From: Xanthomarina arctica | GTDB lineage: Bacteria; Bacteroidota; Bacteroidia; Flavobacteriales; Flavobacteriaceae | NCBI RefSeq assembly: GCF_014638915.1 | Contig: NZ_BMFQ01000003.1 | Coordinates: 778,138-842,137 of the forward strand | DNA: 64,000 nt | Direction: 5' to 3' | In this document: positions 1-64,000 of the stretch, piece after piece | How positions within the stretch are numbered: the stretch's first letter is position 1 | How the letters are laid out: every line of letters starts with the position of its first letter | Position numbers and translations under genes: made by a program | The notes under the pieces: model-generated | Seen by the model: only the letters and a program-made list of their open reading frames with translations | The model's database searches: none | Told to the model about the DNA's origin: nothing

Positions 1-1487
1 TGTTTAATACCACGCATTCCTCCCATTTCTTCTCCTCCACCAGCTCGACCTGGACCTCCATGTACCAAGCTAGGTAATGGCGAACCGTGACCAGTACTTT
101 CTTTAGCCATATCGCGATTGATAACCAAAATTCGTCCATGATGAGTGGCCGCATTGATAACATATTCTTTGGCAATTTTATCATCGTTGGTTGCAATAGA
201 AGAGACCAAAGATCCTTTTCCCATTTGGGCTAAAGTAATCGCTTCATCTAAATTTTTATAAGGCATGATGGTACTTACTGGACCGAAAGCTTCGGTTTCG
301 TGAACGGCTAAATTTATAAACGGATTGTCTTCTCTAAGTAAAATAGGACTTAAAAAGGCACCTTTTTTAGCATCGGCTCCAATAGTTTCAATTTTATCTA
401 AATCGCCATATACAATACTAGCTGTTTTAGCTAATTCTTGAACCCGATCTCTAACTTCGGTAACCTGATCTTTACTTACTAAAGCCCCCATTCTAACTTC
501 TTTAAGTCGTGGGTCTCCAATAGTGATTTTATCCAAAGCTTTGCCTAAAGCTATTTGAACATCTTCAACACGATTCTGAGGTACAATAATTCTACGAATC
601 GCGGTACATTTCTGACCACATTTTACGGTCATTTCATTTCTGACTTCTTTGATAAATAAATCAAATTCTGGAGTTCCAGGAAGAGCATCTTCACCTAAAA
701 CGGATGCGTTTAACGAATCGGCTTCCATATTAAAAGGAACAGATTCCTCAATGATGCGTTTATGAGATTTTAATAATCTTCCGGTTGTAGCGGAACCCGT
801 AAAGGTCACAACATCCTGAGATTCTACAGTATCTAAAATAGTTCTTGCCGAACCTGTAATTAATTGCAAAGCACCTTCTGGTAAAATACCAGAAGCGATT
901 ATTTCACGCACAACCGCTTCTGTTAAAAACGACGTATTTGTTGCTGGTTTTACAATCGCTGGAACACCTGCCATCCAATTGGATGCACATTTTTCCAACA
1001 TTCCCCAAACTGGGAAATTAAAAGCATTGATATGAATTGCTACGCCTCGTTTAGGCACCATGATATGATGAGCCATAAAGCGTCCGCCACGAGATAAATC
1101 GATTGCCTCACCTTCAACATGATAGGATTGGTTAGGAAATAATTTTCTTAAAGATGCATTGGCAAAAAGATTACCAAAACCTCCTTCAATATCTATCCAA
1201 CTATCAATTTTAGTAGCTCCGGTTCTATAACTTAATTCGTAAAAAGCATCTTTTCTTTTTGTAAGATATAAGGCGAGACTTTTCAACATGTTACCACGTT
1301 CTTGGAAAGTCATTTTTCTTAAAACTTCACCTCCTTTAGTTCGTCCGTATTGTAGAATTTCGGCAAAATCCAAACCTTCAGTATCTGAAAGTGCTACAAT
1401 TTCTCCGGTAATAGCATCGAACATAGGAACGCCTTCGCCTTTACCTTCCAACCATTGTCCTGTGACGTAATTTTGTATTTTTTTCAT
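1..1487 (-). CDS. paaZ: PaaZ, N-terminal aldehyde dehydrogenase part (truncated by window)
   Basis: This is the bifunctional oxepin-CoA hydrolase / 3-oxo-5,6-dehydrosuberyl-CoA semialdehyde dehydrogenase that opens and oxidises the ring in phenylacetate breakdown. About 495 codons are visible, starting at the ATG at 1487; the C-terminal hotdog hydratase domain lies beyond the left edge. The aldehyde dehydrogenase signature is clear. The catalytic cysteine is C294 in GQKCTAIRR and the general-base glutamate is E255 in MEADSLN, both at positions typical of PaaZ. Gene order supports the call, since it is the last paa gene on this strand, downstream of paaJ. It lacks a stop codon in the window only because it is cut. 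Confidence 0.93.
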   Translation of the reverse strand, partial: MKKIQNYVTGQWLEGKGEGVPMFDAITGEIVALSDTEGLDFAEILQYGRTKGGEVLRKMTFQERGNMLKSLALYLTKRKDAFYELSYRTGATKIDSWIDIEGGFGNLFANASLRKLFPNQSYHVEGEAIDLSRGGRFMAHHIMVPKRGVAIHINAFNFPVWGMLEKCASNWMAGVPAIVKPATNTSFLTEAVVREIIASGILPEGALQLITGSARTILDTVESQDVVTFTGSATTGRLLKSHKRIIEESVPFNMEADSLNASVLGEDALPGTPEFDLFIKEVRNEMTVKCGQKCTAIRRIIVPQNRVEDVQIALGKALDKITIGDPRLKEVRMGALVSKDQVTEVRDRVQELAKTASIVYGDLDKIETIGADAKKGAFLSPILLREDNPFINLAVHETEAFGPVSTIMPYKNLDEAITLAQMGKGSLVSSIATNDDKIAKEYVINAATHHGRILVINRDMAKESTGHGSPLPSLVHGGPGRAGGGEEMGGMRGIK

Positions 1488-1600
1488 CGATAAATTTATT
1501 TATCGTTTCCGTAAAAACGGAAATCTAATTTATGTTTTCGAGACAAATCTGATAACAATGGGAATCCCTCGAAGTAACGTTTTAATTAATTTTATTCATA

Positions 1601-1627
1601 CCTACAAGGTTTTTAAAACCTTGCAGG
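1601..1627. repeat. 27-bp palindromic interspersed repeat, copy 1
   Basis: A near-perfect palindrome whose half reads CCTACAAGGTTTT. It overlaps the stop codon of the neighbouring glyoxalase-like gene, so that gene's last residues are encoded by the repeat. A second copy lies at 6396-6422. It could serve as a terminator at the gene end, or be a mobile REP-like unit. Confidence 0.7.
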
Positions 1628-2012
1628 ATTTATAATCTTCTATTTGTTTTGCAAAACTCTCTTCGTCTTTATAAGCAATTAAATTCCCTTCAGGGTCTTT
1701 AAATTTTGCTACTTTCCCCCAAGCATGTTCTTGATAATCTACTTTTATGTTTTGGTTTTTCAGTTTTTCAGAAATCGCTTTCACATCAGCTACATGAATT
1801 CGTAAACAGCTGTGATTTTTTATTTCTGAATGATTTTCTAAATAATCAGTTCTATCTTCCTTTTCAACCATGAGATATGTTCCGTGAAAATCAAAACAGG
1901 TTAAATCTTCCTTCTGAAACAGAATAGAAAGGTTTAAAGTTTCAGCATAAAAAAGAACACATTCATGATATGCTTTGACGTATAAAATTAAACCTGTTCT
2001 TTTTACTTTCAT
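1602..2012 (-). CDS. VOC (glyoxalase/bleomycin-resistance) family protein
   Basis: A 136-residue protein with the single-domain vicinal-oxygen-chelate layout: an N-terminal strand followed by YHECVLFYAETL, a central CFDFHGTYLMVEKED strand, and a C-terminal FKDPEGNLIAYKDEE segment with the usual metal-ligand glutamate. Members act as isomerases, dioxygenases or resistance proteins, and the sequence does not say which. It lies between paaJ and paaZ on the same strand, so it may be co-transcribed with the phenylacetate genes, but it is not a standard member of that pathway. Its last eight residues come from a palindromic repeat, so the original C-terminus may have been slightly different. Confidence 0.8.
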   Translation of the reverse strand: MKVKRTGLILYVKAYHECVLFYAETLNLSILFQKEDLTCFDFHGTYLMVEKEDRTDYLENHSEIKNHSCLRIHVADVKAISEKLKNQNIKVDYQEHAWGKVAKFKDPEGNLIAYKDEESFAKQIEDYKSCKVLKTL

Positions 2013-2015
2013 ATG

Positions 2016-2036
2016 AATGCCTGCGCAGGCAGGTAT
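2016..2036. repeat. REP-like palindrome (CCTGC family), copy 1
   Basis: Short inverted repeat centred on GCCTGCGCAGGC just upstream of the VOC gene. It belongs to a family seen four times in the first 10.7 kb, here with a slightly different arm (TGCCTGC). Confidence 0.55.
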
Positions 2037-2111
2037 CTTATTGTTGGTTAATCCTTATTCTCTATTATAAAAAATAGACTTACCAATATAGTTCGTCCCT
2101 TTTATTATGAG

Positions 2112-2131
2112 ATTCCTGCCTTCGAAGGAAT
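2112..2131. repeat. REP-like palindrome (ATTCCTGCC family), copy 2
   Basis: Inverted repeat with arms ATTCCT / AGGAAT around CTTCGAAG, touching the stop codon of the paaJ thiolase. Its place at the gene end would suit an attenuator or mRNA 3' end, but there is no T-tract typical of an intrinsic terminator. Confidence 0.55.
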
Positions 2132-3336
2132 TATACTCTTTCAATTATGGCAGCATAACCTTGCCCAACACCAATACACATGGTAATCAAAGCATAACGT
2201 TTATTTTGCTCTTGCAACTCTAAAGCCGCCGAGTGAGCTAATCTTGCTCCAGTAACTCCAAGAGGATGCCCGATGGCAATAGAACCTCCATTCGGATTTA
2301 TTCTTGGATCGTTATCTGCCAAACCCCACGCTCTAGTACAAGCCAAGGCTTGTGCGGCAAAAGCTTCGTTTAATTCAATAATATCCATATCTGCCATTGT
2401 CAAACCAGCTTTTTTCAAGGCTTTGTTTGAAGCTTCTACTGGACCTATTCCCATAATTCTAGGTTCAACACCTACTACGGCAGAACTTACGATTCTTGCC
2501 AAGGGTTTTAAATTATATTTTTTAACAGCATCTTCTGAAGCGATGATTGTAGCTGCTGCGCCATCATTCAATCCAGATGAATTTCCAGCGGTAACACTTC
2601 CTCCTTCGGCTTTAAAAGCACCTCTTAATTTTCCTAATACTTCTAATGAGGTGTTTGGTTTTACAAACTCATCTTTAGAGAATTTTATTGGATCTTTCTT
2701 TCGTTGAGGAATTTCTACTGTAACAATTTCTTTTGCCAAACGACCATTTTCTTGTGCTTTAGTAGCTTTCATTTGACTCCAAAAAGCAAACTTATCCTGA
2801 TCTTCTCGAGAGATATTATATTTTTCAACGAGATTTTCAGCTGTATTTCCCATCCCATCAGTTCCGTACATTTTTTGCATTCTTGGATTGATAAAACGCC
2901 ATCCAAAACTTGAATCGTACATTTTGGCATCTGTTCCGAAGCCAGTCGATGGCTTTGCAATTACGTATGGCCCACGGGTCATATTTTCAACGCCACCAGC
3001 AATGAATATATCGCCATCTCCAGCTTTAATAGCTCTATTTGCCTGAACAATTGCAGACAATCCTGAACTACAGAGTCTGTTTACGGTTTCTCCCGGAACG
3101 GTTACAGGTAAACCTGCCAAAAGTAATGCCATTCTTGCAACATTCCGATTATCTTCTCCGGCTTGATTAGCGCAACCTATAATAACATCGTCGTATGCTT
3201 CTTTAGGAATATTTGGGTTTCGCTTTACTATTTCTTCAATTACCAGAGCCGCTAAATCGTCTGTTCTTACAGCAGATAACGTACCTTGATAACTTCCTAT
3301 TGGTGTTCTAATACCATCTATAATATATGCTTCCAT
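2131..3336 (-). CDS. paaJ: 3-oxoadipyl-CoA/3-oxo-5,6-dehydrosuberyl-CoA thiolase
   Basis: A 401-residue thiolase that removes acetyl-CoA from the beta-oxidation intermediates of phenylacetate breakdown. The nucleophilic cysteine is C89 (NRLCSSG), the catalytic histidine H357 (GHPLG) and the acid-base cysteine C387 (CIGVGQG). TAGNSSGLNDGAA is the usual dimer-loop and CoA region. The length matches PaaJ/PcaF exactly. The paa neighbours argue for paaJ rather than a general fatty-acid thiolase, though the enzyme could also serve the beta-ketoadipate pathway. Upstream (3340-3400) is a run of TTGAAA-like repeats of the kind seen elsewhere in this cluster. Confidence 0.92.
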   Translation of the reverse strand: MEAYIIDGIRTPIGSYQGTLSAVRTDDLAALVIEEIVKRNPNIPKEAYDDVIIGCANQAGEDNRNVARMALLLAGLPVTVPGETVNRLCSSGLSAIVQANRAIKAGDGDIFIAGGVENMTRGPYVIAKPSTGFGTDAKMYDSSFGWRFINPRMQKMYGTDGMGNTAENLVEKYNISREDQDKFAFWSQMKATKAQENGRLAKEIVTVEIPQRKKDPIKFSKDEFVKPNTSLEVLGKLRGAFKAEGGSVTAGNSSGLNDGAAATIIASEDAVKKYNLKPLARIVSSAVVGVEPRIMGIGPVEASNKALKKAGLTMADMDIIELNEAFAAQALACTRAWGLADNDPRINPNGGSIAIGHPLGVTGARLAHSAALELQEQNKRYALITMCIGVGQGYAAIIERV

Positions 3337-3475
3337 GTTTAAAATTGAAATTGAAATTGAAGTCGTAAATTGAAACTTCTTTTCAAATTAATGTTTTTAT
3401 TTATACTTCGAATACGAAGTTTTTTGTTTCTAATTTTATCCTTTTAAGATTTTTAAAATCATATAAAAAAAAGAA

Positions 3476-4336
3476 TTAATTCAGAAGTGCCGAAAATGTA
3501 TCTCCTTGTCTCATATCGCCTGTTTTATAACCTTTCATGAACCACTCCATACGTTGTTCGGAAGTTCCATGTGTAAAAGAATCAGGTTGCACATCTCCTT
3601 GCACTCTTCTTTGAATAGCATCGTCTCCAACTGCATTTGCAGCGCTTAAAGCTTCTTCAATATCTCCTACTTCTAAATAATCTTGATTATGATGCGCCCA
3701 AACTCCTGCATAAAAATCTGCTTGTAGTTCTTGAGCAACGGAGAGTTTATTCCCTTCCACTTTATTAGTTTGTTGTTGCAATTGTCTTACTTTTTGCGAT
3801 GTTCCCATTAATGTTTGTATGTGATGACCAATCTCGTGAGCAGTAACGTAGGCAATAGCAAAATCGCCTCCTTGAGCTCCGAAACGTGTTTTTAATTCAT
3901 CGAAAAAAGTCAAATCCATATATAATTTTTGGTCTGCAGGACAATAAAAAGGCCCTGAAGCTGCAGTTGCATTTCCACACCCACTACTTACTGCATCCGA
4001 AAATAAAACCATGGTAGGCTCCTTATAATTCCCTAAACCATTCTCCATAAAAACCTGGTTCCAAACATCTTCAGTATCTGCTAAAACCGTGGCAACAAAA
4101 CTTCCAACTTCTTTTTCTTGAGCAGTAAGATCTCTTTGTTCTACTTGTTGTGAAGATTGACCTTGATTTATCTGTTCGATTATTGGCGCAATTTGCTGTC
4201 CTGTTTCGCCTCCAAAAAGTTGTAATAAAATTACAATTACGGCTATAACTCCACCTCCAGCTGCTAGTTTGCCTTTTGATCCCATTCCTCTGCGATCGTC
4301 CATATTGCTACTTTGTCTTCGACCTTGCCATTTCAT
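3476..4336 (-). CDS. ypfJ: YpfJ-type neutral zinc metallopeptidase
   Basis: A 286-residue membrane-anchored protein. Residues 24-44 form one hydrophobic segment after a basic, glycine-rich N-terminus. The catalytic domain has HEIGHH (H167, E168, H171) and a downstream acidic ligand region around QELQADFYAG (about 202-211), the pattern of the KPN_02809/YpfJ neutral zinc metallopeptidases. The function of this family is poorly known. It sits between paaJ and paaI on the same strand but has no recognised role in aromatic degradation, so it is probably a passenger within the cluster. The start ATG gives a positively charged N-terminus suited to a type II membrane anchor. Confidence 0.85.
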   Translation of the reverse strand: MKWQGRRQSSNMDDRRGMGSKGKLAAGGGVIAVIVILLQLFGGETGQQIAPIIEQINQGQSSQQVEQRDLTAQEKEVGSFVATVLADTEDVWNQVFMENGLGNYKEPTMVLFSDAVSSGCGNATAASGPFYCPADQKLYMDLTFFDELKTRFGAQGGDFAIAYVTAHEIGHHIQTLMGTSQKVRQLQQQTNKVEGNKLSVAQELQADFYAGVWAHHNQDYLEVGDIEEALSAANAVGDDAIQRRVQGDVQPDSFTHGTSEQRMEWFMKGYKTGDMRQGDTFSALLN

Positions 4337-4375
4337 AACATTAAATTTTTTATTAAATTATATGGAAACCTCTAT

Positions 4376-4792
4376 TTATAACTCCCAATCTTTACTTGTT
4401 CTGTATACAACGCCTTTAAAAAGCGCAACAAGTTCTTCTCCTCTTTTAACTTCAATGATATTAAAGCCTAATTTATTTTTTACATTTTCGATAACTGATT
4501 CTGCAACAATATAATCTCCTTCATTTAAAGCTTCCATATGATTGATACTCGTTTCTATAGAAACGGCATATTTTCCATGCGTGTTGGCGGCAAATCCGAA
4601 TGCCGTATCTGCTAACGAATAACTAATACCTCCATGAGCTTTGTTCATACTGTTTAGCATGTCTTTTCTAATGGTCATACCAACTTTGCAACGCCCGATT
4701 TCGCTTTCGATAATCTCGATACCAAGCCATTGGCTGTAGGCATCTTGGGATAGCATCTTTACAGGTATGAGGTGTGAGGCAATAGGTTTCAT
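4376..4792 (-). CDS. paaI: PaaI phenylacetyl-CoA thioesterase (hotdog fold)
   Basis: A 138-residue hotdog-fold thioesterase. PaaI releases CoA from dead-end phenylacetyl- or hydroxyphenylacetyl-CoA and so protects the CoA pool. The active-site region KAHGGISYSLADTAF (51-65) carries HGG and the catalytic D62. The start is uncertain. The listed ATG makes a 12-residue leader encoded partly by a copy of a short CCTCACACCTCATACCT repeat that also occurs elsewhere in the window, while a second ATG at 4756 would begin right at MLSQDAYSQWLG. The gene follows the four-helix-bundle gene and paaH on the same strand. Confidence 0.88.
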   Translation of the reverse strand: MKPIASHLIPVKMLSQDAYSQWLGIEIIESEIGRCKVGMTIRKDMLNSMNKAHGGISYSLADTAFGFAANTHGKYAVSIETSINHMEALNEGDYIVAESVIENVKNKLGFNIIEVKRGEELVALFKGVVYRTSKDWEL

Positions 4793-4805
4793 CCGTTATT
4801 TAAAA

Positions 4806-5186
4806 TTAATTATTTATTCTTTTAAAAATTATAGCACGTAAAGTTGTTATCATTTTTGATAATTCAGTAATTAATCTTCTGTTTTCTTCGTCTTCTTCAA
4901 TCGTTATATAATTTCTTATCCAAGCTTTTGAACTACAAGCAATACATTCATGAGTACTAAACCAAGCATTACCTAGATAATTATGAAACTGTTTATCGGA
5001 ACCACTTGAACCTTCTGCAATATTTAATGCAATAGAATCTGCTGCCCTTTTAAATTGTGATGTCAACTCAAACCTTTCATCCTTTGGGAATTTTTTTGAC
5101 TGCATATTAACAACTTCTCCGAATTCCATAGCCATCGAATAAATCGTTAATTCCTCAAATTTAAAATGATACTTTGACTTCCTCAT
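4806..5186 (-). CDS. Four-helix-bundle protein (23S rRNA intervening-sequence type)
   Basis: A 126-residue helical protein with the family hallmarks: FEELTIYSMAMEF at the start, then RFELTSQFKRAADSIALNIAEGSSGS and FHNYLGNAWFSTHECIACSSKAW. This family was first seen inside 23S rRNA intervening sequences, and a relative (Avd) assists diversity-generating retroelements. Its usual role is unknown. Here it overlaps the paaH stop codon by 4 bp and interrupts the paa order between paaH and paaI. A second family member lies at 8725-9075. I see no reverse transcriptase or template repeat nearby. Confidence 0.85.
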   Translation of the reverse strand: MRKSKYHFKFEELTIYSMAMEFGEVVNMQSKKFPKDERFELTSQFKRAADSIALNIAEGSSGSDKQFHNYLGNAWFSTHECIACSSKAWIRNYITIEEDEENRRLITELSKMITTLRAIIFKRINN

Positions 5187-6370
5187 ACCTCAAACCTCAT
5201 TCCTTTTTTATTCATTTTACGTAATAACGGACTACAACGATATCTATCTTCGTGATACTCATTATATAAATCATCCATTTTCTTAACACACCAATCGATA
5301 CCTTTTTCGTCTGCCCAAGCTAATAATCCTTTTGGATAATTAACACCTTTAGTCATGGCATTGTCGATATCTTCAGCGGATGCGATATTTAAGAACAGAG
5401 CATCTGCAGCTTCATTGATTAGCATCACTAGTATTCTCTCGTATATTTGTTGTGCTAATTCTTTCTTTTGAGATTCTTCGCTATCGCTCTGAATGACAGC
5501 ATCGCTCTGAATGACACGTCCATTTTCATCATAATTATAATAACCTTTCCCAGATTTTCTTCCTAAATATCCAGCTTCCGAAAATCGTTTTTGTGTGAAT
5601 GCTGGCTTATATCTTGGATCGAAATAAAATGCTGTAAATACGGTTTCAGTTACAGTATAATTTACATCGTTCCCAATAAAATCCATTAGTTCGAAGGGTC
5701 CCATTCTAAAACCTCCAAGGGTTTTTAAGCTCCAATCTATAGTTGCAAAATCTGCTAGTCCTTCTTCATAAATACGTAATGCTTCGCCATAAAAAGGTCT
5801 TGCCACTCTGTTAACAATAAAACCGGGTGTATCCTTTGCCACAGCGACTACTTTTTTCCAATCTGAAATAATTTGAATCGATTTGTCAAGTACTTCTTTT
5901 GAAGTTTGAATGGCAGGAATAACCTCAACCAACTTCATTAAAGGTGCTGGATTGAAAAAATGAATTCCAACACAGCGTTCTGGTTTTTGTAATGAGGCTG
6001 CAATGGAAGCTATAGATAAACTAGACGTATTAGATGCAATAATGCAATCTGATGACACATAAGTTTCTAATTCTGAAAATACTTTTTTCTTAATCTCCAG
6101 ATTTTCGATAATCGCTTCAATGGTCAGATTAGAATCTGAAAGCTCTTTTATAGTATTAACATATGAAATATTGCTTTGAATTCGTGATTTTTCAGAGTTA
6201 TCAATTCGTCCTTTTTCAACTAATCTCGCCAATATCTTTTCTAAAGCTACTTTTGCTTTATCTAAAGCTGCTAAATTGGTATCGAATAATTTTACTTTAC
6301 AACCAGAAGTCGCTGCAACTTGCGCGATACCGCTTCCCATGGTTCCACAACCGATAATTCCTATATTCAT
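5183..6370 (-). CDS. paaH: 3-hydroxyacyl-CoA dehydrogenase PaaH
   Basis: A 395-residue NAD-dependent 3-hydroxyadipyl-CoA dehydrogenase. The Rossmann motif GCGTMGSGIA is at 7-16, SNTSSLSI at 113-120, and the catalytic histidine H137 lies in GIHFFNPAP. The first C-terminal domain ends near GYLGRKSGKGYYNYDE (268-282) and the second resumes at about 309 (IYERILVMLINEA). Between them, residues 286-300 are encoded by an in-frame copy of an interspersed DNA repeat, a linker that the enzyme presumably tolerates. paaG lies 66 bp upstream, separated by a palindromic repeat. Confidence 0.92.
   Translation of the reverse strand: MNIGIIGCGTMGSGIAQVAATSGCKVKLFDTNLAALDKAKVALEKILARLVEKGRIDNSEKSRIQSNISYVNTIKELSDSNLTIEAIIENLEIKKKVFSELETYVSSDCIIASNTSSLSIASIAASLQKPERCVGIHFFNPAPLMKLVEVIPAIQTSKEVLDKSIQIISDWKKVVAVAKDTPGFIVNRVARPFYGEALRIYEEGLADFATIDWSLKTLGGFRMGPFELMDFIGNDVNYTVTETVFTAFYFDPRYKPAFTQKRFSEAGYLGRKSGKGYYNYDENGRVIQSDAVIQSDSEESQKKELAQQIYERILVMLINEAADALFLNIASAEDIDNAMTKGVNYPKGLLAWADEKGIDWCVKKMDDLYNEYHEDRYRCSPLLRKMNKKGMRFEV
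5471..5515 (-). repeat. Interspersed GTCATTC repeat inserted in frame in paaH
   Basis: Read on the minus strand, this 45-bp stretch contains GTCATTCAGAGCGA twice and ends GCGAAGAATCTC. The same unit appears in the intergenic gap at 7249-7325. Inside paaH it encodes the peptide AVIQSDSEES in the loop between the two C-terminal domains and keeps the frame. Confidence 0.75.
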
Positions 6371-6395
6371 AAATTCCGTGTTTCTTTTATTTAAA

Positions 6396-6422
6396 CCTAC
6401 AAGGTTTTAAAAACCTTGCAGG
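6396..6422. repeat. 27-bp palindromic interspersed repeat, copy 2
   Basis: The second copy of the palindrome found at 1601-1627, differing by one base. It sits in the short gap between paaG and paaH. Confidence 0.7.
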
Positions 6423-6436
6423 TTATGAATCGTTAA

Positions 6437-7222
6437 TTATCTTCCTTTGAAATTTGGTTTTCGTTTTTCAATAAATGCTGCAACTCCTTCGGCATAATCC
6501 TCACTTTGAGCGGCTTCTATTTGTAATTTAGATTCTAATGCAAGTTGAGATTCTAAATCATTCGTCATGGACTGATTAAATAATTCTTTAATTAGGCCAA
6601 GCGCTTTAGTTGGCATATTGGCTAATTTTAAAGCAAGATTATTAACATCTTCTTCAAAATTTTCTAGTGGAATCATTTTGTAAATCATTCCCATTTTTTC
6701 GGCTTCTTCAGCTGAAATTTTATCACCCAACATAGCTAATGCTAAGGCCTTTTGAAAACCAATCAATCTCGGTAAAAAGAAGGTTCCAGCACTATCCGGC
6801 ACCAAACCTATTAAACTAAAGGCTTGAATAAAACTCACTTTTTCATGGGCAACAACAATATCGCATGCTAGAGCAATGTTTGCCCCTGCTCCTGCCGCAA
6901 CACCATTTACAGCTCCAATAATTGGTTTTTTTATGGCACGCAATCTGGTTATGATTGGATTGTAATGTTCTTCTAATATTTTTTTGAATCCTGGATTTAA
7001 TTCTGGATCTGTAACTTCTTTTAAGTCTTGACCGGCACAAAATGCTTTTCCATTTCCAGTTAGTACGATGGCTCTAACATCCTCATTTTTCTCACAAGCA
7101 TCTAAAGTATCATGAAGTAAAAATGCCATTTCCCGATTAAAACTATTAAACACTTCTGGTCTGTTTAGAGTTATATAGGCTACTTTATTCTCAATTTTTA
7201 ATAGAATTGAATTATTACTCAT
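6437..7222 (-). CDS. paaG: PaaG, ring 1,2-epoxyphenylacetyl-CoA isomerase (crotonase family)
   Basis: A 261-residue crotonase-fold enzyme. PaaG isomerises the ring epoxide of phenylacetyl-CoA to the oxepin, and also moves double bonds later in the pathway. The oxyanion-hole sequences GKAFCAGQDL (about 58-67) and NGVAAGAGANIA (about 105-116) are present, as is the GLVPDSAGTFFLPRL stretch with the catalytic aspartate. This loop is PaaG-like rather than the double-glutamate loop of a classical hydratase. There is only one crotonase in the cluster; a separate PaaF hydratase was not found here and may lie elsewhere in the genome. Confidence 0.9.
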   Translation of the reverse strand: MSNNSILLKIENKVAYITLNRPEVFNSFNREMAFLLHDTLDACEKNEDVRAIVLTGNGKAFCAGQDLKEVTDPELNPGFKKILEEHYNPIITRLRAIKKPIIGAVNGVAAGAGANIALACDIVVAHEKVSFIQAFSLIGLVPDSAGTFFLPRLIGFQKALALAMLGDKISAEEAEKMGMIYKMIPLENFEEDVNNLALKLANMPTKALGLIKELFNQSMTNDLESQLALESKLQIEAAQSEDYAEGVAAFIEKRKPNFKGR

Positions 7223-7248
7223 ATCTTATTTTATCTTAATTTATTAAT

Positions 7249-7325
7249 TGTCATTCAGAAGTAAGAACGTATCAACCTTTTCAGCCGATTCTTCACTTCG
7301 TTTTGAATGACATCTAGAATGACAT
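7249..7325. repeat. Interspersed GTCATTC repeats between paaD and paaG
   Basis: The intergenic stretch contains GTCATTCAGAAG at its left end, and GATTCTTC, GAATGAC and GAATGAC at its right, forming an inverted pair. On the minus strand this matches the repeat that entered paaH at 5471-5515. No gene was seen in it. Confidence 0.65.
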
Positions 7326-7826
7326 CTACTTCAAGCACTTAAAATAATCAAAAGGTTCTTGGCAATCATCACACTGAAATTGTGCTTTACATGCTGTTGA
7401 ACCAAACTGACTAACTAATCTGGTGTTTGTCGATCCACATTGTGGGCATTTTACAAGGCGTTTTCCGTGAAGCAACACGTCTATATCTGCTTCAGCATTT
7501 AAAGGAGCCGCAATCCCGTAATCTTCCAAAGCTTTTCTGCCTCTTGGAGTAATCCAATCTGTAGTCCACGCAGGTGATAAAATTAATTCGACCTCACTAT
7601 CATATCCCGCTTCTTTTAAAGCGGCTTTAATATCGTCTCCAATAACATCCATAGCCGGACAACCACTGTATGTTGGAGTAATTTGAACTTTTACTATGTT
7701 GTTTTCAATAACAGCCGTACGCACAACTCCCATATCCATAATAGATAAAACTGGGATTTCAGGATCTGAAACTTGTTCCAAAATTGGAATTAATTCATTA
7801 GCTATATGTTGTTTTTCTGTAACCAT
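7326..7826 (-). CDS. paaD: PaaD, phenylacetyl-CoA epoxidase maturation subunit
   Basis: A 166-residue protein with an N-terminal MIP18/DUF59 domain (ILEQVSDPEIPVLSIMDMGVV) and a C-terminal cysteine cluster (CPQCGST, then TACKAQFQCDDCQEP) suited to metal binding. PaaD is needed for assembly of the PaaABCE epoxidase, probably for iron or Fe-S insertion. I chose the ATG at 7826 (MVTEKQ). A longer frame reaches an ATG at 7853, but its nine extra codons come from a repeat (GCTTCGACAAGCTTAGCATGAC), so they are unlikely to be native protein. paaC lies upstream on the same strand. Confidence 0.9.
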   Translation of the reverse strand: MVTEKQHIANELIPILEQVSDPEIPVLSIMDMGVVRTAVIENNIVKVQITPTYSGCPAMDVIGDDIKAALKEAGYDSEVELILSPAWTTDWITPRGRKALEDYGIAAPLNAEADIDVLLHGKRLVKCPQCGSTNTRLVSQFGSTACKAQFQCDDCQEPFDYFKCLK

Positions 7827-7877
7827 TTTGAGATGCTTCGACAAGCTTAGCATGACATATTGTTTATTATTTATTAG

Positions 7878-7898
7878 ATTCCTGCGTGCGCAGGAATT
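7878..7898. repeat. REP-like palindrome (ATTCCTGCG family), copy 3
   Basis: Inverted repeat ATTCCTGCG / CGCAGGAAT just after the paaC stop codon. It is the third copy of the family in the cluster. Confidence 0.6.
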
Positions 7899-7901
7899 TA
7901 G

Positions 7902-8657
7902 TTACCATTCCATATTAGGATAGGCACGTTGCATATATTGTAACTCGGCCAACAAAAAACCCATATGTTCTGTATGAATACCTTGTTTTCCTCCTTTTTG
8001 AAAATATTTTGATTCAGGCACTTTTAGAGTAGCTTCCTCTAAAATATCGCTTACTTTTTGGTAATACGCGCTTTTAAGTTTCGTAATATCAACTCCAATT
8101 CCTTCAGTTACCATCGCTTTATCAGCATCTGTTTGATGAAATAATTCGTCTGTGTAAGTCCATAAATCATCAATGGCTGTTTGCATTTTTAGATGACTTT
8201 CTTCTGTTCCATCTCCTAGTCTTTTAATCCAATCGGAAGAAAAACGTTGATGATAACTTACTTCTTTTATAGATTTTATAGCGATTGCAGACAAAGTAAA
8301 ATCGGTGCTTTTTTGCAATTCATTTAAAAACATGAAATGATAAACATCGAACAAAAACTGACGTCCCATGCAATAAGCAAAATCGGTATTAGGCTGTTCA
8401 ACTAACAAAACATTTAAATAGTCACGTTCTTTACGAAGCATGGCAATATCATCTTCTGATCTGCCATCTCCAGCAATTTTCGCGGCATATTGATAATAAC
8501 TTCTAACTTGCCCTAATAAATCAAGTGATAAGTTGGTGCAAGCTATATCTGTTTCTAGGCTTGGTCCATGTCCACAAAGTTCTCCTAGACGTTGACCTAG
8601 GATAAGGGAGTTATCTGCTATTCCTAGAATGTATTTGTATAAATTATCGTTTTTCAT
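7902..8657 (-). CDS. paaC: PaaC, phenylacetyl-CoA epoxidase structural subunit
   Basis: A 251-residue all-helical ferritin-like subunit that pairs with PaaA in the diiron ring 1,2-epoxidase. Visible family features are GQRLGELCGHGPSLETDIA, the LDLLGQVRSYYQYAAKIAG helix, FAYCMGRQFLFDVYHF, and the SYHQRFSSDWIKRLGDGTEESH segment. PaaC resembles PaaA but is structural rather than catalytic. The length agrees with E. coli PaaC. A four-helix-bundle gene separates it from paaB, which is unusual, since these genes normally abut. Confidence 0.92.
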   Translation of the reverse strand: MKNDNLYKYILGIADNSLILGQRLGELCGHGPSLETDIACTNLSLDLLGQVRSYYQYAAKIAGDGRSEDDIAMLRKERDYLNVLLVEQPNTDFAYCMGRQFLFDVYHFMFLNELQKSTDFTLSAIAIKSIKEVSYHQRFSSDWIKRLGDGTEESHLKMQTAIDDLWTYTDELFHQTDADKAMVTEGIGVDITKLKSAYYQKVSDILEEATLKVPESKYFQKGGKQGIHTEHMGFLLAELQYMQRAYPNMEW

Positions 8658-8724
8658 AAAATGAACTTAAAATTGAATTTGAACTTGAAATCGAAATTAA
8701 CACTCGTTTTGAAATTCTCTATTC

Positions 8725-9075
8725 TTACTTAATATTTTTTATTCGTGTTACCATTATTCTTATTAGTTGATCATTTTCGTCTTTTAACTTTGAAAGATTA
8801 TCCTCTGAAAATAAATTAGCTTTAGATTGAATATTCAAGTTCCTTTGACTTTCTCTCAATTCCTTTAATGAAATTCGCAACTTATTAATTTTGTCTTTAT
8901 CTGTACCAGCACCCAACGCTTCTCCATAGTTTAATGCAGAAGAGCAAGATGATCTTATTAATTGTTTTGCTAAATACTCTCCCGCATAAGAAAGTGGCTT
9001 ATTGTTATATAACACAATTACTGAAGCGGCAAAATCTTCTAAACGTTCTGATAAATCAAATTTATTCTCATTCAT
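8725..9075 (-). CDS. Four-helix-bundle protein (23S rRNA intervening-sequence type)
   Basis: A 116-residue helical protein of the same family as 4806-5186 but clearly divergent from it: FDLSERLEDFAASVIVLYN, then LAKQLIRSSCSSALNYGEALGA and ISLKELRESQRNLNI. It lies between paaB and paaC. The gaps on both sides are made of alternating TTGAAA- and TTCAAC-like words (8660-8705 and 9076-9108), suggesting that the gene and its flanks arrived together. The function is unknown. Because it is in the same direction it could be co-transcribed with the epoxidase genes. Confidence 0.85.
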   Translation of the reverse strand: MNENKFDLSERLEDFAASVIVLYNNKPLSYAGEYLAKQLIRSSCSSALNYGEALGAGTDKDKINKLRISLKELRESQRNLNIQSKANLFSEDNLSKLKDENDQLIRIMVTRIKNIK

Positions 9076-9108
9076 GTTTCAATTTCAACTTCAGTTTCAA
9101 TTTCTCTG

Positions 9109-9396
9109 TTACATATATTTTACTTCATCAGGCAATTCGTAAAAGGTTGGATGACGATACACTTTATCTTGAGCAGGCTCAAACATTTCGCCATTGTGTT
9201 CTGGATTTGATGCTGTAATATTTTTAGATTCTACAACCCAAATGCTAACACCTTCATTTCTTCTAGTATATACATCTCGAGCATTTTCAAGTGCCATTTC
9301 GGCATCTGCCGCATGAAGACTTCCAAAATGACGATGTTCTAATCCGTTTTTACTTCTTACGAAGACCTCCCAAAGTGGCCAGTTTTTTGTTGCCAT
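9109..9396 (-). CDS. paaB: PaaB, phenylacetyl-CoA epoxidase subunit
   Basis: A 95-residue subunit that bridges PaaAC heterodimers in the epoxidase complex. Family features are WPLWEVFVRSKNGLEHRHFGSL near the start, then DAEMALENARDVYTRRNEGVSIWVV and a C-terminal YRHPTFYELPDEV. The frame is open for 22 codons further upstream, but that part is encoded by a low-complexity TTGAA-type repeat (lysine/leucine/valine/phenylalanine rich), so I use the ATG at 9396, which gives the usual MATKNWPLW start. paaA lies 72 bp upstream. Confidence 0.92.
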   Translation of the reverse strand: MATKNWPLWEVFVRSKNGLEHRHFGSLHAADAEMALENARDVYTRRNEGVSIWVVESKNITASNPEHNGEMFEPAQDKVYRHPTFYELPDEVKYM

Positions 9397-9410
9397 AATT
9401 TTCTTATTAA

Positions 9411-9466
9411 ATTGAAATCGAACTTGAAGTTGAACCTTTTTCGATTTCAACTTCAAGTTCAAGTTC
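9411..9466. repeat. TTGAA-type repeat forming a 15-bp hairpin
   Basis: The gap between paaA and paaB contains a 15-bp perfect inverted repeat (9420-9434 with 9446-9460) and an 11-nt loop, built from alternating words such as GAACTTGAAGTTGAA. Similar words fill the gaps at 3340-3400, 8660-8705 and 9076-9108. Confidence 0.7.
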
Positions 9467-9468
9467 TT

Positions 9469-10446
9469 TTATACTGCTTGTTTTTCTTTTCTTTCTTGTT
9501 GCTTTTCTGCATGAGCCATTGCCGCATCACGAACCCATTCGCCACGTTCCCAAGCACCAACTCGCGCTTTCATACGCTCTTTATTACATGGACCATGACC
9601 TTTAACGACTTGCCAAAATTCTTCCCAGTCGATTTCTCCAAAATCGTAACTTCCCCTTTCTTCATTCCATTTTAAATCCGGATCTGGAATAGTCAATCCT
9701 ATTAACTCTGCTTGTGGCACGGTTTGATCTATAAATTGCTGACGTAAATCATCATTAGATTTTCGTTTTAATTTCCATTTCATAGATTGTTCTGTATGAA
9801 TAGATTCTGCATCTGTTGGTCCAAGCATCATTAAGCTTGGCCACCACCAACGGTTTAAAGCGTCTTGCGCCATCTCCTTTTGTTCTGGGGTTCCATTGGT
9901 TAACTTAATCATGATTTCATAACCTTGACGTTGATGAAAACTTTCCTCTTTACAAACACGAACCATAGCTCTTGCATAAGGTCCATAAGAAGTGTTACAT
10001 AACGGCACTTGATTAATAATTGCTGCACCATCAACCAACCAACCTACAGCTCCCATGTCTGCCCAAGTAACTGTTGGATAGTTAAAAATACTGGAATATT
10101 TTGCTTTTCCAGAATGCAATTGTTCGTACAATTCGTCTCTAGAAATCCCTAAGGTTTCGCAAGCAGAATATAAATACAAACCATGTCCTGCTTCGTCTTG
10201 AACTTTTGCCAACAACGCAACTTTACGTCTTAAAGAAGGTGCTCTGGTAATCCAGTTTCCTTCAGGAAGCATTCCTACAATTTCGGAATGTGCATGTTGA
10301 GACATTTGCCTAATATGAGTTTTTCGGTATTTCTCTGGCATCCAGTCTTTAGCTTCAATTTTTTCGTCACGTACAATACGTGCTTCAAATTGTTCTTCTA
10401 GGCTTCGACTACGCTCGGCCTCCAAATTTATTTGTTCTTCACTCAT
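9469..10446 (-). CDS. paaA: PaaA, phenylacetyl-CoA epoxidase catalytic subunit
   Basis: A 325-residue catalytic subunit carrying the diiron centre that puts oxygen across the aromatic ring of phenylacetyl-CoA. Visible ligand motifs are DEAGHG (E85, H88) and [13 protein letters not shown] (about 170-182). Also typical are [39 protein letters not shown] and WRWW-like aromatic stretches. The length matches the family. It is the second epoxidase gene after paaE and is separated from it by about 210 bp that hold a structured repeat. Confidence 0.95.
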
Positions 10447-10511
10447 AATTTATAAGCTTTTAGCTTTTGACTTATCGCCATTAGCAAGTGACATTTATTT
10501 TATTTAATTCA

Positions 10512-10597
10512 ATCTGCGTTAAGGATTGAGGCTCTGTTGGAGCTCCTTGCAAAGAGCGACTGCCGAAAGCCTGACCCTTTTTAGGGTAACGCTATAA
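10512..10597. repeat. Structured about 85-bp interspersed element between paaE and paaA
   Basis: An outer GCGTT / AACGC pair encloses a hairpin ACCCT-TTTT-AGGGT and a GAGGCTC...GAGCTCC segment. The base composition is much more GC-rich than its surroundings. From memory such GCGTTA...AACGC elements recur in genomes of this group, but I cannot verify that. It lies within the paa transcription unit, so it would be part of the mRNA. Confidence 0.5.
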
Positions 10598-10635
10598 TCA
10601 TTAATTCAAATTATGAATATTTTATAATTCATAAG

Positions 10636-10655
10636 ATTCCTGCCTTCGCAGGAAT
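10636..10655. repeat. REP-like palindrome (ATTCCTGCC family), copy 4
   Basis: Inverted repeat ATTCCTGC / GCAGGAAT ending 2 bp before the paaE stop codon on the minus strand. As with copies 2 and 3, it marks a gene's 3' end. Confidence 0.6.
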
Positions 10656-10656
10656 G

Positions 10657-11730
10657 TTAAACATCAAAATTAACAACTACCTTTTCGCTAGTTGGTACGG
10701 CTTGACAACTTAATACATAGTTTTGCGCTACTTCTTTTTCTTCTAGCGCATAATTTACTTTCATTTTTACAGATCCTTCTACTACCTGACATTTACATGT
10801 ACTGCAAACGCCTCCTTTGCAAGCAAAAGGCAAATCGGCTCCAGCAGCAAGTGCTCCATCAAGGATGTTATCGAAATCGTCGTCCATTATAAAATGAAAT
10901 TCCTTTCCTCCATCAATTATGGTTACTTGTGTGCCATCTGCTTTTTCTTCTAAAATTTCAGCAATATGTTTATTTTCTTCTTCGGAACTTCCAGAGAAAA
11001 ACAATTCGTAATGTATTTTATCTTTAGATAAACCGGCTTTCTGCAATTCATCACGAATTAGGAAAATCATGTCTTGAGGTCCACAAATAAATGCATGGTC
11101 CGTGTCTGGAATATCTATGAAGGTTTTTGTTAAAATTCCTAATTTTTCTTCGTCGAAACGACCATTTAAGAATGGAATATCTCGTTGTTCTTTTGTTAAA
11201 AAATAAAACACCTGAAACCTTTCAAAAAATTGATTTTTCAGCTGTTCGATCTCTTCTTTAAAGATAATTGATTTTACTGTGCGATTCAAATAAAACAGTT
11301 TGAAAGTACTGTTTGGCTCTTGAAGCAAATGGGTTTTTATAATAGATAAAGTTGGCGTTATACCACTTCCTGCAGCAAAAGCAATATAATTTTTTGAAGA
11401 TTCTGGCTCACAATCCACAAAAAATTCTCCGTGAGGAGCCATGACTTGAAGTTCATCTCCCTTTTTTAATTCGTTAAAGGCATAATTAGAAAAAACTCCT
11501 TGACGAATGGTTTTTACAGCTACTTTCCATTGATTATCCAACGGACTTGAACATAAAGAATAACTTCTTCGGATGTCTTGACCATTAATTTCTTTGCGCA
11601 GCGTAAGATGTTGCCCTTGTTTAAACTGAAATTGAGCCTTCAGATTATCAGGCACATCGAAAGATATTACTACAGTGTCTTTAGTTTCTTTATATATATC
11701 TGCAACCTTTAATTTAAAAAAATCTGCCAT
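10657..11730 (-). CDS. paaE: PaaE, phenylacetyl-CoA epoxidase reductase
   Basis: A 357-residue reductase that passes electrons from NAD(P)H to the PaaA diiron site. It has a ferredoxin-reductase FAD domain (RRSYSLCSSP from residue 54), an NAD(P) domain (GSGITP at 121-126; CGPQDM) and a C-terminal plant-type 2Fe-2S domain with ligands C304, C309, C312 and C342. It is the first structural gene of the paa unit. Its upstream region has a -7 box on the minus strand (11775-11782) and a 20-bp palindrome (11749-11768), so this is where the operon promoter most likely lies. Confidence 0.93.
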   Translation of the reverse strand: MADFFKLKVADIYKETKDTVVISFDVPDNLKAQFQFKQGQHLTLRKEINGQDIRRSYSLCSSPLDNQWKVAVKTIRQGVFSNYAFNELKKGDELQVMAPHGEFFVDCEPESSKNYIAFAAGSGITPTLSIIKTHLLQEPNSTFKLFYLNRTVKSIIFKEEIEQLKNQFFERFQVFYFLTKEQRDIPFLNGRFDEEKLGILTKTFIDIPDTDHAFICGPQDMIFLIRDELQKAGLSKDKIHYELFFSGSSEEENKHIAEILEEKADGTQVTIIDGGKEFHFIMDDDFDNILDGALAAGADLPFACKGGVCSTCKCQVVEGSVKMKVNYALEEKEVAQNYVLSCQAVPTSEKVVVNFDV

Positions 11731-11748
11731 GAATTGTTTTAATATAAT

Positions 11749-11768
11749 TAACTAACACTTGTTAGTTA
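11749..11768. promoter_or_regulatory. Candidate TetR-type operator for the paa operon
   Basis: A perfect 9-2-9 inverted repeat with half-site TAACTAACA. It lies directly downstream of the -7 box on the minus strand and 18 bp before the paaE start codon, where a bound repressor would block transcription. A related palindrome sits upstream of the regulator gene itself. Confidence 0.75.
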
Positions 11769-11774
11769 GGATTA

Positions 11775-11782
11775 CAAATTTA
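11775..11782 (-). promoter_or_regulatory. -7 box of the paa operon promoter
   Basis: TAAATTTG on the minus strand fits the Bacteroidota -7 consensus TAnnTTTG. A start site a few bases on would fall within or at the edge of the palindrome at 11749-11768. I see no convincing -33 box. Confidence 0.55.
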
Positions 11783-11798
11783 CAAAATAAATTCTTAA

Positions 11799-12368
11799 CT
11801 ATTTGTTAATTCCGTTTATGAGAACCTTACTTAGCTCTGAACTTATCTTTTGTAATTCCAAATCTTCTTTGGAAGGTATCCACATATATAAGGAACGCAA
11901 GGTGGACAGCATGGAAAAGAGCATTACTTCCATATTGTTATTAGCTATCTCTTTATTTAAAATTCCAGACTTTAGAATACTTCTAAAGTCGTTTTCATAA
12001 TTAACACGTAACTCTAAATAGTAATCAAGTTGCTCTTCCAAATGCATCCAATCACTATTTAAGGATGCCATTCCATCTGGATTTCTGCTTGTTATGTTTA
12101 CATGAAGAGCAACAATATTTTCTAACTTATTGAGTGTATTGGTTTCAGATTGTTTAATTAAAAACATTTCCTCAGTAAATTCCTCTGCTAAAGAAATAAT
12201 AATGTCCTTAAGAATTTCTTGTTTGGAACTTATGTGATTATATAAACTTGCCGCCTTCATTCCCATGGCAGTTGCAATGTCTCTCATGGTTACAGCACTA
12301 TATCCTTTTTCCTTAAAAAGTTTAGCCGCCGTTGTTATAATTTCTTCCTTACGTGTAATTTCTTTCAT
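11799..12368 (-). CDS. TetR/AcrR-family regulator, probable paa repressor
   Basis: A 189-residue regulator. The N-terminal helix-turn-helix covers about residues 5-50 (EEIITTAAKLFKEKGYSAVTMRDIATAMGMKAASLYNHISSKQEIL), and the rest is a helical ligand-binding domain. It stands immediately upstream of paaE in the same direction. With the palindrome between the two genes it is very likely the local repressor, released by phenylacetyl-CoA or a related CoA ester (inference from other PaaR-type regulators). A 16-bp palindrome just upstream of the gene suggests autoregulation. Confidence 0.88.
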   Translation of the reverse strand: MKEITRKEEIITTAAKLFKEKGYSAVTMRDIATAMGMKAASLYNHISSKQEILKDIIISLAEEFTEEMFLIKQSETNTLNKLENIVALHVNITSRNPDGMASLNSDWMHLEEQLDYYLELRVNYENDFRSILKSGILNKEIANNNMEVMLFSMLSTLRSLYMWIPSKEDLELQKISSELSKVLINGINK

Positions 12369-12400
12369 AATATTGGATGAAGATACTCAAAAAATCAAGG

Positions 12401-12416
12401 TGTAACTCTTGTTACA
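12401..12416. promoter_or_regulatory. Candidate autoregulatory operator upstream of the TetR gene
   Basis: Inverted repeat TGTAAC-tctt-GTTACA. Its centre AACTCTTGTTA differs by one base from AACACTTGTTA in the paaE operator, which suggests that the same protein binds both. It could also control the divergent rhodanese gene at 12461. Confidence 0.5.
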
Positions 12417-12460
12417 TTCAATTTCAAAAAAAACCAGGTACTTTGTAAAAAAATAAAATT

Positions 12461-12766
12461 ATGGGATTATTAGATTTTCTAACAGGTAATAAAGGTGATA
12501 AAATAAAAGATTTTCAATCTAGAAAAGCTATTATAATAGATGTAAGATCGAAAGAGGAATTTGCTCAAGGAGCTATTGCTGGGGCCAAAAACATTCCTTT
12601 ACAAATATTAAACAGTAAAATTAACGAAATTAAGAAGCTTAACAAACCCGTAATTGCCTGTTGTGCTAGTGGAATGCGTTCTGCAAGTGCTACATCTTTA
12701 CTAAATAAAAATGGCATAGAGACTATAAATGGTGGAGGTTGGAATAGTTTGAGCAAAAAACTATAA
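12461..12766 (+). CDS. Single-domain rhodanese-like sulfurtransferase 1
   Basis: A 101-residue single rhodanese domain: AIIIDVRSKEEFAQGAIAGAKNIP at 23-46, then the active-site loop C68-A-S-G-M-R73. That loop length suits sulfur transfer rather than phosphatase or arsenate reductase activity. No signal peptide is visible, so it should be cytoplasmic. A paralogue follows 134 bp downstream with the same length and architecture. It is divergent from the TetR gene. GTACTTTG at about 12436 resembles a -7 box. Confidence 0.88.
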   Translation: MGLLDFLTGNKGDKIKDFQSRKAIIIDVRSKEEFAQGAIAGAKNIPLQILNSKINEIKKLNKPVIACCASGMRSASATSLLNKNGIETINGGGWNSLSKKL

Positions 12767-12900
12767 GTCTCTCCTAGTTACAGCCCTATATGTTTCCCTT
12801 AAAAGCTTGGTTACTGTTTTTGTAATTTCTGCTATATGTGATTCTTATTTCAACTGAAGTTTCTATTTAATTGTTGTAAATTTATATCAAAAGAAAAACT

Positions 12901-13206
12901 ATGGGATTTTTAGATTTTATTTTTGGCGCAAAAAAAAGACAGGTACAGGAATATTTAGATAGAGGCGCAGTCATTTTGGATGTAAGATCTCAACGCGAAT
13001 GGGATAATGGGCATATTGAAAACGCAAAACATATTCCATTAGATGATTTACAAAATCATGTTAGTGAATTAAAACAAATGAATAAATCGTTTATAGTTTG
13101 TTGTGAAAGTGGCGTTAGAAGCTCTGAAGCAGCCGAATATTTAAGTCTCCACAATATAGATGCGACTAATGGTGGAGGTTGGATAAATTTGAAAAAAAAA
13201 TTATAG
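12901..13206 (+). CDS. Single-domain rhodanese-like sulfurtransferase 2
   Basis: A 101-residue paralogue of the gene at 12461, sharing the start MG-LDF, the VILDVRSQREWDNGHIENAKHIP segment, the loop C68-E-S-G-V-R73 and the ending NGGGW. The two probably arose by tandem duplication. Both cysteines of the CC pair are kept. The stop codon overlaps the 3' end of the converging DUF4230 gene by 6 bp, so no terminator separates them. Confidence 0.88.
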   Translation: MGFLDFIFGAKKRQVQEYLDRGAVILDVRSQREWDNGHIENAKHIPLDDLQNHVSELKQMNKSFIVCCESGVRSSEAAEYLSLHNIDATNGGGWINLKKKL

Positions 13207-13815
13207 TTTTAAACCTTGAAATTCTTGGATGTTGTTAATAGGAGTTTGATTGTATTGCAAGGTCCAACCTAAAGAATTTGTGAGAATATAGAATTTAGAT
13301 AATTCGCTAATTAATCTATTTTTAGCATTGGTTTTTATTTCTGAAGCTTCTACTTTTTTCATCAATGCTTCTTTGACCGTTTCCTTAATATTATTATAGT
13401 CACTTGCTTCAAACGGATTTAAGAAATCGGCTTGCACATCGTAATATTCAAAATCCGGACTTATTTTTATTTCTTCTTCGGGAATGTATAAAATGATAAG
13501 TGTTTTTGATTCTTCATCTAGTTCAAATTCTATTTTACTTAAATCGTATGCAATGAAAACATCGGCATTAACAACAACTAATGCTTTTTTCTCTGAGGTA
13601 ATATAGTCTCCTAAAATCTCTTTAGAATTCTTATAATTAAAAACTTCACTAAAATGACCTTCGGTAACAATTAGCTTTCCTACATTCTTAATTTGCTCTT
13701 GAATTAAGGCAGAACTTTCTTTAAGAATCGTTTCATCTTCTTGCTTATCTCCACAATATTTGAAGGTAAAAAGTACAATTAAAGTTATAATAACACCGAA
13801 TAAGATTTTTCTCAT
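13201..13815 (-). CDS. DUF4230 family membrane-anchored protein
   Basis: A 204-residue protein with an N-terminal membrane anchor or signal (residues 3-19, ending near KYCGDKQ) and a single DUF4230 domain: ALIQEQIKNVGKLIVTEGHFSEVFNYK, then KKALVVVNADVFIAYDLSKI and LNPFEASDYNNIKETVKEAL. The family is common in Bacteroidota and its function is unknown. It converges on the rhodanese pair and is followed upstream by a lipoprotein gene in the same direction, with an 80-bp gap. Confidence 0.82.
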   Translation of the reverse strand: MRKILFGVIITLIVLFTFKYCGDKQEDETILKESSALIQEQIKNVGKLIVTEGHFSEVFNYKNSKEILGDYITSEKKALVVVNADVFIAYDLSKIEFELDEESKTLIILYIPEEEIKISPDFEYYDVQADFLNPFEASDYNNIKETVKEALMKKVEASEIKTNAKNRLISELSKFYILTNSLGWTLQYNQTPINNIQEFQGLKL

Positions 13816-13895
13816 ATTTCTAATTTAGAAAAAACATTAGCTTTCTTAATTTAATTAAGCAAACTAATGTCTTTTAAAAGTATGTTTATAATCAA

Positions 13896-14630
13896 TTATT
13901 CATATATGAATTCTATTGTTGCAAATTCTTCGGAACCTAATGCACCAGAAAATACGGTGGCAGAAATTGGATAATTATCTGAACTGTAACTATATTCCAC
14001 AGTCCTAATTACATTTGGTTGATTAGCATTTACGGTTTGAGTTAAAGTTGTTAGGTTGTTTGTTGTTACAGGGTATCCAAGAAATCCTAAAACTTCCTTA
14101 TGATCAACATTAGTAAAAGGATTATTCTTATTATCATAATAGTAAGTATTAGTCTTATTAGTATCAACCGCCGAAACAATGTTCCCATCTAGAAATGTAT
14201 AGATGTATTCTAATTCATTGTTTATATTATATGTTACGGTATCATCATCATTATAAGTAATTGTAGTTATCATTCCTTCAGAACTACTTCCTACAAAATT
14301 TTTGGTTACATTTATTAATCTGTTATTCGAATCATATGTCAAGTTTGATGTAGTCACTAGTTCGTCATTAATATATTCATTTATATCAGTTAAAAATTCT
14401 CCTGTATATAAGTAATCCTCGTGCAAACCATGATCACCTGTGAACTTTATAAGTTTATTTCCATCATAGATGTAATTGGATGTTACAACTTCACCATCGC
14501 TAGGTGTAGATATTTGTGTTTTCAATTTCAGGGAATTCTCAATAGGTATAGGAGACGGTGAATCGTCATCACTTGAGCAGGAAGTTAAAAGGAAAGGGAA
14601 TACAAATAAGGCAAAAATTATTTTTTTCAT
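13896..14630 (-). CDS. Lipoprotein of unknown function, RHS-like strand repeats
   Basis: A 244-residue protein with a lipoprotein signal peptide ending in the lipobox LLTSC (cysteine about 18), followed by the acidic linker SSDDDSPSP that is usual for surface-exposed lipoproteins in this group. The rest is rich in short strand pairs such as NYIYDGNKLIKFTGD, LTYDSNNRLINVTKN and TITYNDDDTVTYN, resembling RHS/YD-type or DUF4595-like repeats. I do not recognise a specific function. About 560 bp without a gene lies upstream. Confidence 0.75.
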   Translation of the reverse strand: MKKIIFALFVFPFLLTSCSSDDDSPSPIPIENSLKLKTQISTPSDGEVVTSNYIYDGNKLIKFTGDHGLHEDYLYTGEFLTDINEYINDELVTTSNLTYDSNNRLINVTKNFVGSSSEGMITTITYNDDDTVTYNINNELEYIYTFLDGNIVSAVDTNKTNTYYYDNKNNPFTNVDHKEVLGFLGYPVTTNNLTTLTQTVNANQPNVIRTVEYSYSSDNYPISATVFSGALGSEEFATIEFIYE

Positions 14631-15192
14631 AATATCTGTTTTTTTTTATAAAAATCACTAGTGAATTTAATACAAAATACTCAATTAAAAAAATCAAAAC
14701 TCATTTCCGTACTTCATTAACTCAAGTTAGAATAAACGATAAGCTTTTTATATGATGATTTATTTGACAAAATTTTGAATCAAATTAATTACAAAAAACC
14801 CAGGAACAATTAAAAATTATAATTTTCACACTCTAAAGAAGATGAAAATATTAAGTGTAAGTTCTAACGGAATGAGATTTTTTTTTGATAAAATTTTAGG
14901 CAGTGTGGAAATGAAATTCTTATTTAATCATTGGGTTATTAAGTTTTAATACAACAAATATTTTTAATTATTTAAGCATAAAAAAAACATCAAACTCAAT
15001 CCCTCAAAAGATAGATATTGTTTGATGCTTATGAATATAATTGATTAATAGCATATTAAAAGTACAATTTAAAGGTTTATCTAAATTAAATATTCGATAA
15101 ACAGATATTAAAAAAAGATTAAGCGTCATATCCGTACCTTATTAACTACATATCGATCCTCCGTCTAGACATTCCTCTTCTTATAATAAAGT
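14631..15192. other. 562-bp intergenic stretch with hairpins and a cysteine-peptide remnant
   Basis: No convincing gene. It contains a hairpin with arms CATCAAAC (14988-14995) and GTTTGATG (15020-15027) preceded by an A-tract. On the minus strand near 15145-15180 it has an open run ending EEECLDGGSICS and a stop, but with no start codon because a stop precedes it. Two similar words, AGTTAATgAAGTACGGA and AGTTAATaAGGTACGGA, occur on the minus strand about 430 bp apart. It may hold decayed small genes. Confidence 0.4.
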
Positions 15193-16155
15193 TTAAAAAG
15201 AAAGGTGTGACACACGAGATTGTAGCTTTTTTTGTCTTTCAGATAACTTTTGAAGAAACAATTTATGAGCTTCAGAATCTGGATTAAATGGCTTATGCTG
15301 AAGTCCTTTTTGAATGGCATCTACTTCTTCCATTATTTTTGAAGCTTCTTCTGAAATCCAAACTTCTTTAAAGGCCTCCCATATGTAATTAATAGCTGTT
15401 TGACTTGGATGTATCAAGTCTTCGGCATAAAAACGGTAATCGCGAAGCTCGTCCATCATAATTTCGTAAGACGGGAAGTATCCTTCGGCTACGCTCAAGA
15501 ACCTATTACTATTTAAAACTTGATGAATAGCTGCAATTAAATGTGCCTTACTTAGAGTGTTTTCTACAAAGCCATCTTTTAAATGCCTAACAGGCGAAAC
15601 CGTAAATATGATTGACACTTGAGGGTTGACACTTTTAATTAAACTAAATATTGCTTCTAGAGATTGGGAAATCTCATCAACGGAAAGCAGTTCTTTTAAA
15701 AACTTTTTTTGCGGTACTTTATGACAATTCGCCACAATAGTATCTGTTTCGATAGCTCTGTAAACCCAAGCTGTTCCTAATGTAATTATTAAATGTGTTG
15801 ATTCTTGAAGATGTTTCTTTGTGAGTTTGATTTGCTTGTTCAAACTATCTAACAAATCTTCTTTGGAGGGCGAACTTAACTTTGAATGGGCTTCAAAACA
15901 ATGCCATTGTTCATTTTGAAAAAAAACATCTTCTTCTGAATATTCTTTTTCGTTAATAGCATTTGTAATTAAGTTTTCAATTGCTAATGGCTGAAATAAA
16001 ATTCCAAAAGGATTTTGAAGAGACTGAAATTTAAAATAATCCAATTTTTGTCCCATGTTTTCTACAAAACATGACCCAATTAAAAGCAATTTCGAATGAT
16101 AATCTATTTGATTATGCTGTTGTTTTATTAATGGGATTTTTGTTTGGAGGTTCAT
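15193..16155 (-). CDS. GSCFA domain protein
   Basis: A 320-residue protein named after its N-terminal motif, seen here as LLIGSCFVENMGQKL (25-39). Further family landmarks are NPFGILFQP, TLGTAWVYRA, VNCHKVP-like VANCHKVPQKKF and TVSPVRHLKDGF, then EDLIHPSQTAINYIWEAF. GSCFA proteins are SGNH/GDSL-like hydrolases, probably esterases; the GSC serine and the late D-x-x-H (EDLIHPS) fit the catalytic residues of such a fold. The substrate is unknown. The gene lies downstream of alaS on the same strand, across a repeat-rich gap. Confidence 0.85.
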   Translation of the reverse strand: MNLQTKIPLIKQQHNQIDYHSKLLLIGSCFVENMGQKLDYFKFQSLQNPFGILFQPLAIENLITNAINEKEYSEEDVFFQNEQWHCFEAHSKLSSPSKEDLLDSLNKQIKLTKKHLQESTHLIITLGTAWVYRAIETDTIVANCHKVPQKKFLKELLSVDEISQSLEAIFSLIKSVNPQVSIIFTVSPVRHLKDGFVENTLSKAHLIAAIHQVLNSNRFLSVAEGYFPSYEIMMDELRDYRFYAEDLIHPSQTAINYIWEAFKEVWISEEASKIMEEVDAIQKGLQHKPFNPDSEAHKLFLQKLSERQKKLQSRVSHLSF

Positions 16156-16175
16156 TTAGACACTTATTTAATTAT

Positions 16176-16273
16176 TACACAGAGATTCACAGAGTTAAAA
16201 AGATTCACAGAGAGATTTGGATTAAAAAAAACTCTGAGAATCTCTGAGAATTTACTCTGTGTAACTCTGTGAA
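16176..16273. repeat. CACAGAG/CTCTGTG repeat cluster between alaS and the GSCFA gene
   Basis: Five or more copies of the words CACAGAG or CTCTG(A/T)G. The left half reads in one direction and the right half in the other, so the whole could fold into a long imperfect hairpin. It lies 3' of alaS and may act as its terminator. Confidence 0.65.
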
Positions 16274-16289
16274 AAAACTTAGTTATATA

Positions 16290-18899
16290 TTAATCTAAAT
16301 ATGCTTTAGCAGCTTCCAAAGCTTCTTCAAGACCTTCTGGTTTCTTTCCTCCTGCAGTTGCAAAGAAAGGTTGTCCGCCTCCACCTCCTTGGATGTGTTT
16401 TCCTAATTCTCTTACTATTTTTCCAGCATCTAGTCCTTTTTCAGCAACTAATTCTTTAGATATATAACAAGACAATAAGGCTTTTCCGTCGTTTTCTGCT
16501 CCAAATAACAAGAATAAATTTTTATATTGGCTTCCAAGTTCAAAGCAAACATCTTTAATTCCAGCAGCATCTAAATCTAATTTTTTAGCTAAAAACTGAA
16601 TCCCATTTATTTCGGTTAATTCGTTTTTAAGATCGCCTTTTACATTTTTAGCTTTCTCTTTAAGTAACCCTTCAATTTGTTTTCTAAGATCTAAGTTTTC
16701 GTCTTGTAAATTCTGAAGTGCTTTAACAGGTTCGTTGTTATTTAATAAGGATTTCATTTCTGTATACGTCTTATTTACATCTACGAAATAATCTTTTAAA
16801 GCATCGTTAGTAATCGCTTCAATACGACGAATTCCTGCCGCCACAGCTCCTTCTGATACAATTTTAAAAAACCAGATATCACCTGTGTTTTTAACATGTG
16901 TTCCTCCACATAATTCTATGGATTGACCAAAACGAACCATACGAACGGTATCGCCATATTTTTCACCAAAAAGTGCCATAGCTCCTTCTTCTATAGCTTC
17001 TTCCATAGGCATGTTTCTTTTCTCTTGAAGCGGTAATTTTCCTGCGATTCTAGCATTCACAAAATTTTCAACGTCGCTTAATTCTTCTGTAGTCATTTTT
17101 GCAAAATGAGAAAAATCAAAACGCAAATATTTGGAATGTACTGCAGAGCCTTTTTGCTCGACATGCATTCCTAAAACTTCTCTTAAAGCTTGATGCAACA
17201 AATGTGTTGCAGTATGATTACACTCTGTTCTATATCTTTGTTTTGAATCTACGGTAGCTTTAAAAGTTTCCTCTAAATTTTTTGGCAGATTTTTCGCAAA
17301 GTGAATAATAACATTATTTTCCTTCTTCGTATCCAAAATATAAACCACATCTCCATGTGCATCTTCCAAATACCCTTTATCTCCAACTTGTCCTCCACCT
17401 TCCGGATAAAAAGGTGTTAAATTGAAAACCAATTGATACATTTCACCATCTTTCTTAGAAATCACTTTTCTGTATCGTGTTAATTTCACGTTTGTTTCAA
17501 GAAGGTCGTAACCAACAAATTCTTGAACAGCATCTTCTTTTAAAATGGTCCAATCTTCGGTACTCATTTCACTAGCTGCACGAGAACGGTCTTTCTGTTT
17601 TTTCATTTCTACGTGAAAACCTGCTTCATCTAACCGAAGGCCTTTTTCGCGAAGAATTAAAGCGGTTAAATCTATTGGAAACCCAAACGTATCGTACAAT
17701 TCGAAAGCTTTCTCCCCAGAAATAATTTCAGAATTCTCTTCTTCAACTATTCTATTAAGTAAGACTAATCCTTGATCCAAGGTTCTTAAAAAAGAATGTT
17801 CCTCTTCTCTAATTACATTTTCAATAAGTTGCTTTTGAGATTTAAGTTCTGGAAATGCATCTCCCATTTTTTCACTTAAAACATCTACTAATCTATAAAT
17901 AAAAGGTTCTTTTTGATCTAAAAACGTAAAACTATAACGAATAGCACGACGCAAAATTCGTCTAATTACATAACCTGCTCCTGTATTACTAGGCAATTGG
18001 CCATCTGCTATAGAAAATGCAACTGCACGCACGTGATCTGAAATAACACGAATAGCGACATCTACTTTTTCATCTTTTCCATAAGGCTTATCTGCAATAG
18101 TTTCAATTTCTCTAATGATTGGTGTAAACACATCCGTATCATAATTAGACTGAACACCTTGCATAACCATGCACAAACGTTCAAACCCCATGCCTGTATC
18201 AATATGCTTATTTGGCAAAGCTTCAAGAGAACCATTTGCTTTACGATTGTATTGCATGAATACGAGGTTCCAAATCTCCACCACTTGTGGATGATCCATA
18301 TTCACTAAAGATTTTCCATCAACTTTCGCTTTCTCTTCTGCTGAACGAATATCTACATGAATCTCACTACAAGGACCACAAGGACCTTGATCTCCCATTT
18401 CCCAAAAGTTATCTTTCTTATTTCCCATTAGAATACGATCTTCAGAAATATACTGTTTCCATAAATCGTAAGCTTCTTGATCCATAGGGATTCCATCACC
18501 TTCATCACCTTCAAAAACGGTAACATAAAGGATGTCTTTATCAATTTTATAAACTTCGGTTAACAATTCCCAAGCCCAAGCTATCGCTTCCTTTTTAAAA
18601 TAATCGCCAAAACTCCAGTTTCCTAGCATTTCGAAAAGCGTGTGATGATAAGTATCATAACCAACTTCTTCTAAATCGTTATGTTTTCCAGATACACGCA
18701 AACATTTTTGGGAATCTGAAATACGATTATTTTTTGGTACAGCATTTCCTAAGAAATATTCTTTAAAAGGTGCCATTCCTGAATTGACAAACATAAGCGT
18801 TGGATCGTCCTTCAACACCATTGGAGCAGATGGTACAATACTGTGTTTTTTATCTTTAAAAAAACTTAAAAATTTTGCGCGTACTTCTTGAGACTTCAT
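16290..18899 (-). CDS. alaS: Alanyl-tRNA synthetase
   Basis: An 869-residue synthetase charging tRNA-Ala. The class II aminoacylation core is at the N-terminus ([30 protein letters not shown]). The editing domain carries HTATHLLH (about 561-568) and CGGTHV (about 662-667), which bind zinc and clear mischarged Ser/Gly. The C-terminal C-Ala domain ends with [16 protein letters not shown]. It is full length and intact. A minus-strand -7 box TAGATTTG lies at 18969-18976, and the gene is divergent from the M23 peptidase gene. Confidence 0.98.
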
Positions 18900-18968
18900 C
18901 TATTTATTTTGAAAGCTTGATTTCTGTTAAATTTTCTATAAAACGAGACATTTTTTACAATTTCTCTA

Positions 18969-18976
18969 CAAATCTA
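18969..18976 (-). promoter_or_regulatory. -7 box of the alaS promoter
   Basis: TAGATTTG on the minus strand, 70 bp before the alaS start, matches TAnnTTTG. Confidence 0.5.
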
Positions 18977-19055
18977 TTTTAAATTTCGGATTGAGAGACC
19001 CTACTTTCTTATTTTATCATTTAGTTTTCACTAAATTTACATTAAAAATATTTTG

Positions 19056-19063
19056 TAGGTTTG
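19056..19063 (+). promoter_or_regulatory. -7 box of the M23 peptidase promoter
   Basis: TAGGTTTG on the plus strand, 69 bp before the M23 start, matches TAnnTTTG. With the alaS box it makes a compact divergent promoter pair. Confidence 0.5.
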
Positions 19064-19131
19064 TTCGTTTTGGATATTAATTGATAAATTGTTATAAATT
19101 AATTCCATGCAAAAATAGCATAAATTAGATA

Positions 19132-20103
19132 ATGAGTAAGGTAAAATATCATTATGATCCTGATACGCTTTCTTATAGAAGAATAGAGCGAAAAAAAAGT
19201 AGAACGGTAAAATACATGATGCTATTTTTACTGGCCTCTGCTATTTTCGCCTTTATATTTATTTTTATATCTAGTCAATTCATTGAATCTCCAAGAGAAA
19301 AAGGTTTAAAACACGAATTACAGAATGCCGAATTACAGCTTGAGTTATTAAACAGAAAGATGGACGAGACAGAGACTGTTTTAGCCAGCATTGCTGAAAG
19401 AGACAACAATATTTATCGTTTGTATTTTGAAGCAAATCCAATACCAGATGAACAAAGAAAAGCTGGTTTTGGAGGTATTAATCGCTATAAAGATTTAGAA
19501 GGATTCGATAATTCGAAATTAATTATAGAAAGTCATAAACGTATTGATCAACTGCAAAAACAAATTGTGGTACAATCAAAATCTCTAGATGAAATCACCA
19601 AATTAGCGGAACAAAAGGAAAAACTTTTGGAAGCTATTCCTGCCATACAACCTGTTACAAATGAAGATTTAACAAGAATGGCTTCTGGTTATGGGATTAG
19701 AACCGATCCTTTTACCAAAGCAAGAAAAATGCACTGGGGCATGGATTTTACAGCACCTCGTGGCACACCTATTTATGCTTCTGGGGATGGCGTTGTAGTA
19801 AGGGCAGACAATGCATCTTCTGGTTATGGAAACCATGTACGAATAGATCATGGATATGGATACGTTAGTCTTTACGGACATATGTATAAATACAATGTAA
19901 AGAAGAATCAGAAAGTAAAACGTGGTGATATCATTGGATTTGTTGGAAGCACAGGACGATCTGAAGCGCCACATTTACACTATGAAATTTTTAAAGATGG
20001 CGAACGTATCAATCCGTTAAATTTCTATTACGGAAGTTTATCTGCTGAAGAATTTAATAAATTATTGGAACACGCTTCCTTAGAAAATCAATCTTTAGAC
20101 TAA
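19132..20103 (+). CDS. M23 family peptidoglycan peptidase, membrane-anchored
   Basis: A 323-residue protein: a short cytoplasmic N-terminus, one transmembrane helix (about 28-50), a coiled-coil stretch (60-100 and 135-170), then an M23/LytM domain. Zinc and catalytic residues are visible as H201 and D205 in MHWGMDF and as HLHYE near 281-285. The domain also has the GYGNHVRIDHGYGYVSLYGHM core. With all zinc ligands present it should be an active endopeptidase cutting peptidoglycan cross-links in the periplasm, not a degenerate activator. Its stop codon overlaps the start of the MerR-like gene (TAATG), so the two are translationally coupled. Confidence 0.92.
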   Translation: MSKVKYHYDPDTLSYRRIERKKSRTVKYMMLFLLASAIFAFIFIFISSQFIESPREKGLKHELQNAELQLELLNRKMDETETVLASIAERDNNIYRLYFEANPIPDEQRKAGFGGINRYKDLEGFDNSKLIIESHKRIDQLQKQIVVQSKSLDEITKLAEQKEKLLEAIPAIQPVTNEDLTRMASGYGIRTDPFTKARKMHWGMDFTAPRGTPIYASGDGVVVRADNASSGYGNHVRIDHGYGYVSLYGHMYKYNVKKNQKVKRGDIIGFVGSTGRSEAPHLHYEIFKDGERINPLNFYYGSLSAEEFNKLLEHASLENQSLD

Positions 20104-20432
20104 TGCATATAGATTTACCTGAAAAACGATATTACGGTATTGGCGAAGTAGCTAATGCTTTTGGCGTGAATACCTCTTTAATTCGTTTTTGGGAAAAAGA
20201 ATTTGATGTCTTAAAACCTAAGAAAAACGCAAAAGGCAATAGGAAGTTTACGCCTGAAGACATTAAAAATCTAAAATTTATATTTCATCTAGTAAAAGAA
20301 AGAGGTTTTACTCTTGAAGGTGCAAAAACACATCTAAAAGAAGAGAAAAAGAAACCCCTTGAAGTTTTCGAAATTATTACTAAATTAGAAAATATCAAGT
20401 CGCAACTAAATAAAATTAAAGAGCAATTGTAA
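20103..20432 (+). CDS. Small MerR-family transcriptional regulator
   Basis: A 109-residue protein with a MerR winged helix at residues 7-75: YYGIGEVANAFGVNTSLIRFWEKEF, then GNRKFTPEDIKNLKFIFHLVKERGFTLEGAKTHL. A short coiled coil follows (80-109) for dimerisation. There is no effector-binding domain, so it probably does not sense a small ligand by itself. It overlaps the M23 gene by one base. This pairing of a cell-wall peptidase with a small MerR protein next to alaS is, as far as I recall, widespread in flavobacteria. Confidence 0.88.
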   Translation: MHIDLPEKRYYGIGEVANAFGVNTSLIRFWEKEFDVLKPKKNAKGNRKFTPEDIKNLKFIFHLVKERGFTLEGAKTHLKEEKKKPLEVFEIITKLENIKSQLNKIKEQL

Positions 20433-20490
20433 CATCTTTATAACTTTTACAACTAATATAAAAAAACACTAACACTTAAAATTAAATATT

Positions 20491-21090
20491 ATGAAAAAAT
20501 GGTTAATTCCTGTACTTATTATAGCAGTCATTGCTTTTGGCGTTTACAGATGGGCTGTAGGATTTAATAATACGGCGGTTGTACTTAATGAAAACGTAAG
20601 TGAAGCTTGGGGAAATGTCCAAACTTCTTATCAACGTAGAAACGATTTAATTGGCAATCTTGTAAATACCGTTAAAGGAGCTGCCGATTTTGAAAAAAGC
20701 ACTCTTGAAGCTGTTATTAAAGCTAGAAGTGAAGCTACAAAAACAACAATTGATCCTTCAAATATTACACCAGAGCAATTACAAGAATTCAATCAAGCTC
20801 AAGGAGGATTAAGCAGTGCGTTATCCAGACTTTTGGTTACCGTTGAAAGATACCCGGAACTAAAATCCAATCAGAATTTCTTAAAACTTCAGGATGAACT
20901 AACTAGCACAGAAAACACCATTCAAACTGCTAGAACACGTTATAATGAAGCTATCAAACCTTATAACACTCATGTTAAAACATTCCCTAATTCTGTATTA
21001 GCAGGTATTTTTAATTTTGAAGGAAAACCATATTTCGATGCTGAAGCTGGAGCTGAAAAACCAGTAGAAGTTGAATTTGATTTTAAATAA
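20491..21090 (+). CDS. lemA: LemA family protein
   Basis: A 199-residue protein with one N-terminal transmembrane helix (3-22) and the LemA helical domain (FNNTAVVLNENVSEAWGNVQTSYQRRNDLIGNLVNTVKG, then LSRLLVTVERYPELKSNQNFLKLQDELTSTENTIQTARTRYNEAIKPYN). Most of the domain is predicted outside the cytoplasm. The biochemical role is unknown. It is the first gene of a tight three-gene unit with two TPM-domain proteins (gaps of 6 bp each), a frequent partnership. Confidence 0.93.
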   Translation: MKKWLIPVLIIAVIAFGVYRWAVGFNNTAVVLNENVSEAWGNVQTSYQRRNDLIGNLVNTVKGAADFEKSTLEAVIKARSEATKTTIDPSNITPEQLQEFNQAQGGLSSALSRLLVTVERYPELKSNQNFLKLQDELTSTENTIQTARTRYNEAIKPYNTHVKTFPNSVLAGIFNFEGKPYFDAEAGAEKPVEVEFDFK

Positions 21091-21096
21091 AAAGAT

Positions 21097-21534
21097 ATGT
21101 CTAAAATAGAAGATTTTTTAACTGCTCAAGAAGAACAAGATATTATTAATGCCATTCGCGTGGCTGAAAAAAATACATCTGGGGAAATCAGGGTGCATCT
21201 TGAAAAATCTTCTAAAACGGACGTATTTGATCGCGCCATGGAAGTCTTCCATTATTTAAAAATGGACAATACAAAAGAACAAAATGGGGTATTAATTTAT
21301 GTTGCTGTAGAAGATAAAACGTTTGTTATATATGGCGACAAAGGCATTAATGACATAGTTGGTAAAGATTTCTGGGATGACACGAAAGATGCTATTCAAT
21401 CGCAATTTAAATCTGGAAATTTTAAACAAGGCCTTGTAAATGGTATTTTAAAAGCAGGAAATGCTTTAGAAAAACACTTTCCTTGGCAACATAACGACAC
21501 CAACGAATTAAGTAACGAGATATCAAAAGGATAA
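21097..21534 (+). CDS. TPM domain protein (TLP18.3/Psb32-like)
   Basis: A 145-residue soluble protein with one TPM domain: FLTAQEEQDIINAIRVAEKNTSGEIRVHLE, then NGVLIYVAVEDKTFVIYGDKGINDIVGKDFWDD. No signal peptide is visible. TPM domains bind metals and have phosphatase-like activity in the plant homologue, but the bacterial role is unclear. It is 6 bp after lemA and 6 bp before the second TPM gene. Confidence 0.9.
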   Translation: MSKIEDFLTAQEEQDIINAIRVAEKNTSGEIRVHLEKSSKTDVFDRAMEVFHYLKMDNTKEQNGVLIYVAVEDKTFVIYGDKGINDIVGKDFWDDTKDAIQSQFKSGNFKQGLVNGILKAGNALEKHFPWQHNDTNELSNEISKG

Positions 21535-21540
21535 AATAGC

Positions 21541-22377
21541 ATGCAGTATTCAGTTAGTAGTTTACAGTTTTTTCGTAACCTCTCTAGAAAATTTTATTTT
21601 TTAGTCTTATGTATTTCATTATTTTCATTTGAAAATATTTCTGCACAGTTTGATATTCCTAAAATACCTGAAGAACAAACTAGTGTTTACGACTATGCAT
21701 CATTACTATCTGCTTCAGAAAAAAGTAGTTTAGAACAAAAACTCATTAAATATTCTGATACGACCTCAACACAAATTGTGGTTGCTATAATTCCAACAGC
21801 CAAAGGTGAAAACATTGGACTTTTATCTGCCAAATGGGCTCAAGAATGGGGTATTGGACAAGCAAAAGAAGACAATGGCGTGTTTGTTTTATTAGCCAGA
21901 GACGATAGACAGATTTGGATTTCGCCAGGTTATGGCGTCGAGCATAAATTAACTGCTGGTATTGTTGGTGAACTTACAAGAAACGTGATAATTCCTGAAT
22001 TTAAAAAAGGAGATTATTATGAAGGTTTAAACAAAGGAACAGATGCTATTTTTCAAGTATTAATGGGAGAATATCAAGGTTCCAGACAATCTACAGAGGA
22101 TCCTGGATTTCCTGCAGGCTTAATTTTCTTCTTATTTATCATTTTTATTTTTATTTTAATTTCCATTTCTAAAAATCGAAAAGGAGGCTCTGGAGGCTCT
22201 GGAAACAACAAATCTGGAGGCTTTAGTATTCTTGATGCTATTATTCTAAGTAATATGGGTAGAGGTGGCTTTGGCGGTTCTTCTGGTGGTTTTGGTGGTT
22301 CTTCTGGTGGCGGTGGCTTTGGAGGCGGTTTTGGCGGCGGAGGTTTCTCTGGTGGTGGAGCTGGTGGAAGTTGGTAA
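21541..22377 (+). CDS. YgcG-type TPM domain protein with Gly-rich tail
   Basis: A 278-residue protein: signal peptide (about 15-36, ending SAQ), a TPM domain (YDYASLLSASEKSSLEQKLIKYSDTTSTQIVVAIIPTA, then WGIGQAKEDNGVFVLLARDDRQIWISPGYG), one transmembrane helix (about 183-201) and a C-terminal tail of GGF/GGSSGG repeats. It is the third gene of the lemA unit. The first eleven residues (MQYSVSSLQFF) look encoded by a short intergenic repeat, so the native N-terminus is uncertain. No other ATG is available before the signal peptide. Confidence 0.88.
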   Translation: MQYSVSSLQFFRNLSRKFYFLVLCISLFSFENISAQFDIPKIPEEQTSVYDYASLLSASEKSSLEQKLIKYSDTTSTQIVVAIIPTAKGENIGLLSAKWAQEWGIGQAKEDNGVFVLLARDDRQIWISPGYGVEHKLTAGIVGELTRNVIIPEFKKGDYYEGLNKGTDAIFQVLMGEYQGSRQSTEDPGFPAGLIFFLFIIFIFILISISKNRKGGSGGSGNNKSGGFSILDAIILSNMGRGGFGGSSGGFGGSSGGGGFGGGFGGGGFSGGGAGGSW

Positions 22378-22550
22378 TACAGCACTAAAGTTTCGTGATA
22401 TTTTATCAGATCATCCAACGTGAGAGAACTAAAAATCACCATATAAAGATTCCAAATAAAACTAAAATAAACTCTAAATAACATTCGTTTAAGAATTACA
22501 ATCTGAGTTATTCAATTAATAATTTTATACCAGGTTTTCTAACAAAAAAA

Positions 22551-22577
22551 AGGTTCCACTTGATGTAGAACCTTTTT
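22551..22577. terminator. Bidirectional terminator between the lemA unit and der
   Basis: Stem AGGTTC / GAACCT (22551-22556 with 22568-22573), with an A-tract before and a T-tract after. It serves the converging lemA unit and der. Confidence 0.75.
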
Positions 22578-22596
22578 TATTTATAATAAGATATAA

Positions 22597-23904
22597 TTAC
22601 TTTTTACGCATGTACACACTCACGGGAACACCGTTAAAATCGAATTGATCACGTAATTTATTTTCTAGAAAACGTTTATATGGATCTCTAACATATTGAG
22701 GTAAATTACAGAAAAAAGCAAACTGCGGTTGCGGTGTTGGCAACTGCATGATATACTTAATTTTTACATATTTCCCTTTATAAGCTGGTGGTGGATTGTG
22801 TTCTATAATTGGTAATAAAACCTCGTTCAACACGCTTGTTTTAATCTTCTTAGTTCTATTTTTATAAACCTCAACGGCTGTTTCAATAGCTTTAAAAATA
22901 CGTTGCTTAGTTAATACAGAAATAAAGACAATTGGCACATCTGTAAAAGGTTCCATTTCTCTTCTGATAACACGTTCATATTCTTTTATAGAATTGTTCC
23001 CTTTATCTTCAACAAGATCCCATTTATTTACAAGAATCACGATTCCTTTTCTGTTACGTTGCGCTAGCCAAAAGATATTTTGTACTTGCCCATCAAAACC
23101 ACGAGTAGCATCCATAACTATCAAACACACATCGCAATGCTCGATTGCACGTACACTTCTCATAACAGAATAGAACTCTAAGTCGTCTTTAACTTTGGCT
23201 TTTCGTCTAATTCCAGCGGTATCCACTAAATTAAACTCAAAACCAAAACGGTTAAATTTGGTATCTATAGAATCTCTAGTTGTTCCAGCAATATCTGTAA
23301 CTATATATCTATCTTCCCCAATAAGGGCATTGATAAAAGAGGATTTTCCAGCATTTGGTCTTCCAACAACTGCAAATCTTGGTAGCTCATCTTCTTCAAC
23401 TTCCTCCTTTAAAGGAAAAGTTTCAACAATGGCATCTAATAAATCTCCTGTCCCACTTCCATTAATACTTGCAATGGTAAAGTACTCGCCTAAACCTAAA
23501 GAATAAAATTCTACGGCATCTTGAGCTCTTTTAGCATTATCAACTTTATTAACTACTAAAAAAACTGGTTTTTTAATTTTTCGAAGCAAAGTCGCTACAT
23601 CTTCATCCATTCCTGTCACACCAGATTCCACATCTACCATGAAAATAATAGCATCGGCCTCATCAATAGCTAATTCAACTTGCTTATCAATTTCAGCTTC
23701 AAAAATATCGTCGCTTCCTTTTACATATCCCCCTGTGTCGATTAAAGAAAATTCTTTTCCATTCCAATCGCTTTTACCGTAATGTCTATCTCTGGTTACC
23801 CCACTTGCAGCATCAACAATCGCTTCTCTTCGTTGTATTAAACGATTAAAAAAAGTCGATTTCCCAACATTTGGCCTTCCTACTATAGCAACTATGTTAC
23901 TCAT
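22597..23904 (-). CDS. der: Ribosome biogenesis GTPase Der
   Basis: A 435-residue double GTPase needed for 50S subunit maturation. The first G domain has GRPNVGKS (8-15), DTGG and NKVD; the second has GRPNAGKS (about 180), DTAG and NKWD. A C-terminal KH-like domain follows, ending PVSVYMRKK. It is intact and full length. A minus-strand -7 box lies at 23922-23929. era, another ribosome-assembly GTPase, is 0.8 kb away on the same strand, with a small membrane-protein gene pointing the other way between them. Confidence 0.97.
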
Positions 23905-23921
23905 TTTAAATAATTTTGATG

Positions 23922-23929
23922 CAAATATA
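23922..23929 (-). promoter_or_regulatory. -7 box of the der promoter
   Basis: TATATTTG on the minus strand, 18 bp before the der start codon, implies a very short leader. Confidence 0.55.
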
Positions 23930-24124
23930 ATGATATGCTAAGTATTAAATTGTATTTTGTTTGCTTCAAAAAAATAAATATGTGAATGAGATATAATTTG
24001 CAACATTTATTAAACGATTTAATTGACTTTATAGTTATACCTTCTGAATTCAAAAACTTCGTAAAACGTTGAGTGTATTTATAGGCTTACCAACTTAGAA
24101 ACATTGATTAATTTAAAAATTTAT

Positions 24125-24628
24125 ATGTCCAACTCCTCAACACTCAATGAAGTGGTTCTAAGACCACGTTTTAAATTTGAAAGACCCCAAAATAATGAAG
24201 ATTTATTGAGCTTATTTGATAAAGCTAAAAAAGACCAAAACCACTTTATAGTGTCGCGAATTGACAATCACGTGTTTATTAAATTACCAAAACACAAACA
24301 GCATTTTTGGTCTCCACAATTACATTTAGAAATTGAAGAAATAGACTCTAACAACAGTTTATTACGTGGGTTATTTGGACCAAACCCAACTGTTTGGACC
24401 ATGTTTATGTTTTTTCATTTTATTGTTGGTGGCCTTTTTCTTGGATTTGGCGTTTGGGGATACACCAATTGGGCTTTAAAAACAAGTTATGCTGTACAAT
24501 TAAGTGTCATGTTTCTTATGATTCTTATTTGGGTTGCTTTGTATGTTATTGGCCAGATGGGAAAAAAGACAGGCAAAGACGGCATGCATTTATTACATGG
24601 GTTTATGAAAGACACCTTAAGAGATTAG
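24125..24628 (+). CDS. Conserved membrane protein of unknown function (between der and era)
   Basis: A 167-residue protein from the ATG at 24125 (MSNSS). An earlier ATG at 24104 would add seven residues. The N-terminal about 85 residues are soluble (VLRPRFKFERPQNNEDLLSLFDKAK; FIVSRIDNHVFIKLPKHKQHFWSPQLHLEIEE). Two transmembrane helices follow (about 93-115 and 122-144), then a short cytoplasmic tail. I recall relatives in Bacteroidota, often near der or era, but not a known function. The gene is on the plus strand while both GTPases are on the minus strand. Confidence 0.75.
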   Translation: MSNSSTLNEVVLRPRFKFERPQNNEDLLSLFDKAKKDQNHFIVSRIDNHVFIKLPKHKQHFWSPQLHLEIEEIDSNNSLLRGLFGPNPTVWTMFMFFHFIVGGLFLGFGVWGYTNWALKTSYAVQLSVMFLMILIWVALYVIGQMGKKTGKDGMHLLHGFMKDTLRD

Positions 24629-24709
24629 ATTTAAGGTATAAATCAATATTCCGAATTTCAATGTTCAGTTCCAAAACACTTCACACCTAATACCTCACAC
24701 CTTTTTATA

Positions 24710-25588
24710 CTAATTGTAACCAAAACGTTTTAACTGCTTTTGGTCGTTTCTCCAGTTTTTATTGACTTTTACATAAAGTTCTAAATGGACTTGTTTACCA
24801 AAGAATTTCTCTAAATCTTTTCTAGCTTCAACACCAACACGTTTTAGTGCAGAACCTTTATGTCCAATAATAATTCCTTTTTGGGTTTCGCGTTCTACCA
24901 TAATTACCGAACGCATTCTAATAATTTCTTCTTCCTCAAAAAATTCTTCGGTATCAATTTCTACAGAATAAGGGATTTCCTTTTTGTAGTGTATTAATAT
25001 TTTCTCTCGGATCGTTTCGTTTACAAAAAACCGTTCTGGTTTATCTGTTAATTGATCTTTAGGGTAAAATGGAGGTGAGTCTGGAAGTAACTCAATAATT
25101 CTATTAAAAACTTCTTTTACTTGAAACCCTTCTAAAGCCGAAATAGCATATATTTCTGCATTTGGCACTTTTGCAGCCCAACTTTGCACTTGCTCTTCAA
25201 GCTGGTCTTGATCGGATTTATCAATTTTATTTAGGAGTAATAAAACCGGAATTTTAGAACTGGTTATCTTATTAAAAAAAGCTTCGTCTTTTAATTCCTT
25301 CTCGCCAATTTCAACCATGTATATTAGCACATCAGCATCATCGAAAGCCGATTTAACAAAACCCATCATCGATTCTTGCAACTGATAAGCTGGTTTAATA
25401 ATCCCAGGTGTATCAGATAATATCATCTGAAAATCTTCACCATTAACTATTCCCAAGATTCTATGTCTGGTTGTCTGTGCTTTGGAGGTGATAATTGATA
25501 GCTTTTCACCAACAAAAGCGTTCATTAATGTCGATTTTCCAACGTTTGGATTTCCTATAATATTTACAAAACCTGCTTTATGCATCAT
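24710..25588 (-). CDS. era: GTPase Era
   Basis: A 292-residue GTPase that binds the 3' end of 16S rRNA during 30S maturation. GNPNVGKS is at 12-19, DTPG near 60 and NKID near 120. The C-terminal KH domain has IIGHKGSALKRVG. The start could be either of two adjacent ATGs (25588 or 25585). A minus-strand -7 box TATCTTTG at 25604-25611 leaves a leader of about ten bases. Confidence 0.97.
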   Translation of the reverse strand: MMHKAGFVNIIGNPNVGKSTLMNAFVGEKLSIITSKAQTTRHRILGIVNGEDFQMILSDTPGIIKPAYQLQESMMGFVKSAFDDADVLIYMVEIGEKELKDEAFFNKITSSKIPVLLLLNKIDKSDQDQLEEQVQSWAAKVPNAEIYAISALEGFQVKEVFNRIIELLPDSPPFYPKDQLTDKPERFFVNETIREKILIHYKKEIPYSVEIDTEEFFEEEEIIRMRSVIMVERETQKGIIIGHKGSALKRVGVEARKDLEKFFGKQVHLELYVKVNKNWRNDQKQLKRFGYN

Positions 25589-25603
25589 GATAATTTAATA
25601 TGG

Positions 25604-25611
25604 CAAAGATA
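25604..25611 (-). promoter_or_regulatory. -7 box of the era promoter
   Basis: TATCTTTG on the minus strand, a full match to TAnnTTTG. Confidence 0.6.
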
Positions 25612-25793
25612 GTTTTAAAAATTTTAAACATTCTATTATCTAAGCAAGTAATCTATATTGAAGCATCGAAGCCTTCTTTTTGCATTAATTAGCTCTTTTA
25701 AGTTTCGCAACTTTTTAATTAATTAAGTTTATTGTTTATTTTTTTTAATACTTTAGTCCTAGAATTCAAAACCTTAATTTAAGCGCTATTTAA

Positions 25794-26480
25794 GTGACGA
25801 ACAAATCAATTTTATTACTTTTTTTTGTTGCATGCATTGGCTTTATGCCTACTTTAACTTTTGCACAAGACACTAAATTAGACTCTACAGATTACGGTAA
25901 TCAAACTCCTTTTAGAAAAGGTAGATGGCTAACAGGACTTTCTGGGGCTATTGGCTCTGGGTCTTTTGAAAACACAAAAACCGATAATAAATCCATAAGC
26001 AATTGGTACCGATTTGAAATTGCCACAGGAACATTTCTAATAGACCGCTTAAACTTAGGCTTATCGGTCAACATGGAACGTAGCAATGAGGAAAATGAAA
26101 ATGAAGAAAACACCTCCGAAACATTTTTTGTAGGCCCTAAAGGAACTTACTATTTGTCTCCCAGCAGTATTGGCTCCGTGTTTTTTAGTTTATCTCCAGG
26201 TTACGCGCTATATAGAGAAACCCTGGGAGGTCTGGAAGATGAAATTTACGTTGAAAATATAAATAAGGGCGGTGGATTTGGTTTTCTTTCTACGTTTGGT
26301 TTTTCTTATGTGATTCAAGATCGAATTGTTTTTGATTTAGGTCTTAATTACAATGTGTATTGGCTAAATTTAAATCAAGGAACTAGCGTTAATCAAAATT
26401 CAAACAATGTGACTTACGAACTAAGTAACATTTCTTTTTCTTTTGGTTTTAAAATATTAATAGACTCGAAACCTCTATAA
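25794..26480 (+). CDS. Outer-membrane beta-barrel-like protein, unknown role
   Basis: A 228-residue protein from a GTG start, with a clear signal peptide (residues 1-25, ending TFAQ). The mature part has alternating amphipathic strands (WLTGLSGAIGSGSF; FEIATGTFLIDRLNLGLSVNMER; FFVGPKGTYYLSP; GSVFFSLSPGYALYRE; RIVFDLGLNYNVYWLN) and ends in a strand with aromatic residues, the pattern of a small barrel of OmpW/OprF-like size. There is no ATG alternative ahead of the signal peptide. It overlaps the next gene by one base (TAATG), so it is translationally coupled to the BamA/TamA-like gene. Confidence 0.72.
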   Translation: MTNKSILLLFFVACIGFMPTLTFAQDTKLDSTDYGNQTPFRKGRWLTGLSGAIGSGSFENTKTDNKSISNWYRFEIATGTFLIDRLNLGLSVNMERSNEENENEENTSETFFVGPKGTYYLSPSSIGSVFFSLSPGYALYRETLGGLEDEIYVENINKGGGFGFLSTFGFSYVIQDRIVFDLGLNYNVYWLNLNQGTSVNQNSNNVTYELSNISFSFGFKILIDSKPL

Positions 26481-27592
26481 TGAAAAAACTAATTCTCCTC
26501 ATATTAATTAGTCTCTTTCTAATACCTGACAGTTATAGTCAGACCAAGGAAGACGTTATAAAATCTGATACTCTTAATAAGGGTAAGAAATTTCAGTTTG
26601 TGGCTATTCCCATTATTTTTTATACCCCAGAAACAAGTTTTGGATTTGGTGCTGGCGCGCAAATATTTTTATTAAAAGAGAAAAATATATATAACGACCG
26701 CGTCTCAAATATTTTTGTAGACTTTATTATGACATCTAATAAGCAATTTATTGTTGATGTGATTCCTCAAATTTATTTTGGTCAAGGTAATTATTTTCTT
26801 GACATGAGTTTTAAGTGGAAGATTTTTCCGAATAACTTTTGGGGAATTGGTAATACCACTCCAAACAGCAATGAGGAATCTTATGATATGACCTCTTACA
26901 TTACAAAAGTAAGTTTTCTAAAAAGGTTGCCTCCCGATTTAAATTTTGGCTTCGAATACATTTATGAAAATCACGATGTTACAAAGGTTCAAGAAGGTGG
27001 TCTTTTAGCTTCCGGAGAAATTCCTGGTAGCGATGGTGCCATAATAAGTGGTTTTGGTGCCATTTTTAATTTAGATTCTAGAAATAATGTGGGATCACCT
27101 ACTGCGGGACATTTACTTAAAATAAATGCCCAATTTTCAAGTGAACTTTTTGGAGCCACTCAGAATTATAACAAGTTTATTGCCGATTTACGCACCTACC
27201 AGAAAATAAGCAAACATAGTATTGTTGCCCTTCAACTTTATTACGAAGGAAATTATGGCACGGCTCCGTTTCAAGGGTTGGCTTGGTATGGTGGAGGCAA
27301 TAGAGCACGGGGCTATTACCAAGGTCGTTTTATAGATAACAGTCTATATCTCTTTCAGGCAGAATATAGATATCGCTTTAAACCAAGATGGGCATTAGCT
27401 GGGTTTGGTCTTTTTGGAAAAGTAGCAAGCGATTTTAAAGAACTCGCTAATTTTAACGAACTAAAACCTAGTGCCGGCGGAGGTTTAAGATATAAGATTT
27501 TAAAGACTCAGGATACTTGGGTAAGACTCGATGCGGCTATTGGGATTGATGGCAGTAGTGGTATTTATTTTGGTGTGAATGAAGCATTTTAG
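26480..27592 (+). CDS. BamA/TamA (Omp85)-family outer-membrane protein without POTRA
   Basis: A 370-residue protein with a signal peptide (1-20, ending SYSQ) directly followed by a barrel domain. The C-terminal half has the Omp85 hallmarks GGGNRARGYYQGRFIDNSLYLFQAEYRYRF and GGGLRYKIL. There is no room for POTRA domains, so it is not a general assembly factor; short Omp85 relatives of this kind are of unknown function. It is coupled to the preceding small outer-membrane protein gene and may form a complex with it (inference from overlap). Confidence 0.8.
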   Translation: MKKLILLILISLFLIPDSYSQTKEDVIKSDTLNKGKKFQFVAIPIIFYTPETSFGFGAGAQIFLLKEKNIYNDRVSNIFVDFIMTSNKQFIVDVIPQIYFGQGNYFLDMSFKWKIFPNNFWGIGNTTPNSNEESYDMTSYITKVSFLKRLPPDLNFGFEYIYENHDVTKVQEGGLLASGEIPGSDGAIISGFGAIFNLDSRNNVGSPTAGHLLKINAQFSSELFGATQNYNKFIADLRTYQKISKHSIVALQLYYEGNYGTAPFQGLAWYGGGNRARGYYQGRFIDNSLYLFQAEYRYRFKPRWALAGFGLFGKVASDFKELANFNELKPSAGGGLRYKILKTQDTWVRLDAAIGIDGSSGIYFGVNEAF

Positions 27593-27732
27593 AAAAGTAT
27601 TTATTTTTTTGTTTAACTTTAAGTAAAGCTCAATACTAAATTTGAGAATATGAGAACCCGAAAATTTAGCGATTTGAAAGTCTATTAGTCATATTCTAAA
27701 ACGTTAGCCATTTAAACGCTTTCAAAATTTAT

Positions 27733-28848
27733 ATGAAAAGAACCTTAGTTAAGTTTAGAAATAGTGCCTTTCGAAATTATATTAGAAAGCACGGAAAGTA
27801 TGCTCCCCTTATTTTTTTTATAGGAGGGTTTATTTTCGATACATTAACACTTGGTCGCATTGATCGCTTGTATGATTTAATTGTCTTGTGCTTACACATG
27901 AGCCTATTGACTATCACACTTTTTCTCTATAATTTAGCTGATGACGGGAAGTGGAAAAATACCTTTCTTGAGCGCTATCAGACATATTTCCCTTTAGCCA
28001 TTCAGTTTTTCTTTGGTGGACTCTCAAGTGCATTTGTTATTTATTTCTCAAGAAGTGTTTCTTTATCAAGAACCTTTTCATTCTTTATCATCCTACTTGC
28101 ATTACTTTTCGCAAACGAGTTTCTTAAAAAAAGAATCTCAAATAAATACTTACAATTTAGTGTCTATTTCTTTATAAGCTTCACATTTTTCACTTTCATA
28201 ATCCCAGTATTCATTAAATTAATGAATACGAATGTTTTTATTATTTCAGGATTAATTAGTTTAATTTTTACGCTTATATTAATAACTATCATTTATAATT
28301 TAAGTCCAAGTACGCGTGCTGAAATTCGTATTGGAAAACTTTTGGGTTTGGTATTTTCAATATACGCAATCATTAATTTATTTTATTTTTTCAAACTCAT
28401 TCCGCCTGTCCCACTTGCTTTAGAGAATGGCATCGTTGCTCACAATATTAAAGTGGAAAACAATAATTATATTATCACGTATGAAAGGGATGAATGGTAT
28501 GTGTTTTGGAGAAAGCATAGATTAAAATACCTTTACGAACCAGGTGAAAATGTTTATGTTTTTGCATCCATATTTGCTCCTACCGACATAGAGAAATCAA
28601 TTTTTCATCGTTGGGAATGGTACAACGATGAAACAGAAGAATGGGAAATTGTAGAGGATATAGGCTATGAAATTTCGGGTGGCAGAAATGGAGGTTTTCG
28701 TGGCCATACATTCAAAAGTAATGTAAAGGAAGGTTTATGGAAGGTAGAAGTGATAACTGAAGAAGAATTAGTAATAGGTGTCATTGACTTTGAAATTATT
28801 GTCAACAATTCCCTTAATCCTGTTAGGGTAATTGACAAAAAATTCTGA
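27733..28848 (+). CDS. DUF2914 domain membrane protein
   Basis: A 371-residue protein with about seven transmembrane helices (roughly 25-45, 50-68, 86-106, 113-131, 140-163, 167-190 and 203-224) and a soluble C-terminal DUF2914 domain (about 232-365). In that domain I see VYVFASIFAPTDIEKSIFHRWEWYNDETEEWEIV and the GRNGGFRGHTFKSNVKEGLWKVEVITEEELVIGVIDFEI ending. The function of this family is unknown. The start codon follows a 140-bp AT-rich gap. Confidence 0.82.
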   Translation: MKRTLVKFRNSAFRNYIRKHGKYAPLIFFIGGFIFDTLTLGRIDRLYDLIVLCLHMSLLTITLFLYNLADDGKWKNTFLERYQTYFPLAIQFFFGGLSSAFVIYFSRSVSLSRTFSFFIILLALLFANEFLKKRISNKYLQFSVYFFISFTFFTFIIPVFIKLMNTNVFIISGLISLIFTLILITIIYNLSPSTRAEIRIGKLLGLVFSIYAIINLFYFFKLIPPVPLALENGIVAHNIKVENNNYIITYERDEWYVFWRKHRLKYLYEPGENVYVFASIFAPTDIEKSIFHRWEWYNDETEEWEIVEDIGYEISGGRNGGFRGHTFKSNVKEGLWKVEVITEEELVIGVIDFEIIVNNSLNPVRVIDKKF

Positions 28849-29005
28849 CATAAAAAAGGCTACCTCAAAAGGAACACCTACTTATTAATTAAGCCTTAAA
28901 ATTGAAATTGAAAGATAGGCATTGATCAGTTTTATATAATTCTGATTAATTAGCTTAGAAAATAATATTAAATTTGAATATATAAAAAATTATAATCTAA
29001 TAAAA

Positions 29006-31303
29006 ATGAAAAAGTTAGCACTAAGTCTATTAGCATTTTTGGCTATTTTAGCCCACGTTTTTTCGCAAGAAATTCTTTGGCCAAAAGAGTTATCCCAAGG
29101 AGACTCCACATTATCCGCTTACCAACCACAAGTTGAAAGTTGGGACAATCATGAGATTTTAGATTTTAGAATGGCATTTAAACTTTCACCTTCTGGTGGA
29201 AAAGATATTGTTGGTGTCGTTTATTTAAATGCAGCAACCGATGTCAATACAATAACTCACGAAGTTTTAATAAAAGACATGCAATTTATTAAGGCAGATT
29301 TCCCTTCAATGAGCGCAGATTCTGTTCAAATAATGTCTAAAGTGGTACGTGAATTTATGACCCCTGATAAAACCTTAAACATTTCTTTAGAACAAATTGT
29401 TGCGAGCACCCCTAAAACAGCGCCAAAGAAAACTGTTGATGTAAATAATACACCTCCAGTTATTTTATACAGTTATAAGCCTACGGTTTTACTTCAATTA
29501 GACGGAGAAGCTGTAAAATCGCCTGTAACCTCATCTAATAAAACATTAGAGTATGTTATAAATTCTAATTTTCCTTTATTTTTTGATTCTACAAGTTCCT
29601 CATATTTTGTTTATGATGGTTTAGAATGGCAAAAAAGCTCCGCTGTTAATGGCCCGTGGACATTCACTAATAACTTACCAAACTCTTTAGACACACTTTC
29701 AAACAATTCAAACTGGTCACATCTAAAAGATGCCCTTCCTCCTGTTTCTAAAGCGAATAAAAAAATACCTCAAATTTTTTACTCAGATAAAACGGCTGTC
29801 CTTATTTTATTTGAAGGCACTCCGGTTTATTCAGAAATTCAGGAAACCACTTTAAAATATGCTACGAACACTGATAGTGATGTGTTTTTTAGTAGCACAA
29901 CAAACAATTACTATTATTTAGCCTCAGGACGTTGGTTTAGTGCTTCAAATTTGGAAGGACCTTGGACTTATGCTTCTAATAACTTACCTAAAGATTTTTC
30001 AAATATTCCTACAACAAGTCCAGCGGCATCCATTTTAGCTCATGTTCCAGGAACAGATGAAGCTGCAGATGCCATTATGATTGCTGAAATCCCAACAAAA
30101 ATTCAGATAAATGGTGTTGAAGCTGCAAGCAAGCTAGACATTAAATACTCTGGGAAGCCAGAATTTAAGGCTATTGATGATACAGAATTAGAATATGCCG
30201 TAAATACAACCGATAAAGTTATTGAAGTATCCAACGAATCTTATTATGCATGTGTCGATGGTGTTTGGTTTGATTCTACAACAGCAGAAGGACCTTGGCA
30301 GGCGGCAGCTACTATACCACAAGCCATTTATGAGATGCCTGCAAATTCTCCAGTGTATAATGTGACTTATGTAACTCAAACAGTTTCTCCTGACGGTATG
30401 GTTAATTCAAGTTATACTGCAGGATATGAAGGCGTTTATGTTACAAATACAGGTGTTGGCGCTGTAGTGATGTATGGATCTGGGTACTATTATCCACCTT
30501 ATTATTATTATCCTCCAATGGGTTACCCTTTATATTTTGGTTTAGCAATGACTTATGGTTGTTATGCTTATCATCCGTATTATTATGGAGGTGTAGCTTA
30601 TCACTCTTCATATAATTCTGTTACTGGGGCTTATGGTCATGGGGTAACAGCATACGGTCCTTATGGCAGTGCATCAGCTGGTAGAGGTTATAATCCTTCA
30701 ACAGGAACTTATTCAAGAGGAGCATCAGCAACAAATGGCGCGTATTCCAGAGGCGCTGGACAAGCATACAATCCTTACACTGGAGCTAGCGCAGGAACAC
30801 GACAATTTTCAAATCCTAATGGAACAGCAGGTGCTAGTAGAATTACTTCAGGAGATGGTAAAACGGCATATACTGGACATATAACGTCTAACTCTGGTGC
30901 GGAAGTGGCAGGAAAAGTTGGAGGCGTTGGTTCTGCGAGAGTTGGAGAAAGTGCTAGTGGAGATATGTACGCTTCTAAAAATGGTAATGTATATCAGAAA
31001 TCTGCAAATGGCTGGGAAAATTCTAATATGAACGGCGATAATTTTGATAAAAACAACTCTAGCGATCATCAGTTTGATGGTGATAACGGCGGAAATAATT
31101 TGTCTGGGAATAGAAGTGAATCATCGCAAATGAATGATTTGGACAATGAATTTCAAAACAGACAAAGAGGCGCTACCCAAGCTCAACAATTTGGAGGAAG
31201 ATCTGGATTTAGCGGAAGCTATGGCGGTGGCGGTGGCTTTGGCGGTAGTTTTGGTGGCGGAAGAGGCTTTGGTGGCGGTGGCGGTTTTGGAGGTAGAAGA
31301 TAA
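29006..31303 (+). CDS. Exported repeat protein with three GPW domains and Gly-rich tail
   Basis: A 765-residue protein with a signal peptide (1-20). Three repeats of a small domain are visible, each pairing a strand such as YYLASGRWF with a GPW triplet (LEWQKSSAVNGPW near 212, GRWFSASNLEGPW near 313, GVWFDSTTAEGPW near 422). Then come a tyrosine/proline-rich stretch (YYPPYYYYPPMGYP, about 495-510) and a long serine/glycine/asparagine region ending in GGGGFGG runs. It is probably cell-surface or periplasmic. I do not know the function. The repeats suggest carbohydrate or protein binding, but no catalytic motif is seen. A strong terminator follows. Confidence 0.75.
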   Translation: MKKLALSLLAFLAILAHVFSQEILWPKELSQGDSTLSAYQPQVESWDNHEILDFRMAFKLSPSGGKDIVGVVYLNAATDVNTITHEVLIKDMQFIKADFPSMSADSVQIMSKVVREFMTPDKTLNISLEQIVASTPKTAPKKTVDVNNTPPVILYSYKPTVLLQLDGEAVKSPVTSSNKTLEYVINSNFPLFFDSTSSSYFVYDGLEWQKSSAVNGPWTFTNNLPNSLDTLSNNSNWSHLKDALPPVSKANKKIPQIFYSDKTAVLILFEGTPVYSEIQETTLKYATNTDSDVFFSSTTNNYYYLASGRWFSASNLEGPWTYASNNLPKDFSNIPTTSPAASILAHVPGTDEAADAIMIAEIPTKIQINGVEAASKLDIKYSGKPEFKAIDDTELEYAVNTTDKVIEVSNESYYACVDGVWFDSTTAEGPWQAAATIPQAIYEMPANSPVYNVTYVTQTVSPDGMVNSSYTAGYEGVYVTNTGVGAVVMYGSGYYYPPYYYYPPMGYPLYFGLAMTYGCYAYHPYYYGGVAYHSSYNSVTGAYGHGVTAYGPYGSASAGRGYNPSTGTYSRGASATNGAYSRGAGQAYNPYTGASAGTRQFSNPNGTAGASRITSGDGKTAYTGHITSNSGAEVAGKVGGVGSARVGESASGDMYASKNGNVYQKSANGWENSNMNGDNFDKNNSSDHQFDGDNGGNNLSGNRSESSQMNDLDNEFQNRQRGATQAQQFGGRSGFSGSYGGGGGFGGSFGGGRGFGGGGGFGGRR

Positions 31304-31350
31304 CCTCTTTTAAACCAGCTCTACAATCTTCACATAAATTCAATAAAAAA

Positions 31351-31376
31351 AGCTCCACTAAAAGGTGGAGCTTTTC
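31351..31376. terminator. Bidirectional terminator between converging genes
   Basis: An 8-bp perfect stem AGCTCCAC / GTGGAGCT with a 6-nt loop, A-tract before and T-tract after. It serves the repeat-protein gene and the T9SS beta-helix gene. Confidence 0.88.
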
Positions 31377-31397
31377 ATTAATATAGATTTAAAAAAA

Positions 31398-32870
31398 CTA
31401 TTTAACTACTAGCTTTTTTATAGTTCTATTATTAGCACCATTCAATTCCAAGATATAAATACCAGAATTCAATTCAAGATACATCTCATTAGTACCTGGC
31501 TGAAGTTTTTTCTCCATGATTAATTTCCCATCAATGCTGTATACATTCATTGTTTCAAACAAAGTATTGTTGGACAAATATAATTGTCCGTTAGTAGGAT
31601 TAGGATAAATTGACACGGCGTTTAATTGCGATTCCTCAACACTTAAGAACCCACAATTAACTGGATCGAAGGTTACCAAACCTAATGAGCCAATATCGTT
31701 TTGATGTACAATTACTGCTTCAGCATCTGCTAGCGTGTTTGGCAAATTGTCTTCATCCCAACAATTATTCATCGCCATTATTGGATTAGGAGTATTGTTG
31801 TAAAGCGCATAAATAACGCCTCCGTTACCATTGTTAGAAAAAGCGTTTTGCCCAACATTATCAGCACCATCACCTAAATTGATAGATGCCTCGCCAATAA
31901 CGGTAATTCCCCATAGATTACCACTTATTTGGTTACCACTTGCAATAACTTCCATTCCTGCTGAAGACGTATTTAAAGAAATACCACTTCCTCCTAAATT
32001 AGGACTTCCTTGGGTGTTATTATCTTCTATTGTATTATTTCTAATATAAGCAAACGAATTGTTTCCTAAAATTGTAAGACCATAACGGTTGTCAATAATG
32101 ATATTATCGTCAATAACTGCGTTGATATTTCCAGCTACAAAATTAGATATAGCAATACCTCCTACCATATTCAAAGCACGATCACCCTTAATGGTATTTT
32201 GAATAATTTGTATAGGTTCTTCCACCATGGTCGACCCTATGTTAATTTGAGGTCGGTTAGAATTTTCTTGATTGTTCCCTTCAATATAATTATTAAAAAT
32301 GTAAGGAGACACAGCACTATTGGCAGCAGAACTAATGGCTGCTGTTTGATTAAAGCTAATAGTATTATTAGTAATTTGCGCCATCCCTCTGGAAAGTGAA
32401 ATAACACCACTAGTAGCTACACCAGACACATTATTAGTAACCACACAATTGTTAATGGTAAACGTTTCCGTTAGAACGCGTAAGCCACCTCCATATTCTA
32501 TAGTAGAATTTTGAATGTTGATTTCTGAGAACTCTTCAAAACGAAAACCTTCAAAAGGAGCATTTATATCAATAGCTGTAAAAATAACATTATCTGCATC
32601 TACGTTAAAAGTTCCAAAAACGGTAATCAAAATATCTGCCCCAATTTCTAAAGTCAAATCAGAATCAATTAGTAAAATATCTGTTTCAGAAATTGTAAGA
32701 TTCCCTACTAAAGTATAAGTGTTTCCTGTAACTGATATAGTAGATGGGCTTTCCATAACAAGGTCATCCAAAGAATAAGTTAAACCAGTATCTGGTGTCG
32801 TGTAATCTTGCGCCGAAAGTATCCCAAAGACACAAATGGTTGCAAAGAAATTAAGTAATAGTTTTTTCAT
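31398..32870 (-). CDS. T9SS-exported right-handed beta-helix protein
   Basis: A 490-residue protein. It has a signal peptide (1-20, ending LSAQ), a parallel beta-helix of many short NNxI / GGIAIS type turns (about 100-380: INIQNSTIEYGGGLRV, ISLSRGMAQITNNTISFNQT, LTILGNNSFAYIRNNTIEDN) and a type A T9SS sorting domain (about 415-490: VSIYPNPTNGQLYLSN, then GIYILELNGANNRTIKKLVVK). It should be secreted across the outer membrane and may bind or cut polysaccharide. I cannot identify catalytic residues, so binding or adhesion is equally likely. A terminator is shared with the converging gene. Confidence 0.9.
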   Translation of the reverse strand: MKKLLLNFFATICVFGILSAQDYTTPDTGLTYSLDDLVMESPSTISVTGNTYTLVGNLTISETDILLIDSDLTLEIGADILITVFGTFNVDADNVIFTAIDINAPFEGFRFEEFSEINIQNSTIEYGGGLRVLTETFTINNCVVTNNVSGVATSGVISLSRGMAQITNNTISFNQTAAISSAANSAVSPYIFNNYIEGNNQENSNRPQINIGSTMVEEPIQIIQNTIKGDRALNMVGGIAISNFVAGNINAVIDDNIIIDNRYGLTILGNNSFAYIRNNTIEDNNTQGSPNLGGSGISLNTSSAGMEVIASGNQISGNLWGITVIGEASINLGDGADNVGQNAFSNNGNGGVIYALYNNTPNPIMAMNNCWDEDNLPNTLADAEAVIVHQNDIGSLGLVTFDPVNCGFLSVEESQLNAVSIYPNPTNGQLYLSNNTLFETMNVYSIDGKLIMEKKLQPGTNEMYLELNSGIYILELNGANNRTIKKLVVK

Positions 32871-33063
32871 AAAATTGTAGTTTTTAAATTTCTATAAAAT
32901 TAGAAAATATTGATAGCAATGACTGTTAAAAATTTTTTTTTCACTAGAATACGAAAGGTAATCCACTGTTGTTACTTATATAATAATAGAGGAAGAATGT
33001 TCAAACTAATTTATTCTGAACGAAGTACAAAGGTATAAATGAATCTAAAAAACTATATTAAAA

Positions 33064-34113
33064 TTATTTTTTACCTTTCTTACTTATCATATTGGCCAAA
33101 TAATTGGCGTCTTTCGAGACCCCTCCTAATGTTGCCGATCCACGGGTAAACATCCATGGCAAGCCAATAAAGTACAACCCTTTAATATTACTAACCCCTC
33201 TATAATTTTTAGGATAACTATCTGCATCCAATTCCAAACCTTCTATCCAACTAAAATTTGGACGATACCCAGTTGCCCACACAATATTTTTAATGGTAGT
33301 TATTTTTTTAGTTTCAAAAATAATCTTGTCGTTTAAGGCATCTTTTGTTCTTCCTACAGGAATGACGTTGGTTCTAGAAAGAATTTCCTTAACATCTGTT
33401 CCAATAACTGGTTGCGTAGAAGAATTAATTTTTTTCCCTATCCAACTATACTTGCTATAGCTTAAAAACCCGACCAATGTAAACCACCACCATAATGTTT
33501 TTCCTAAAAAATTCTGAGGTAAAGATTTTACATCGGTATCTCCAGAGAAATAGACCGTTCTAGATGCGTCTTTGGAAATTTCGTTCAAAATTTGATATCC
33601 AGAATCGCCACCCCCAACTACCAACGCATCTCCTTCCTGTAATTGATGCACACCTTTATAATAATTACTGTGCATTTGAAGTATCTCTGCTGATGCTTTA
33701 GTATGACAAGGCGGTGTATAAGGAATATGAAATGGTCCTGTAGCTACAATAACATTTTTGGTTTTAATTTCGCCATTTTTATGACTAACATAAAAACCTT
33801 TTTCTGCTTTGCGTACCGATGTAACTAAGGTGTTTAATTGCACAGGAATTTCAAATGTATCGACATACAATTTAAAATAATTGGCAACCTCTATTTTAGT
33901 TGGATAATGTCCTTTGGGAGCATCAAATTTCAGGCCTGGAAGATGATTGTATTCTGTTGGAGTAAACAGTTTTAAAGAATCCCATCTATTCAACCAGGAA
34001 GCACCAATTTCTTCTTCGCCATCAACAACTATAAACTTTTTATTCATTATTTTCAAATGATAAGCCATAGCTAACCCTGCTTGCGCACCACCAATCACCA
34101 CATAATCCAACAT
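33064..34113 (-). CDS. FAD/NAD(P)-dependent oxidoreductase (flavin monooxygenase-like)
   Basis: A 349-residue protein related to YdgJ/CzcO-type flavoproteins. The FAD motif is VVIGGAQAGLAMAYHL (4-19) and the following GASWLNRWDSLKLFTP is typical of flavin-containing monooxygenases. A second Rossmann motif, VVGGGDSGYQIL, is near 167, and NIVWATGYRPNFSWI near 294 matches the ATG-type motif. The substrate is unknown. At 349 residues it is shorter than Baeyer-Villiger enzymes and close to putative thioredoxin-reductase-like or FMO-like single-component enzymes. It is monocistronic and divergent from the acyl-CoA dehydrogenase gene. Confidence 0.85.
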   Translation of the reverse strand: MLDYVVIGGAQAGLAMAYHLKIMNKKFIVVDGEEEIGASWLNRWDSLKLFTPTEYNHLPGLKFDAPKGHYPTKIEVANYFKLYVDTFEIPVQLNTLVTSVRKAEKGFYVSHKNGEIKTKNVIVATGPFHIPYTPPCHTKASAEILQMHSNYYKGVHQLQEGDALVVGGGDSGYQILNEISKDASRTVYFSGDTDVKSLPQNFLGKTLWWWFTLVGFLSYSKYSWIGKKINSSTQPVIGTDVKEILSRTNVIPVGRTKDALNDKIIFETKKITTIKNIVWATGYRPNFSWIEGLELDADSYPKNYRGVSNIKGLYFIGLPWMFTRGSATLGGVSKDANYLANMISKKGKK

Positions 34114-34431
34114 CTTTTTCTTAATTAGAATTCTTTACAAAAATAGCCACAAAAGGAAGAACAATCAGTGTTTATATTAATTTAAAAGCTTTTTTCATTC
34201 TAAACTTCACTAATCTTATTGAACATAAACCTGAGAATTAAATTGCCAGTAGCAACTATAAATTAGATTTCAAAATAGGATAAACTTTTACCCAAATAAC
34301 AGATGTTCATTTTTTATTATGAAAATTACTATATTTAGAGCACGCTCATTTTTAAAGTAACTTCGGAATAAGTTAAGCATGAGAGTATAATTTGAAAAAA
34401 AATATTATCCAAAAAATCATAAATAAATCCT
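34114..34431. other. 318-bp divergent intergenic region
   Basis: AT-rich and without a gene. It must hold promoters for the flavoprotein (left) and acyl-CoA dehydrogenase (right) genes. TATAATTTG at about 34386 resembles a -7 box for the latter. I see no repeat or RNA structure. Confidence 0.35.
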
Positions 34432-35793
34432 ATGGAACTCTTCAAGAAAATAAAACAAATTACCCATTTAATGAAACAAATAGATTTCAAAGAATTGGGA
34501 GAAATTTCAGAAAAAATAGATTTACCTAAAATCATGAAATCCGTAGGTGAATTAGACGATAATCAACTTAAAGGCTTAATGAAAATGCTTACTGAAAAAG
34601 CAAAAAAAGGACAGCACAAGTTACCTCCCATCGATGGTGACTTTTATGATTACGATTTAAAATTAAGTCAAGAACAACGAGATATTCAAATGAAAGTTCG
34701 TGGCTTTATGGAAACTGAAATTGATCCAATTGCAAATCATTATTGGAATAAAGCAGAATTTCCAATGGAAATCATTCCAAAAATGGCTGCCTTAAATATT
34801 TGTGGTGTGGCTTACGAAGGATATGGTTGTCCTAATCTACCTTTTCTTATGGAAGGTATTATTGCTGAAGAATTAGCACGTGTTGATGTTTCCATTTCCA
34901 CCTTTTTCGGGGTTCATAGCGGCCTTGCCATGGGCTCAATATACCTTTGCGGCAGTGAAGAACAAAAACAAGAATGGCTTCCAAAAATGCAAAAAATGGA
35001 AGCTATTGGAGCCTTTGGTCTAACCGAACCTAATGTAGGTAGTGGCGTTGCAGGTGGCATGGAAACCACCTGTCAGAAAGTTGGTGATGAATGGATTTTA
35101 AACGGACAAAAAAAATGGATAGGTAACGCTACTTTTGCAGATGTTATTATTATTTGGGCTAGAGATGTAGATGACAACCAAGCTAAAGGATTCCTAATGC
35201 GAAAAGGAAATCCTGGTTATAAAGCAGAAAAAATTGAAAATAAAATGGCTTTACGGACGGTACAAAATGCTCTGATTACCATAACCGATTGTAAAATACC
35301 TGAAGGAGACCGATTGCAAAAAGCAAATTCTTTTAGAGATACAGCCAAAGTTTTACGAATGACGCGTGCTGGTGTTGCTTGGCAAGCATTAGGCTGTGCC
35401 AGAGGCGCTTATGAGAGTGCTTTAAAATACACTAAAAAGCGTGAACAGTTTGGAAAGCCTATTGCAAAGTTTCAGCTCATTCAAAATCATTTGGTGGAAA
35501 TGCTTGCAAATCTTACAGCTATGAAAGCCATGGTTTTTCGTCTTTCAGAATTACAAGATCAAGGATTATTAACTGATGAACATGCTTCGCTAGCTAAAGT
35601 ATTTTGCTCCATGCGTACCAGAGATGTGGTAAGTCGTGCGCGTGAAGTTATGGGTGGTAACGGTATTTTATTAGAATATGATGTGGCTCGTTTTGTTGCA
35701 GATGCAGAAGCTATTTATTCTTATGAAGGCACTAAAGAGATCAACTCATTAATTGTAGGTAGAGCCATTACTGGTTATAGCGCGTTTGTTTAA
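34432..35793 (+). CDS. Acyl-CoA dehydrogenase family protein
   Basis: A 453-residue flavoenzyme. After an unusual about 60-residue charged N-terminal extension (MELFKKIKQITHLMKQIDFKEL, then DNQLKGLMKMLTEKAKKG), the standard fold follows: LSQEQRDIQMKVRGFMETEI, IGAFGLTEPNVGSG (FAD), WILNGQKKWIGNATFADVIIIWAR, then YTKKREQFGKPIAKFQL, REVMGGNGILLEYDVARF and YSYEGTKEINSLIVGRAITG with the likely base E432. The late position of the glutamate and the GTKEIN context resemble glutaryl-/short-chain enzymes. The chain-length preference cannot be read. The extension is a helix-rich addition I do not recognise. Confidence 0.9.
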   Translation: MELFKKIKQITHLMKQIDFKELGEISEKIDLPKIMKSVGELDDNQLKGLMKMLTEKAKKGQHKLPPIDGDFYDYDLKLSQEQRDIQMKVRGFMETEIDPIANHYWNKAEFPMEIIPKMAALNICGVAYEGYGCPNLPFLMEGIIAEELARVDVSISTFFGVHSGLAMGSIYLCGSEEQKQEWLPKMQKMEAIGAFGLTEPNVGSGVAGGMETTCQKVGDEWILNGQKKWIGNATFADVIIIWARDVDDNQAKGFLMRKGNPGYKAEKIENKMALRTVQNALITITDCKIPEGDRLQKANSFRDTAKVLRMTRAGVAWQALGCARGAYESALKYTKKREQFGKPIAKFQLIQNHLVEMLANLTAMKAMVFRLSELQDQGLLTDEHASLAKVFCSMRTRDVVSRAREVMGGNGILLEYDVARFVADAEAIYSYEGTKEINSLIVGRAITGYSAFV

Positions 35794-36029
35794 ACAGGTA
35801 ATTAATATTCTGAGACAACTGATAGCCAAATAATTAAAAAGTGTTCTCAAAACAATTTAAGCTTTAAGAATAAATGCAATTAATTTATATAAAAAAATAA
35901 TAATCCTTTTATCTTTAGGCTTTAAAATATCCAAAATGTTTCATCTCAACATCGGGCTGAAGAATCGATTCATTCTTCAGTCTCATATCATTTTTAGAAT
36001 GGAACATTTGCGAAATATTAACGCTATTC

Positions 36030-36812
36030 ATGAATAACAATTCCATATTTAAAAGTCAACCTAATTTTCGCGATTTAGGTGGCGTACATACTAAATCAGG
36101 TCAAAAAGTAAAGGAAAACAGTATATTTCGATCGAGTTTTTTAGGAAAGATGGACGAAAATGAATTGTTCATATTAAAAGATTTAAATGTAGGAGAAATT
36201 CTTGACTTAAGAACCTCGCAGGAAATTGACCTTATTGGAAAAGGAGATTATCCAGAAAGTATCAACTATCAGAACATTCCTCTAAACGCTGGAAACATTA
36301 CCAAATCTCTGATTCCCATATTTACAAAAGGAGAATTTCATTTATTAGATTCCAACATCTTGGAACAAATCTATTTCGATCTTATCACAAAATTCACAAC
36401 GGAATTAGCTTCTATTTACAGAGAAATCCTCAATGCCAATAATGGAATTATTTACCACTGCAGTCATGGTAAAGATAGAACTGGAATTATAAGTGCTTTA
36501 CTCCTAGACTTTTTTGAAGTAGACAGAAAACACATTTATTCAGACTACCTAATGTCAAATGAATTCTTAAAAAAATCCAATGACTACCAACTTCAAATGA
36601 TTAAGGATAATTTTTCCAAACAATTTAATAGAGAAGTTTCCGAAGAGGAATTTGCTCCTGTAAAATCACTTTTCTATGTCCATGAAGGTATATTGAAAAA
36701 CATTTTTGAATATATAGATAAAACACATGGCTCAGTAAGAAATTATTTCCAAAGTGAATTAGGGCTCAATGAAGAAGAAATTGAATTATTAAAATCAAAA
36801 TATTTAGAATAA
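36030..36812 (+). CDS. Tyrosine-protein phosphatase (IphP/PTP-like)
   Basis: A 260-residue protein with the CX5R phosphatase loop HCSHGKDRTG (C144, R150) and the N-terminal NFRDLGGVHT motif of the IphP-type PTP family. EILDLRTSQEID (about 56-67) supplies the general structure. No signal peptide is visible, so it should be cytoplasmic. The substrate is unknown; members act on phosphotyrosine, phosphoinositides or nucleotides. It is followed after 1 bp by the CrtC-like gene, and that by the PEP-utilising enzyme, so the three form an operon. Confidence 0.88.
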   Translation: MNNNSIFKSQPNFRDLGGVHTKSGQKVKENSIFRSSFLGKMDENELFILKDLNVGEILDLRTSQEIDLIGKGDYPESINYQNIPLNAGNITKSLIPIFTKGEFHLLDSNILEQIYFDLITKFTTELASIYREILNANNGIIYHCSHGKDRTGIISALLLDFFEVDRKHIYSDYLMSNEFLKKSNDYQLQMIKDNFSKQFNREVSEEEFAPVKSLFYVHEGILKNIFEYIDKTHGSVRNYFQSELGLNEEEIELLKSKYLE

Positions 36813-36813
36813 G

Positions 36814-37824
36814 ATGTTTACAGGATTTAAATATAAAATGATTAAAAAGAAACTTTTAAAGAGAGATATAGAACTCATCCCTTTAGAAGAAATAGAACAA
36901 AAACACAAAGATCCTTCGCAAGAATTATTTAATGATTCCTCTTATTTTAACGGAATTTCGGATGATGGTTCTTACTTTTTTGTAAGACAAAGTTTTAGAA
37001 CCACCAGAGGAAATGAATTCTGGCTAGAAGTCTTTTTTCCAGATTTAGGCTTGTTACGTTTAAAGCAACATCCAGGCGAGGAAGGTGAAGGATTTCAATT
37101 AGGTGCCTTACGTTTTGACCCTGTAAAATTAGGAACTGAGTGGAACGTTTCCTTTCAAGGGGAAATGGATTTGGATGGCACTTCAAAAAAAGTCAAAATT
37201 GATTTACATTTTACGGCAGAAACACCAATTATAGATTTTCAGAATGCTATGATTGTAGATGCTACTGCAAAAGCAATTGCCAAAGCCAAATGGTCGAGAT
37301 CGTTTTTTGAAAAACTAAAAGATTCTAAAAAGCAACATTTTGAACAAGGTGGCCGTATAAAAGGAACGATAGAAATTGAGGGAGATTCAAGACCAGTCGA
37401 TTTCTCTTCTATGCGTGACCATAGTTGGGGAATTCGTAAATGGGGTGGATGGAAACGTCATGTTTGGATGTGTGGCATGATGGAAAATAAACAGTGCTTT
37501 AACGTTGCCATGGTTCAATATGATTATATGGGACAATTATCTGCTGGCTTCGTCACAGAGGGAGAACAAATCCATTATTTAAGAGAATTTCCAACCATTG
37601 AAGAGTTTGCTAGTAATCCGCTATTTCCCGATACCTTAGACCTTAAATTTAAATATTCCGATGGAAAAGAATATCATTTAATATGCGATCGCAAAGCATT
37701 TGTCCCTTATAATATGGACGACGAATATCATATTAATGAAGGTGTTTCTTTTGGAACGCTAAATGGAATTCCAATAAAAATGGTTACAGAATTTGGATTC
37801 AACCCGTCTCACTATGATATATAA
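36814..37824 (+). CDS. CrtC/AttH-like lipocalin-fold protein of unknown function
   Basis: A 336-residue soluble protein. Its centre has the signature DHSWGIRKWGGWKRHVW (around 202-218), which is shared with hydroxyneurosporene-synthase-like and DUF7064/7065-type double-lipocalin proteins, and the N-terminal half has strand-rich segments (FRTTRGNEFWLEVFFPDLGLLRLKQH). The function is unknown; a lipophilic substrate is plausible from the fold. The stop codon overlaps the next gene by 11 bp, so the two are translationally coupled, and the phosphatase gene is 1 bp upstream. Confidence 0.7.
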   Translation: MFTGFKYKMIKKKLLKRDIELIPLEEIEQKHKDPSQELFNDSSYFNGISDDGSYFFVRQSFRTTRGNEFWLEVFFPDLGLLRLKQHPGEEGEGFQLGALRFDPVKLGTEWNVSFQGEMDLDGTSKKVKIDLHFTAETPIIDFQNAMIVDATAKAIAKAKWSRSFFEKLKDSKKQHFEQGGRIKGTIEIEGDSRPVDFSSMRDHSWGIRKWGGWKRHVWMCGMMENKQCFNVAMVQYDYMGQLSAGFVTEGEQIHYLREFPTIEEFASNPLFPDTLDLKFKYSDGKEYHLICDRKAFVPYNMDDEYHINEGVSFGTLNGIPIKMVTEFGFNPSHYDI

Positions 37825-40162
37825 ATTTAATGAAATAAAAGGCGATCTTCCTATTGGAGGAAAGGCTAAAGGTCTAGGTTTATTACATCAAAAAGGCTTT
37901 ACAATCCCTCAGTTTTTAGTGATTACACTTGAAGGTCGCGATTCTTTTTTCGAAAATCCTGAAGCTCATTATTCATGGATGTCGGAGGCAAATAAAGCGG
38001 TTCGATCTAGTGGTTTACGAGAAGATGGAGAAAATCAATCTTTCGCAGGTCAATTTGAATCTTATCTAAATCTAAAAAGTTCTACAGAAATCGTTCAAGC
38101 CGTAAAAGATTGTATTGCTTCTGGAGAAACTGATCGTGTTAAAACATATGATTCAGACCTTCAAAAAGAGAATCATGTGGCCGTTATTATTCAAGAAATG
38201 ATAGATGCCAAATATGCAGGTGTCGCGTTTTCTGCAGATCCCGTATCCGGAAGAAGAGATTTGTCCATTATCAATATTGTTGAAGGATTAGGAGATAAAT
38301 TAGTTGATGGAAAAGCAGAACCTGAACAGATTGAAATTAATAAGTACGCAAAGAAAGATTTTGATTTTAAATCAAAATTGGCTTCAAAAGCTATTCTTCA
38401 AGAGCTAAACGAGGGCTTAATTCAACTTAAAAATGAATTGGGGCATGAAGTCGATGTGGAATGGGCTGTAGACCAAAACGATAAACTGTATTGGTTGCAA
38501 GTTAGACCCATTACAACACTTTCAAACGTACATCCCAATGAGTTAGACTCCAAGCTAGCTAATGATGACGAGATTTTAACAAGAGCAAATATTGGCGAAA
38601 TGATGCCTGGCCATTTAACGCCGCTTTCATTATCTACCTTTGGAAAAGCAATTGAATATGGCATTCAAGACTTTTACATGCAATGTGGAGTTCAAAAGAA
38701 AATTATTGATGAACATCTAAACATCAAATACTTTTACAATCATGGTTTTATAAGTTTAACTGGGCTTTATGCCATTTCCGATTACATACTATTACCAAAG
38801 AATGAATACATAGAATACAGTATTCTAGGTAGAGAATTAGATAAGAAATCTCCAGGAAACCCGAAAGGTAAATTCACCCAAATTAGAAATCAGGTGAAGC
38901 AGTTTCGTTATTTTGGGAAAGCTAAAAAAAGATTAAAAAAATTACAGGAGATGTGTGAAGACATCCATCAACCTGAGAATTTGAATATTGAAGAATTGTA
39001 TGGTTGGGTTGATGGTCAATTACACAATCTAAACCTAGCTTATAGTTATCATTATTGTACCTCAGGGAAATCTGGAAGTCAATATTCTGCACTAATAAGT
39101 GTGATTAGTGGTGGACCAAAACCAAGCCCAGAAAGCAATACTTATGCGTCTCATTTTTTAGGAAATATTGAAGGTATAGTTGGCGCAGATTCTATTCAGC
39201 AACTTAAAAATCTTGCAAAAGAGATTTCAATGGTTATTCCTAATATTGAAAATATAGATGATGCTACTTTACTAAACACAATACAAACGAACCAAGGAAC
39301 ACTTGGGGAAACTTATAAGAAATTTATTCAAGAACATGGACACAGATGTGTTCGAGAAGCTGAAATGGCCGAAAAAGATTGGTCTCAGGAACCTATGAAA
39401 TTAATTCCTGTCTTAAGAAACATTGTAAAAACTGGCCAGTTTGAAACTCATATAAAAGCATTTGATATGGAAGACGCCTTATCAAAACTTCCTAAGATGA
39501 AAAGCGTCAATAAGCTTATTATTAAAAAATTAGCAAATACAACAAGAGAGGCTATTGCTATGCGAGAGATGAGTAAATCGTCTGCCATCAAATTTCAACA
39601 GAAATTAAAATTTGCTTATTTAGATTTAGCTGAAAAATTAAAAGAGAAAGGATTTATTACCGATGACGCAGATTTGTTCTACCTAACTCATAAAGAAATT
39701 GGGTTGCTTATAGATGAAAAGTTAGATCATGCTTCACGATTAATAACTGATCGTAAACGACTGAATCATGTTTACGCCAAAATGAATTTCAGTGAAGTTT
39801 ATTATGGTCATCCATATCCTGTAAACAGCCAATCTTCTGAAGGCACAAACCAAGGAACCGTTGTTAGTCAAGGACAGGTTACCGGTAAAATAAAAGTCGT
39901 ACGAAGTCTAGAAGAAGCCGATAAGCTTGAAAAAGGAGACATCATGGTTTGCCAATACACAGATATTGGATGGTCGCCTTATTTCGCTATTATTGGAGGC
40001 ATTATTACAGAAATTGGGTCTCCTTTAAGTCATGGCGCCGTGGTAGCCAGAGAATATGGCATTCCTGCCATTGTAAATATGCATGGAGCTATGGAGAAAT
40101 TCACAGATAATGAAACCGTAGAAATCAATACAGATTTGGAAGAATTTATTAAAAAGATTTAA
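37814..40162 (+). CDS. PEP-synthase-like / rifampin-phosphotransferase-like enzyme
   Basis: A 782-residue protein from the ATG at 37814, overlapping the previous gene. The frame stays open to an upstream ATG at 37793, but the later start gives the usual MIYKFNEIKGDLPIGGKAKGLG. The N-terminal ATP-grasp (PPDK_N) domain has VRSSGLREDGENQSFAGQFES, AKYAGVAFSADPVSGRRD and DVEWAVDQNDKLYWLQVRPI. The C-terminal swivelling histidine domain has EIGSPLSHGAVVAREYGIPAIVN, where the histidine is phosphorylated. The middle is helical. The architecture is that of rifampin phosphotransferases and PEP-synthase relatives; the coupled CrtC-like partner argues for another, perhaps lipophilic, acceptor. Confidence 0.85.
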   Translation: MIYKFNEIKGDLPIGGKAKGLGLLHQKGFTIPQFLVITLEGRDSFFENPEAHYSWMSEANKAVRSSGLREDGENQSFAGQFESYLNLKSSTEIVQAVKDCIASGETDRVKTYDSDLQKENHVAVIIQEMIDAKYAGVAFSADPVSGRRDLSIINIVEGLGDKLVDGKAEPEQIEINKYAKKDFDFKSKLASKAILQELNEGLIQLKNELGHEVDVEWAVDQNDKLYWLQVRPITTLSNVHPNELDSKLANDDEILTRANIGEMMPGHLTPLSLSTFGKAIEYGIQDFYMQCGVQKKIIDEHLNIKYFYNHGFISLTGLYAISDYILLPKNEYIEYSILGRELDKKSPGNPKGKFTQIRNQVKQFRYFGKAKKRLKKLQEMCEDIHQPENLNIEELYGWVDGQLHNLNLAYSYHYCTSGKSGSQYSALISVISGGPKPSPESNTYASHFLGNIEGIVGADSIQQLKNLAKEISMVIPNIENIDDATLLNTIQTNQGTLGETYKKFIQEHGHRCVREAEMAEKDWSQEPMKLIPVLRNIVKTGQFETHIKAFDMEDALSKLPKMKSVNKLIIKKLANTTREAIAMREMSKSSAIKFQQKLKFAYLDLAEKLKEKGFITDDADLFYLTHKEIGLLIDEKLDHASRLITDRKRLNHVYAKMNFSEVYYGHPYPVNSQSSEGTNQGTVVSQGQVTGKIKVVRSLEEADKLEKGDIMVCQYTDIGWSPYFAIIGGIITEIGSPLSHGAVVAREYGIPAIVNMHGAMEKFTDNETVEINTDLEEFIKKI

Positions 40163-40340
40163 ATTTTATTTTCCTAATTAACTTAGGTTAGGTGTTGAAA
40201 ACCAATAAACTAACTTGTAGCCACAATTATGTTTGCTCAATTTAATACGTTCATTAAATGAGCAAAAATCTCTATTATTTGGATTAACAGGATATCCAGT
40301 CCATTACTAACTTTACTACTTATAAAAACTAAGGAAAGTA

Positions 40341-42158
40341 ATGGATCATAAAATGGAAAAACTTAGCTTAGCTATAATTGGCTCTGGCGCAACCGCTCTT
40401 TATTCTCTTAAACATATTTTGGACCATTCAGATGTGTTAAAGCACCAATTCACCCATATTTCTATCTTTGAAAAAGGCGCTAAAATGGGTTATGGAATGC
40501 CATATAATCCAGTTACTACTGATAAATACAATTTATCCAATATTTCGTCGGAAGAAATCCCTATGTTATTTCAAACATTTGCCGATTGGCTTCGAAACCA
40601 AAATAAAGAAGACTTAAAAAAATGGCATATAACTAGTTTACCCATTCAAGATTCTGAAGTTTATAGTCGTATAGCCTTGGGCGAATATTTTCATGCACAA
40701 TTTCATGTATTAATAGATAAACTTAGAAAAATAGGTTTTCAGGTGGATACATTTGTTAATCAGGAGATAATTGATATCCGAGTAAAAAATAAAACAACTA
40801 TAGAACTTATTGGAAATAAAACTAAATTCAATGTTTCAAAAGTTGTAATAGCCACAGGACATCATTTACAAACTAAAGATAAGCCAGAATCTGGTTATTA
40901 TGAAACGCCATGGCCCATACATAAAATTATACCCAAAAAAAACCAATACTATAATTTCGAAATAGGGATTTTAGGAGCTTCTTTAAGTGCTTTTGATGTG
41001 GTTACTTCTTTAGCCCATAGACATGGAAAATTCACTAAAACTAACAATGGTTTAAAATTTCAACTTCACAAAAATTCCGAAAACTTTAGAATGACTTTAC
41101 ATGCCGCAGAAGGTTGGCTGCCACATTTACAATATGAACAAGTTGAGCCATTTCGTGAAATATACAGGCATGCTACTCGCGAGAAAATCCTTTCGCTTCG
41201 CAATGACAGTGGCTATTTAAGAATTGATACGTTTTTTAATAACATATGCAAACCAGCATTGCAAAAAGCTTTTAAGAAAGACAAGAATAACAAAATGGCA
41301 AAAATGCTATCCGAATCTCATTTGGACTTTAAAGAATTTATAAATATCATGGCCGAAAATCATGAATATATAAATTCGTTTCAAGGCATGAAAAAAGAAA
41401 TGATTCCAGCTAAAGACTCTGTTGAAAACAATAATCCGATTCATTGGATGGAAACTTTAGACGATTTAATGTACTGTTTAAATTTTCATGCTGAAATGAT
41501 GCCTGCAGAAGACCATTTATTTTTCAAAAAAGAGATAAAACCGTTTTTAATGAATGTTATTGCGGCATTACCCTTAAGTTCCGCAAAAATTCTTTTAGCA
41601 CTCTATGATGCGGAAGTCGTGGATTTAATTCCTGGAAAAGTTGAGATTCTTCAAGATTCAAATTCGAAAGAAATGACAAAAATTAAAATTTCTACAGCAG
41701 ATGAGACCAAACTAAAATCATACAATTTATTTATCAACTGTTCCGGCAGCGATCAGGTAGAAATTGAAAATTATCTATTTAAATCTTTGGTTACATCTGG
41801 AATGGTAAGGAAGGCACAAAGCAAATTTGCAACAGTAAAAAACATATCCCAAATAGACACCTCTGTAAACCTCAGTACTGTATTCTCTAATAATAATGAG
41901 CTGTTTTTAAACATTGGAGGCATAGACATTGATAGTGCCTATCATATTATTGGAACCAATGGCGAAACTACTTCTAGAATTCAAGATCTCTCATTTCCAC
42001 ATACTTTTGGTTGCAGGCCTTACTCCTATGGTTTACAAGCTTGTTATGCTACAAGTGCTATCGTTGTCGATTCGTGGTTAACATTGGAACCTAACACGAA
42101 TCAAGTTAAAACCATAAATGAAATTTCCAATATTTATGTGAAGGATGAAGATTTATAA
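40341..42158 (+). CDS. FAD/NAD(P)-binding protein (NAD_binding_9 type)
   Basis: A 605-residue flavoprotein. The Rossmann motif LAIIGSGATALYSLKHIL lies at 9-26 and SIFEKGAKMGYGMPYNP at about 42-58, a combination typical of the HpyO/YdhS-like group. VVIATGHHLQTKDKPESGYYETPWP (about 169-193) and GILGASLSAFDVVTSLAHRHG (about 208-228) follow. The C-terminal NCSGSDQVEIENYLFKSLVTSGMVR segment is also typical. The substrate is unknown. The start could be the ATG at 40341 or the one four codons later. No partner gene is evident. Confidence 0.82.
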   Translation: MDHKMEKLSLAIIGSGATALYSLKHILDHSDVLKHQFTHISIFEKGAKMGYGMPYNPVTTDKYNLSNISSEEIPMLFQTFADWLRNQNKEDLKKWHITSLPIQDSEVYSRIALGEYFHAQFHVLIDKLRKIGFQVDTFVNQEIIDIRVKNKTTIELIGNKTKFNVSKVVIATGHHLQTKDKPESGYYETPWPIHKIIPKKNQYYNFEIGILGASLSAFDVVTSLAHRHGKFTKTNNGLKFQLHKNSENFRMTLHAAEGWLPHLQYEQVEPFREIYRHATREKILSLRNDSGYLRIDTFFNNICKPALQKAFKKDKNNKMAKMLSESHLDFKEFINIMAENHEYINSFQGMKKEMIPAKDSVENNNPIHWMETLDDLMYCLNFHAEMMPAEDHLFFKKEIKPFLMNVIAALPLSSAKILLALYDAEVVDLIPGKVEILQDSNSKEMTKIKISTADETKLKSYNLFINCSGSDQVEIENYLFKSLVTSGMVRKAQSKFATVKNISQIDTSVNLSTVFSNNNELFLNIGGIDIDSAYHIIGTNGETTSRIQDLSFPHTFGCRPYSYGLQACYATSAIVVDSWLTLEPNTNQVKTINEISNIYVKDEDL

Positions 42159-42343
42159 GACGAGTTGGTAAACTCGAAATATTCATAAAAAAAACTTCGC
42201 TATCAATCTAACTAAGTTCTAAATAATAAACTTTTATTAATACAGCCATAAAAAAACCTAAATGCGTTAATTAAAAATACTGACCATCAGTAAATTAGAT
42301 TCAAATTTTGAAAACATCAATTAAATTCTAATATTTTAATTCC

Positions 42344-44476
42344 ATGGCCAACAAGAACACACCAGAGAATCAGAAAACCAAAGATCTTAAGCAATTTGAA
42401 AAAGATGCCACAGATAAGGTTATGACCACTAATCAAGGATTAAAAGTAAATGATACTAATAATTCTTTAAAGGCTGGAGAAAGAGGCTCTACCCTATTGG
42501 AAGACTTTTTACTTCGAGAAAAAATAACTCATTTTGATCATGAACGCATTCCAGAACGCATTGTTCATGCTAGGGGAAGTGGTGCGCATGGGTATTTTGA
42601 ATTATATGAAAGCATTGAAAAATATAGCAAAGCCGGCATTTTTACAGACATTAACAGAAAAACACCTGTATTCGTTAGATTTTCAACGGTTGCTGGCTCC
42701 AAAGGATCGCCAGATTTAGCGAGAGATGTTCGCGGTTTTGCAGTAAAATTTTATACGCAAGAAGGCACTTGGGATTTAGTTGGAAACAATATGCCTGTTT
42801 TTTTTATTCAAGATGCCATGAAGTTTCCAGATTTAGTACACGCTGTAAAACCAGAACCTAATAAGGAAATCCCACAAGCGGCCTCAGCCCACGACACTTT
42901 TTACGATTTTGTATCTCATACAACCGAAACCCTTCACAATCAGATTTGGGCCATGAGCGATCGCGCAATTCCACGTAGTTTACGTATGATGGAAGGATTC
43001 GGAATTCACACCTTCAGATTGATTAATGACAAAGGCGAATCTCATTTTGTAAAATTCCATTGGAAACCAAAATTAGGGGTACATTCTGTTACTTGGGACG
43101 AAGCTGTTAAAATAAATGGTGCAGATTCAGATTTTCACAGACGTGATTTATGGGATGCTATCGATGCCGGACACTATCCTGAATGGGAATTTGGAATACA
43201 AGTCGTTGCACAAGAGGACGAACACAAATTTGAATTTGATTTATTGGATCCTACCAAACTTATTCCAGAAGAAATCGTTCCTGTTCAGATAATTGGAAAA
43301 ATGACATTGAACAGAAATCCAGAAAACTTTTTTGCCGAAACAGAGCAGGTCGCTTTCCTTCCAGGGCATATAGTTCCTGGAATTGATTTCACCAATGATC
43401 CTTTACTACAAGGTCGTTTATTTTCTTATAGAGACACACAATTATCTAGATTAGGAAGTCCAAATTTTCATCAAATCCCTATTAACAGACCTGTTGGAGA
43501 AGTACATAACAACCAGAGAGATGGACACATGCAAATGGATATTCCTAAAGGACAGACGGCTTATTTCCCAAATTCTATAGGTGGCGGATGTCCTCATTTA
43601 GCGAAAATGGCTGAAGGCGCATTTCATTCATATGAAGAGCGTATTGATGCTAAAAAGATAAGAACAAGAAGTGAAAGCTTCAATGATCATTTTTCGCAAC
43701 CTGCCTTATTCTTTAGAAGTTTGGCCAAATGGGAAAAACAGCATGTTACCGATGCTTATATTTTTGAACTTGGCAAATGCAATCATAAACATATTAAGGA
43801 GCGTATGCTTTGGCTTATCGCACAAATTGACAGCACCTTAGCAGAAGATGTCGCTAAAGGGTTGGGATTAAAAATTCCGAAACAAATTGAGCAACCAATT
43901 AATCAAGCTATTGGTGCAGATGCTGATGTAAAAAAACATCAACCACCTGCAAAGAAAAATTACTTAGATAGCGATCCTGCCTTAAGTCAAGCCAATACCA
44001 AGTTTGATAGCATTCAAACCCGACAAATAGCAGTTTTAGTAGCTAATGGTTTTTCTATGAGCGATTATAAATCCAAGAAACAAGCCTTTGAAAAAGAAGG
44101 TGCCATGGTTAAACTAATTGCGCCTCATGGAGGCACCGTAATCTGCAACGAGAATATGGAGCACGAAATTGATGCGTCTATAATGACCACAGAAAGTGTT
44201 TTATTTGATGCCATTTATATTCCAGGAGGTAAAAAATCCATTCAAGAACTTTTAGGACAAGCTAAATTCAAGAAATTTATAAATGAAGCTTTCAAGCATT
44301 GTAAAACCATCGCGGCAGATCATGAAGGTGAAGAATTATTGGATAGCACTTTTGTTGCAGATTATAAAGATGATAAGGCTGTTTTAATAAATGAAAATCC
44401 TAAAGCGATTATAACATCTATTGCAAAACATAGAAATTGGGACAGAATAGAGATAGCTAATAAAGTTCCAGCTTAA
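42344..44476 (+). CDS. katE: Large-subunit catalase (HPII/KatE type)
   Basis: A 710-residue clade 2 catalase that disproportionates hydrogen peroxide. Distal heme residues are H75 in [15 protein letters not shown] and N148 in [10 protein letters not shown]. The proximal ligand is Y362 in [14 protein letters not shown]. The large-subunit C-terminal flavodoxin/DJ-1-like domain begins near 565 ([27 protein letters not shown]) and includes [14 protein letters not shown]. It is intact. It heads a stretch with several stress-type genes (DUF421, GntA-like, DUF892) but is separated from them by 140 bp and opposite orientation. Confidence 0.96.
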
Positions 44477-44615
44477 CGAAGCTTTAGAATTTAAAAATAA
44501 TCTCTATAGCTATTCCATTTAAAAAGAAAAAAGTGAGAATCAAAAAACAATGCTACCGTAAAAAAATTCTTAAACAGTTCATTTTAAATTACGTCTTTTA
44601 TTGTTTTTTAGGATG

Positions 44616-45170
44616 TTAGATATTTACACCTTGTGTATCCACATCTTTAAACATTCGTGGTTCGACACTTTTTTCTTTATCATTATGAATTACTGATACA
44701 TCTCCCGTGCTTTCAAAAATCACAGCTTTAACCTCCGAAAATTTATGAACGTTGGCTTCTCTTAACTTTGCAATAAGATCATTCTCGCCAACATTACAAC
44801 GTTTCATTCTATCCTGCAATATTTTTCCATTCCACATTATTATTTGAGGTTTGTTCGTAAATATTTTTTTAAAAAAATCATTCTTGCGTACCAGCAGTGA
44901 AAATACAGTTTGTAAACTAATAATACTGATGAGCACAATTCCTCCCTTTAATAAAGAATAATCATTGTTCAAAATAATAGAGGCTAGTACCGAACCAACT
45001 GCAATGGTTGAAGCAAAATCAATACTTGACATTTTAGCAAACGTCCTGAGTCCAAATATTCTCGTGATTATAATTATTATAGAAAAAACTCCTAATACGG
45101 ATAATACCAACCAAATAGATTCTTGTAAAGTCATAATTAAATTATTAATTGTGTTACTAAATTTATTCAA
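44616..45170 (-). CDS. DUF421 (YetF-like) membrane protein
   Basis: A 184-residue protein with three N-terminal transmembrane helices (about 18-38, 50-68 and 72-90) and a C-terminal cytoplasmic DUF421 domain (about 90-165): VRKNDFFKKIFTNKPQIIMWNGKILQDRMKRCNVGENDLIAKLREANVHKFSEVKAVIFESTGDVSVI. The role is unknown; it is often found near stress genes. It converges with katE. Confidence 0.88.
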   Translation of the reverse strand: MNKFSNTINNLIMTLQESIWLVLSVLGVFSIIIIITRIFGLRTFAKMSSIDFASTIAVGSVLASIILNNDYSLLKGGIVLISIISLQTVFSLLVRKNDFFKKIFTNKPQIIMWNGKILQDRMKRCNVGENDLIAKLREANVHKFSEVKAVIFESTGDVSVIHNDKEKSVEPRMFKDVDTQGVNI

Positions 45171-45365
45171 AAAGCAAAAAAGTTCTTAATGCTTTTAAGT
45201 AAAATATGTGCTTATTTAGTTTTTAACTAATCGCAAATACCCGAGATTCACAAGACTTATATGAGATAAACTTAAAATCGATAGAGCAAAATGTAGTGGA
45301 CCATCTGTATTAATTTTGAATTTTTAGAACTCCCCATATTCTATAAATTATTAAAAAATTATACT

Positions 45366-46052
45366 ATGGAAACTATATTTTCAAAACAATCGGAGATAAA
45401 AAAATCAATTGAATTAGAATATAAAAATTTTATTTTAGAGAAAAAACATCCCTGCATCATGGCAAAAACGTTGTTTATGATGGAAGATTATCATTTAAAT
45501 ATTTATGAATCTTTAGAAAATGATATCGATTTAAAAAAACTTTTACATGACTTAGAAGTTTATATAAATCAATATGATTTCGACTCCAATAAATTCGAAT
45601 CCTTTATAGCCGTTTTTAAAAACAGTAATTATAATACAGAAATGGCGTTTGAAAAAGCCATGTGGAACGGGCTTCAGAAATTACATGAATTAGATGATTG
45701 CGAATGGGATTCAACAGTAAGTAAAAAACCAGATGATCCCAATTTCAGTTTTAGCTTAAAAGGCAAAGCCTTTTATATTGTTGGGCTTCATCCAAATAGT
45801 TCCAGATTGGCAAGACAAAGTCCGTATACAACCCTTGTGTTTAACATGCATTGGCAATTTGAGCGCTTGAGGGAAATGAAAACTTATAAAAGCATAAAGA
45901 AAAGAATTCGTAAACGCGATAAAAAACTTCAAGGACATATAAATCCTGTTTTAGAAGATTTTGGAAAAGATTCTGAAACAAAGCAGTATAGCGGCCGACA
46001 CGTAGAACAAAATTGGAAATGTCCTTTCCACTCAAAATCTGAAATGGTATGA
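45366..46052 (+). CDS. GntA/YqcI/YcgG family heme-dependent N-oxygenase-like protein
   Basis: A 228-residue protein of the YqcI/YcgG family, in which GntA is a heme enzyme that N-hydroxylates an arginine derivative in guanitoxin biosynthesis. Family landmarks are HPCIMAKTLF near 29, WNGLQKLHELDD, FYIVGLHPNSSRLARQSPYTTLVFNMHWQFERLREM (about 137-172) and the C-terminal PFHSK. The substrate here is unknown. The four-base overlap ATGA with the DUF1989 gene strongly suggests that the two products work together on the same nitrogen compound. Confidence 0.82.
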   Translation: METIFSKQSEIKKSIELEYKNFILEKKHPCIMAKTLFMMEDYHLNIYESLENDIDLKKLLHDLEVYINQYDFDSNKFESFIAVFKNSNYNTEMAFEKAMWNGLQKLHELDDCEWDSTVSKKPDDPNFSFSLKGKAFYIVGLHPNSSRLARQSPYTTLVFNMHWQFERLREMKTYKSIKKRIRKRDKKLQGHINPVLEDFGKDSETKQYSGRHVEQNWKCPFHSKSEMV

Positions 46053-46645
46053 AAGCAGTAAATTTAATAGAAAAACAATCTGGAAGAGCTTTTAAACTGA
46101 ATAAAGGTAATATTCTAACGGTTATTGATCCTGAAGGACAACAGGTAAGTGATATGGTTCTATTTAATATTAACGATCTAAACGAAAAACTCTCTTCAGG
46201 AAAATCTCTTGATTTTGAAGAATCTATATTATTAACTAAAGGGAATTTTTTGTGGAGCAATCGCTCAAACAAAATGGTTAAAATTATAGAAGACACCAAT
46301 GGCCGTAATGATTTTTTATTAGCTCCTTGTAGTAAAGAGACTTTTGAAATTATGTATAAATTCAAAGGCTATCATCCTAGTTGTCTTGAGAATTTACACA
46401 AAAACTTAAAACCGTTTGGTATTTTAATTGATGATATTCCTACGGCATTTAATATTTTTATGAATGTCCAGTTTGATGAAAATGGAAAAATCACTGTTCT
46501 GCCACCAACATCGAAAGCAGGAGACTATATTCAATTTGAGGCACAAATGGATTTGTTAGTGTGTTTAACATCTTGTTCTGCAGAAGATAGTAATGGTGGA
46601 TCCTTTAAGACTATTCAATACGTTGTTGAATCCAAACACTTATAA
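46049..46645 (+). CDS. DUF1989 / urea-carboxylase-associated family protein
   Basis: A 198-residue protein of the DUF1989 family: AFKLNKGNILTVIDPEGQQVSDMVLFN (about 14-40), then LLAPCSKETFEIMYKF, CLENLHKNLKPFGILIDDIPTAFNIFMNV and the ending KAGDYIQFEAQMDLLVCLTSCSAEDSNGG. Relatives accompany urea carboxylase and guanidine or arginine catabolism genes. The cysteines and the histidine-poor pattern suggest metal or substrate binding, but no reaction is proven. It is translationally coupled to the GntA-like gene (ATGA overlap). Together they suggest oxidation and processing of a guanidino compound (inference). Confidence 0.82.
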   Translation: MKAVNLIEKQSGRAFKLNKGNILTVIDPEGQQVSDMVLFNINDLNEKLSSGKSLDFEESILLTKGNFLWSNRSNKMVKIIEDTNGRNDFLLAPCSKETFEIMYKFKGYHPSCLENLHKNLKPFGILIDDIPTAFNIFMNVQFDENGKITVLPPTSKAGDYIQFEAQMDLLVCLTSCSAEDSNGGSFKTIQYVVESKHL

Positions 46646-46765
46646 ATAAGTATTATTTTTAAAACTATATTTTCTAAATGAATAGCGTTAATATTCATTT
46701 TTTTTAGAGTAATTGAATAGTAACTTATTCTGTAATTTTATTGTAATAATAAAAAATACAAAATT

Positions 46766-47248
46766 ATGAAAAACTTAAAAGAATTATTCGAACACCAGTT
46801 AAAAGATTTATATAGTGCAGAAAGTCAACTTGTTGATGCGCTACCAAAAATGGTAAAGAAAGCATCGGATTCAAAATTAAAGAAAGCTTTTGAAGATCAT
46901 TTAGAAGAAACAAAAAATCATAAATCAAGATTGGAAGACATCTGCAATACCCTTGACATTAAGCCAAACGGAGAAAAATGCAAGGCTATGGAAGGTCTTA
47001 TTAAAGAAGCCGAAGGCTTTATGAAGGAAGCTGAAGGCAATGACGTCATGGATGCTGGTTTAATAGCCGAAGCACAACGTGTAGAACATTATGAAATTTC
47101 TGGTTATGGAACAGCCGTTCGTTTCGCTAAAGAATTAGGTCATGATGATATTGCATCTAAATTACAAAAGACTTTGGATGAAGAATACAACGCGGATAAT
47201 AAACTGGATACTTTGGCTGAAGGAAGGTTGAATAAAAAAGCAAAATAA
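46766..47248 (+). CDS. DUF892 ferritin-like protein (YciE/YciF type)
   Basis: A 160-residue four-helix protein: LKELFEHQLKDLYSAESQLVDALPKMVKKA (4-33), then AFEDHLEETKNHKSRLEDIC, DVMDAGLIAEAQRVEHYEISGYGTAVRFAKELGHDD, with the E/H pairs of a diiron site. Such proteins are induced by osmotic, stationary-phase or oxidative stress. A tiny hydrophilic protein gene follows 17 bp downstream, as is frequent for this family. Confidence 0.9.
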   Translation: MKNLKELFEHQLKDLYSAESQLVDALPKMVKKASDSKLKKAFEDHLEETKNHKSRLEDICNTLDIKPNGEKCKAMEGLIKEAEGFMKEAEGNDVMDAGLIAEAQRVEHYEISGYGTAVRFAKELGHDDIASKLQKTLDEEYNADNKLDTLAEGRLNKKAK

Positions 47249-47265
47249 TTAAAAAAAATAGCATT

Positions 47266-47400
47266 ATGGCAACAGATAGAAAAAATCCAAAAACTGAGCA
47301 CGAGAAGAAACTTCATCAAAATGCAACGGATGAAAAAGGACCTCAGAAAAAAGACCATTACAATCAATATGGAAAACAAGGTGAAGATCGTAAAAAGTAA
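47266..47400 (+). CDS. Small hydrophilic stress-associated protein
   Basis: A 44-residue, highly charged, probably disordered protein beginning MATDRKNPKTEHEKK and ending GKQGEDRKK. It has no hydrophobic stretch, one histidine pair and many K/E/D/N/Q residues, like hydrophilins. It starts 17 bp after the DUF892 gene and ends 44 bp before a strong terminator, which supports its reality as the second gene of that unit. Confidence 0.6.
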   Translation: MATDRKNPKTEHEKKLHQNATDEKGPQKKDHYNQYGKQGEDRKK

Positions 47401-47733
47401 TTCCATACAAGAAAGTTAACAATATATAAATTTTATTTAGTAAAATCTCAGGTTAAAAATAATCTGAGATTTTTTTTTCATCTGAACAACAAATCTAATT
47501 ATCGTATTTAATCATTTTCAATCCGTTACTAATCATGAAACAACTGTCTATTTCGCGTTCTTATTAAAAGGAATTTCTGCTTGTAACTATAAAGTCCTTC
47601 TTTATAAAACCCTTATTTTTAAACATACTTTTTTCATATAAAACGCCTTCAAACTTCAAATAACAAAACCGTTTATAATTCTATAAAAAAATCTAATTTC
47701 TGTATCTTGCAGACCTATTTAAAGTTAAAAACT
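47401..47733. other. 333-bp gap with terminator and promoter
   Basis: Holds the terminator at 47444-47478 and, near its end, TATCTTGC (47703-47710), a near match to the -7 box for the PLP enzyme gene. No gene seen between. Confidence 0.45.
47444..47478 (+). terminator. Intrinsic terminator after the DUF892 unit
   Basis: Stem AATCTCAG (47444-47451) with CTGAGATT (47464-47471) followed by a run of T. Confidence 0.85.
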
Positions 47734-49578
47734 ATGGAAGCAAGTAACATGCTAAATTATATTAAAGAAGTCTTAGAAAATATGCCCACTGGCTGGTTAA
47801 GTACAACAACCCACCGACTAGATATTTACGACGAAAAATTGGCTAAAACCCAATTCTTAGAGCAGTTTGAAACCTTATTTAAAAATAACAATTCAGAATC
47901 AACGGCACTAAATGAATTACCAACTGCCTACGACTATATTAGATTAGGACACCCATTGTCTTGTGTCCTAGAATGGGGAATTGCCAACCTAAACCATTTA
48001 AAATCGGAAAATGTTATCAGTTTTTCATCCAAGACAGTTCCGGTTTTAGCCATCTTAAGAAAAAACTTATTAGATAATAAAAACACTCAAATTGTATATA
48101 AAGACAAATTACCAACGTGTTTCGATGCTGAAGTTATAAAGTCTGTTTACGGATATACCTTTGAATTAAAGAAAGTTGAGAAAATAGAAGATATTGTCCC
48201 ATTTAATGGCAGTACCATTTTTATTTCAGAGGAAGACGGATTTGGAACTGTGGACCTCAACTCAAATATAGATTTTTTCATAAGCCTTTATGAGCATTTA
48301 GGAAGTGTTTTAGTTGTGAATGGCGAACAAAATGAAAACTATGTTTCAGATATTCAACATGTAAGAAGAAGAGAAACTATTGCCATGACACCAGCGGATT
48401 GCCTTACTGCTTTAAACGCTTTAGTGGCTCAAACTTCTATCGCATTTCATGAAAATAATCTTGAAGCCAACAAAAAATCGGTTTTAAACTCGATTAATAA
48501 AATTACAAATACCACAACAAAAGCATTAGTTGCTTCGAGTGGTTTATCTATTCAGTATGCCATTTTAATGGGTTTAATTCACGATGCCAGAGAAAATCAT
48601 CCAGGAAAAGCCATCAAGATAATTGTTCCTCCAAATTGTTATGGAGGTACAAATGATCAAGCAAGACGTGTTGCCGCCTGTCTAGATAATGTAGAAATAG
48701 TGGATTTATTAGTAGATGGCGATAACGACATGGTTCAAAGTATTGACACCGTTTTAACAGCCATTGCCAAAGAAGATGCCGTTCCTTATATTATTGCCGA
48801 AATTCCAACAAATCCTCGAGTTGAAGTTCCCGATCTTAATCAATTAAAGGCTGTTTTAAGCAAACCTCGAAAAACTGAAACTGGTATTTTTGCTATTGAT
48901 CCTGTTTTTATATTAGATCAAACGTTTTGTCCTAATGTTCATTTTTTAGGAGACGAAGACATTCTCTCGGCGGTTAGAACTATTTCATTTGCTAGTGGAT
49001 CTAAATTCCCTAGTGGTGGACAATGTACTGCTGGTTACTGCGTGGGAAATAAAAAAACAAATGCATTAATGGAAAAAATAGACATGCATTTAGCACTTTG
49101 CGATAATGAAGCTACAGACCTTCAATATGACATTTTAGCTAAACAATTACCGTCTATGAATCAAAGAATTATAGATGCATATAAAAACACTCGTGAATTT
49201 GTAAACTTCATTCATGATACGTTACCAGGAGCGAAAATAAATTTTGTTTCAGAAGAATTGGCATCACAAGGATTTACACCTTCTGTTTTTTCATTAGATC
49301 TTCCTACAGAAGGAAATACAGCTGAAGAAAAAGAAGCACATAAACGCGCATTGAATTTGAAATTGATTCATTTAATGATAACTAGAATCCCTAATGAAAG
49401 TAAGTTCTGTGTCAGTTACGGTCAATTAAAAGGCTGTTATTGGACCATTCCTGCAACATCTACTCAAGGCACAACTAAAGAAGGCGACAAGGACTACATT
49501 GTTCGTGCATCTCTTTCTCCAGATTTAGATCTTGAGCTTCATAAAAAAGTCTTTTTAGATTTTGTTGAAATGATATAA
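47734..49578 (+). CDS. Cys/Met-metabolism PLP-dependent enzyme with N-terminal extension
   Basis: A 614-residue protein from the ATG at 47734. A TTG nine codons earlier is within the promoter-like TATCTTGC and is unlikely. Residues about 225-614 form a cystathionine gamma-synthase-like fold-type I domain with the PLP lysine K424 in SFASGSKFPSGGQ. About 220 extra residues precede it (PTAYDYIRLGHPLSCVLEWGIANL; VISFSSKTVPVLAILRK), and they look like part of a second, modified PLP-fold N-domain. The reaction is not known. At 614 residues it is much longer than MetB/MetC (about 390). A 10-bp-stem terminator follows. Confidence 0.82.
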   Translation: MEASNMLNYIKEVLENMPTGWLSTTTHRLDIYDEKLAKTQFLEQFETLFKNNNSESTALNELPTAYDYIRLGHPLSCVLEWGIANLNHLKSENVISFSSKTVPVLAILRKNLLDNKNTQIVYKDKLPTCFDAEVIKSVYGYTFELKKVEKIEDIVPFNGSTIFISEEDGFGTVDLNSNIDFFISLYEHLGSVLVVNGEQNENYVSDIQHVRRRETIAMTPADCLTALNALVAQTSIAFHENNLEANKKSVLNSINKITNTTTKALVASSGLSIQYAILMGLIHDARENHPGKAIKIIVPPNCYGGTNDQARRVAACLDNVEIVDLLVDGDNDMVQSIDTVLTAIAKEDAVPYIIAEIPTNPRVEVPDLNQLKAVLSKPRKTETGIFAIDPVFILDQTFCPNVHFLGDEDILSAVRTISFASGSKFPSGGQCTAGYCVGNKKTNALMEKIDMHLALCDNEATDLQYDILAKQLPSMNQRIIDAYKNTREFVNFIHDTLPGAKINFVSEELASQGFTPSVFSLDLPTEGNTAEEKEAHKRALNLKLIHLMITRIPNESKFCVSYGQLKGCYWTIPATSTQGTTKEGDKDYIVRASLSPDLDLELHKKVFLDFVEMI

Positions 49579-49583
49579 TATTA

Positions 49584-49617
49584 TTGGGAGGCTTGAAATT
49601 AGCCTCCCAATTTATTT
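49584..49617 (+). terminator. Intrinsic terminator after the PLP enzyme
   Basis: A 10-bp perfect stem TTGGGAGGCT / AGCCTCCCAA (49584-49593 with 49601-49610), 7-nt loop, then a T-rich tail. Confidence 0.9.
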
Positions 49618-49802
49618 TTATTATTAGATTATTTTATTTAGAACGATCAACAATAGCATAAACAAAAAATGTCATCAGAAATTAGAGAGCTATAAAACTA
49701 TCATTCTTCCGACCATACCTACTTTCCTCATTTTTAAGACTCAAAGTAAAACTAAGCTATTAAAAAAGAAGTTCTCAATTCACTTTTAAAGATAAATGAT
49801 TG

Positions 49803-49810
49803 TATCTTTG
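49803..49810 (+). promoter_or_regulatory. -7 box of the Fic gene
   Basis: TATCTTTG matches TAnnTTTG. It lies inside the longer open frame, so transcription starts after the first ATG at 49796, which fixes the start at 49835. A 13-bp direct repeat TGATAGCATCAAA follows it twice, possibly a regulator site. Confidence 0.65.
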
Positions 49811-49834
49811 ATAGCATCAAATGATAGCATCAAA

Positions 49835-50809
49835 ATGAATCCTCCTTACGAAATAACTCCAAAAATTTTAAATTTAATTACTTCTATTTCAGAAAAAATT
49901 GGGGAAATAAACGCAAATTACTTAAATAAACCTTCTCCAAAATTAAGAAAGCAGAATAGAATTAAAACGATTCACTCTTCTTTAAAAATTGAAGGTAATA
50001 CTTTAACAGAGGAACAAATAACGGCACTTCTTGAAAAGAAAAGAATTATTGGACCCAAAAAAGATATTCTAGAAGTTTTAAATGCAATCGAGATTTATGA
50101 GAATTTAGAAAAATACAAGCCCAACGACGAAAAATCTTTTTTTAAAGCACATCAAAGTTTAATGAGGAACCTTATGGAAGGTCCTGGGAAATACAGAAAA
50201 CAAAGTGTTGGCATTATAAAAGGCTCCATTATAGAACACTTAGCGCCACCATTTGAAAATGTCCCCTATTTAATGAAAGATCTTTTTAAATACTTGCAAA
50301 GCTCTGAAGAAATTGAATTAATAAAAAGCTGTGTTTTTCATTATGAAATGGAATTCATTCACCCTTTTTTAGATGGAAATGGTAGAATGGGAAGGTTATG
50401 GCAGACTATAATATTAATGGAAAAATATCCGATTTTTGAATTTCTGCCTTTCGAAACAATGATTAGTAACGACCAAGAACACTATTACAAGGCATTAGCT
50501 GCAAGTGACAAATCTGGAAAGTCAACAAAATTCATTGAATACATGCTAAATGTAATTGACGTTTCAATGAATGACCTAATGGATTTTAATAATAGAACTT
50601 TAACCGAGCAAAATAGACTTGAATATTTTGTTTCGATAAATAAGAAAGCGTTTTCAAGAAAAGATTATATGAACGTTTTTAAAGATATTTCTTCATCAAC
50701 GGCAAGTAGGGATTTGAAAAAAGGTTTGAAATTAAACTTATTTAAAAAATTGGGTGAAAACAATAAAACAACATACAAAATAAGTCCTAATAACAATGGC
50801 TTAAAATAG
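49835..50809 (+). CDS. Fic family AMP-transferase, N-terminally autoinhibited
   Basis: A 324-residue protein from the ATG at 49835; the frame opens 13 codons earlier but that part overlaps the promoter. The catalytic loop is HPFLDGNGRMGR with H176, an exact match to HxFx(D/E)GNGRxxR. The N-terminal helix has SLKIEGN, matching the (S/T)xxxE(G/N) inhibitory motif, so it is an internally autoinhibited (class II) Fic protein. The C-terminal part looks like a winged helix (KKAFSRKDYMNVFKDISSSTASRDLKKGL), typical of Fic proteins with DNA-binding tails. It probably adds AMP to a protein; no antitoxin gene is adjacent. Confidence 0.92.
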   Translation: MNPPYEITPKILNLITSISEKIGEINANYLNKPSPKLRKQNRIKTIHSSLKIEGNTLTEEQITALLEKKRIIGPKKDILEVLNAIEIYENLEKYKPNDEKSFFKAHQSLMRNLMEGPGKYRKQSVGIIKGSIIEHLAPPFENVPYLMKDLFKYLQSSEEIELIKSCVFHYEMEFIHPFLDGNGRMGRLWQTIILMEKYPIFEFLPFETMISNDQEHYYKALAASDKSGKSTKFIEYMLNVIDVSMNDLMDFNNRTLTEQNRLEYFVSINKKAFSRKDYMNVFKDISSSTASRDLKKGLKLNLFKKLGENNKTTYKISPNNNGLK

Positions 50810-50886
50810 TCCAGATAAACAGGACGTTCTAGAGAATTACTTTGTACAAGATTTCTGGCTAATTTAGAAATGCTTGGACTTTCACC

Positions 50887-52776
50887 TTAATCTAATACAG
50901 CTACTTTTTTCTCTTCACCTTTAAATAAGAAACTTTCGATTAAGCCTTCAGGATGACTCGTTTTTAAAACAGGAAAGTCAAACCAATGTTGCATGTCTTT
51001 ATTAAATCCGGCGTTATTTAAATAAGAATTTAATGCCAAGTTTAAACCCTTGGTATATTTAGGATGATCGGCTCCTTGAGGATCTTCATGATACAAATCG
51101 TTTTGAGCAAATCCTTCAAAAACAGGACCCGTTACTTTTATTCCAAAGGTTTCCGGATTCTGACCAATGGGACTATGAATGGTGGTCGTAAATTGATGCC
51201 AATAAGCAGACTGAATACAATTTCTTTCAAACAATTGTTTTACAACTTCTAAAGAATCAATAGTTTCTTGTTCAGTTTCGGTAGGAAATCCATACATTAA
51301 ATAAGCATGAACCATGATGTTATTTTCAGAGAAATTATGAGTTACTCTAGTAACTTGAGCTATATCCACGCCTTTTTTCATTTTAGACAACAATCTGTCT
51401 GAAGCAACCTCCAAACCCCCAGTTACTGCAATACAACCGGATTGTGCCATTAGTTGACATAATTCAAAAGTAAACGTTTTTTCGAATCGGATATTTGTCC
51501 ACCAAGTAATTTTTAGATTTCTCTCTATCAGTTTTTCGGATAAAGCTCGTAGCATTTTAGGTGGCGCAGCTTCATCTACAAAATGAAAACCTGTTATGCC
51601 TGTATCCTTAATTATTTTTTCAATTTTATTTACTAAATCGTCTGCCGTGGTGTTTTGGTAATTGCCAATATAATCCAAAGTCACATCGCAAAAAGAACAT
51701 TGTTTCCAGTAACAACCATGAGAGATTGTCAACTTATTCCATCTGGCATCTGTCCACATACGATGCATGGGATTTACAACATCCAAAAAAGACACATACT
51801 TATCAAAAGGTAGCCCAGAATAATCTGGAGCAGGTAAATTTCTATGATGATAAATGGTATTTGGGATTTTATTCTTGTAAACCACCTGATTATTTTCGAG
51901 GACAAAAGTTCTTTCTAATTCGTCTATTGAAATTTCACCTTCAAGAAATTGTACCATTTTTAATAAAGGCCCTTCCCCGTCGTCTAAGGAAATAAAATCG
52001 ACAAATTCAAAAATTCTTGGATCCTCGAGAGAACGTAATTCAGTGTTACAATAGCCACCACCAAAAGCCACATGAATATCAGGAAACAGCTGTTTTACAA
52101 ATTGAGAACATCTTAAAGCGGCAAACAAATTTCCTGGAAAAGGGATTGTAAAGCAAACTAAATTTGGTTCATGCATTTCAATCTGCTCTACTAAAATATC
52201 CAGCATTTTCACTTCGATAAGTGTTGGCTGATAGCTTAAAAAATCGTCTAACTGATCGAAACTACTTGCTGATGTAGCAATTTGCTCGGCATATTTAGTA
52301 AATGCAAAAAAATCGTCGACATTGGCTTGAATAAAGTCGCCAATTTCTTCAATAAAAAGAGTTCCATAATGTTTTGCTTTATCGATAACACCTATATCGC
52401 CAGCTTCCCATTTAATTCCATTATTCACATTTTTAAGTCTATGACCTAATGGCAAAAAATTGGGTTCTAAAATTTTAATTGCTGTTTTAACATCCTGTTT
52501 CTGAAGAAATCCAAGAACCACATCAACACTAGAAATGTACTGATCCTTCATTTTACGAACCTCAGGATAATGGAAATTCTCCAAATCTTCAGCTTCTTGA
52601 AAAATAGAACTTAGAAAATCGTCTGTAAAAATAGCTGTGAAGAGTTCAATACTTAAATCGCAATGCGAAACAGAGATCTCTTTTTCTTCCAAAAAACCTT
52701 TCAGATAAGCAGTGGCCGGATAAGCCGTATTTAACTGCGTAAAAGGCGGTGTAATAAAAAGGATTTTGGATTGCAT
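50887..52776 (-). CDS. B12-binding-domain radical SAM protein
   Basis: A 629-residue protein. An N-terminal cobalamin-binding-like Rossmann domain (about 1-260: ILFITPPFTQLNTAYPATAYLKGFLEE, then NLVCFTIPFPGNLFAALRCSQFVKQLFPDIHVAFGGGYCN) precedes a radical SAM core. The cluster cysteines are SHGCYWKQCSFCDVTLDY, a C-x4-C-x2-C spacing instead of the canonical C-x3-C-x2-C. The TIM-barrel follows (GFHFVDEAAPP; KITWWTNIRFEKTF; GCIAVTGGLEVASDRLL). The substrate is unknown; relatives methylate or rearrange carbon skeletons. The -7 box is so close to the ATG that the mRNA may be leaderless. Confidence 0.88.
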   Translation of the reverse strand: MQSKILFITPPFTQLNTAYPATAYLKGFLEEKEISVSHCDLSIELFTAIFTDDFLSSIFQEAEDLENFHYPEVRKMKDQYISSVDVVLGFLQKQDVKTAIKILEPNFLPLGHRLKNVNNGIKWEAGDIGVIDKAKHYGTLFIEEIGDFIQANVDDFFAFTKYAEQIATSASSFDQLDDFLSYQPTLIEVKMLDILVEQIEMHEPNLVCFTIPFPGNLFAALRCSQFVKQLFPDIHVAFGGGYCNTELRSLEDPRIFEFVDFISLDDGEGPLLKMVQFLEGEISIDELERTFVLENNQVVYKNKIPNTIYHHRNLPAPDYSGLPFDKYVSFLDVVNPMHRMWTDARWNKLTISHGCYWKQCSFCDVTLDYIGNYQNTTADDLVNKIEKIIKDTGITGFHFVDEAAPPKMLRALSEKLIERNLKITWWTNIRFEKTFTFELCQLMAQSGCIAVTGGLEVASDRLLSKMKKGVDIAQVTRVTHNFSENNIMVHAYLMYGFPTETEQETIDSLEVVKQLFERNCIQSAYWHQFTTTIHSPIGQNPETFGIKVTGPVFEGFAQNDLYHEDPQGADHPKYTKGLNLALNSYLNNAGFNKDMQHWFDFPVLKTSHPEGLIESFLFKGEEKKVAVLD

Positions 52777-52780
52777 GATG

Positions 52781-52788
52781 CAAAGATA
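52781..52788 (-). promoter_or_regulatory. -7 box immediately ahead of the radical SAM start codon
   Basis: TATCTTTG on the minus strand ends 5 bp before the ATG at 52776, so transcription should start at or next to the A of the start codon. Confidence 0.6.
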
Positions 52789-52994
52789 GAATTCTTCACA
52801 AAGAAATTGATTGAATTAGTACTCTTTTATATATAGTTAAACTAATTACAGCCTTTCTGAAACCTATGTTATTAAGTTAAGGCGCATAAATAATATCAAT
52901 AGCTTGAAATATGTTGTAAGCATTCGTAAAATTCAGATAATCATTATAATAGAAATTTGAGAAATTTTATTTAACTTTAATAAATTCAACCATT

Positions 52995-54203
52995 ATGAAA
53001 ATTACAGTTACTTTAAAACCACTTCTTCATAAGAACCATAGCCAAATAGCTATTGATTTTCCATTTAGCGACAGTACAAAAGATTACATTAAAAAATTTA
53101 ATGGTGTTACATGGAGCGCTACAAATAAGACGTATTATGTATCGCACAGCGATCAAACCTTACATTTCCTTTTTTCATATTTACAAAAAGGAGGATATTA
53201 TATAAACTATAGTGCTTTAAAACTTATAAAAAAAGCACCGGAATCACCTACAAGCAAAATAAAACCACCAGATAAATTAAGCTTATTTAAGGAGTTGACT
53301 TTGGACCAAAAAAAACTATTAAAAGAGTATGTTACTTATTTACGCGGAAAACGACTTAGCGAAAGTACGGTTTCCTCTTACGGCTATTTTATTCTTCGTT
53401 TTTTACACCATCATAAAAACTTAGATAAAACAAATTGGAATACTAGAAGCCTGGAGAGTTTTATGGAAGAAATAATTACAAAAGAATTTTATAGCATAAG
53501 TAGTCACCGGCAATGCATAAGTAGTTTTAAGCATTTTACAGCATTTTGCGAGTTAGATAATTTTGATGCAACAAATTTTGCACGTCCAAAAAAAAGCAAT
53601 TTTTTACCAACCATTTTATCTAAAGAAGCCATAATAGATTTATTACAAGTAACAAAAAACCTAAAACATCGGGCGATATTAGGGTTACTTTACTCGGGAG
53701 GACTTAGAATAGGAGAGCTTTTAAATTTGAAATTAAACAATTTGGATATAGACAGAAGTCAGATACATATACAACAAGGAAAAGGCCGGAAAGATCGTGT
53801 TGTGGTTATGAGTGAAGTTATTAAACCGCTTTTATTAAATTACATTCAAACTTATAGACCTGCAGTATATGTTATTGAAGGGCGCGATGGCGGTTTATAT
53901 TCGGCCAGTAGTATTAGAAATTTCTTAAAGCAGTCTTGCAAATTAGCGGGGATCCATAAGGTTGTGACACCGCACACTTTAAGACATAGTTATGCCACAC
54001 ACATGTTAGAAAACGGGATAGATTTACGTTATATACAGGAGTTATTAGGACATGTTAAACCAGAGACTACCATGATTTATACGCATGTGGCACAAAAAAA
54101 CATCATGCAAATACGCAATCCGTTGGATGTTATAGTTGAGGAGCTAAGGTTAAAAGACAAAGGCAACAATAAAGTGTTGATATCCCGCAATTATAACCCT
54201 TAA
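52995..54203 (+). CDS. Tyrosine recombinase (integrase) heading the cassette array
   Basis: A 402-residue recombinase. Residues 1-85 are an extra N-terminal domain (ITVTLKPLLHKNHSQIAIDFP; GVTWSATNKTYYVSHSD) of a kind I associate with Bacteroidota integrases. A SAM-like core-binding domain follows (about 104-200), then the catalytic domain with R238 (GGLRIGE), K263 (QGKGRKDR), H327-x-x-R330 (HTLRH), H353 (LGH) and the nucleophile Y362 (MIYTHV). The end, TTMIYTHV...IRNPLD, closely resembles integron IntI. However, the roughly 20-residue IntI-specific insertion before HTLRH is missing, so it is XerC/D-like rather than a classical IntI. It reads towards the array, with the likely attI just past its stop codon. 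Probable role: insertion and excision of the cassettes. Confidence 0.93.
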   Translation: MKITVTLKPLLHKNHSQIAIDFPFSDSTKDYIKKFNGVTWSATNKTYYVSHSDQTLHFLFSYLQKGGYYINYSALKLIKKAPESPTSKIKPPDKLSLFKELTLDQKKLLKEYVTYLRGKRLSESTVSSYGYFILRFLHHHKNLDKTNWNTRSLESFMEEIITKEFYSISSHRQCISSFKHFTAFCELDNFDATNFARPKKSNFLPTILSKEAIIDLLQVTKNLKHRAILGLLYSGGLRIGELLNLKLNNLDIDRSQIHIQQGKGRKDRVVVMSEVIKPLLLNYIQTYRPAVYVIEGRDGGLYSASSIRNFLKQSCKLAGIHKVVTPHTLRHSYATHMLENGIDLRYIQELLGHVKPETTMIYTHVAQKNIMQIRNPLDVIVEELRLKDKGNNKVLISRNYNP

Positions 54204-54240
54204 TTAGCTATATTTGAGTTTATATAACGAGTTATCTATA
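54204..54240 (+). other. Candidate attI at the 3' end of the integrase gene
   Basis: GTTATCTATA at 54231-54240 is the exact reverse complement of the first end box of element 1 (54545-54554), so it marks the left end of the first cassette. Just before it, ATAAC-GA-GTTAT forms an inverted pair, as expected of a double-stranded recombinase site. The six bases ahead of GTT (TAACGA) resemble the six-base spacer of the hairpin elements (AAAACC, ATAAAC). Confidence 0.65.
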
Positions 54241-54554
54241 AGTTACTCACCAACAAAAATTATTGGAAAATCTATAAGTCTGAACTTCCAATAAGGGAAT
54301 AATTACTCAGATGAATAATGTAATCTGAAAAACGTTACGGATTGGATTCTGTTTGATTTTATAAACTAAGATTGAAAAGCTTGCGTTTATCGTTACGACT
54401 GAATTACACGCAGAAAAACCAATCTGAGCTAATCTGACAGTAGAAATGTATCATTGCGCTTAAACCGTTGCTAAAATCAGAATTCCTAAATTATATTTAT
54501 ATAAAAATTTAAACATCTGAACTCTGGCTAACTATGAAAAGACCTATAGATAAC
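54231..54554 (+). mobile_element. Cassette 0, apparently without an ORF
   Basis: A 324-bp unit bounded by the complementary boxes GTTATCTATA and TATAGATAAC. No reading frame of useful length was found on either strand. ATCATTGCGCTTAAACCGTTG around 54452-54472 resembles the right arm of a hairpin element, possibly a decayed one. It could carry the array promoter or an RNA, but I see no firm sign. An 11-codon frame from 54534 (MKRPIDNNVYN) runs into element 1. Confidence 0.55.
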
Positions 54555-54681
54555 AACGTATATAATTAATGGCTAGTTATAGCTTGCTTACGAAAATCTT
54601 TGCAGATTTTCTATTCGGTTTTTATTTACTAAATTAGGTGCTGAAACACGCCACTAATCATATACAAACACGTTGGCAACA
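54545..54681 (+). repeat. attC-like hairpin element 1
   Basis: A 137-bp element. Left box TATAGATAAC, 3-nt spacer AAC, arm 54558-54573 (GTATATAATTAATGGC), a centre with the small hairpin GAAAATC...GATTTTC, right arm 54650-54665, 6-nt spacer AAACAC, right box GTTGGCAACA (54672-54681). Arms pair over 16 bases except A/C at positions 7 and 12. It belongs to the same sequence type as elements 2 and 4. Confidence 0.85.
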
Positions 54682-54695
54682 ATTAAAAGCAACCT

Positions 54696-55424
54696 ATGGC
54701 ATTAACAAATAAAAACGTAAGTTATACAGCTTTCCTGAGTTTAGACGCAGGAAATTCTACTGGCTCAGGTTTTCATTTGACTTTTGAAAAAAAGGAGTAT
54801 TTGATTACTGCAAAACACGTTCTTTTTGACGAAAAGGATAAGTTAAGGTGTGAATCATTATTAATAACTTTTCAAAACCATACAAGCGAACAAGAAGATG
54901 CCAAAACCATAGTTATAGACGAATTAGATAAAATTAAAATTTTCAAATCACTTAAGTCTGACATTATTGCTATTTCATTAAATGATTCCGAATTATTTCG
55001 GATTGAGGAAAATGGCAAAGATATTGTTAGTGTAAATGACGATGACATTGGGGAATTGAAAACAATTGAAATTGCTAACAATATTTTACTTGTAGGATTT
55101 CCAACATCACTAATTATGCAAAATGCTGTTTTCTTTGATATTAATAGACCTCTTTTAAGAAAAGGAATTGTCGCAGGAATTAACTCTAAAGAAAACACAT
55201 TCATCATTGATTGTCCAGTTTTTTATGGAAATAGTGGTGGTCCAATAATAGAATACAGAGAAAACAACGAAATGAAATTAATCGGAATAGTTTCAAAATA
55301 CATACCTTTCGTAACAGAATGGAAAAACAACAGAGAAAGTGCTTTTGTAAGACAAGAATTTTCTAATTCAGGGTATGCTATTTGCGTTCCTATCTGTGAA
55401 ATAACTCAACTGTTAAGTAAGTAA
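54696..55424 (+). CDS. Cassette 1 gene A: trypsin-like serine protease
   Basis: A 242-residue trypsin-fold protein. The catalytic triad is readable as H41 (ITAKHV), D89 (KSDIIAI) and S180 (YGNSGGP), and an early GSGF strand (24-27) is typical. It has no signal peptide, so unlike DegP relatives it is probably cytoplasmic. Its ATG is only 15 bp from the end of element 1, leaving no room for a promoter inside the cassette. The stop codon is 2 bp before the start of the repeat-protein gene in the same cassette, suggesting joint translation. The role is unknown; an immune or processing function with the neighbour is a guess. Confidence 0.85.
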   Translation: MALTNKNVSYTAFLSLDAGNSTGSGFHLTFEKKEYLITAKHVLFDEKDKLRCESLLITFQNHTSEQEDAKTIVIDELDKIKIFKSLKSDIIAISLNDSELFRIEENGKDIVSVNDDDIGELKTIEIANNILLVGFPTSLIMQNAVFFDINRPLLRKGIVAGINSKENTFIIDCPVFYGNSGGPIIEYRENNEMKLIGIVSKYIPFVTEWKNNRESAFVRQEFSNSGYAICVPICEITQLLSK

Positions 55425-55426
55425 TT

Positions 55427-55954
55427 ATGATTATTCCAAGAGATAAAAACCCACAATTAAATCGTCTTTTAAATCCAAATTTAAATAGACAAATAAATCC
55501 TATTTTAAATAGGAACATTAATCCTATTCTAAATAGGAACATCAACCCAATTCTAAATAGAAACATAAATCCCGTTTTAAACAGAAATATCAATCCTGTA
55601 TTGAACAGAAACATAAATCCCGTTTTAAATAGAAATATTAATCCTGTTTTAAATAGAAATATTAACCCAAAGTTGAATAGGAATATAAATCCAAATATTA
55701 ATTACAATTTTAATGGATATTTTAGATTTGATAGAAATCTTCAGGTCACTCATTTTATTGTTGTAGTTGATAGGAATATCTTCCAGATATTTGATTTCAA
55801 TCTAAATAATTCAGCTTTTGCAGTCGGACATATGCAAGGCGGATTTATCATTTTCGATTCATCGAATCAATATATTAGTCATTATGAAAGTGATTCTCAA
55901 AACGGATTTAATGAATTTGACCGAAATAATAATTGGATAGGAATAATAAAATAA
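55427..55954 (+). CDS. Cassette 1 gene B: NPxLNRNI octapeptide-repeat protein
   Basis: A 175-residue protein. Residues 8-87 are ten tandem octapeptides of the form NPxLNRNI (x = I, V, K, N or Q), followed by a degenerate eleventh. The C-terminal about 80 residues (GYFRFDRNLQVTHFIVVVDRNIFQIFDFNLNNSAFAVGHMQGGFIIFDSSNQYISHYE) look like a small beta-rich domain. No signal peptide. At DNA level the repeat is 24 bp (55448-55687). The function is unknown. It starts 2 bp after the protease gene and ends 1 bp before the end box of element 2. Confidence 0.75.
   Translation: MIIPRDKNPQLNRLLNPNLNRQINPILNRNINPILNRNINPILNRNINPVLNRNINPVLNRNINPVLNRNINPVLNRNINPKLNRNINPNINYNFNGYFRFDRNLQVTHFIVVVDRNIFQIFDFNLNNSAFAVGHMQGGFIIFDSSNQYISHYESDSQNGFNEFDRNNNWIGIIK
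55448..55687 (+). repeat. Ten tandem 24-bp coding repeats
   Basis: Ten units of 24 bp encoding NPxLNRNI. Near-identical neighbours point to recent expansion by slippage or unequal recombination, so copy number may vary between strains. Confidence 0.85.
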
Positions 55955-55955
55955 C

Positions 55956-56092
55956 TGTTGCCAACATCGTGTATAATTAATGGCTGGTTCTTGCATAATT
56001 ACGAAAATCCTCGCGGATTTTCTATTCGGTTTTTATTTGCTAAATTAGGTGCTTAAACACGCCACTAATCATACACAAAACCGTTGCCATTA
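55956..56092 (+). repeat. attC-like hairpin element 2
   Basis: 137 bp. Left box TGTTGCCAAC (55956-55965), spacer ATC, arms 55969-55984 and 56061-56076, spacer AAAACC, right box GTTGCCATTA (56083-56092). The centre has GAAAATCC-tcgc-GGATTTTC. Arm mismatches are A/C at positions 7 and 12 only. Confidence 0.88.
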
Positions 56093-56099
56093 ATTTAAA

Positions 56100-56552
56100 A
56101 TGACCGTCATAAATTTAATATTTTCGATTTCAATAAGTTTGATTTCCCTAATCATTAATCCGAATAGCGGAATAAAAACGACTGAATTACAGAGCGCTAA
56201 TCTGACTAAAAATGATAGTTGTGGGATTGAAAGTGTGACTTTAAAAACCGAATCGATAGACAAAAAACGCAAGTTTTTATTCTGGACATTGAAACACAAA
56301 AAAGTTATAGTTATCGACCGAATTATAGACCCAAACGGAATTGTACTTTTTGAAAAGAAATCAGTATTTATTTCCTCAATGGACGCAAGTGACGACAAAA
56401 GATTTCGACGTATTAAATTGACAGAAAATGAAATTTGGTTGTTTAGATATGGAAAAATCTTTAATACAAACGGAAGTATCAAACGTTACAATTTTTGCGG
56501 AGAATATCTCGGAACAAAAAATTGGGAAGACGGAGACTTCTATGAAAAATAA
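56100..56552 (+). CDS. Cassette 2 gene: exported or membrane-anchored protein of unknown function
   Basis: A 150-residue protein starting 7 bp after element 2. Residues 4-20 (INLIFSISISLISLII) form a signal or anchor helix. The remainder has SCGIESVTLKTESIDKKRKFLFWTLKHKKVIVIDRIIDPNGIVLFEKKSVFIS and ends with GEYLGTKNWEDGDFYEK, a likely beta-rich small domain. I do not recognise the family. It is the only gene of its cassette and is read in the array direction. Its stop codon lies 5 bp before the end box of element 3. Confidence 0.7.
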   Translation: MTVINLIFSISISLISLIINPNSGIKTTELQSANLTKNDSCGIESVTLKTESIDKKRKFLFWTLKHKKVIVIDRIIDPNGIVLFEKKSVFISSMDASDDKRFRRIKLTENEIWLFRYGKIFNTNGSIKRYNFCGEYLGTKNWEDGDFYEK

Positions 56553-56557
56553 AAAAC

Positions 56558-56697
56558 TAATGGCAACACCGTATAAAAAAAATTGCTATTTTGTGCTTAA
56601 CCAATGTTAGTTGCTTTGTTTGCTAGCTTCTGATTTTCCTTCGGAAAATCCTCGCACACAAACACGCAACTTTCCTTATACATAAACGTTGCCACCA
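56558..56697 (+). repeat. attC-like hairpin element 3
   Basis: 140 bp. Left box TAATGGCAAC (56558-56567), spacer ACC, arms 56571-56586 and 56666-56681, spacer ATAAAC, right box GTTGCCACCA (56688-56697). The central hairpin is GATTTTCC-ttc-GGAAAATC. Its arm sequence is unrelated to elements 1, 2 and 4, yet it keeps A/C mismatches at positions 7, 8 and 12. Confidence 0.86.
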
Positions 56698-56705
56698 ATT
56701 AAAAA

Positions 56706-57245
56706 ATGACCTCGAACAAATTCAAAATTGAACTTTTAAAGACAAATTGGATATCTGAAGAAGATACTCAAACGGATTTGTGTGCTCACGGACAAATGCG
56801 TGTGAATATTGGAAATGAAATTGTTGTTGACCAATCCGAAAATGATGGCTGGACGATTAGTGCAACTGCTCTACTCTTACTTCGGACTTTGGAACGGAAT
56901 CACACCAAAGAAAATCCTGTTGGAGACCAATTAATTCCTTGCTGTGGACACTTTTTAGTTTTTGACAATGATATGGAGGAAGTCTATATTGGAAGTTGTC
57001 CGAGCGGAATTGACTGGGAATTGACTCACGATAACGGAACTGTAACGCTGAAAACGGAAAGCGGAAATGAAACTAAAGTTGACTTTAAGGACTATAAAAG
57101 CCAAGTATTAGATTTTGTTGACCAAGTAGAGGAATTTTATAAAAATAGTCCAGAAAAGGAAATACCGAAAGACGAATTTGACCGAAAAGGATATTTACAA
57201 TTCTGGAAAGAATGGAATGAAAAAAGAAGTAAGTGGAAAAAATAA
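56706..57245 (+). CDS. Cassette 3 gene: soluble protein of unknown function
   Basis: A 179-residue soluble protein starting 8 bp after element 3. It has a two-part look: a beta-rich region (LCAHGQMRVNIGNEIVVD; WTISATALLLLRTLERNH; QLIPCCGHFLVFDNDMEEVYIGSCPSGIDWELTHDNGTVTLKTESGNETKVDF) and a helical, charged C-terminus (VLDFVDQVEEFYKNSPEKEIPKDEFDRKGYLQFWKEWNEKRSKWKK). Four cysteines (C27, C100, C101 and C114 or nearby) could bind a metal. I know no family for it. Single-gene cassette; the stop is 1 bp before the end box of element 4. Confidence 0.7.
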   Translation: MTSNKFKIELLKTNWISEEDTQTDLCAHGQMRVNIGNEIVVDQSENDGWTISATALLLLRTLERNHTKENPVGDQLIPCCGHFLVFDNDMEEVYIGSCPSGIDWELTHDNGTVTLKTESGNETKVDFKDYKSQVLDFVDQVEEFYKNSPEKEIPKDEFDRKGYLQFWKEWNEKRSKWKK

Positions 57246-57246
57246 C

Positions 57247-57384
57247 TGGTGGCAACACCGTGTATAATTAATGGCTTGGTTATCGCCAACATACGAAAAT
57301 CCTCGCGGATTTTCTATTCAGTTTTTATTTGCTAAATTAGGTGCTTAAACACGCCACTAATCATACACAAAACCGTTAGCCACA
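57247..57384 (+). repeat. attC-like hairpin element 4
   Basis: 138 bp. Left box TGGTGGCAAC (57247-57256), spacer ACC, arms 57260-57275 and 57353-57368, spacer AAAACC, right box GTTAGCCACA (57375-57384). Almost identical to element 2 outside the end boxes. Confidence 0.88.
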
Positions 57385-57408
57385 AGCTGAAAAGCCAGCC
57401 GCACAGTC

Positions 57409-57456
57409 AAGCACATTTCATTTTTTTCGTGCCTCAAAAAATAAAAAGAGCTTGCC
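57409..57456 (+). repeat. Direct repeat flanking the five-gene module, left copy
   Basis: An imperfect 45-bp direct repeat with the copy at 62893-62938: shared words are AAGCACATT, TCGTGCCTCA and AAAAGAGCTT. Each copy can form a small hairpin from GCAC and GTGC. It lies between element 4 and the HTH gene. Confidence 0.65.
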
Positions 57457-57525
57457 TTTTCCCATCACCTCTCCCAAAAAAAGGAAATAATTAATAAAAA
57501 CAAAAGAATTCACCTGATAAGTTAA

Positions 57526-57533
57526 TATATTTG
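57526..57533 (+). promoter_or_regulatory. -7 box of the five-gene cassette
   Basis: TATATTTG matches TAnnTTTG and stands 18 bp before the HTH gene, so this cassette, unlike the small ones, has its own promoter. Confidence 0.5.
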
Positions 57534-57550
57534 CGTATAACACAAATTAA

Positions 57551-57766
57551 TTGGCGAAATTGGAAATAAATAGAATCAAAGTAGTTCTTGCTGAAACCAG
57601 AAGAAAAAACAAATGGTTAGCTGAACAATTAGATAAAGATGAATCTACAATATCTCAATGGTGTACGAATGCTCGACAACCATCATTAGATACGTTATCA
57701 AACATTGCGAACGTACTTAATGTGGATATTAGAATATTGTTACATTCTACAAAAAGTAACTTATAA
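57551..57766 (+). CDS. Cassette 4 gene 1: XRE-type HTH regulator
   Basis: A 71-residue protein from a TTG start with a single Cro/C1-type helix-turn-helix: RIKVVLAETRRKNKWLAEQLDKDESTISQWCTNARQPSLDTLSNIANVLNVDI. There is no ATG in the frame. Its size and position before a methyltransferase are those of controller (C) proteins of restriction-modification systems, which time expression of methylase and effector after entry into a new host. It is 1 bp from the methyltransferase start, so the genes are coupled. Confidence 0.88.
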   Translation: MAKLEINRIKVVLAETRRKNKWLAEQLDKDESTISQWCTNARQPSLDTLSNIANVLNVDIRILLHSTKSNL

Positions 57767-57767
57767 A

Positions 57768-58970
57768 ATGGAGAATCAAAAAACATATATTGATTTGTTC
57801 TCTGGGTGTGGAGGACTTTCATTAGGATTACATAACGCAGGTTGGAAAGGTACTTTTGCTATTGAAAAAAGTGAAGATGCCTTTAAAACACTTGAACACA
57901 ATTTAATCAAAAAGAAAAAACATTTTGATTGGCCAAATTGGTTAGACCAAAAACATCACGACATAAATCAAGTTTTAGAAAATCATTCTGAAAACTTAAT
58001 AGCTTTAAGAGGTAAAATTGATTTAGTTGCTGGTGGTCCACCTTGCCAAGGATTTTCAATGGCAGGCAGAAGAATTGAAAATGATTCAAGAAATGATTTA
58101 ATCAATTCCTACATTAAATTTATTGACTTGGTAAAACCTAAGCTAATATTTTTTGAAAATGTTAAAGGTTTTACACAAGGTTTTAGAAAGAATGACAAAA
58201 AAGGAAGAGCCTACTCATTATATGTAATTGATGAACTAAAAAAGAAAGGATACACTGTCCAAGGACATCTTATCAATTTTGCTGATTATGGAGTTCCTCA
58301 AAAAAGAACACGATTTATTTTAGTAGGTATTCAGAATGAATTTGTAGAGAATAATTCAAATATTAATAAAGAAACTTTCTTTGAAAAAATTAAAAACAAT
58401 AAAGAAAACTTCTTAATTAATAAAAACCTTACGGTAAATCCTTCTTTAGAAAATGCAATTTCAGACTTGCTTCAATCTAATGGACAAATAGAATCTGAAA
58501 CACCTAATTTTAAAGCTGGTGTTTATGGAGAAATTGAATCGAAATATCAAAAATACCTGCGAAAATATAAAAAACAACAAAGCAATGTAGATAGTCACAG
58601 GTTTGCAAAACATACAGACGTAGTTAAGAATAGATTTCAAGTTGCTTTAGACGAAAAACTAACTAGTTCAACTTATAGAGAAAGATTTAAATTAAAAAAG
58701 AGTAGCACAAAAATATTAGAAGCAGATAAGCCTACCCCGACAATTACTACACTTCCAGATGATTACATTCATTATTGCGAACCAAGAATAATGACAGTTC
58801 GTGAGTATGCACGTATTCAATCATTTCCTGACAATTATCAATTTAAGGGGAAATATACAACTGGAGGAAAAAGAAGAACACAAGAAGTTCCTAGATATTC
58901 ACAAATTGGAAATGCAATTCCTCCTTTATTTGGAGAACAAGCAGGTTTAGTTTTAAAATCAATGATATAA
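57768..58970 (+). CDS. Cassette 4 gene 2: DNA cytosine-5 methyltransferase
   Basis: A 400-residue C5-cytosine methyltransferase from the ATG at 57768; the frame opens earlier but overlaps the HTH gene. All core motifs are present: IDLFSGCGGLSLG (I), GGPPCQGFSMAGRR with the nucleophile C93 (IV), FFENVKG (VI, E130), QKRTRFILVG (VIII, from Q178) and YSQIGNAIPP (X). The target-recognition region lies between VIII and IX (about 200-330). The recognised sequence cannot be read. It should protect self DNA from the rest of the cassette. It overlaps the ATPase gene by one base (TAATG). Confidence 0.95.
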   Translation: MENQKTYIDLFSGCGGLSLGLHNAGWKGTFAIEKSEDAFKTLEHNLIKKKKHFDWPNWLDQKHHDINQVLENHSENLIALRGKIDLVAGGPPCQGFSMAGRRIENDSRNDLINSYIKFIDLVKPKLIFFENVKGFTQGFRKNDKKGRAYSLYVIDELKKKGYTVQGHLINFADYGVPQKRTRFILVGIQNEFVENNSNINKETFFEKIKNNKENFLINKNLTVNPSLENAISDLLQSNGQIESETPNFKAGVYGEIESKYQKYLRKYKKQQSNVDSHRFAKHTDVVKNRFQVALDEKLTSSTYRERFKLKKSSTKILEADKPTPTITTLPDDYIHYCEPRIMTVREYARIQSFPDNYQFKGKYTTGGKRRTQEVPRYSQIGNAIPPLFGEQAGLVLKSMI

Positions 58971-61450
58971 TGACAAAAGTAAGCTTTAGAACTAATGTTT
59001 TGCTTAAAAGTATCATTGGCAAAGATCTTATTACTGATGATAACATTGCTGTTTTAGAACTAGTTAAAAATTCTTTTGACGCAGGTTCTAAAGAATCAAA
59101 TATTATATTCAGAAATGTCCTTCATAACCAAGAAATTAAAGAATATAAAAAACTAAACGCTTCAGAAATTATTATTTCAGATAGTGGCTCAGGAATGTCT
59201 GAATATGATTTGATTAATAAGTGGTTAAATATTGCGTATTCTGAAAAAAAATCAAAAAAAGAAGAGCATAACAGAACCTTAGCAGGTAACAAAGGTGTTG
59301 GCAGATTCTCTTGTGATAGATTAGGTAAATTTTTAACAATTTACACAAAAAAAGAAAACTCAAACTTAATTAAACTTTCAATAGACTGGCGAAAATTTGA
59401 ACAAATTGATGACATTGAAATTAATATTCAAGATATCAATTTTGACCTTGAAGAAATAACAATGATTCAATATCAAAACGAAACCAACTTAAACTCGTTT
59501 AAATCAGGAACAACTTTATCAATAACATCTCTTAGAGAAGAATGGAGCCATAAAAAAATTCTTTCTCTTAAACGACAACTGGAAAAATTTATTAATCCAA
59601 ATCAGAGTTTTGAATCTGAAAAATTTGATGTTAATATTTTAGCAGAAGAATTTATAAAAATTGAAAAAGACTTTCAACCTTTTCAAAAAATAAATGGTAC
59701 AGTAGAAAATAAAATTTTTGATAAACTTAATTTTAAAGTAACATATATTCATTCTGAAATTTCTGAAGATGGTACAAAAATAACCACAACTCTAAAGGAT
59801 AGAGGAAATGAAATTTTCACTCTCACAGAACATAACCCTTTTGATTTACTCAAAAACATAAAAATTCACATTTATTATTTAAATCCTTACTCGAAAGCTT
59901 ACTTTATGAAGCAAACTGGAATTCGTTCTAACGAATTTGGTTCAATTTCTTTTTTTATAGACGGCTTTAGGGTTCCTCCCTATGGAGATTCTGGGGATGA
60001 TTGGTTAGGTATGGAGAACAGAAAAAACCAAGGTAGAGCAAGATATTTAGGAACTCGCGAAGTTATAGGAAGAATTGAGGTGTTTGGTAATCAAGAAAAA
60101 GAAGATGATGAAAAATATTTTAAAATTATTTCTAGTAGGTCAGGTGTATTAAATAATGATATTTTCAATCAATTAACTAAATTTTCAAATCCATTTGGAT
60201 ATTATTTAAAAACTTTAAGGAGATTAGAAAGATTTGTAGTTGAAGGGATTAATTGGGATAGTATAACTATTAAAAACTTTAGTAAGCTAGAAGATGAAAT
60301 AATTAACGACCCTAATTGGGATGAATCAAAGGAACTTTTTAATGAAGATTCACTCACAAGAAATAAAAGAATCTTATCAGTTATAGAAAAAATTGTAAAT
60401 GTAAAAAAAGATGAAATTATCGATTTATCAATTAATCGTGATTTTGTATCTGACTTAGCTGATGAGCAAAAACAAAAATCAGAAGCAGAACTAAATTCTA
60501 TCGTAAATCAATTATCTAAAAAAGAACTCTCGTCTGTTGAGTTAAATCAACTTTTGAGTAAAATATCAACTTCAAAAATAGAGTTGGACAGCTTCCCTAT
60601 TTCTCAAAACGAAATAGACAAATTAAAAACTGAGCAAGAAAAATTAAAAATTCAAATTCAGCAACAGTTTGAAAATGTAAAAACTCTAGAAGAGGAAAAA
60701 ATTAAAGCTGAAAAGGATGCTGAAAAATTAGAAAAAGAATTAGAATTAGAAAAAGAAAAGAATACTTATCTCAAAACTTCTTCACGTTCATTAACTGAGG
60801 ATGCGAAAGGATTAGTTCATAACATAAAAATTACTTCAAAAAAAATAAGTGATAGTGTAGACAATCTATACCATAAGGTTATAGAAAATAATTACACTAA
60901 AAATAATCTTTTAAAATCTTTAGGAGCAATAAAATTTCAAGCCGAAAAAGCAAACAAAATTAGTAAAATAATTACACGCTCAAATTTTAAAGCAGATGCA
61001 AATGCACAAATTGCAGATGTAGTTAAATACATAAATCAATATGTTAATATTTACTCTGACATTTATCCTAAAACGGAACTAGATTTTGAAGTGATATGCA
61101 ATGATTCAGAACTTGTTAAAAAATTCAGTTTATTAGATATATCTGTTGTTTTAGATGATTTGATTTCCAATTCAGTTAAAGCATCTGCTAAAAACATTAA
61201 AATAGAAATGTCTAATCCATCAAAAGATATTTTGAAAATATATTTTTCAGATGATGGGAACGGAGTATCTAAAGAGTTCATAGAAAACAAAGAAACAATT
61301 TTTGACTTAGGTATTACTACAACTCTTGGGGGGTCTGGTATTGGATTAAATTCGGTTAGAACTGGATTGAAATCAATGAAAGGGGAAATTAAATTTATAG
61401 GAAACAATATTCAGTTAAAAGGTGCTTGTTTCGAAATCACAATACAATAA
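58970..61450 (+). CDS. Cassette 4 gene 3: double GHKL ATPase with histidine-kinase-like C-terminus
   Basis: An 826-residue protein with two GHKL folds. The N-terminal one is Hsp90/MORC-like: ELVKNSFDAGS (N34, D37), ISDSGSGMS (D71-G75) and LAGNKGVGRFSCDRLG (105-119). A long middle domain follows (SIDWRKFEQID... GFRVPPYGDSGDDWLGMENRKNQGRARYLGTREVIGRIEV), then a coiled coil (about 540-605). Next comes a kinase-like dimerisation helix with H617 (GLVHNIK), and a second ATPase like those of histidine kinases (N734 in SNSVKAS, DDGNG 761-765, LGGSGIGLNSVR 786-797). I know MORC-type ATPases next to cytosine methylases, but not this fusion. The next gene is a receiver-like protein, overlapping by one base. 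Confidence 0.85.
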   Translation: MTKVSFRTNVLLKSIIGKDLITDDNIAVLELVKNSFDAGSKESNIIFRNVLHNQEIKEYKKLNASEIIISDSGSGMSEYDLINKWLNIAYSEKKSKKEEHNRTLAGNKGVGRFSCDRLGKFLTIYTKKENSNLIKLSIDWRKFEQIDDIEINIQDINFDLEEITMIQYQNETNLNSFKSGTTLSITSLREEWSHKKILSLKRQLEKFINPNQSFESEKFDVNILAEEFIKIEKDFQPFQKINGTVENKIFDKLNFKVTYIHSEISEDGTKITTTLKDRGNEIFTLTEHNPFDLLKNIKIHIYYLNPYSKAYFMKQTGIRSNEFGSISFFIDGFRVPPYGDSGDDWLGMENRKNQGRARYLGTREVIGRIEVFGNQEKEDDEKYFKIISSRSGVLNNDIFNQLTKFSNPFGYYLKTLRRLERFVVEGINWDSITIKNFSKLEDEIINDPNWDESKELFNEDSLTRNKRILSVIEKIVNVKKDEIIDLSINRDFVSDLADEQKQKSEAELNSIVNQLSKKELSSVELNQLLSKISTSKIELDSFPISQNEIDKLKTEQEKLKIQIQQQFENVKTLEEEKIKAEKDAEKLEKELELEKEKNTYLKTSSRSLTEDAKGLVHNIKITSKKISDSVDNLYHKVIENNYTKNNLLKSLGAIKFQAEKANKISKIITRSNFKADANAQIADVVKYINQYVNIYSDIYPKTELDFEVICNDSELVKKFSLLDISVVLDDLISNSVKASAKNIKIEMSNPSKDILKIYFSDDGNGVSKEFIENKETIFDLGITTTLGGSGIGLNSVRTGLKSMKGEIKFIGNNIQLKGACFEITIQ

Positions 61451-62127
61451 TGGTAAGAAAGTGCTTAATAGTCGATAATGAAGACCAAACTGAAGAAATA
61501 GAAAAACTCATCAGAGATGCTAAAAATGATGGTATCGAATTAGTTTGTGAACAATTTAGTGTTGGAAATCCAGAATATTCAGAATTTCTTACAAAAGGAG
61601 CTATAGATATTCAAAAAGTTCTTTCTGAATACCGCAGAAGATTCAGTGGAAACGTATTTCATCTTGTAGCTTTTGATTATCAACTTGATGATGATATTAA
61701 TGGAGTTGAGTTAATAAGACAACTAAAAGCAAATAAAATATTTAGGACTACTCCTAAGATTGTCTACTCTGGATTAATGGATGATATCCTTAAAACAATT
61801 ATTCGTGATGAATCTAGAGACAATGCTGTTACAAGAATAAAAGCATTAGTTAAAAATGGAGTAATCGATTATATAGAAAGAGAAAATAGAGATATTGAAA
61901 TTAGAAATTTTTTTAAAACCAATATTGAATCAACAGATTTAATTATTGAAGAAGAATTAAAGAAATTTCCTGATTTAGTATTTGAACAAAATTTCATTAA
62001 CAAAAATTTAGAGGGTAAAACATTTCTTGAAATAGCTAAATATATTGAAGCTAATGATCAAATCAGAAATGAATTTAAAAAAGAAATAATTCAACAAACT
62101 ATCGCATATTTAACAATCAAAATTTAA
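61450..62127 (+). CDS. Cassette 4 gene 4: receiver (REC)-domain protein
   Basis: A 225-residue protein from the ATG at 61450, overlapping the ATPase stop (TAATG). The N-terminal about 140 residues are receiver-like: CLIVDNED (acidic pocket D9, D12), HLVAFDYQLDDDINGVELIRQL (phosphoacceptor D76), PKIVYSGL (S107) and ALVKNGVIDYI (K135). Residues about 30-65 hold an insertion relative to a normal receiver. The C-terminus (about 150-225) is helical with no DNA-binding motif, so output is probably through protein contact. With H617 of the previous protein it forms a two-component-like pair. Confidence 0.82.
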   Translation: MVRKCLIVDNEDQTEEIEKLIRDAKNDGIELVCEQFSVGNPEYSEFLTKGAIDIQKVLSEYRRRFSGNVFHLVAFDYQLDDDINGVELIRQLKANKIFRTTPKIVYSGLMDDILKTIIRDESRDNAVTRIKALVKNGVIDYIERENRDIEIRNFFKTNIESTDLIIEEELKKFPDLVFEQNFINKNLEGKTFLEIAKYIEANDQIRNEFKKEIIQQTIAYLTIKI

Positions 62128-62128
62128 T

Positions 62129-62878
62129 ATGCAACGACTTTTACTTATAATCCATCCCGAAGATTCAACTACTGGTTTTTTAGATAAAATAAAGAATCAT
62201 TTAAATAGTGAGTTAACATCTATAACACATCATTATAATGTTAAACCAAATGAAGAGTCTCACGAAAATTGTCTTCAAAGTATTTTAGACCATCCTAAGA
62301 ATGGTTTAATACTATTTATGGGACACGGAAGAAGTAATTACTTATACGGAGCAAAAGGAAAATTATTTGACAATGCTTTTATAAGTGAAGATGCAAAAAA
62401 AGAACACCCAGAGGATTATTTTTACAAAGAAGAATTTATAACGTTTGATAACATTGATTCATTCAAAGGAAAAAAAATCTTTTGTTTAACTTGTAATTCA
62501 AATGGAAAAATAGGATTAGAAGCAATAAGAAAAGGAGCCAAAGTCTTTTTAGGATTCGGAGATTTACCTACTTCAATTGAAGAATTAAAAGAACAAAAAG
62601 AAGAAAATAAACCTGGAACATCTCTTGCTAAAATAGAAAAAGCATTAAAAACAGAAATAAATTATATAATAAAGAAAAGCATAACCATCTGTATTCAAAA
62701 AAATCAAACTTTTGAACAATTAGTTGACTTAATTCGATTTATAACAAATCAAAGAATATCTTATTATTTAGTAGACCAGAAAAAAATTAGCGAAAGAAAA
62801 CTTATAGCAAATTATCTTTATGATTTTAAACAAGGTATTGTTATCTATGGAAATAGAAAAGAAAAATTAATTGGATAA
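62129..62878 (+). CDS. Cassette 4 gene 5: CHAT/caspase-like protein
   Basis: A 249-residue protein with the caspase-like dyad pattern: NGLILFMGHGRSNY (H66, general base) and KKIFCLTCNSNGKIGLEAIRKGAKVFLGFGDLP (C119 and C122; C122 before NS is the better candidate nucleophile). This is the HG...C...GA spacing of CHAT domains. The C-terminal third is helical (about 165-249), with no transmembrane segment. CHAT proteases act as effectors in several bacterial immune systems. It starts 1 bp after the receiver gene and is the last gene of the cassette. Alternatives such as a gingipain-like C25 fragment are less likely at this length. Confidence 0.72.
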   Translation: MQRLLLIIHPEDSTTGFLDKIKNHLNSELTSITHHYNVKPNEESHENCLQSILDHPKNGLILFMGHGRSNYLYGAKGKLFDNAFISEDAKKEHPEDYFYKEEFITFDNIDSFKGKKIFCLTCNSNGKIGLEAIRKGAKVFLGFGDLPTSIEELKEQKEENKPGTSLAKIEKALKTEINYIIKKSITICIQKNQTFEQLVDLIRFITNQRISYYLVDQKKISERKLIANYLYDFKQGIVIYGNRKEKLIG

Positions 62879-62892
62879 GCCAACGCAAGTGA

Positions 62893-62938
62893 AAGCACAT
62901 TCAAAGTTTGCTCGTGCCTCACAAATTTAAAAGAGCTT
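62893..62938 (+). repeat. Direct repeat flanking the five-gene module, right copy
   Basis: Partner of 57409-57456. In this copy GTGAAAGC (62889-62896) pairs with GCTTTCAC (62935-62942), forming an 8-bp stem around the repeat, and CCAACGC stands on both sides. The pair brackets all five genes inside the cassette. Confidence 0.65.
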
Positions 62939-62973
62939 TCACGCCAACGCTAGCAAGTTTGCGGAATAAAGCC

Positions 62974-63176
62974 AGTGGCTAACAACGTGTATAAAACATA
63001 GCTATTATAGGCTTTCCGAGAGGTTTTTGTATATTTAAAAAGTACGCCAAATTTTTTATTTGGTTATATTTATAAAAGAAAATTAAACATAAAAATAAAA
63101 AATTCGGCTCGTGCTAAATCCGAAAAGTTAGTGTTTATTTATACGCTACGTTTCATACACAAGACCGTTGTACACA
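62974..63176 (+). repeat. attC-like hairpin element 5 (long type)
   Basis: 203 bp, the longest. Left box AGTGGCTAAC (62974-62983; nine of ten bases complementary to the cassette's own start), spacer AAC, arms 62987-63002 (GTGTATAAAACATAGC) and 63145-63160, spacer AAGACC, right box GTTGTACACA (63167-63176). Its centre is unrelated to the others and has CCAAAT-ttttt-ATTTGG. The mismatches are again A/C at arm positions 7 and 12. Confidence 0.85.
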
Positions 63177-63192
63177 ATTTAAACAAACCCAA

Positions 63193-63813
63193 ATGACGCT
63201 GAACAAATTACTATTTCTTTCACTACTTATAATATCCTTGAATAGTTGCAAAGACAATAAAAAAGCATCAATTAACGATGATCAAAACAAATCAATTCCT
63301 GGTGATTATTACGAAAATGAAAACGCAGAAGACCTAAACGAAAAAGGAATAGAATTTAGTAAAAATGGAGATTATGATAAAGGAAAAGAGGTTTTTCTAA
63401 AATCGTTAGAATTGGACCCAAATAATCCAACTACATTAAGTAATTTAGGATTAAATAGATATTTAGATTATGACTATGAAAATGCAATAAAATATTACCA
63501 AAAATCTTATGAAGTTTCAGATTCAACATATCATATTGCAGGAATAAATTTAGGATTGACCTATTTCTATAATAAAGAGTTTGATAAAGGTGTTGTAATT
63601 ACCAACTATGTTATTGAAAACACCGATGATAAGGATATCTTATCTACAGCCTATGTTCATAGAGCATTAAATTATCTTGGTAAAGACGACTGTGAAAAAG
63701 CTCAAACTGATTTAAATTATATAATAGAAAATTTTCAAGGAATCGGAAACACTGCATATCACATCAACGATTTGACCGAAAAAATAAAAAACTGTGTACA
63801 ACACCGTATATAA
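63193..63813 (+). CDS. Cassette 5 gene: TPR-repeat lipoprotein
   Basis: A 206-residue protein. The lipoprotein signal ends in the lipobox SLNSC (cysteine 19). Then come three or four tetratricopeptide-like repeats (about 48-165: AEDLNEKGIEFSKNGDYDKGKEVFLKSLELDPNNPTTLSNLGLNRYLDYDYENAIKYYQKSYEVSD; YVHRALNYLGKDDCEKAQTDLNYI). It should be a membrane-anchored protein-interaction module. The last residues (CVQHRI) and the stop codon are encoded by the left box and arm of element 6, so the cassette end supplies the stop. Confidence 0.82.
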   Translation: MTLNKLLFLSLLIISLNSCKDNKKASINDDQNKSIPGDYYENENAEDLNEKGIEFSKNGDYDKGKEVFLKSLELDPNNPTTLSNLGLNRYLDYDYENAIKYYQKSYEVSDSTYHIAGINLGLTYFYNKEFDKGVVITNYVIENTDDKDILSTAYVHRALNYLGKDDCEKAQTDLNYIIENFQGIGNTAYHINDLTEKIKNCVQHRI

Positions 63814-63931
63814 AAAATGCGTAGTTTAGTGCTTAATCAAAGGAAAGTGCGTACTTGCTTTCATCCGATTTTCGTTCCGAAAATCCTCTGACACAAGCAC
63901 GCACTTTTCATATACAAAACCGTTACCACAC
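63793..63931 (+). repeat. attC-like hairpin element 6
   Basis: 139 bp. Left box TGTGTACAAC (63793-63802), spacer ACC, arms 63806-63822 (17 bases here) and 63899-63915, spacer AAAACC, right box GTTACCACAC (63922-63931). The central hairpin is GATTTTCG-ttc-CGAAAATC. A/C mismatches at arm positions 7 and 12. It overlaps the end of the cassette 5 gene. Confidence 0.87.
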
Positions 63932-63940
63932 ATTTGAGAA

Positions 63941-64000
63941 ATGACAGCGATTATAGTATTTATATTGATAATTATTGGATTCAACTTAATTCCAGAGCTG
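63941..64000 (+). CDS. Cassette 6 gene, start only (cut by window end)
   Basis: An ATG 9 bp after element 6 opens a frame of 20 codons to the window edge. The visible residues (AIIVFILIIIGFNLIP) are a hydrophobic helix, so a membrane or exported protein. The leader spacing after the GTT box matches cassettes 2 and 3. Nothing more can be said. Confidence 0.55.
   Translation, partial: MTAIIVFILIIIGFNLIPEL

Follow-up and report, generated by a model that had tools for sequence, protein, structure and literature searches.

Can a row of gene cassettes behind a tyrosine recombinase be an integron if that recombinase is not an IntI? Integrons take their definition from IntI, the typical integrase gene diverges from its cassettes, and the end box of attC sites has the consensus GTTRRRY. 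The locus that raises this question lies in the last part of a 64,000-nucleotide stretch of the Xanthomarina arctica genome (the window; genome G000), for which the original prediction was an integron-like layout headed by a non-classical integrase. We conclude that it is very probably an integron-like array headed by a recombinase without the IntI-specific stretch; this enzyme's predicted role is the insertion of cassettes at the GTT of an attI-like site just past its own gene, and it would likely excise and reorder them at attC-like hairpin elements. The integron-like layout is borne out by the matching of cassette ends, by covariation within the hairpins, and by cassettes that form units with their 3' sites.

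Placing the elements from AAC to GTT confirmed the predicted order of a tyrosine recombinase followed by seven cassettes and six elements: cassette 0 lacks an ORF of 50 aa, five cassettes are complete and one is incomplete (Table 1). The array also runs past the window, as suggested, and because the window ends where contig C3 ends (base 842137), the break in the array is an assembly break. Those cassette genes whose product can be recognised all point along the array, and for them the predicted common gene direction holds; the recombinase gene, as claimed, also reads toward the array and is co-directional with the cassettes. By contrast, the predicted element length of 137–203 bp had counted flanking box bases, and the six elements, counted from AAC to GTT, measure 123–126 bases and once 189. 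Searches of the window returned no Rfam family at gathering score and no tRNA.

Table 1 Features of the cassette array, in positions of the window
Feature	Position	Strand	Remarks
Array tyrosine recombinase	52995..54203	+	402 aa; N-terminal extension of ~100 aa, SAM-like and catalytic domains
attI-like site TTTATATAACGAGTT	54219..54233	+	15 bases past the recombinase stop codon; predicted crossover GTT 54231-54233
Cassette 0	54231..54554	+	no ORF of 50 aa; ends GTTATCTATA / TATAGATAAC
Element 1, attC-like hairpin	54552..54674	+	
Cassette 1	54672..55965	+	trypsin-like protein 54696-55424; 24-base-repeat protein 55427-55954
Element 2	55963..56085	+	
Cassette 2	56083..56567	+	ORF 56100-56552; homologue in G021 has both ends at the same bases
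Element 3	56565..56690	+	
Cassette 3	56688..57256	+	ORF 56706-57245
Element 4	57254..57377	+	
Cassette 4, 5.6 kb	57375..62983	+	HTH, C5 cytosine methylase, GHKL-type ATPase, two ORFs without Pfam match
Element 5, long type, 189 bases	62981..63169	+	
Cassette 5	63167..63802	+	ORF 63193-63813
Element 6	63800..63924	+	
Cassette 6, beginning only	63922..64000	+	truncated by contig end

The ends of the cassettes are complementary to one another. Among 171 pairs of neighbouring elements from this genome and its relatives, the heptamer following GTT is the reverse complement (6–7 of 7) of the one preceding AAC at the opposite end of the cassette in 140 pairs, against a mean of 7.0 and a maximum of 18 in 5000 shuffles, while the ends of the other 31 cassettes mismatch. 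The match persists when only distinct end pairs are counted (78 of 109; shuffled mean 3.1, maximum 10), whereas the two ends of one and the same element are complementary in only 18 of 189. In G000, the eight bases after GTT agree with the complement of the eight before the next AAC at a mean of 6.15 of 8 (20 cassettes; mean after permutation 2.98; 0 of 100,000 permutations reach 6.15), as against 2.68 of 8 for the two ends of a single element. Three model searches had given 236 matches, of which 7 were repeats of one place and 37 were left out (35 single, degenerate or contig-end G000 elements and 2 partial matches), leaving 192 for the end-match analysis; pairs separated by over 8 kb or interrupted by the end of a stretch were excluded, and 17 of 20 stretches yielded pairs. 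Because complementary boxes of 7–10 bases lie at both ends of a cassette, closure of a circle would restore a complete R stem; the crossover junction is probably at GTT/AAC.

The structure of the elements bears on how such sites might be used. The original prediction was right that the end box is not GTTRRRY, which fits only 9 of 183 sites ending in GTT, but the proposed form GTT-N6-A is better written GTT-R-N6-A, the first base after GTT being R in 181 of 183 elements and the eighth being A in 180 of 182. L boxes pair without a mismatch in 158 of 179 elements (mean 37 and maximum 55 after shuffling), and across 24 elements compensatory two-sided changes keep the pairing at 8 of 13 stem pairs. 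As in attC sites, the result is an imperfect R/L-box hairpin with spacers, whose structure is kept while its sequence is free. RNAalifold alone recovers only 9 pairs because the elements, which fall into a few sequence types, have several interior types; single-sequence folds vary, and we therefore relied on covariation. Since the letters of the R box vary between cassettes while their complementarity stays, the cassette site is probably used as a folded single strand. The same enzyme might instead carry out integron-like recombination on double-stranded sites without folding, given that it resembles the double-strand Xer enzymes and is missing the stretch to which the use of folded sites is ascribed; the L-box covariation by itself could equally stem from a double-stranded inverted repeat. 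We nevertheless consider this unlikely, because R boxes that vary within one genome yet remain complementary, together with covarying inner stem pairs, favour pairing over the recognition of particular letters. Xer dif and pdif sites are 28 bp long, double-stranded and used by the chromosomal XerC/XerD. Modules of the pdif/Xer type were considered and rejected, the sites here spanning 118–192 bases from AAC to GTT and pairing across the element, as against the short dif-type sites.

The recombinase at the head of the array has Phage_integrase and two SAM-like domain matches, and R238, K263, H327, R330, H353 and Y362, the last being the presumed catalytic tyrosine, are invariant across 37 aligned homologues. 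It scores 185 with the IntI model TIGR02249 (cut-off 265) and best, at 205 bits, with the XerA-type model NF040815 (cut-off 220). The IntI-specific stretch is absent, with 54–56 residues (median 54) in place of the 96 in IntI; IntI4 aligns to the recombinase in two stretches, and the IntI matches of relatives, among those listed, break around model positions 180–240. None of 60 relatives searched has an IntI above the TIGR02249 cut-off. In a tree of 71 rows made by a quick method (14 of 30 IntI rows used, one short Xer row omitted), IntI forms one clade (SH-aLRT 99) that contains 0 of 46 array enzymes, and Xer rows taken from the same genomes group in a clade of their own; the tree is poorly rooted, with a single outgroup sequence on a branch of 7.3, so that any sister relationship of the array enzymes to IntI is tentative. 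The nearest folds are those of XerA, XerC, XerD and XerH together with IntI4, and the rows from Foldseek and VIA contain both Xer and IntI folds and do not discriminate between the two groups. The enzyme thus deserves the label non-classical, by its missing stretch, its TIGR02249 score and its place outside the IntI clade; these features and the rarity of GTTRRRY make it highly improbable that the locus is an ordinary integron, that is, a diverged member of the IntI/attC family.

The joining of cassettes is probably done by this recombinase. Downstream of its stop codon, a TATA-rich box ending in GTT is present at 20 of 24 loci, in looser form at 3 and absent from 1 (147 bases inspected, read by eye). 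The end-match test applied to the array head succeeded at 12 of 15 family loci (1.95 expected), and the same type of junction follows the recombinase at 16 of 19 loci elsewhere in the class (2.81 expected). The family input was 16 of 24 recombinase loci, the rest being cut by contig ends or, in G035, shorter than 900 bases, and one further locus was dropped as short; for the class, 20 of 29 loci were taken and G380 was too short, leaving 19. At 7 of 34 head loci there is no 9-base partner, or there are only low-complexity ones besides; the misses are in G437, G477, G356, G014, G019 and G049, and matches in G504 and G032 look like chance. Judged by sequence pattern, then, the recombinase and a primary attI-like site beside it, with a single insertion point, stand at the head of the arrays. 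A fixed gene order had been named beforehand as evidence against an integron; instead, which cassette comes first varies across the 24 recombinase loci (by eye).

Arrays occur throughout the family, and a less strict test places them in further families of the class as well. Each relative was searched once, at thresholds of 1e-60 for the recombinase and 1e-4 for the elements, with at most 58 candidate elements scored per genome. Of 37 family genomes, 29 have an array-type recombinase frame and 4 a shorter frame resembling it; by our reading, all 33 have elements, and 3 of the 4 genomes with neither frame have none (Fisher p 0.0005, or 0.007 when the four short frames are scored as absent). This co-occurrence, and the position of the recombinase beside array heads also in other families, speak against the idea that the arrays are real but that another enzyme, XerC/XerD or one acting in trans, moves the cassettes, with the 402-aa recombinase a mere neighbour. 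Although some arrays are distant from the recombinase gene (the second array of G021 and the C2 arrays of G000), and G026 has 28 elements yet no TIGR02249 match at 1e-20, we hold that idea to be very doubtful.

For the array as a set of mobile cassettes, copies of cassettes are informative. When two cassettes are near-identical, the elements after them mostly are as well: these reach 95% identity or more in 78 of 81 such pairs, and the elements before them in 3; where both neighbours differ, the figures are 72 of 74 and 0 of 74. Because copies share the following and not the preceding element, the mobile unit is the cassette with its 3' site, as in integrons. These pairs are non-independent, 80 of 81 coming from one genome and many from one cassette family of ~438 bases, so that the evidence for gene(s) and 3' site moving together in one orientation is mostly from one genome. 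In 139 of 171 cassettes the longest ORF runs forward; in 14 it is reversed, and 18 have none. Megablast at 70% cover found 0 whole cassettes common to different genomes, but a more sensitive blastn did find sharing. Cassette 2 has a distant homologue in G021, whose preceding and following elements both differ (identity 0.53 and 0.55). The initial 87 bases of cassette 3 also come first after attI in G006 (85 of 87 identical), where the contig stops, and cassette 5 has a duplicate at G000:C2:596301-596936 (95.3% identity). Elements scattered without cassettes, the other adverse sign named beforehand, did not refute the prediction either: the elements elsewhere in the genome include further arrays with end matching, though G000 also has single, often degenerate elements outside arrays. 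That the elements are mobile palindromic repeats of MITE or REP type, multiplied between genes with the cassettes as a by-product, is scarcely credible despite these single elements and the few sequence types, because each element travels with the gene preceding it, its complementarity is to its neighbour's ends and not to its own other end, and all elements lie on one strand in the two arrays, of 54 and 45 elements, of one complete relative.

The system thus resembles sedentary chromosomal integrons, or superintegrons, in its recombinase, adjoining primary site, one-strand array with hairpin-like 3' sites, GTT junction, site that moves with the preceding gene, large arrays and ORF-less cassettes; unlike theirs, its enzyme lacks the IntI-specific stretch, is N-terminally extended and lies outside the IntI clade, and its R boxes pair over 7–10 bases. 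The Xer recombinases share its nearest folds and best model, but the enzyme here is array-linked and extended. The locus, so far as such features tell, would work like an integron, but falls outside integrons as judged by IntI, IntI clade and GTTRRRY. The orientation of the recombinase gene on its own is not new: in the Treponema integrons it also points to the attachment site and cassettes, although those are described as intI genes (PMC3607928) and there is no IntI here. We lean towards the view that Bacteroidia hold a large second lineage of integrons, not recognised before, with folded single-strand sites and an enzyme that has never gained an I2 helix, whether as an independent invention or as a relic of an I2-less ancestor. 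I2 is described as necessary in known integrases for folded-strand recombination, and both as exclusive to integron integrases, in a 2020 paper (PMC7790495); folded-looking cassette sites without I2 make this exclusivity directly testable, and an I2-less cassette system offers a comparison point for how integrons arose. A literature search by titles and abstract starts, without preprints and with few subscription papers, gave nothing recognisable as the system, and an earlier description is possible. Bacteroidota are listed among integron-bearing phyla (PMC9668308, PMC8618304), a 2008 survey that selected intI genes on their additional domain reports them from the Bacteroidetes/Chlorobi group (PMC2426708), and the IntegronFinder 2.0 paper names one complete Bacteroidetes integron, in Salinibacter ruber (PMC9024848). 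The cassettes may be a reservoir of adaptive genes, and the class would hold a large store of mobile genes in arrays that searches for IntI and GTTRRRY could overlook. In our sample of the phylum, 84 of 296 genomes have a true IntI, and one of the 84 belongs to this class.

In the host genome (G000), TTTATATAACGAGTT begins 15 bases past the stop codon of the array recombinase and is followed by six attC-like elements and seven cassettes, all in the same direction, up to the point where both the window (G000:C3:778138-842137) and contig C3 terminate. Additional elements of this genome occur at the start of C3 and of C5 and in arrays on C2, and they fill the small contigs C6 and C7; the genome total is at least 58 element matches. 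Single, often degenerate elements (loci L034-L042) are also dispersed outside clear arrays.

Features of the recombinase and cassette region
Feature	Positions	Description
ORF upstream of recombinase	49796-50809	Fic-like motif HPFLDGNGR, spotted by eye
Array recombinase	52995-54203	Tyrosine recombinase, 402 aa
First cassette	54231-54554	Without an ORF of 50 aa
Repeat-containing gene	55427-55954	24-base (8-residue) tandem repeat; shares its cassette with a trypsin-like protein
Cassette 4	57375-62983	5.6 kb, five genes: HTH, type II C5 cytosine methylase, GHKL-type ATPase, two further ORFs

Reverse complementarity links the bases that follow GTT in the element ahead of a cassette to those that precede AAC in the element behind it; the two ends of one cassette are joined in this way, not the two ends of the same element. 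In G000, the cassette ends match at 6.15 of 8 positions over 20 cassettes versus 2.98 when permuted. At least 6 of 7 positions match in 140 of the 171 neighbouring pairs from the arrays of G000 and its relatives, and in 99 of these the match is complete; shuffling gives a mean of 7.0 and a maximum of 18. The two ends of a single element reach that level in just 18 of 189; among 109 distinct cassette-end pairs, 78 match versus 3.1 after shuffling. Because the ends of a cassette are complementary, a circle closing at GTT/AAC would rebuild a 10-bp R stem. The R-box letters differ from cassette to cassette and the complementarity is kept, from which we infer probable base pairing in a folded strand.

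Read from the left, an element opens with AAC and a 3-base spacer, followed by the L box (mostly GTGTAT, GTATAT, GTATAA, GGCTAT or GTGTAA); after an interior that varies comes the complementary L box, and a spacer of 6 bases leads to GTT. The two L boxes pair without a mismatch in 158 of the 179 elements, compared with a mean of 37 after shuffling. In an alignment of 24 elements, with gaps at the inner pairs placed by hand, pair-keeping changes on both sides were found at stem pairs 9, 12, 15, 16, 17, 20, 21, and 22 (13 counted). Element sequences vary by group, as in the compared genome G055 (AACAGCACCTAC...GGTAGCTGCAAAACGTT), and the GTTRRRY end box fits only 9 of 183 elements.

Of 81 cassette pairs that are at least 95% alike, 78 also share the element after the cassette at this level and 3 the element before it; for the 74 pairs in which both neighbours are different, the numbers are 72 and 0. 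Of these 81 pairs, 80 come from G021, a genome of another species, and are not independent of each other. The sole remaining pair is window cassette 5 and its copy on C2 (95.3%), for which the next element scores 0.93 and the preceding one 0.48. Because near-identical cassettes share the following and not the preceding element, a gene and its 3' site appear to travel together as a unit, as in integrons. A homologue of cassette 2 in G021 (identity 0.78) ends at the same bases, but both neighbouring elements are different there (0.53 and 0.55); a stretch on C6 comprising one cassette and the element after it matches G021 at 86%; and in the related genome G006, an 87-base match to the start of cassette 3 (85/87 alike) occupies the first position behind the attI-like site.

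In 139 of 171 cassettes the longest ORF reads forward; its median length is 226 aa, and it begins at a median distance of 29 bases from the cassette start. Cassette 4 far exceeds the typical cassette length; two of its ORFs had no match in Pfam or PADLOC, and the five genes together might form a module for defence or one linked to restriction. Cassettes lacking a gene may carry promoters (cf. PMC11014356).

The nearest named homologues of the recombinase are in Flavobacteriaceae such as Xanthomarina (79% identity), which makes the host probably a flavobacterium, and the automatic NCBI names of some homologues include 'integron integrase'. The recombinase scores 205 bits against the XerA-type model, where the cut-off is 220, and 185 bits against the integron integrase model, where it is 265; the IntI4 alignment to the enzyme splits into two stretches. 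One span of alignment columns holds 96 residues in IntI, 54-56 in the array enzymes, and 51-62 in Xer. R238, K263, H327, R330, H353, and Y362, to which we assign catalytic roles from family knowledge, are invariant in 37 aligned homologues. The predicted fold (mean pLDDT 81; low at 354-371, a stretch including the tyrosine) resembles XerA, archaeal Xer, IntI4, and XerH. A quick tree of 71 rows, its root unsure, places IntI (14) and Xer (10) in one clade each, with none of the 46 array enzymes inside either. IntI exceeded the cut-off in 0 of 60 relatives and in 84 of 296 genomes of a phylum sample, including one of the same class (G095) and none of the same family.

Judged from its sequences, the array system behaves like an integron; by the definitions tested (IntI domain, clade, and end box), it is not one. 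Integrons as such were earlier reported from Bacteroidota, according to PMC9024848, PMC9668308, PMC8618304, and PMC2426708; no earlier description of the array system was found in the literature searched, preprints lying outside it. I2, the IntI-specific additional stretch, and single-strand recombination are said to occur in integron integrases only (PMC7790495); folded-strand recombination by the I2-less array enzyme, as predicted here, would put this view to the test.

In G021, whose genome is a single contig, 54 elements extend across 69 kb starting at the recombinase and 45 across 51 kb in a second array elsewhere, all on one strand. Elements (E up to 1e-4) are present in 37 and the recombinase (1e-60) in 21 of 60 genomes, the host's own included. 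Within the family (37 genomes, G000-G036), elements are absent from G011, G025, and G030, which, judged from frame lengths, are also without an array-type recombinase frame; co-occurrence gave Fisher p 0.0005, or 0.007 with four shorter frames not counted. Another genome, G026, has 28 elements and no recombinase match to TIGR02249 at 1e-20, possibly an array without its enzyme or with another enzyme.

In the class (GTDB; presumably Bacteroidia), 90 of 295 genomes have a recombinase homologue at 1e-55. A GTT at most about 250 bases from the recombinase end with a 9-base downstream partner was found at 16 of 19 class loci (2.81 expected) and at 12 of 15 family/order loci (1.95 expected); with a 10-base partner, the counts were 12 of 19 (0.9 expected) and 9 of 15 (0.71 expected). 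Of the 34 loci tested, those in G437, G477, G356, G014, G019, and G049 had no 9-base partner; in G477 and G049, a chain starts farther off, 736 and 651 bases past the first stop. Chance may explain the 9-base matches in G504 and G032, which are of low complexity; the match in G545 sits at an element beyond a run of N. At 16 of 53 recombinase loci, fewer than about 300 bases separate the end of the match from the array-side end of its contig, in keeping with repeats at which assemblies break. A second set of array-type recombinases is shorter (~380 aa; L087 on G004:C71, L066 in G027, and L185-L195); G004 has both kinds, and its second one adjoins an array of 13 elements.
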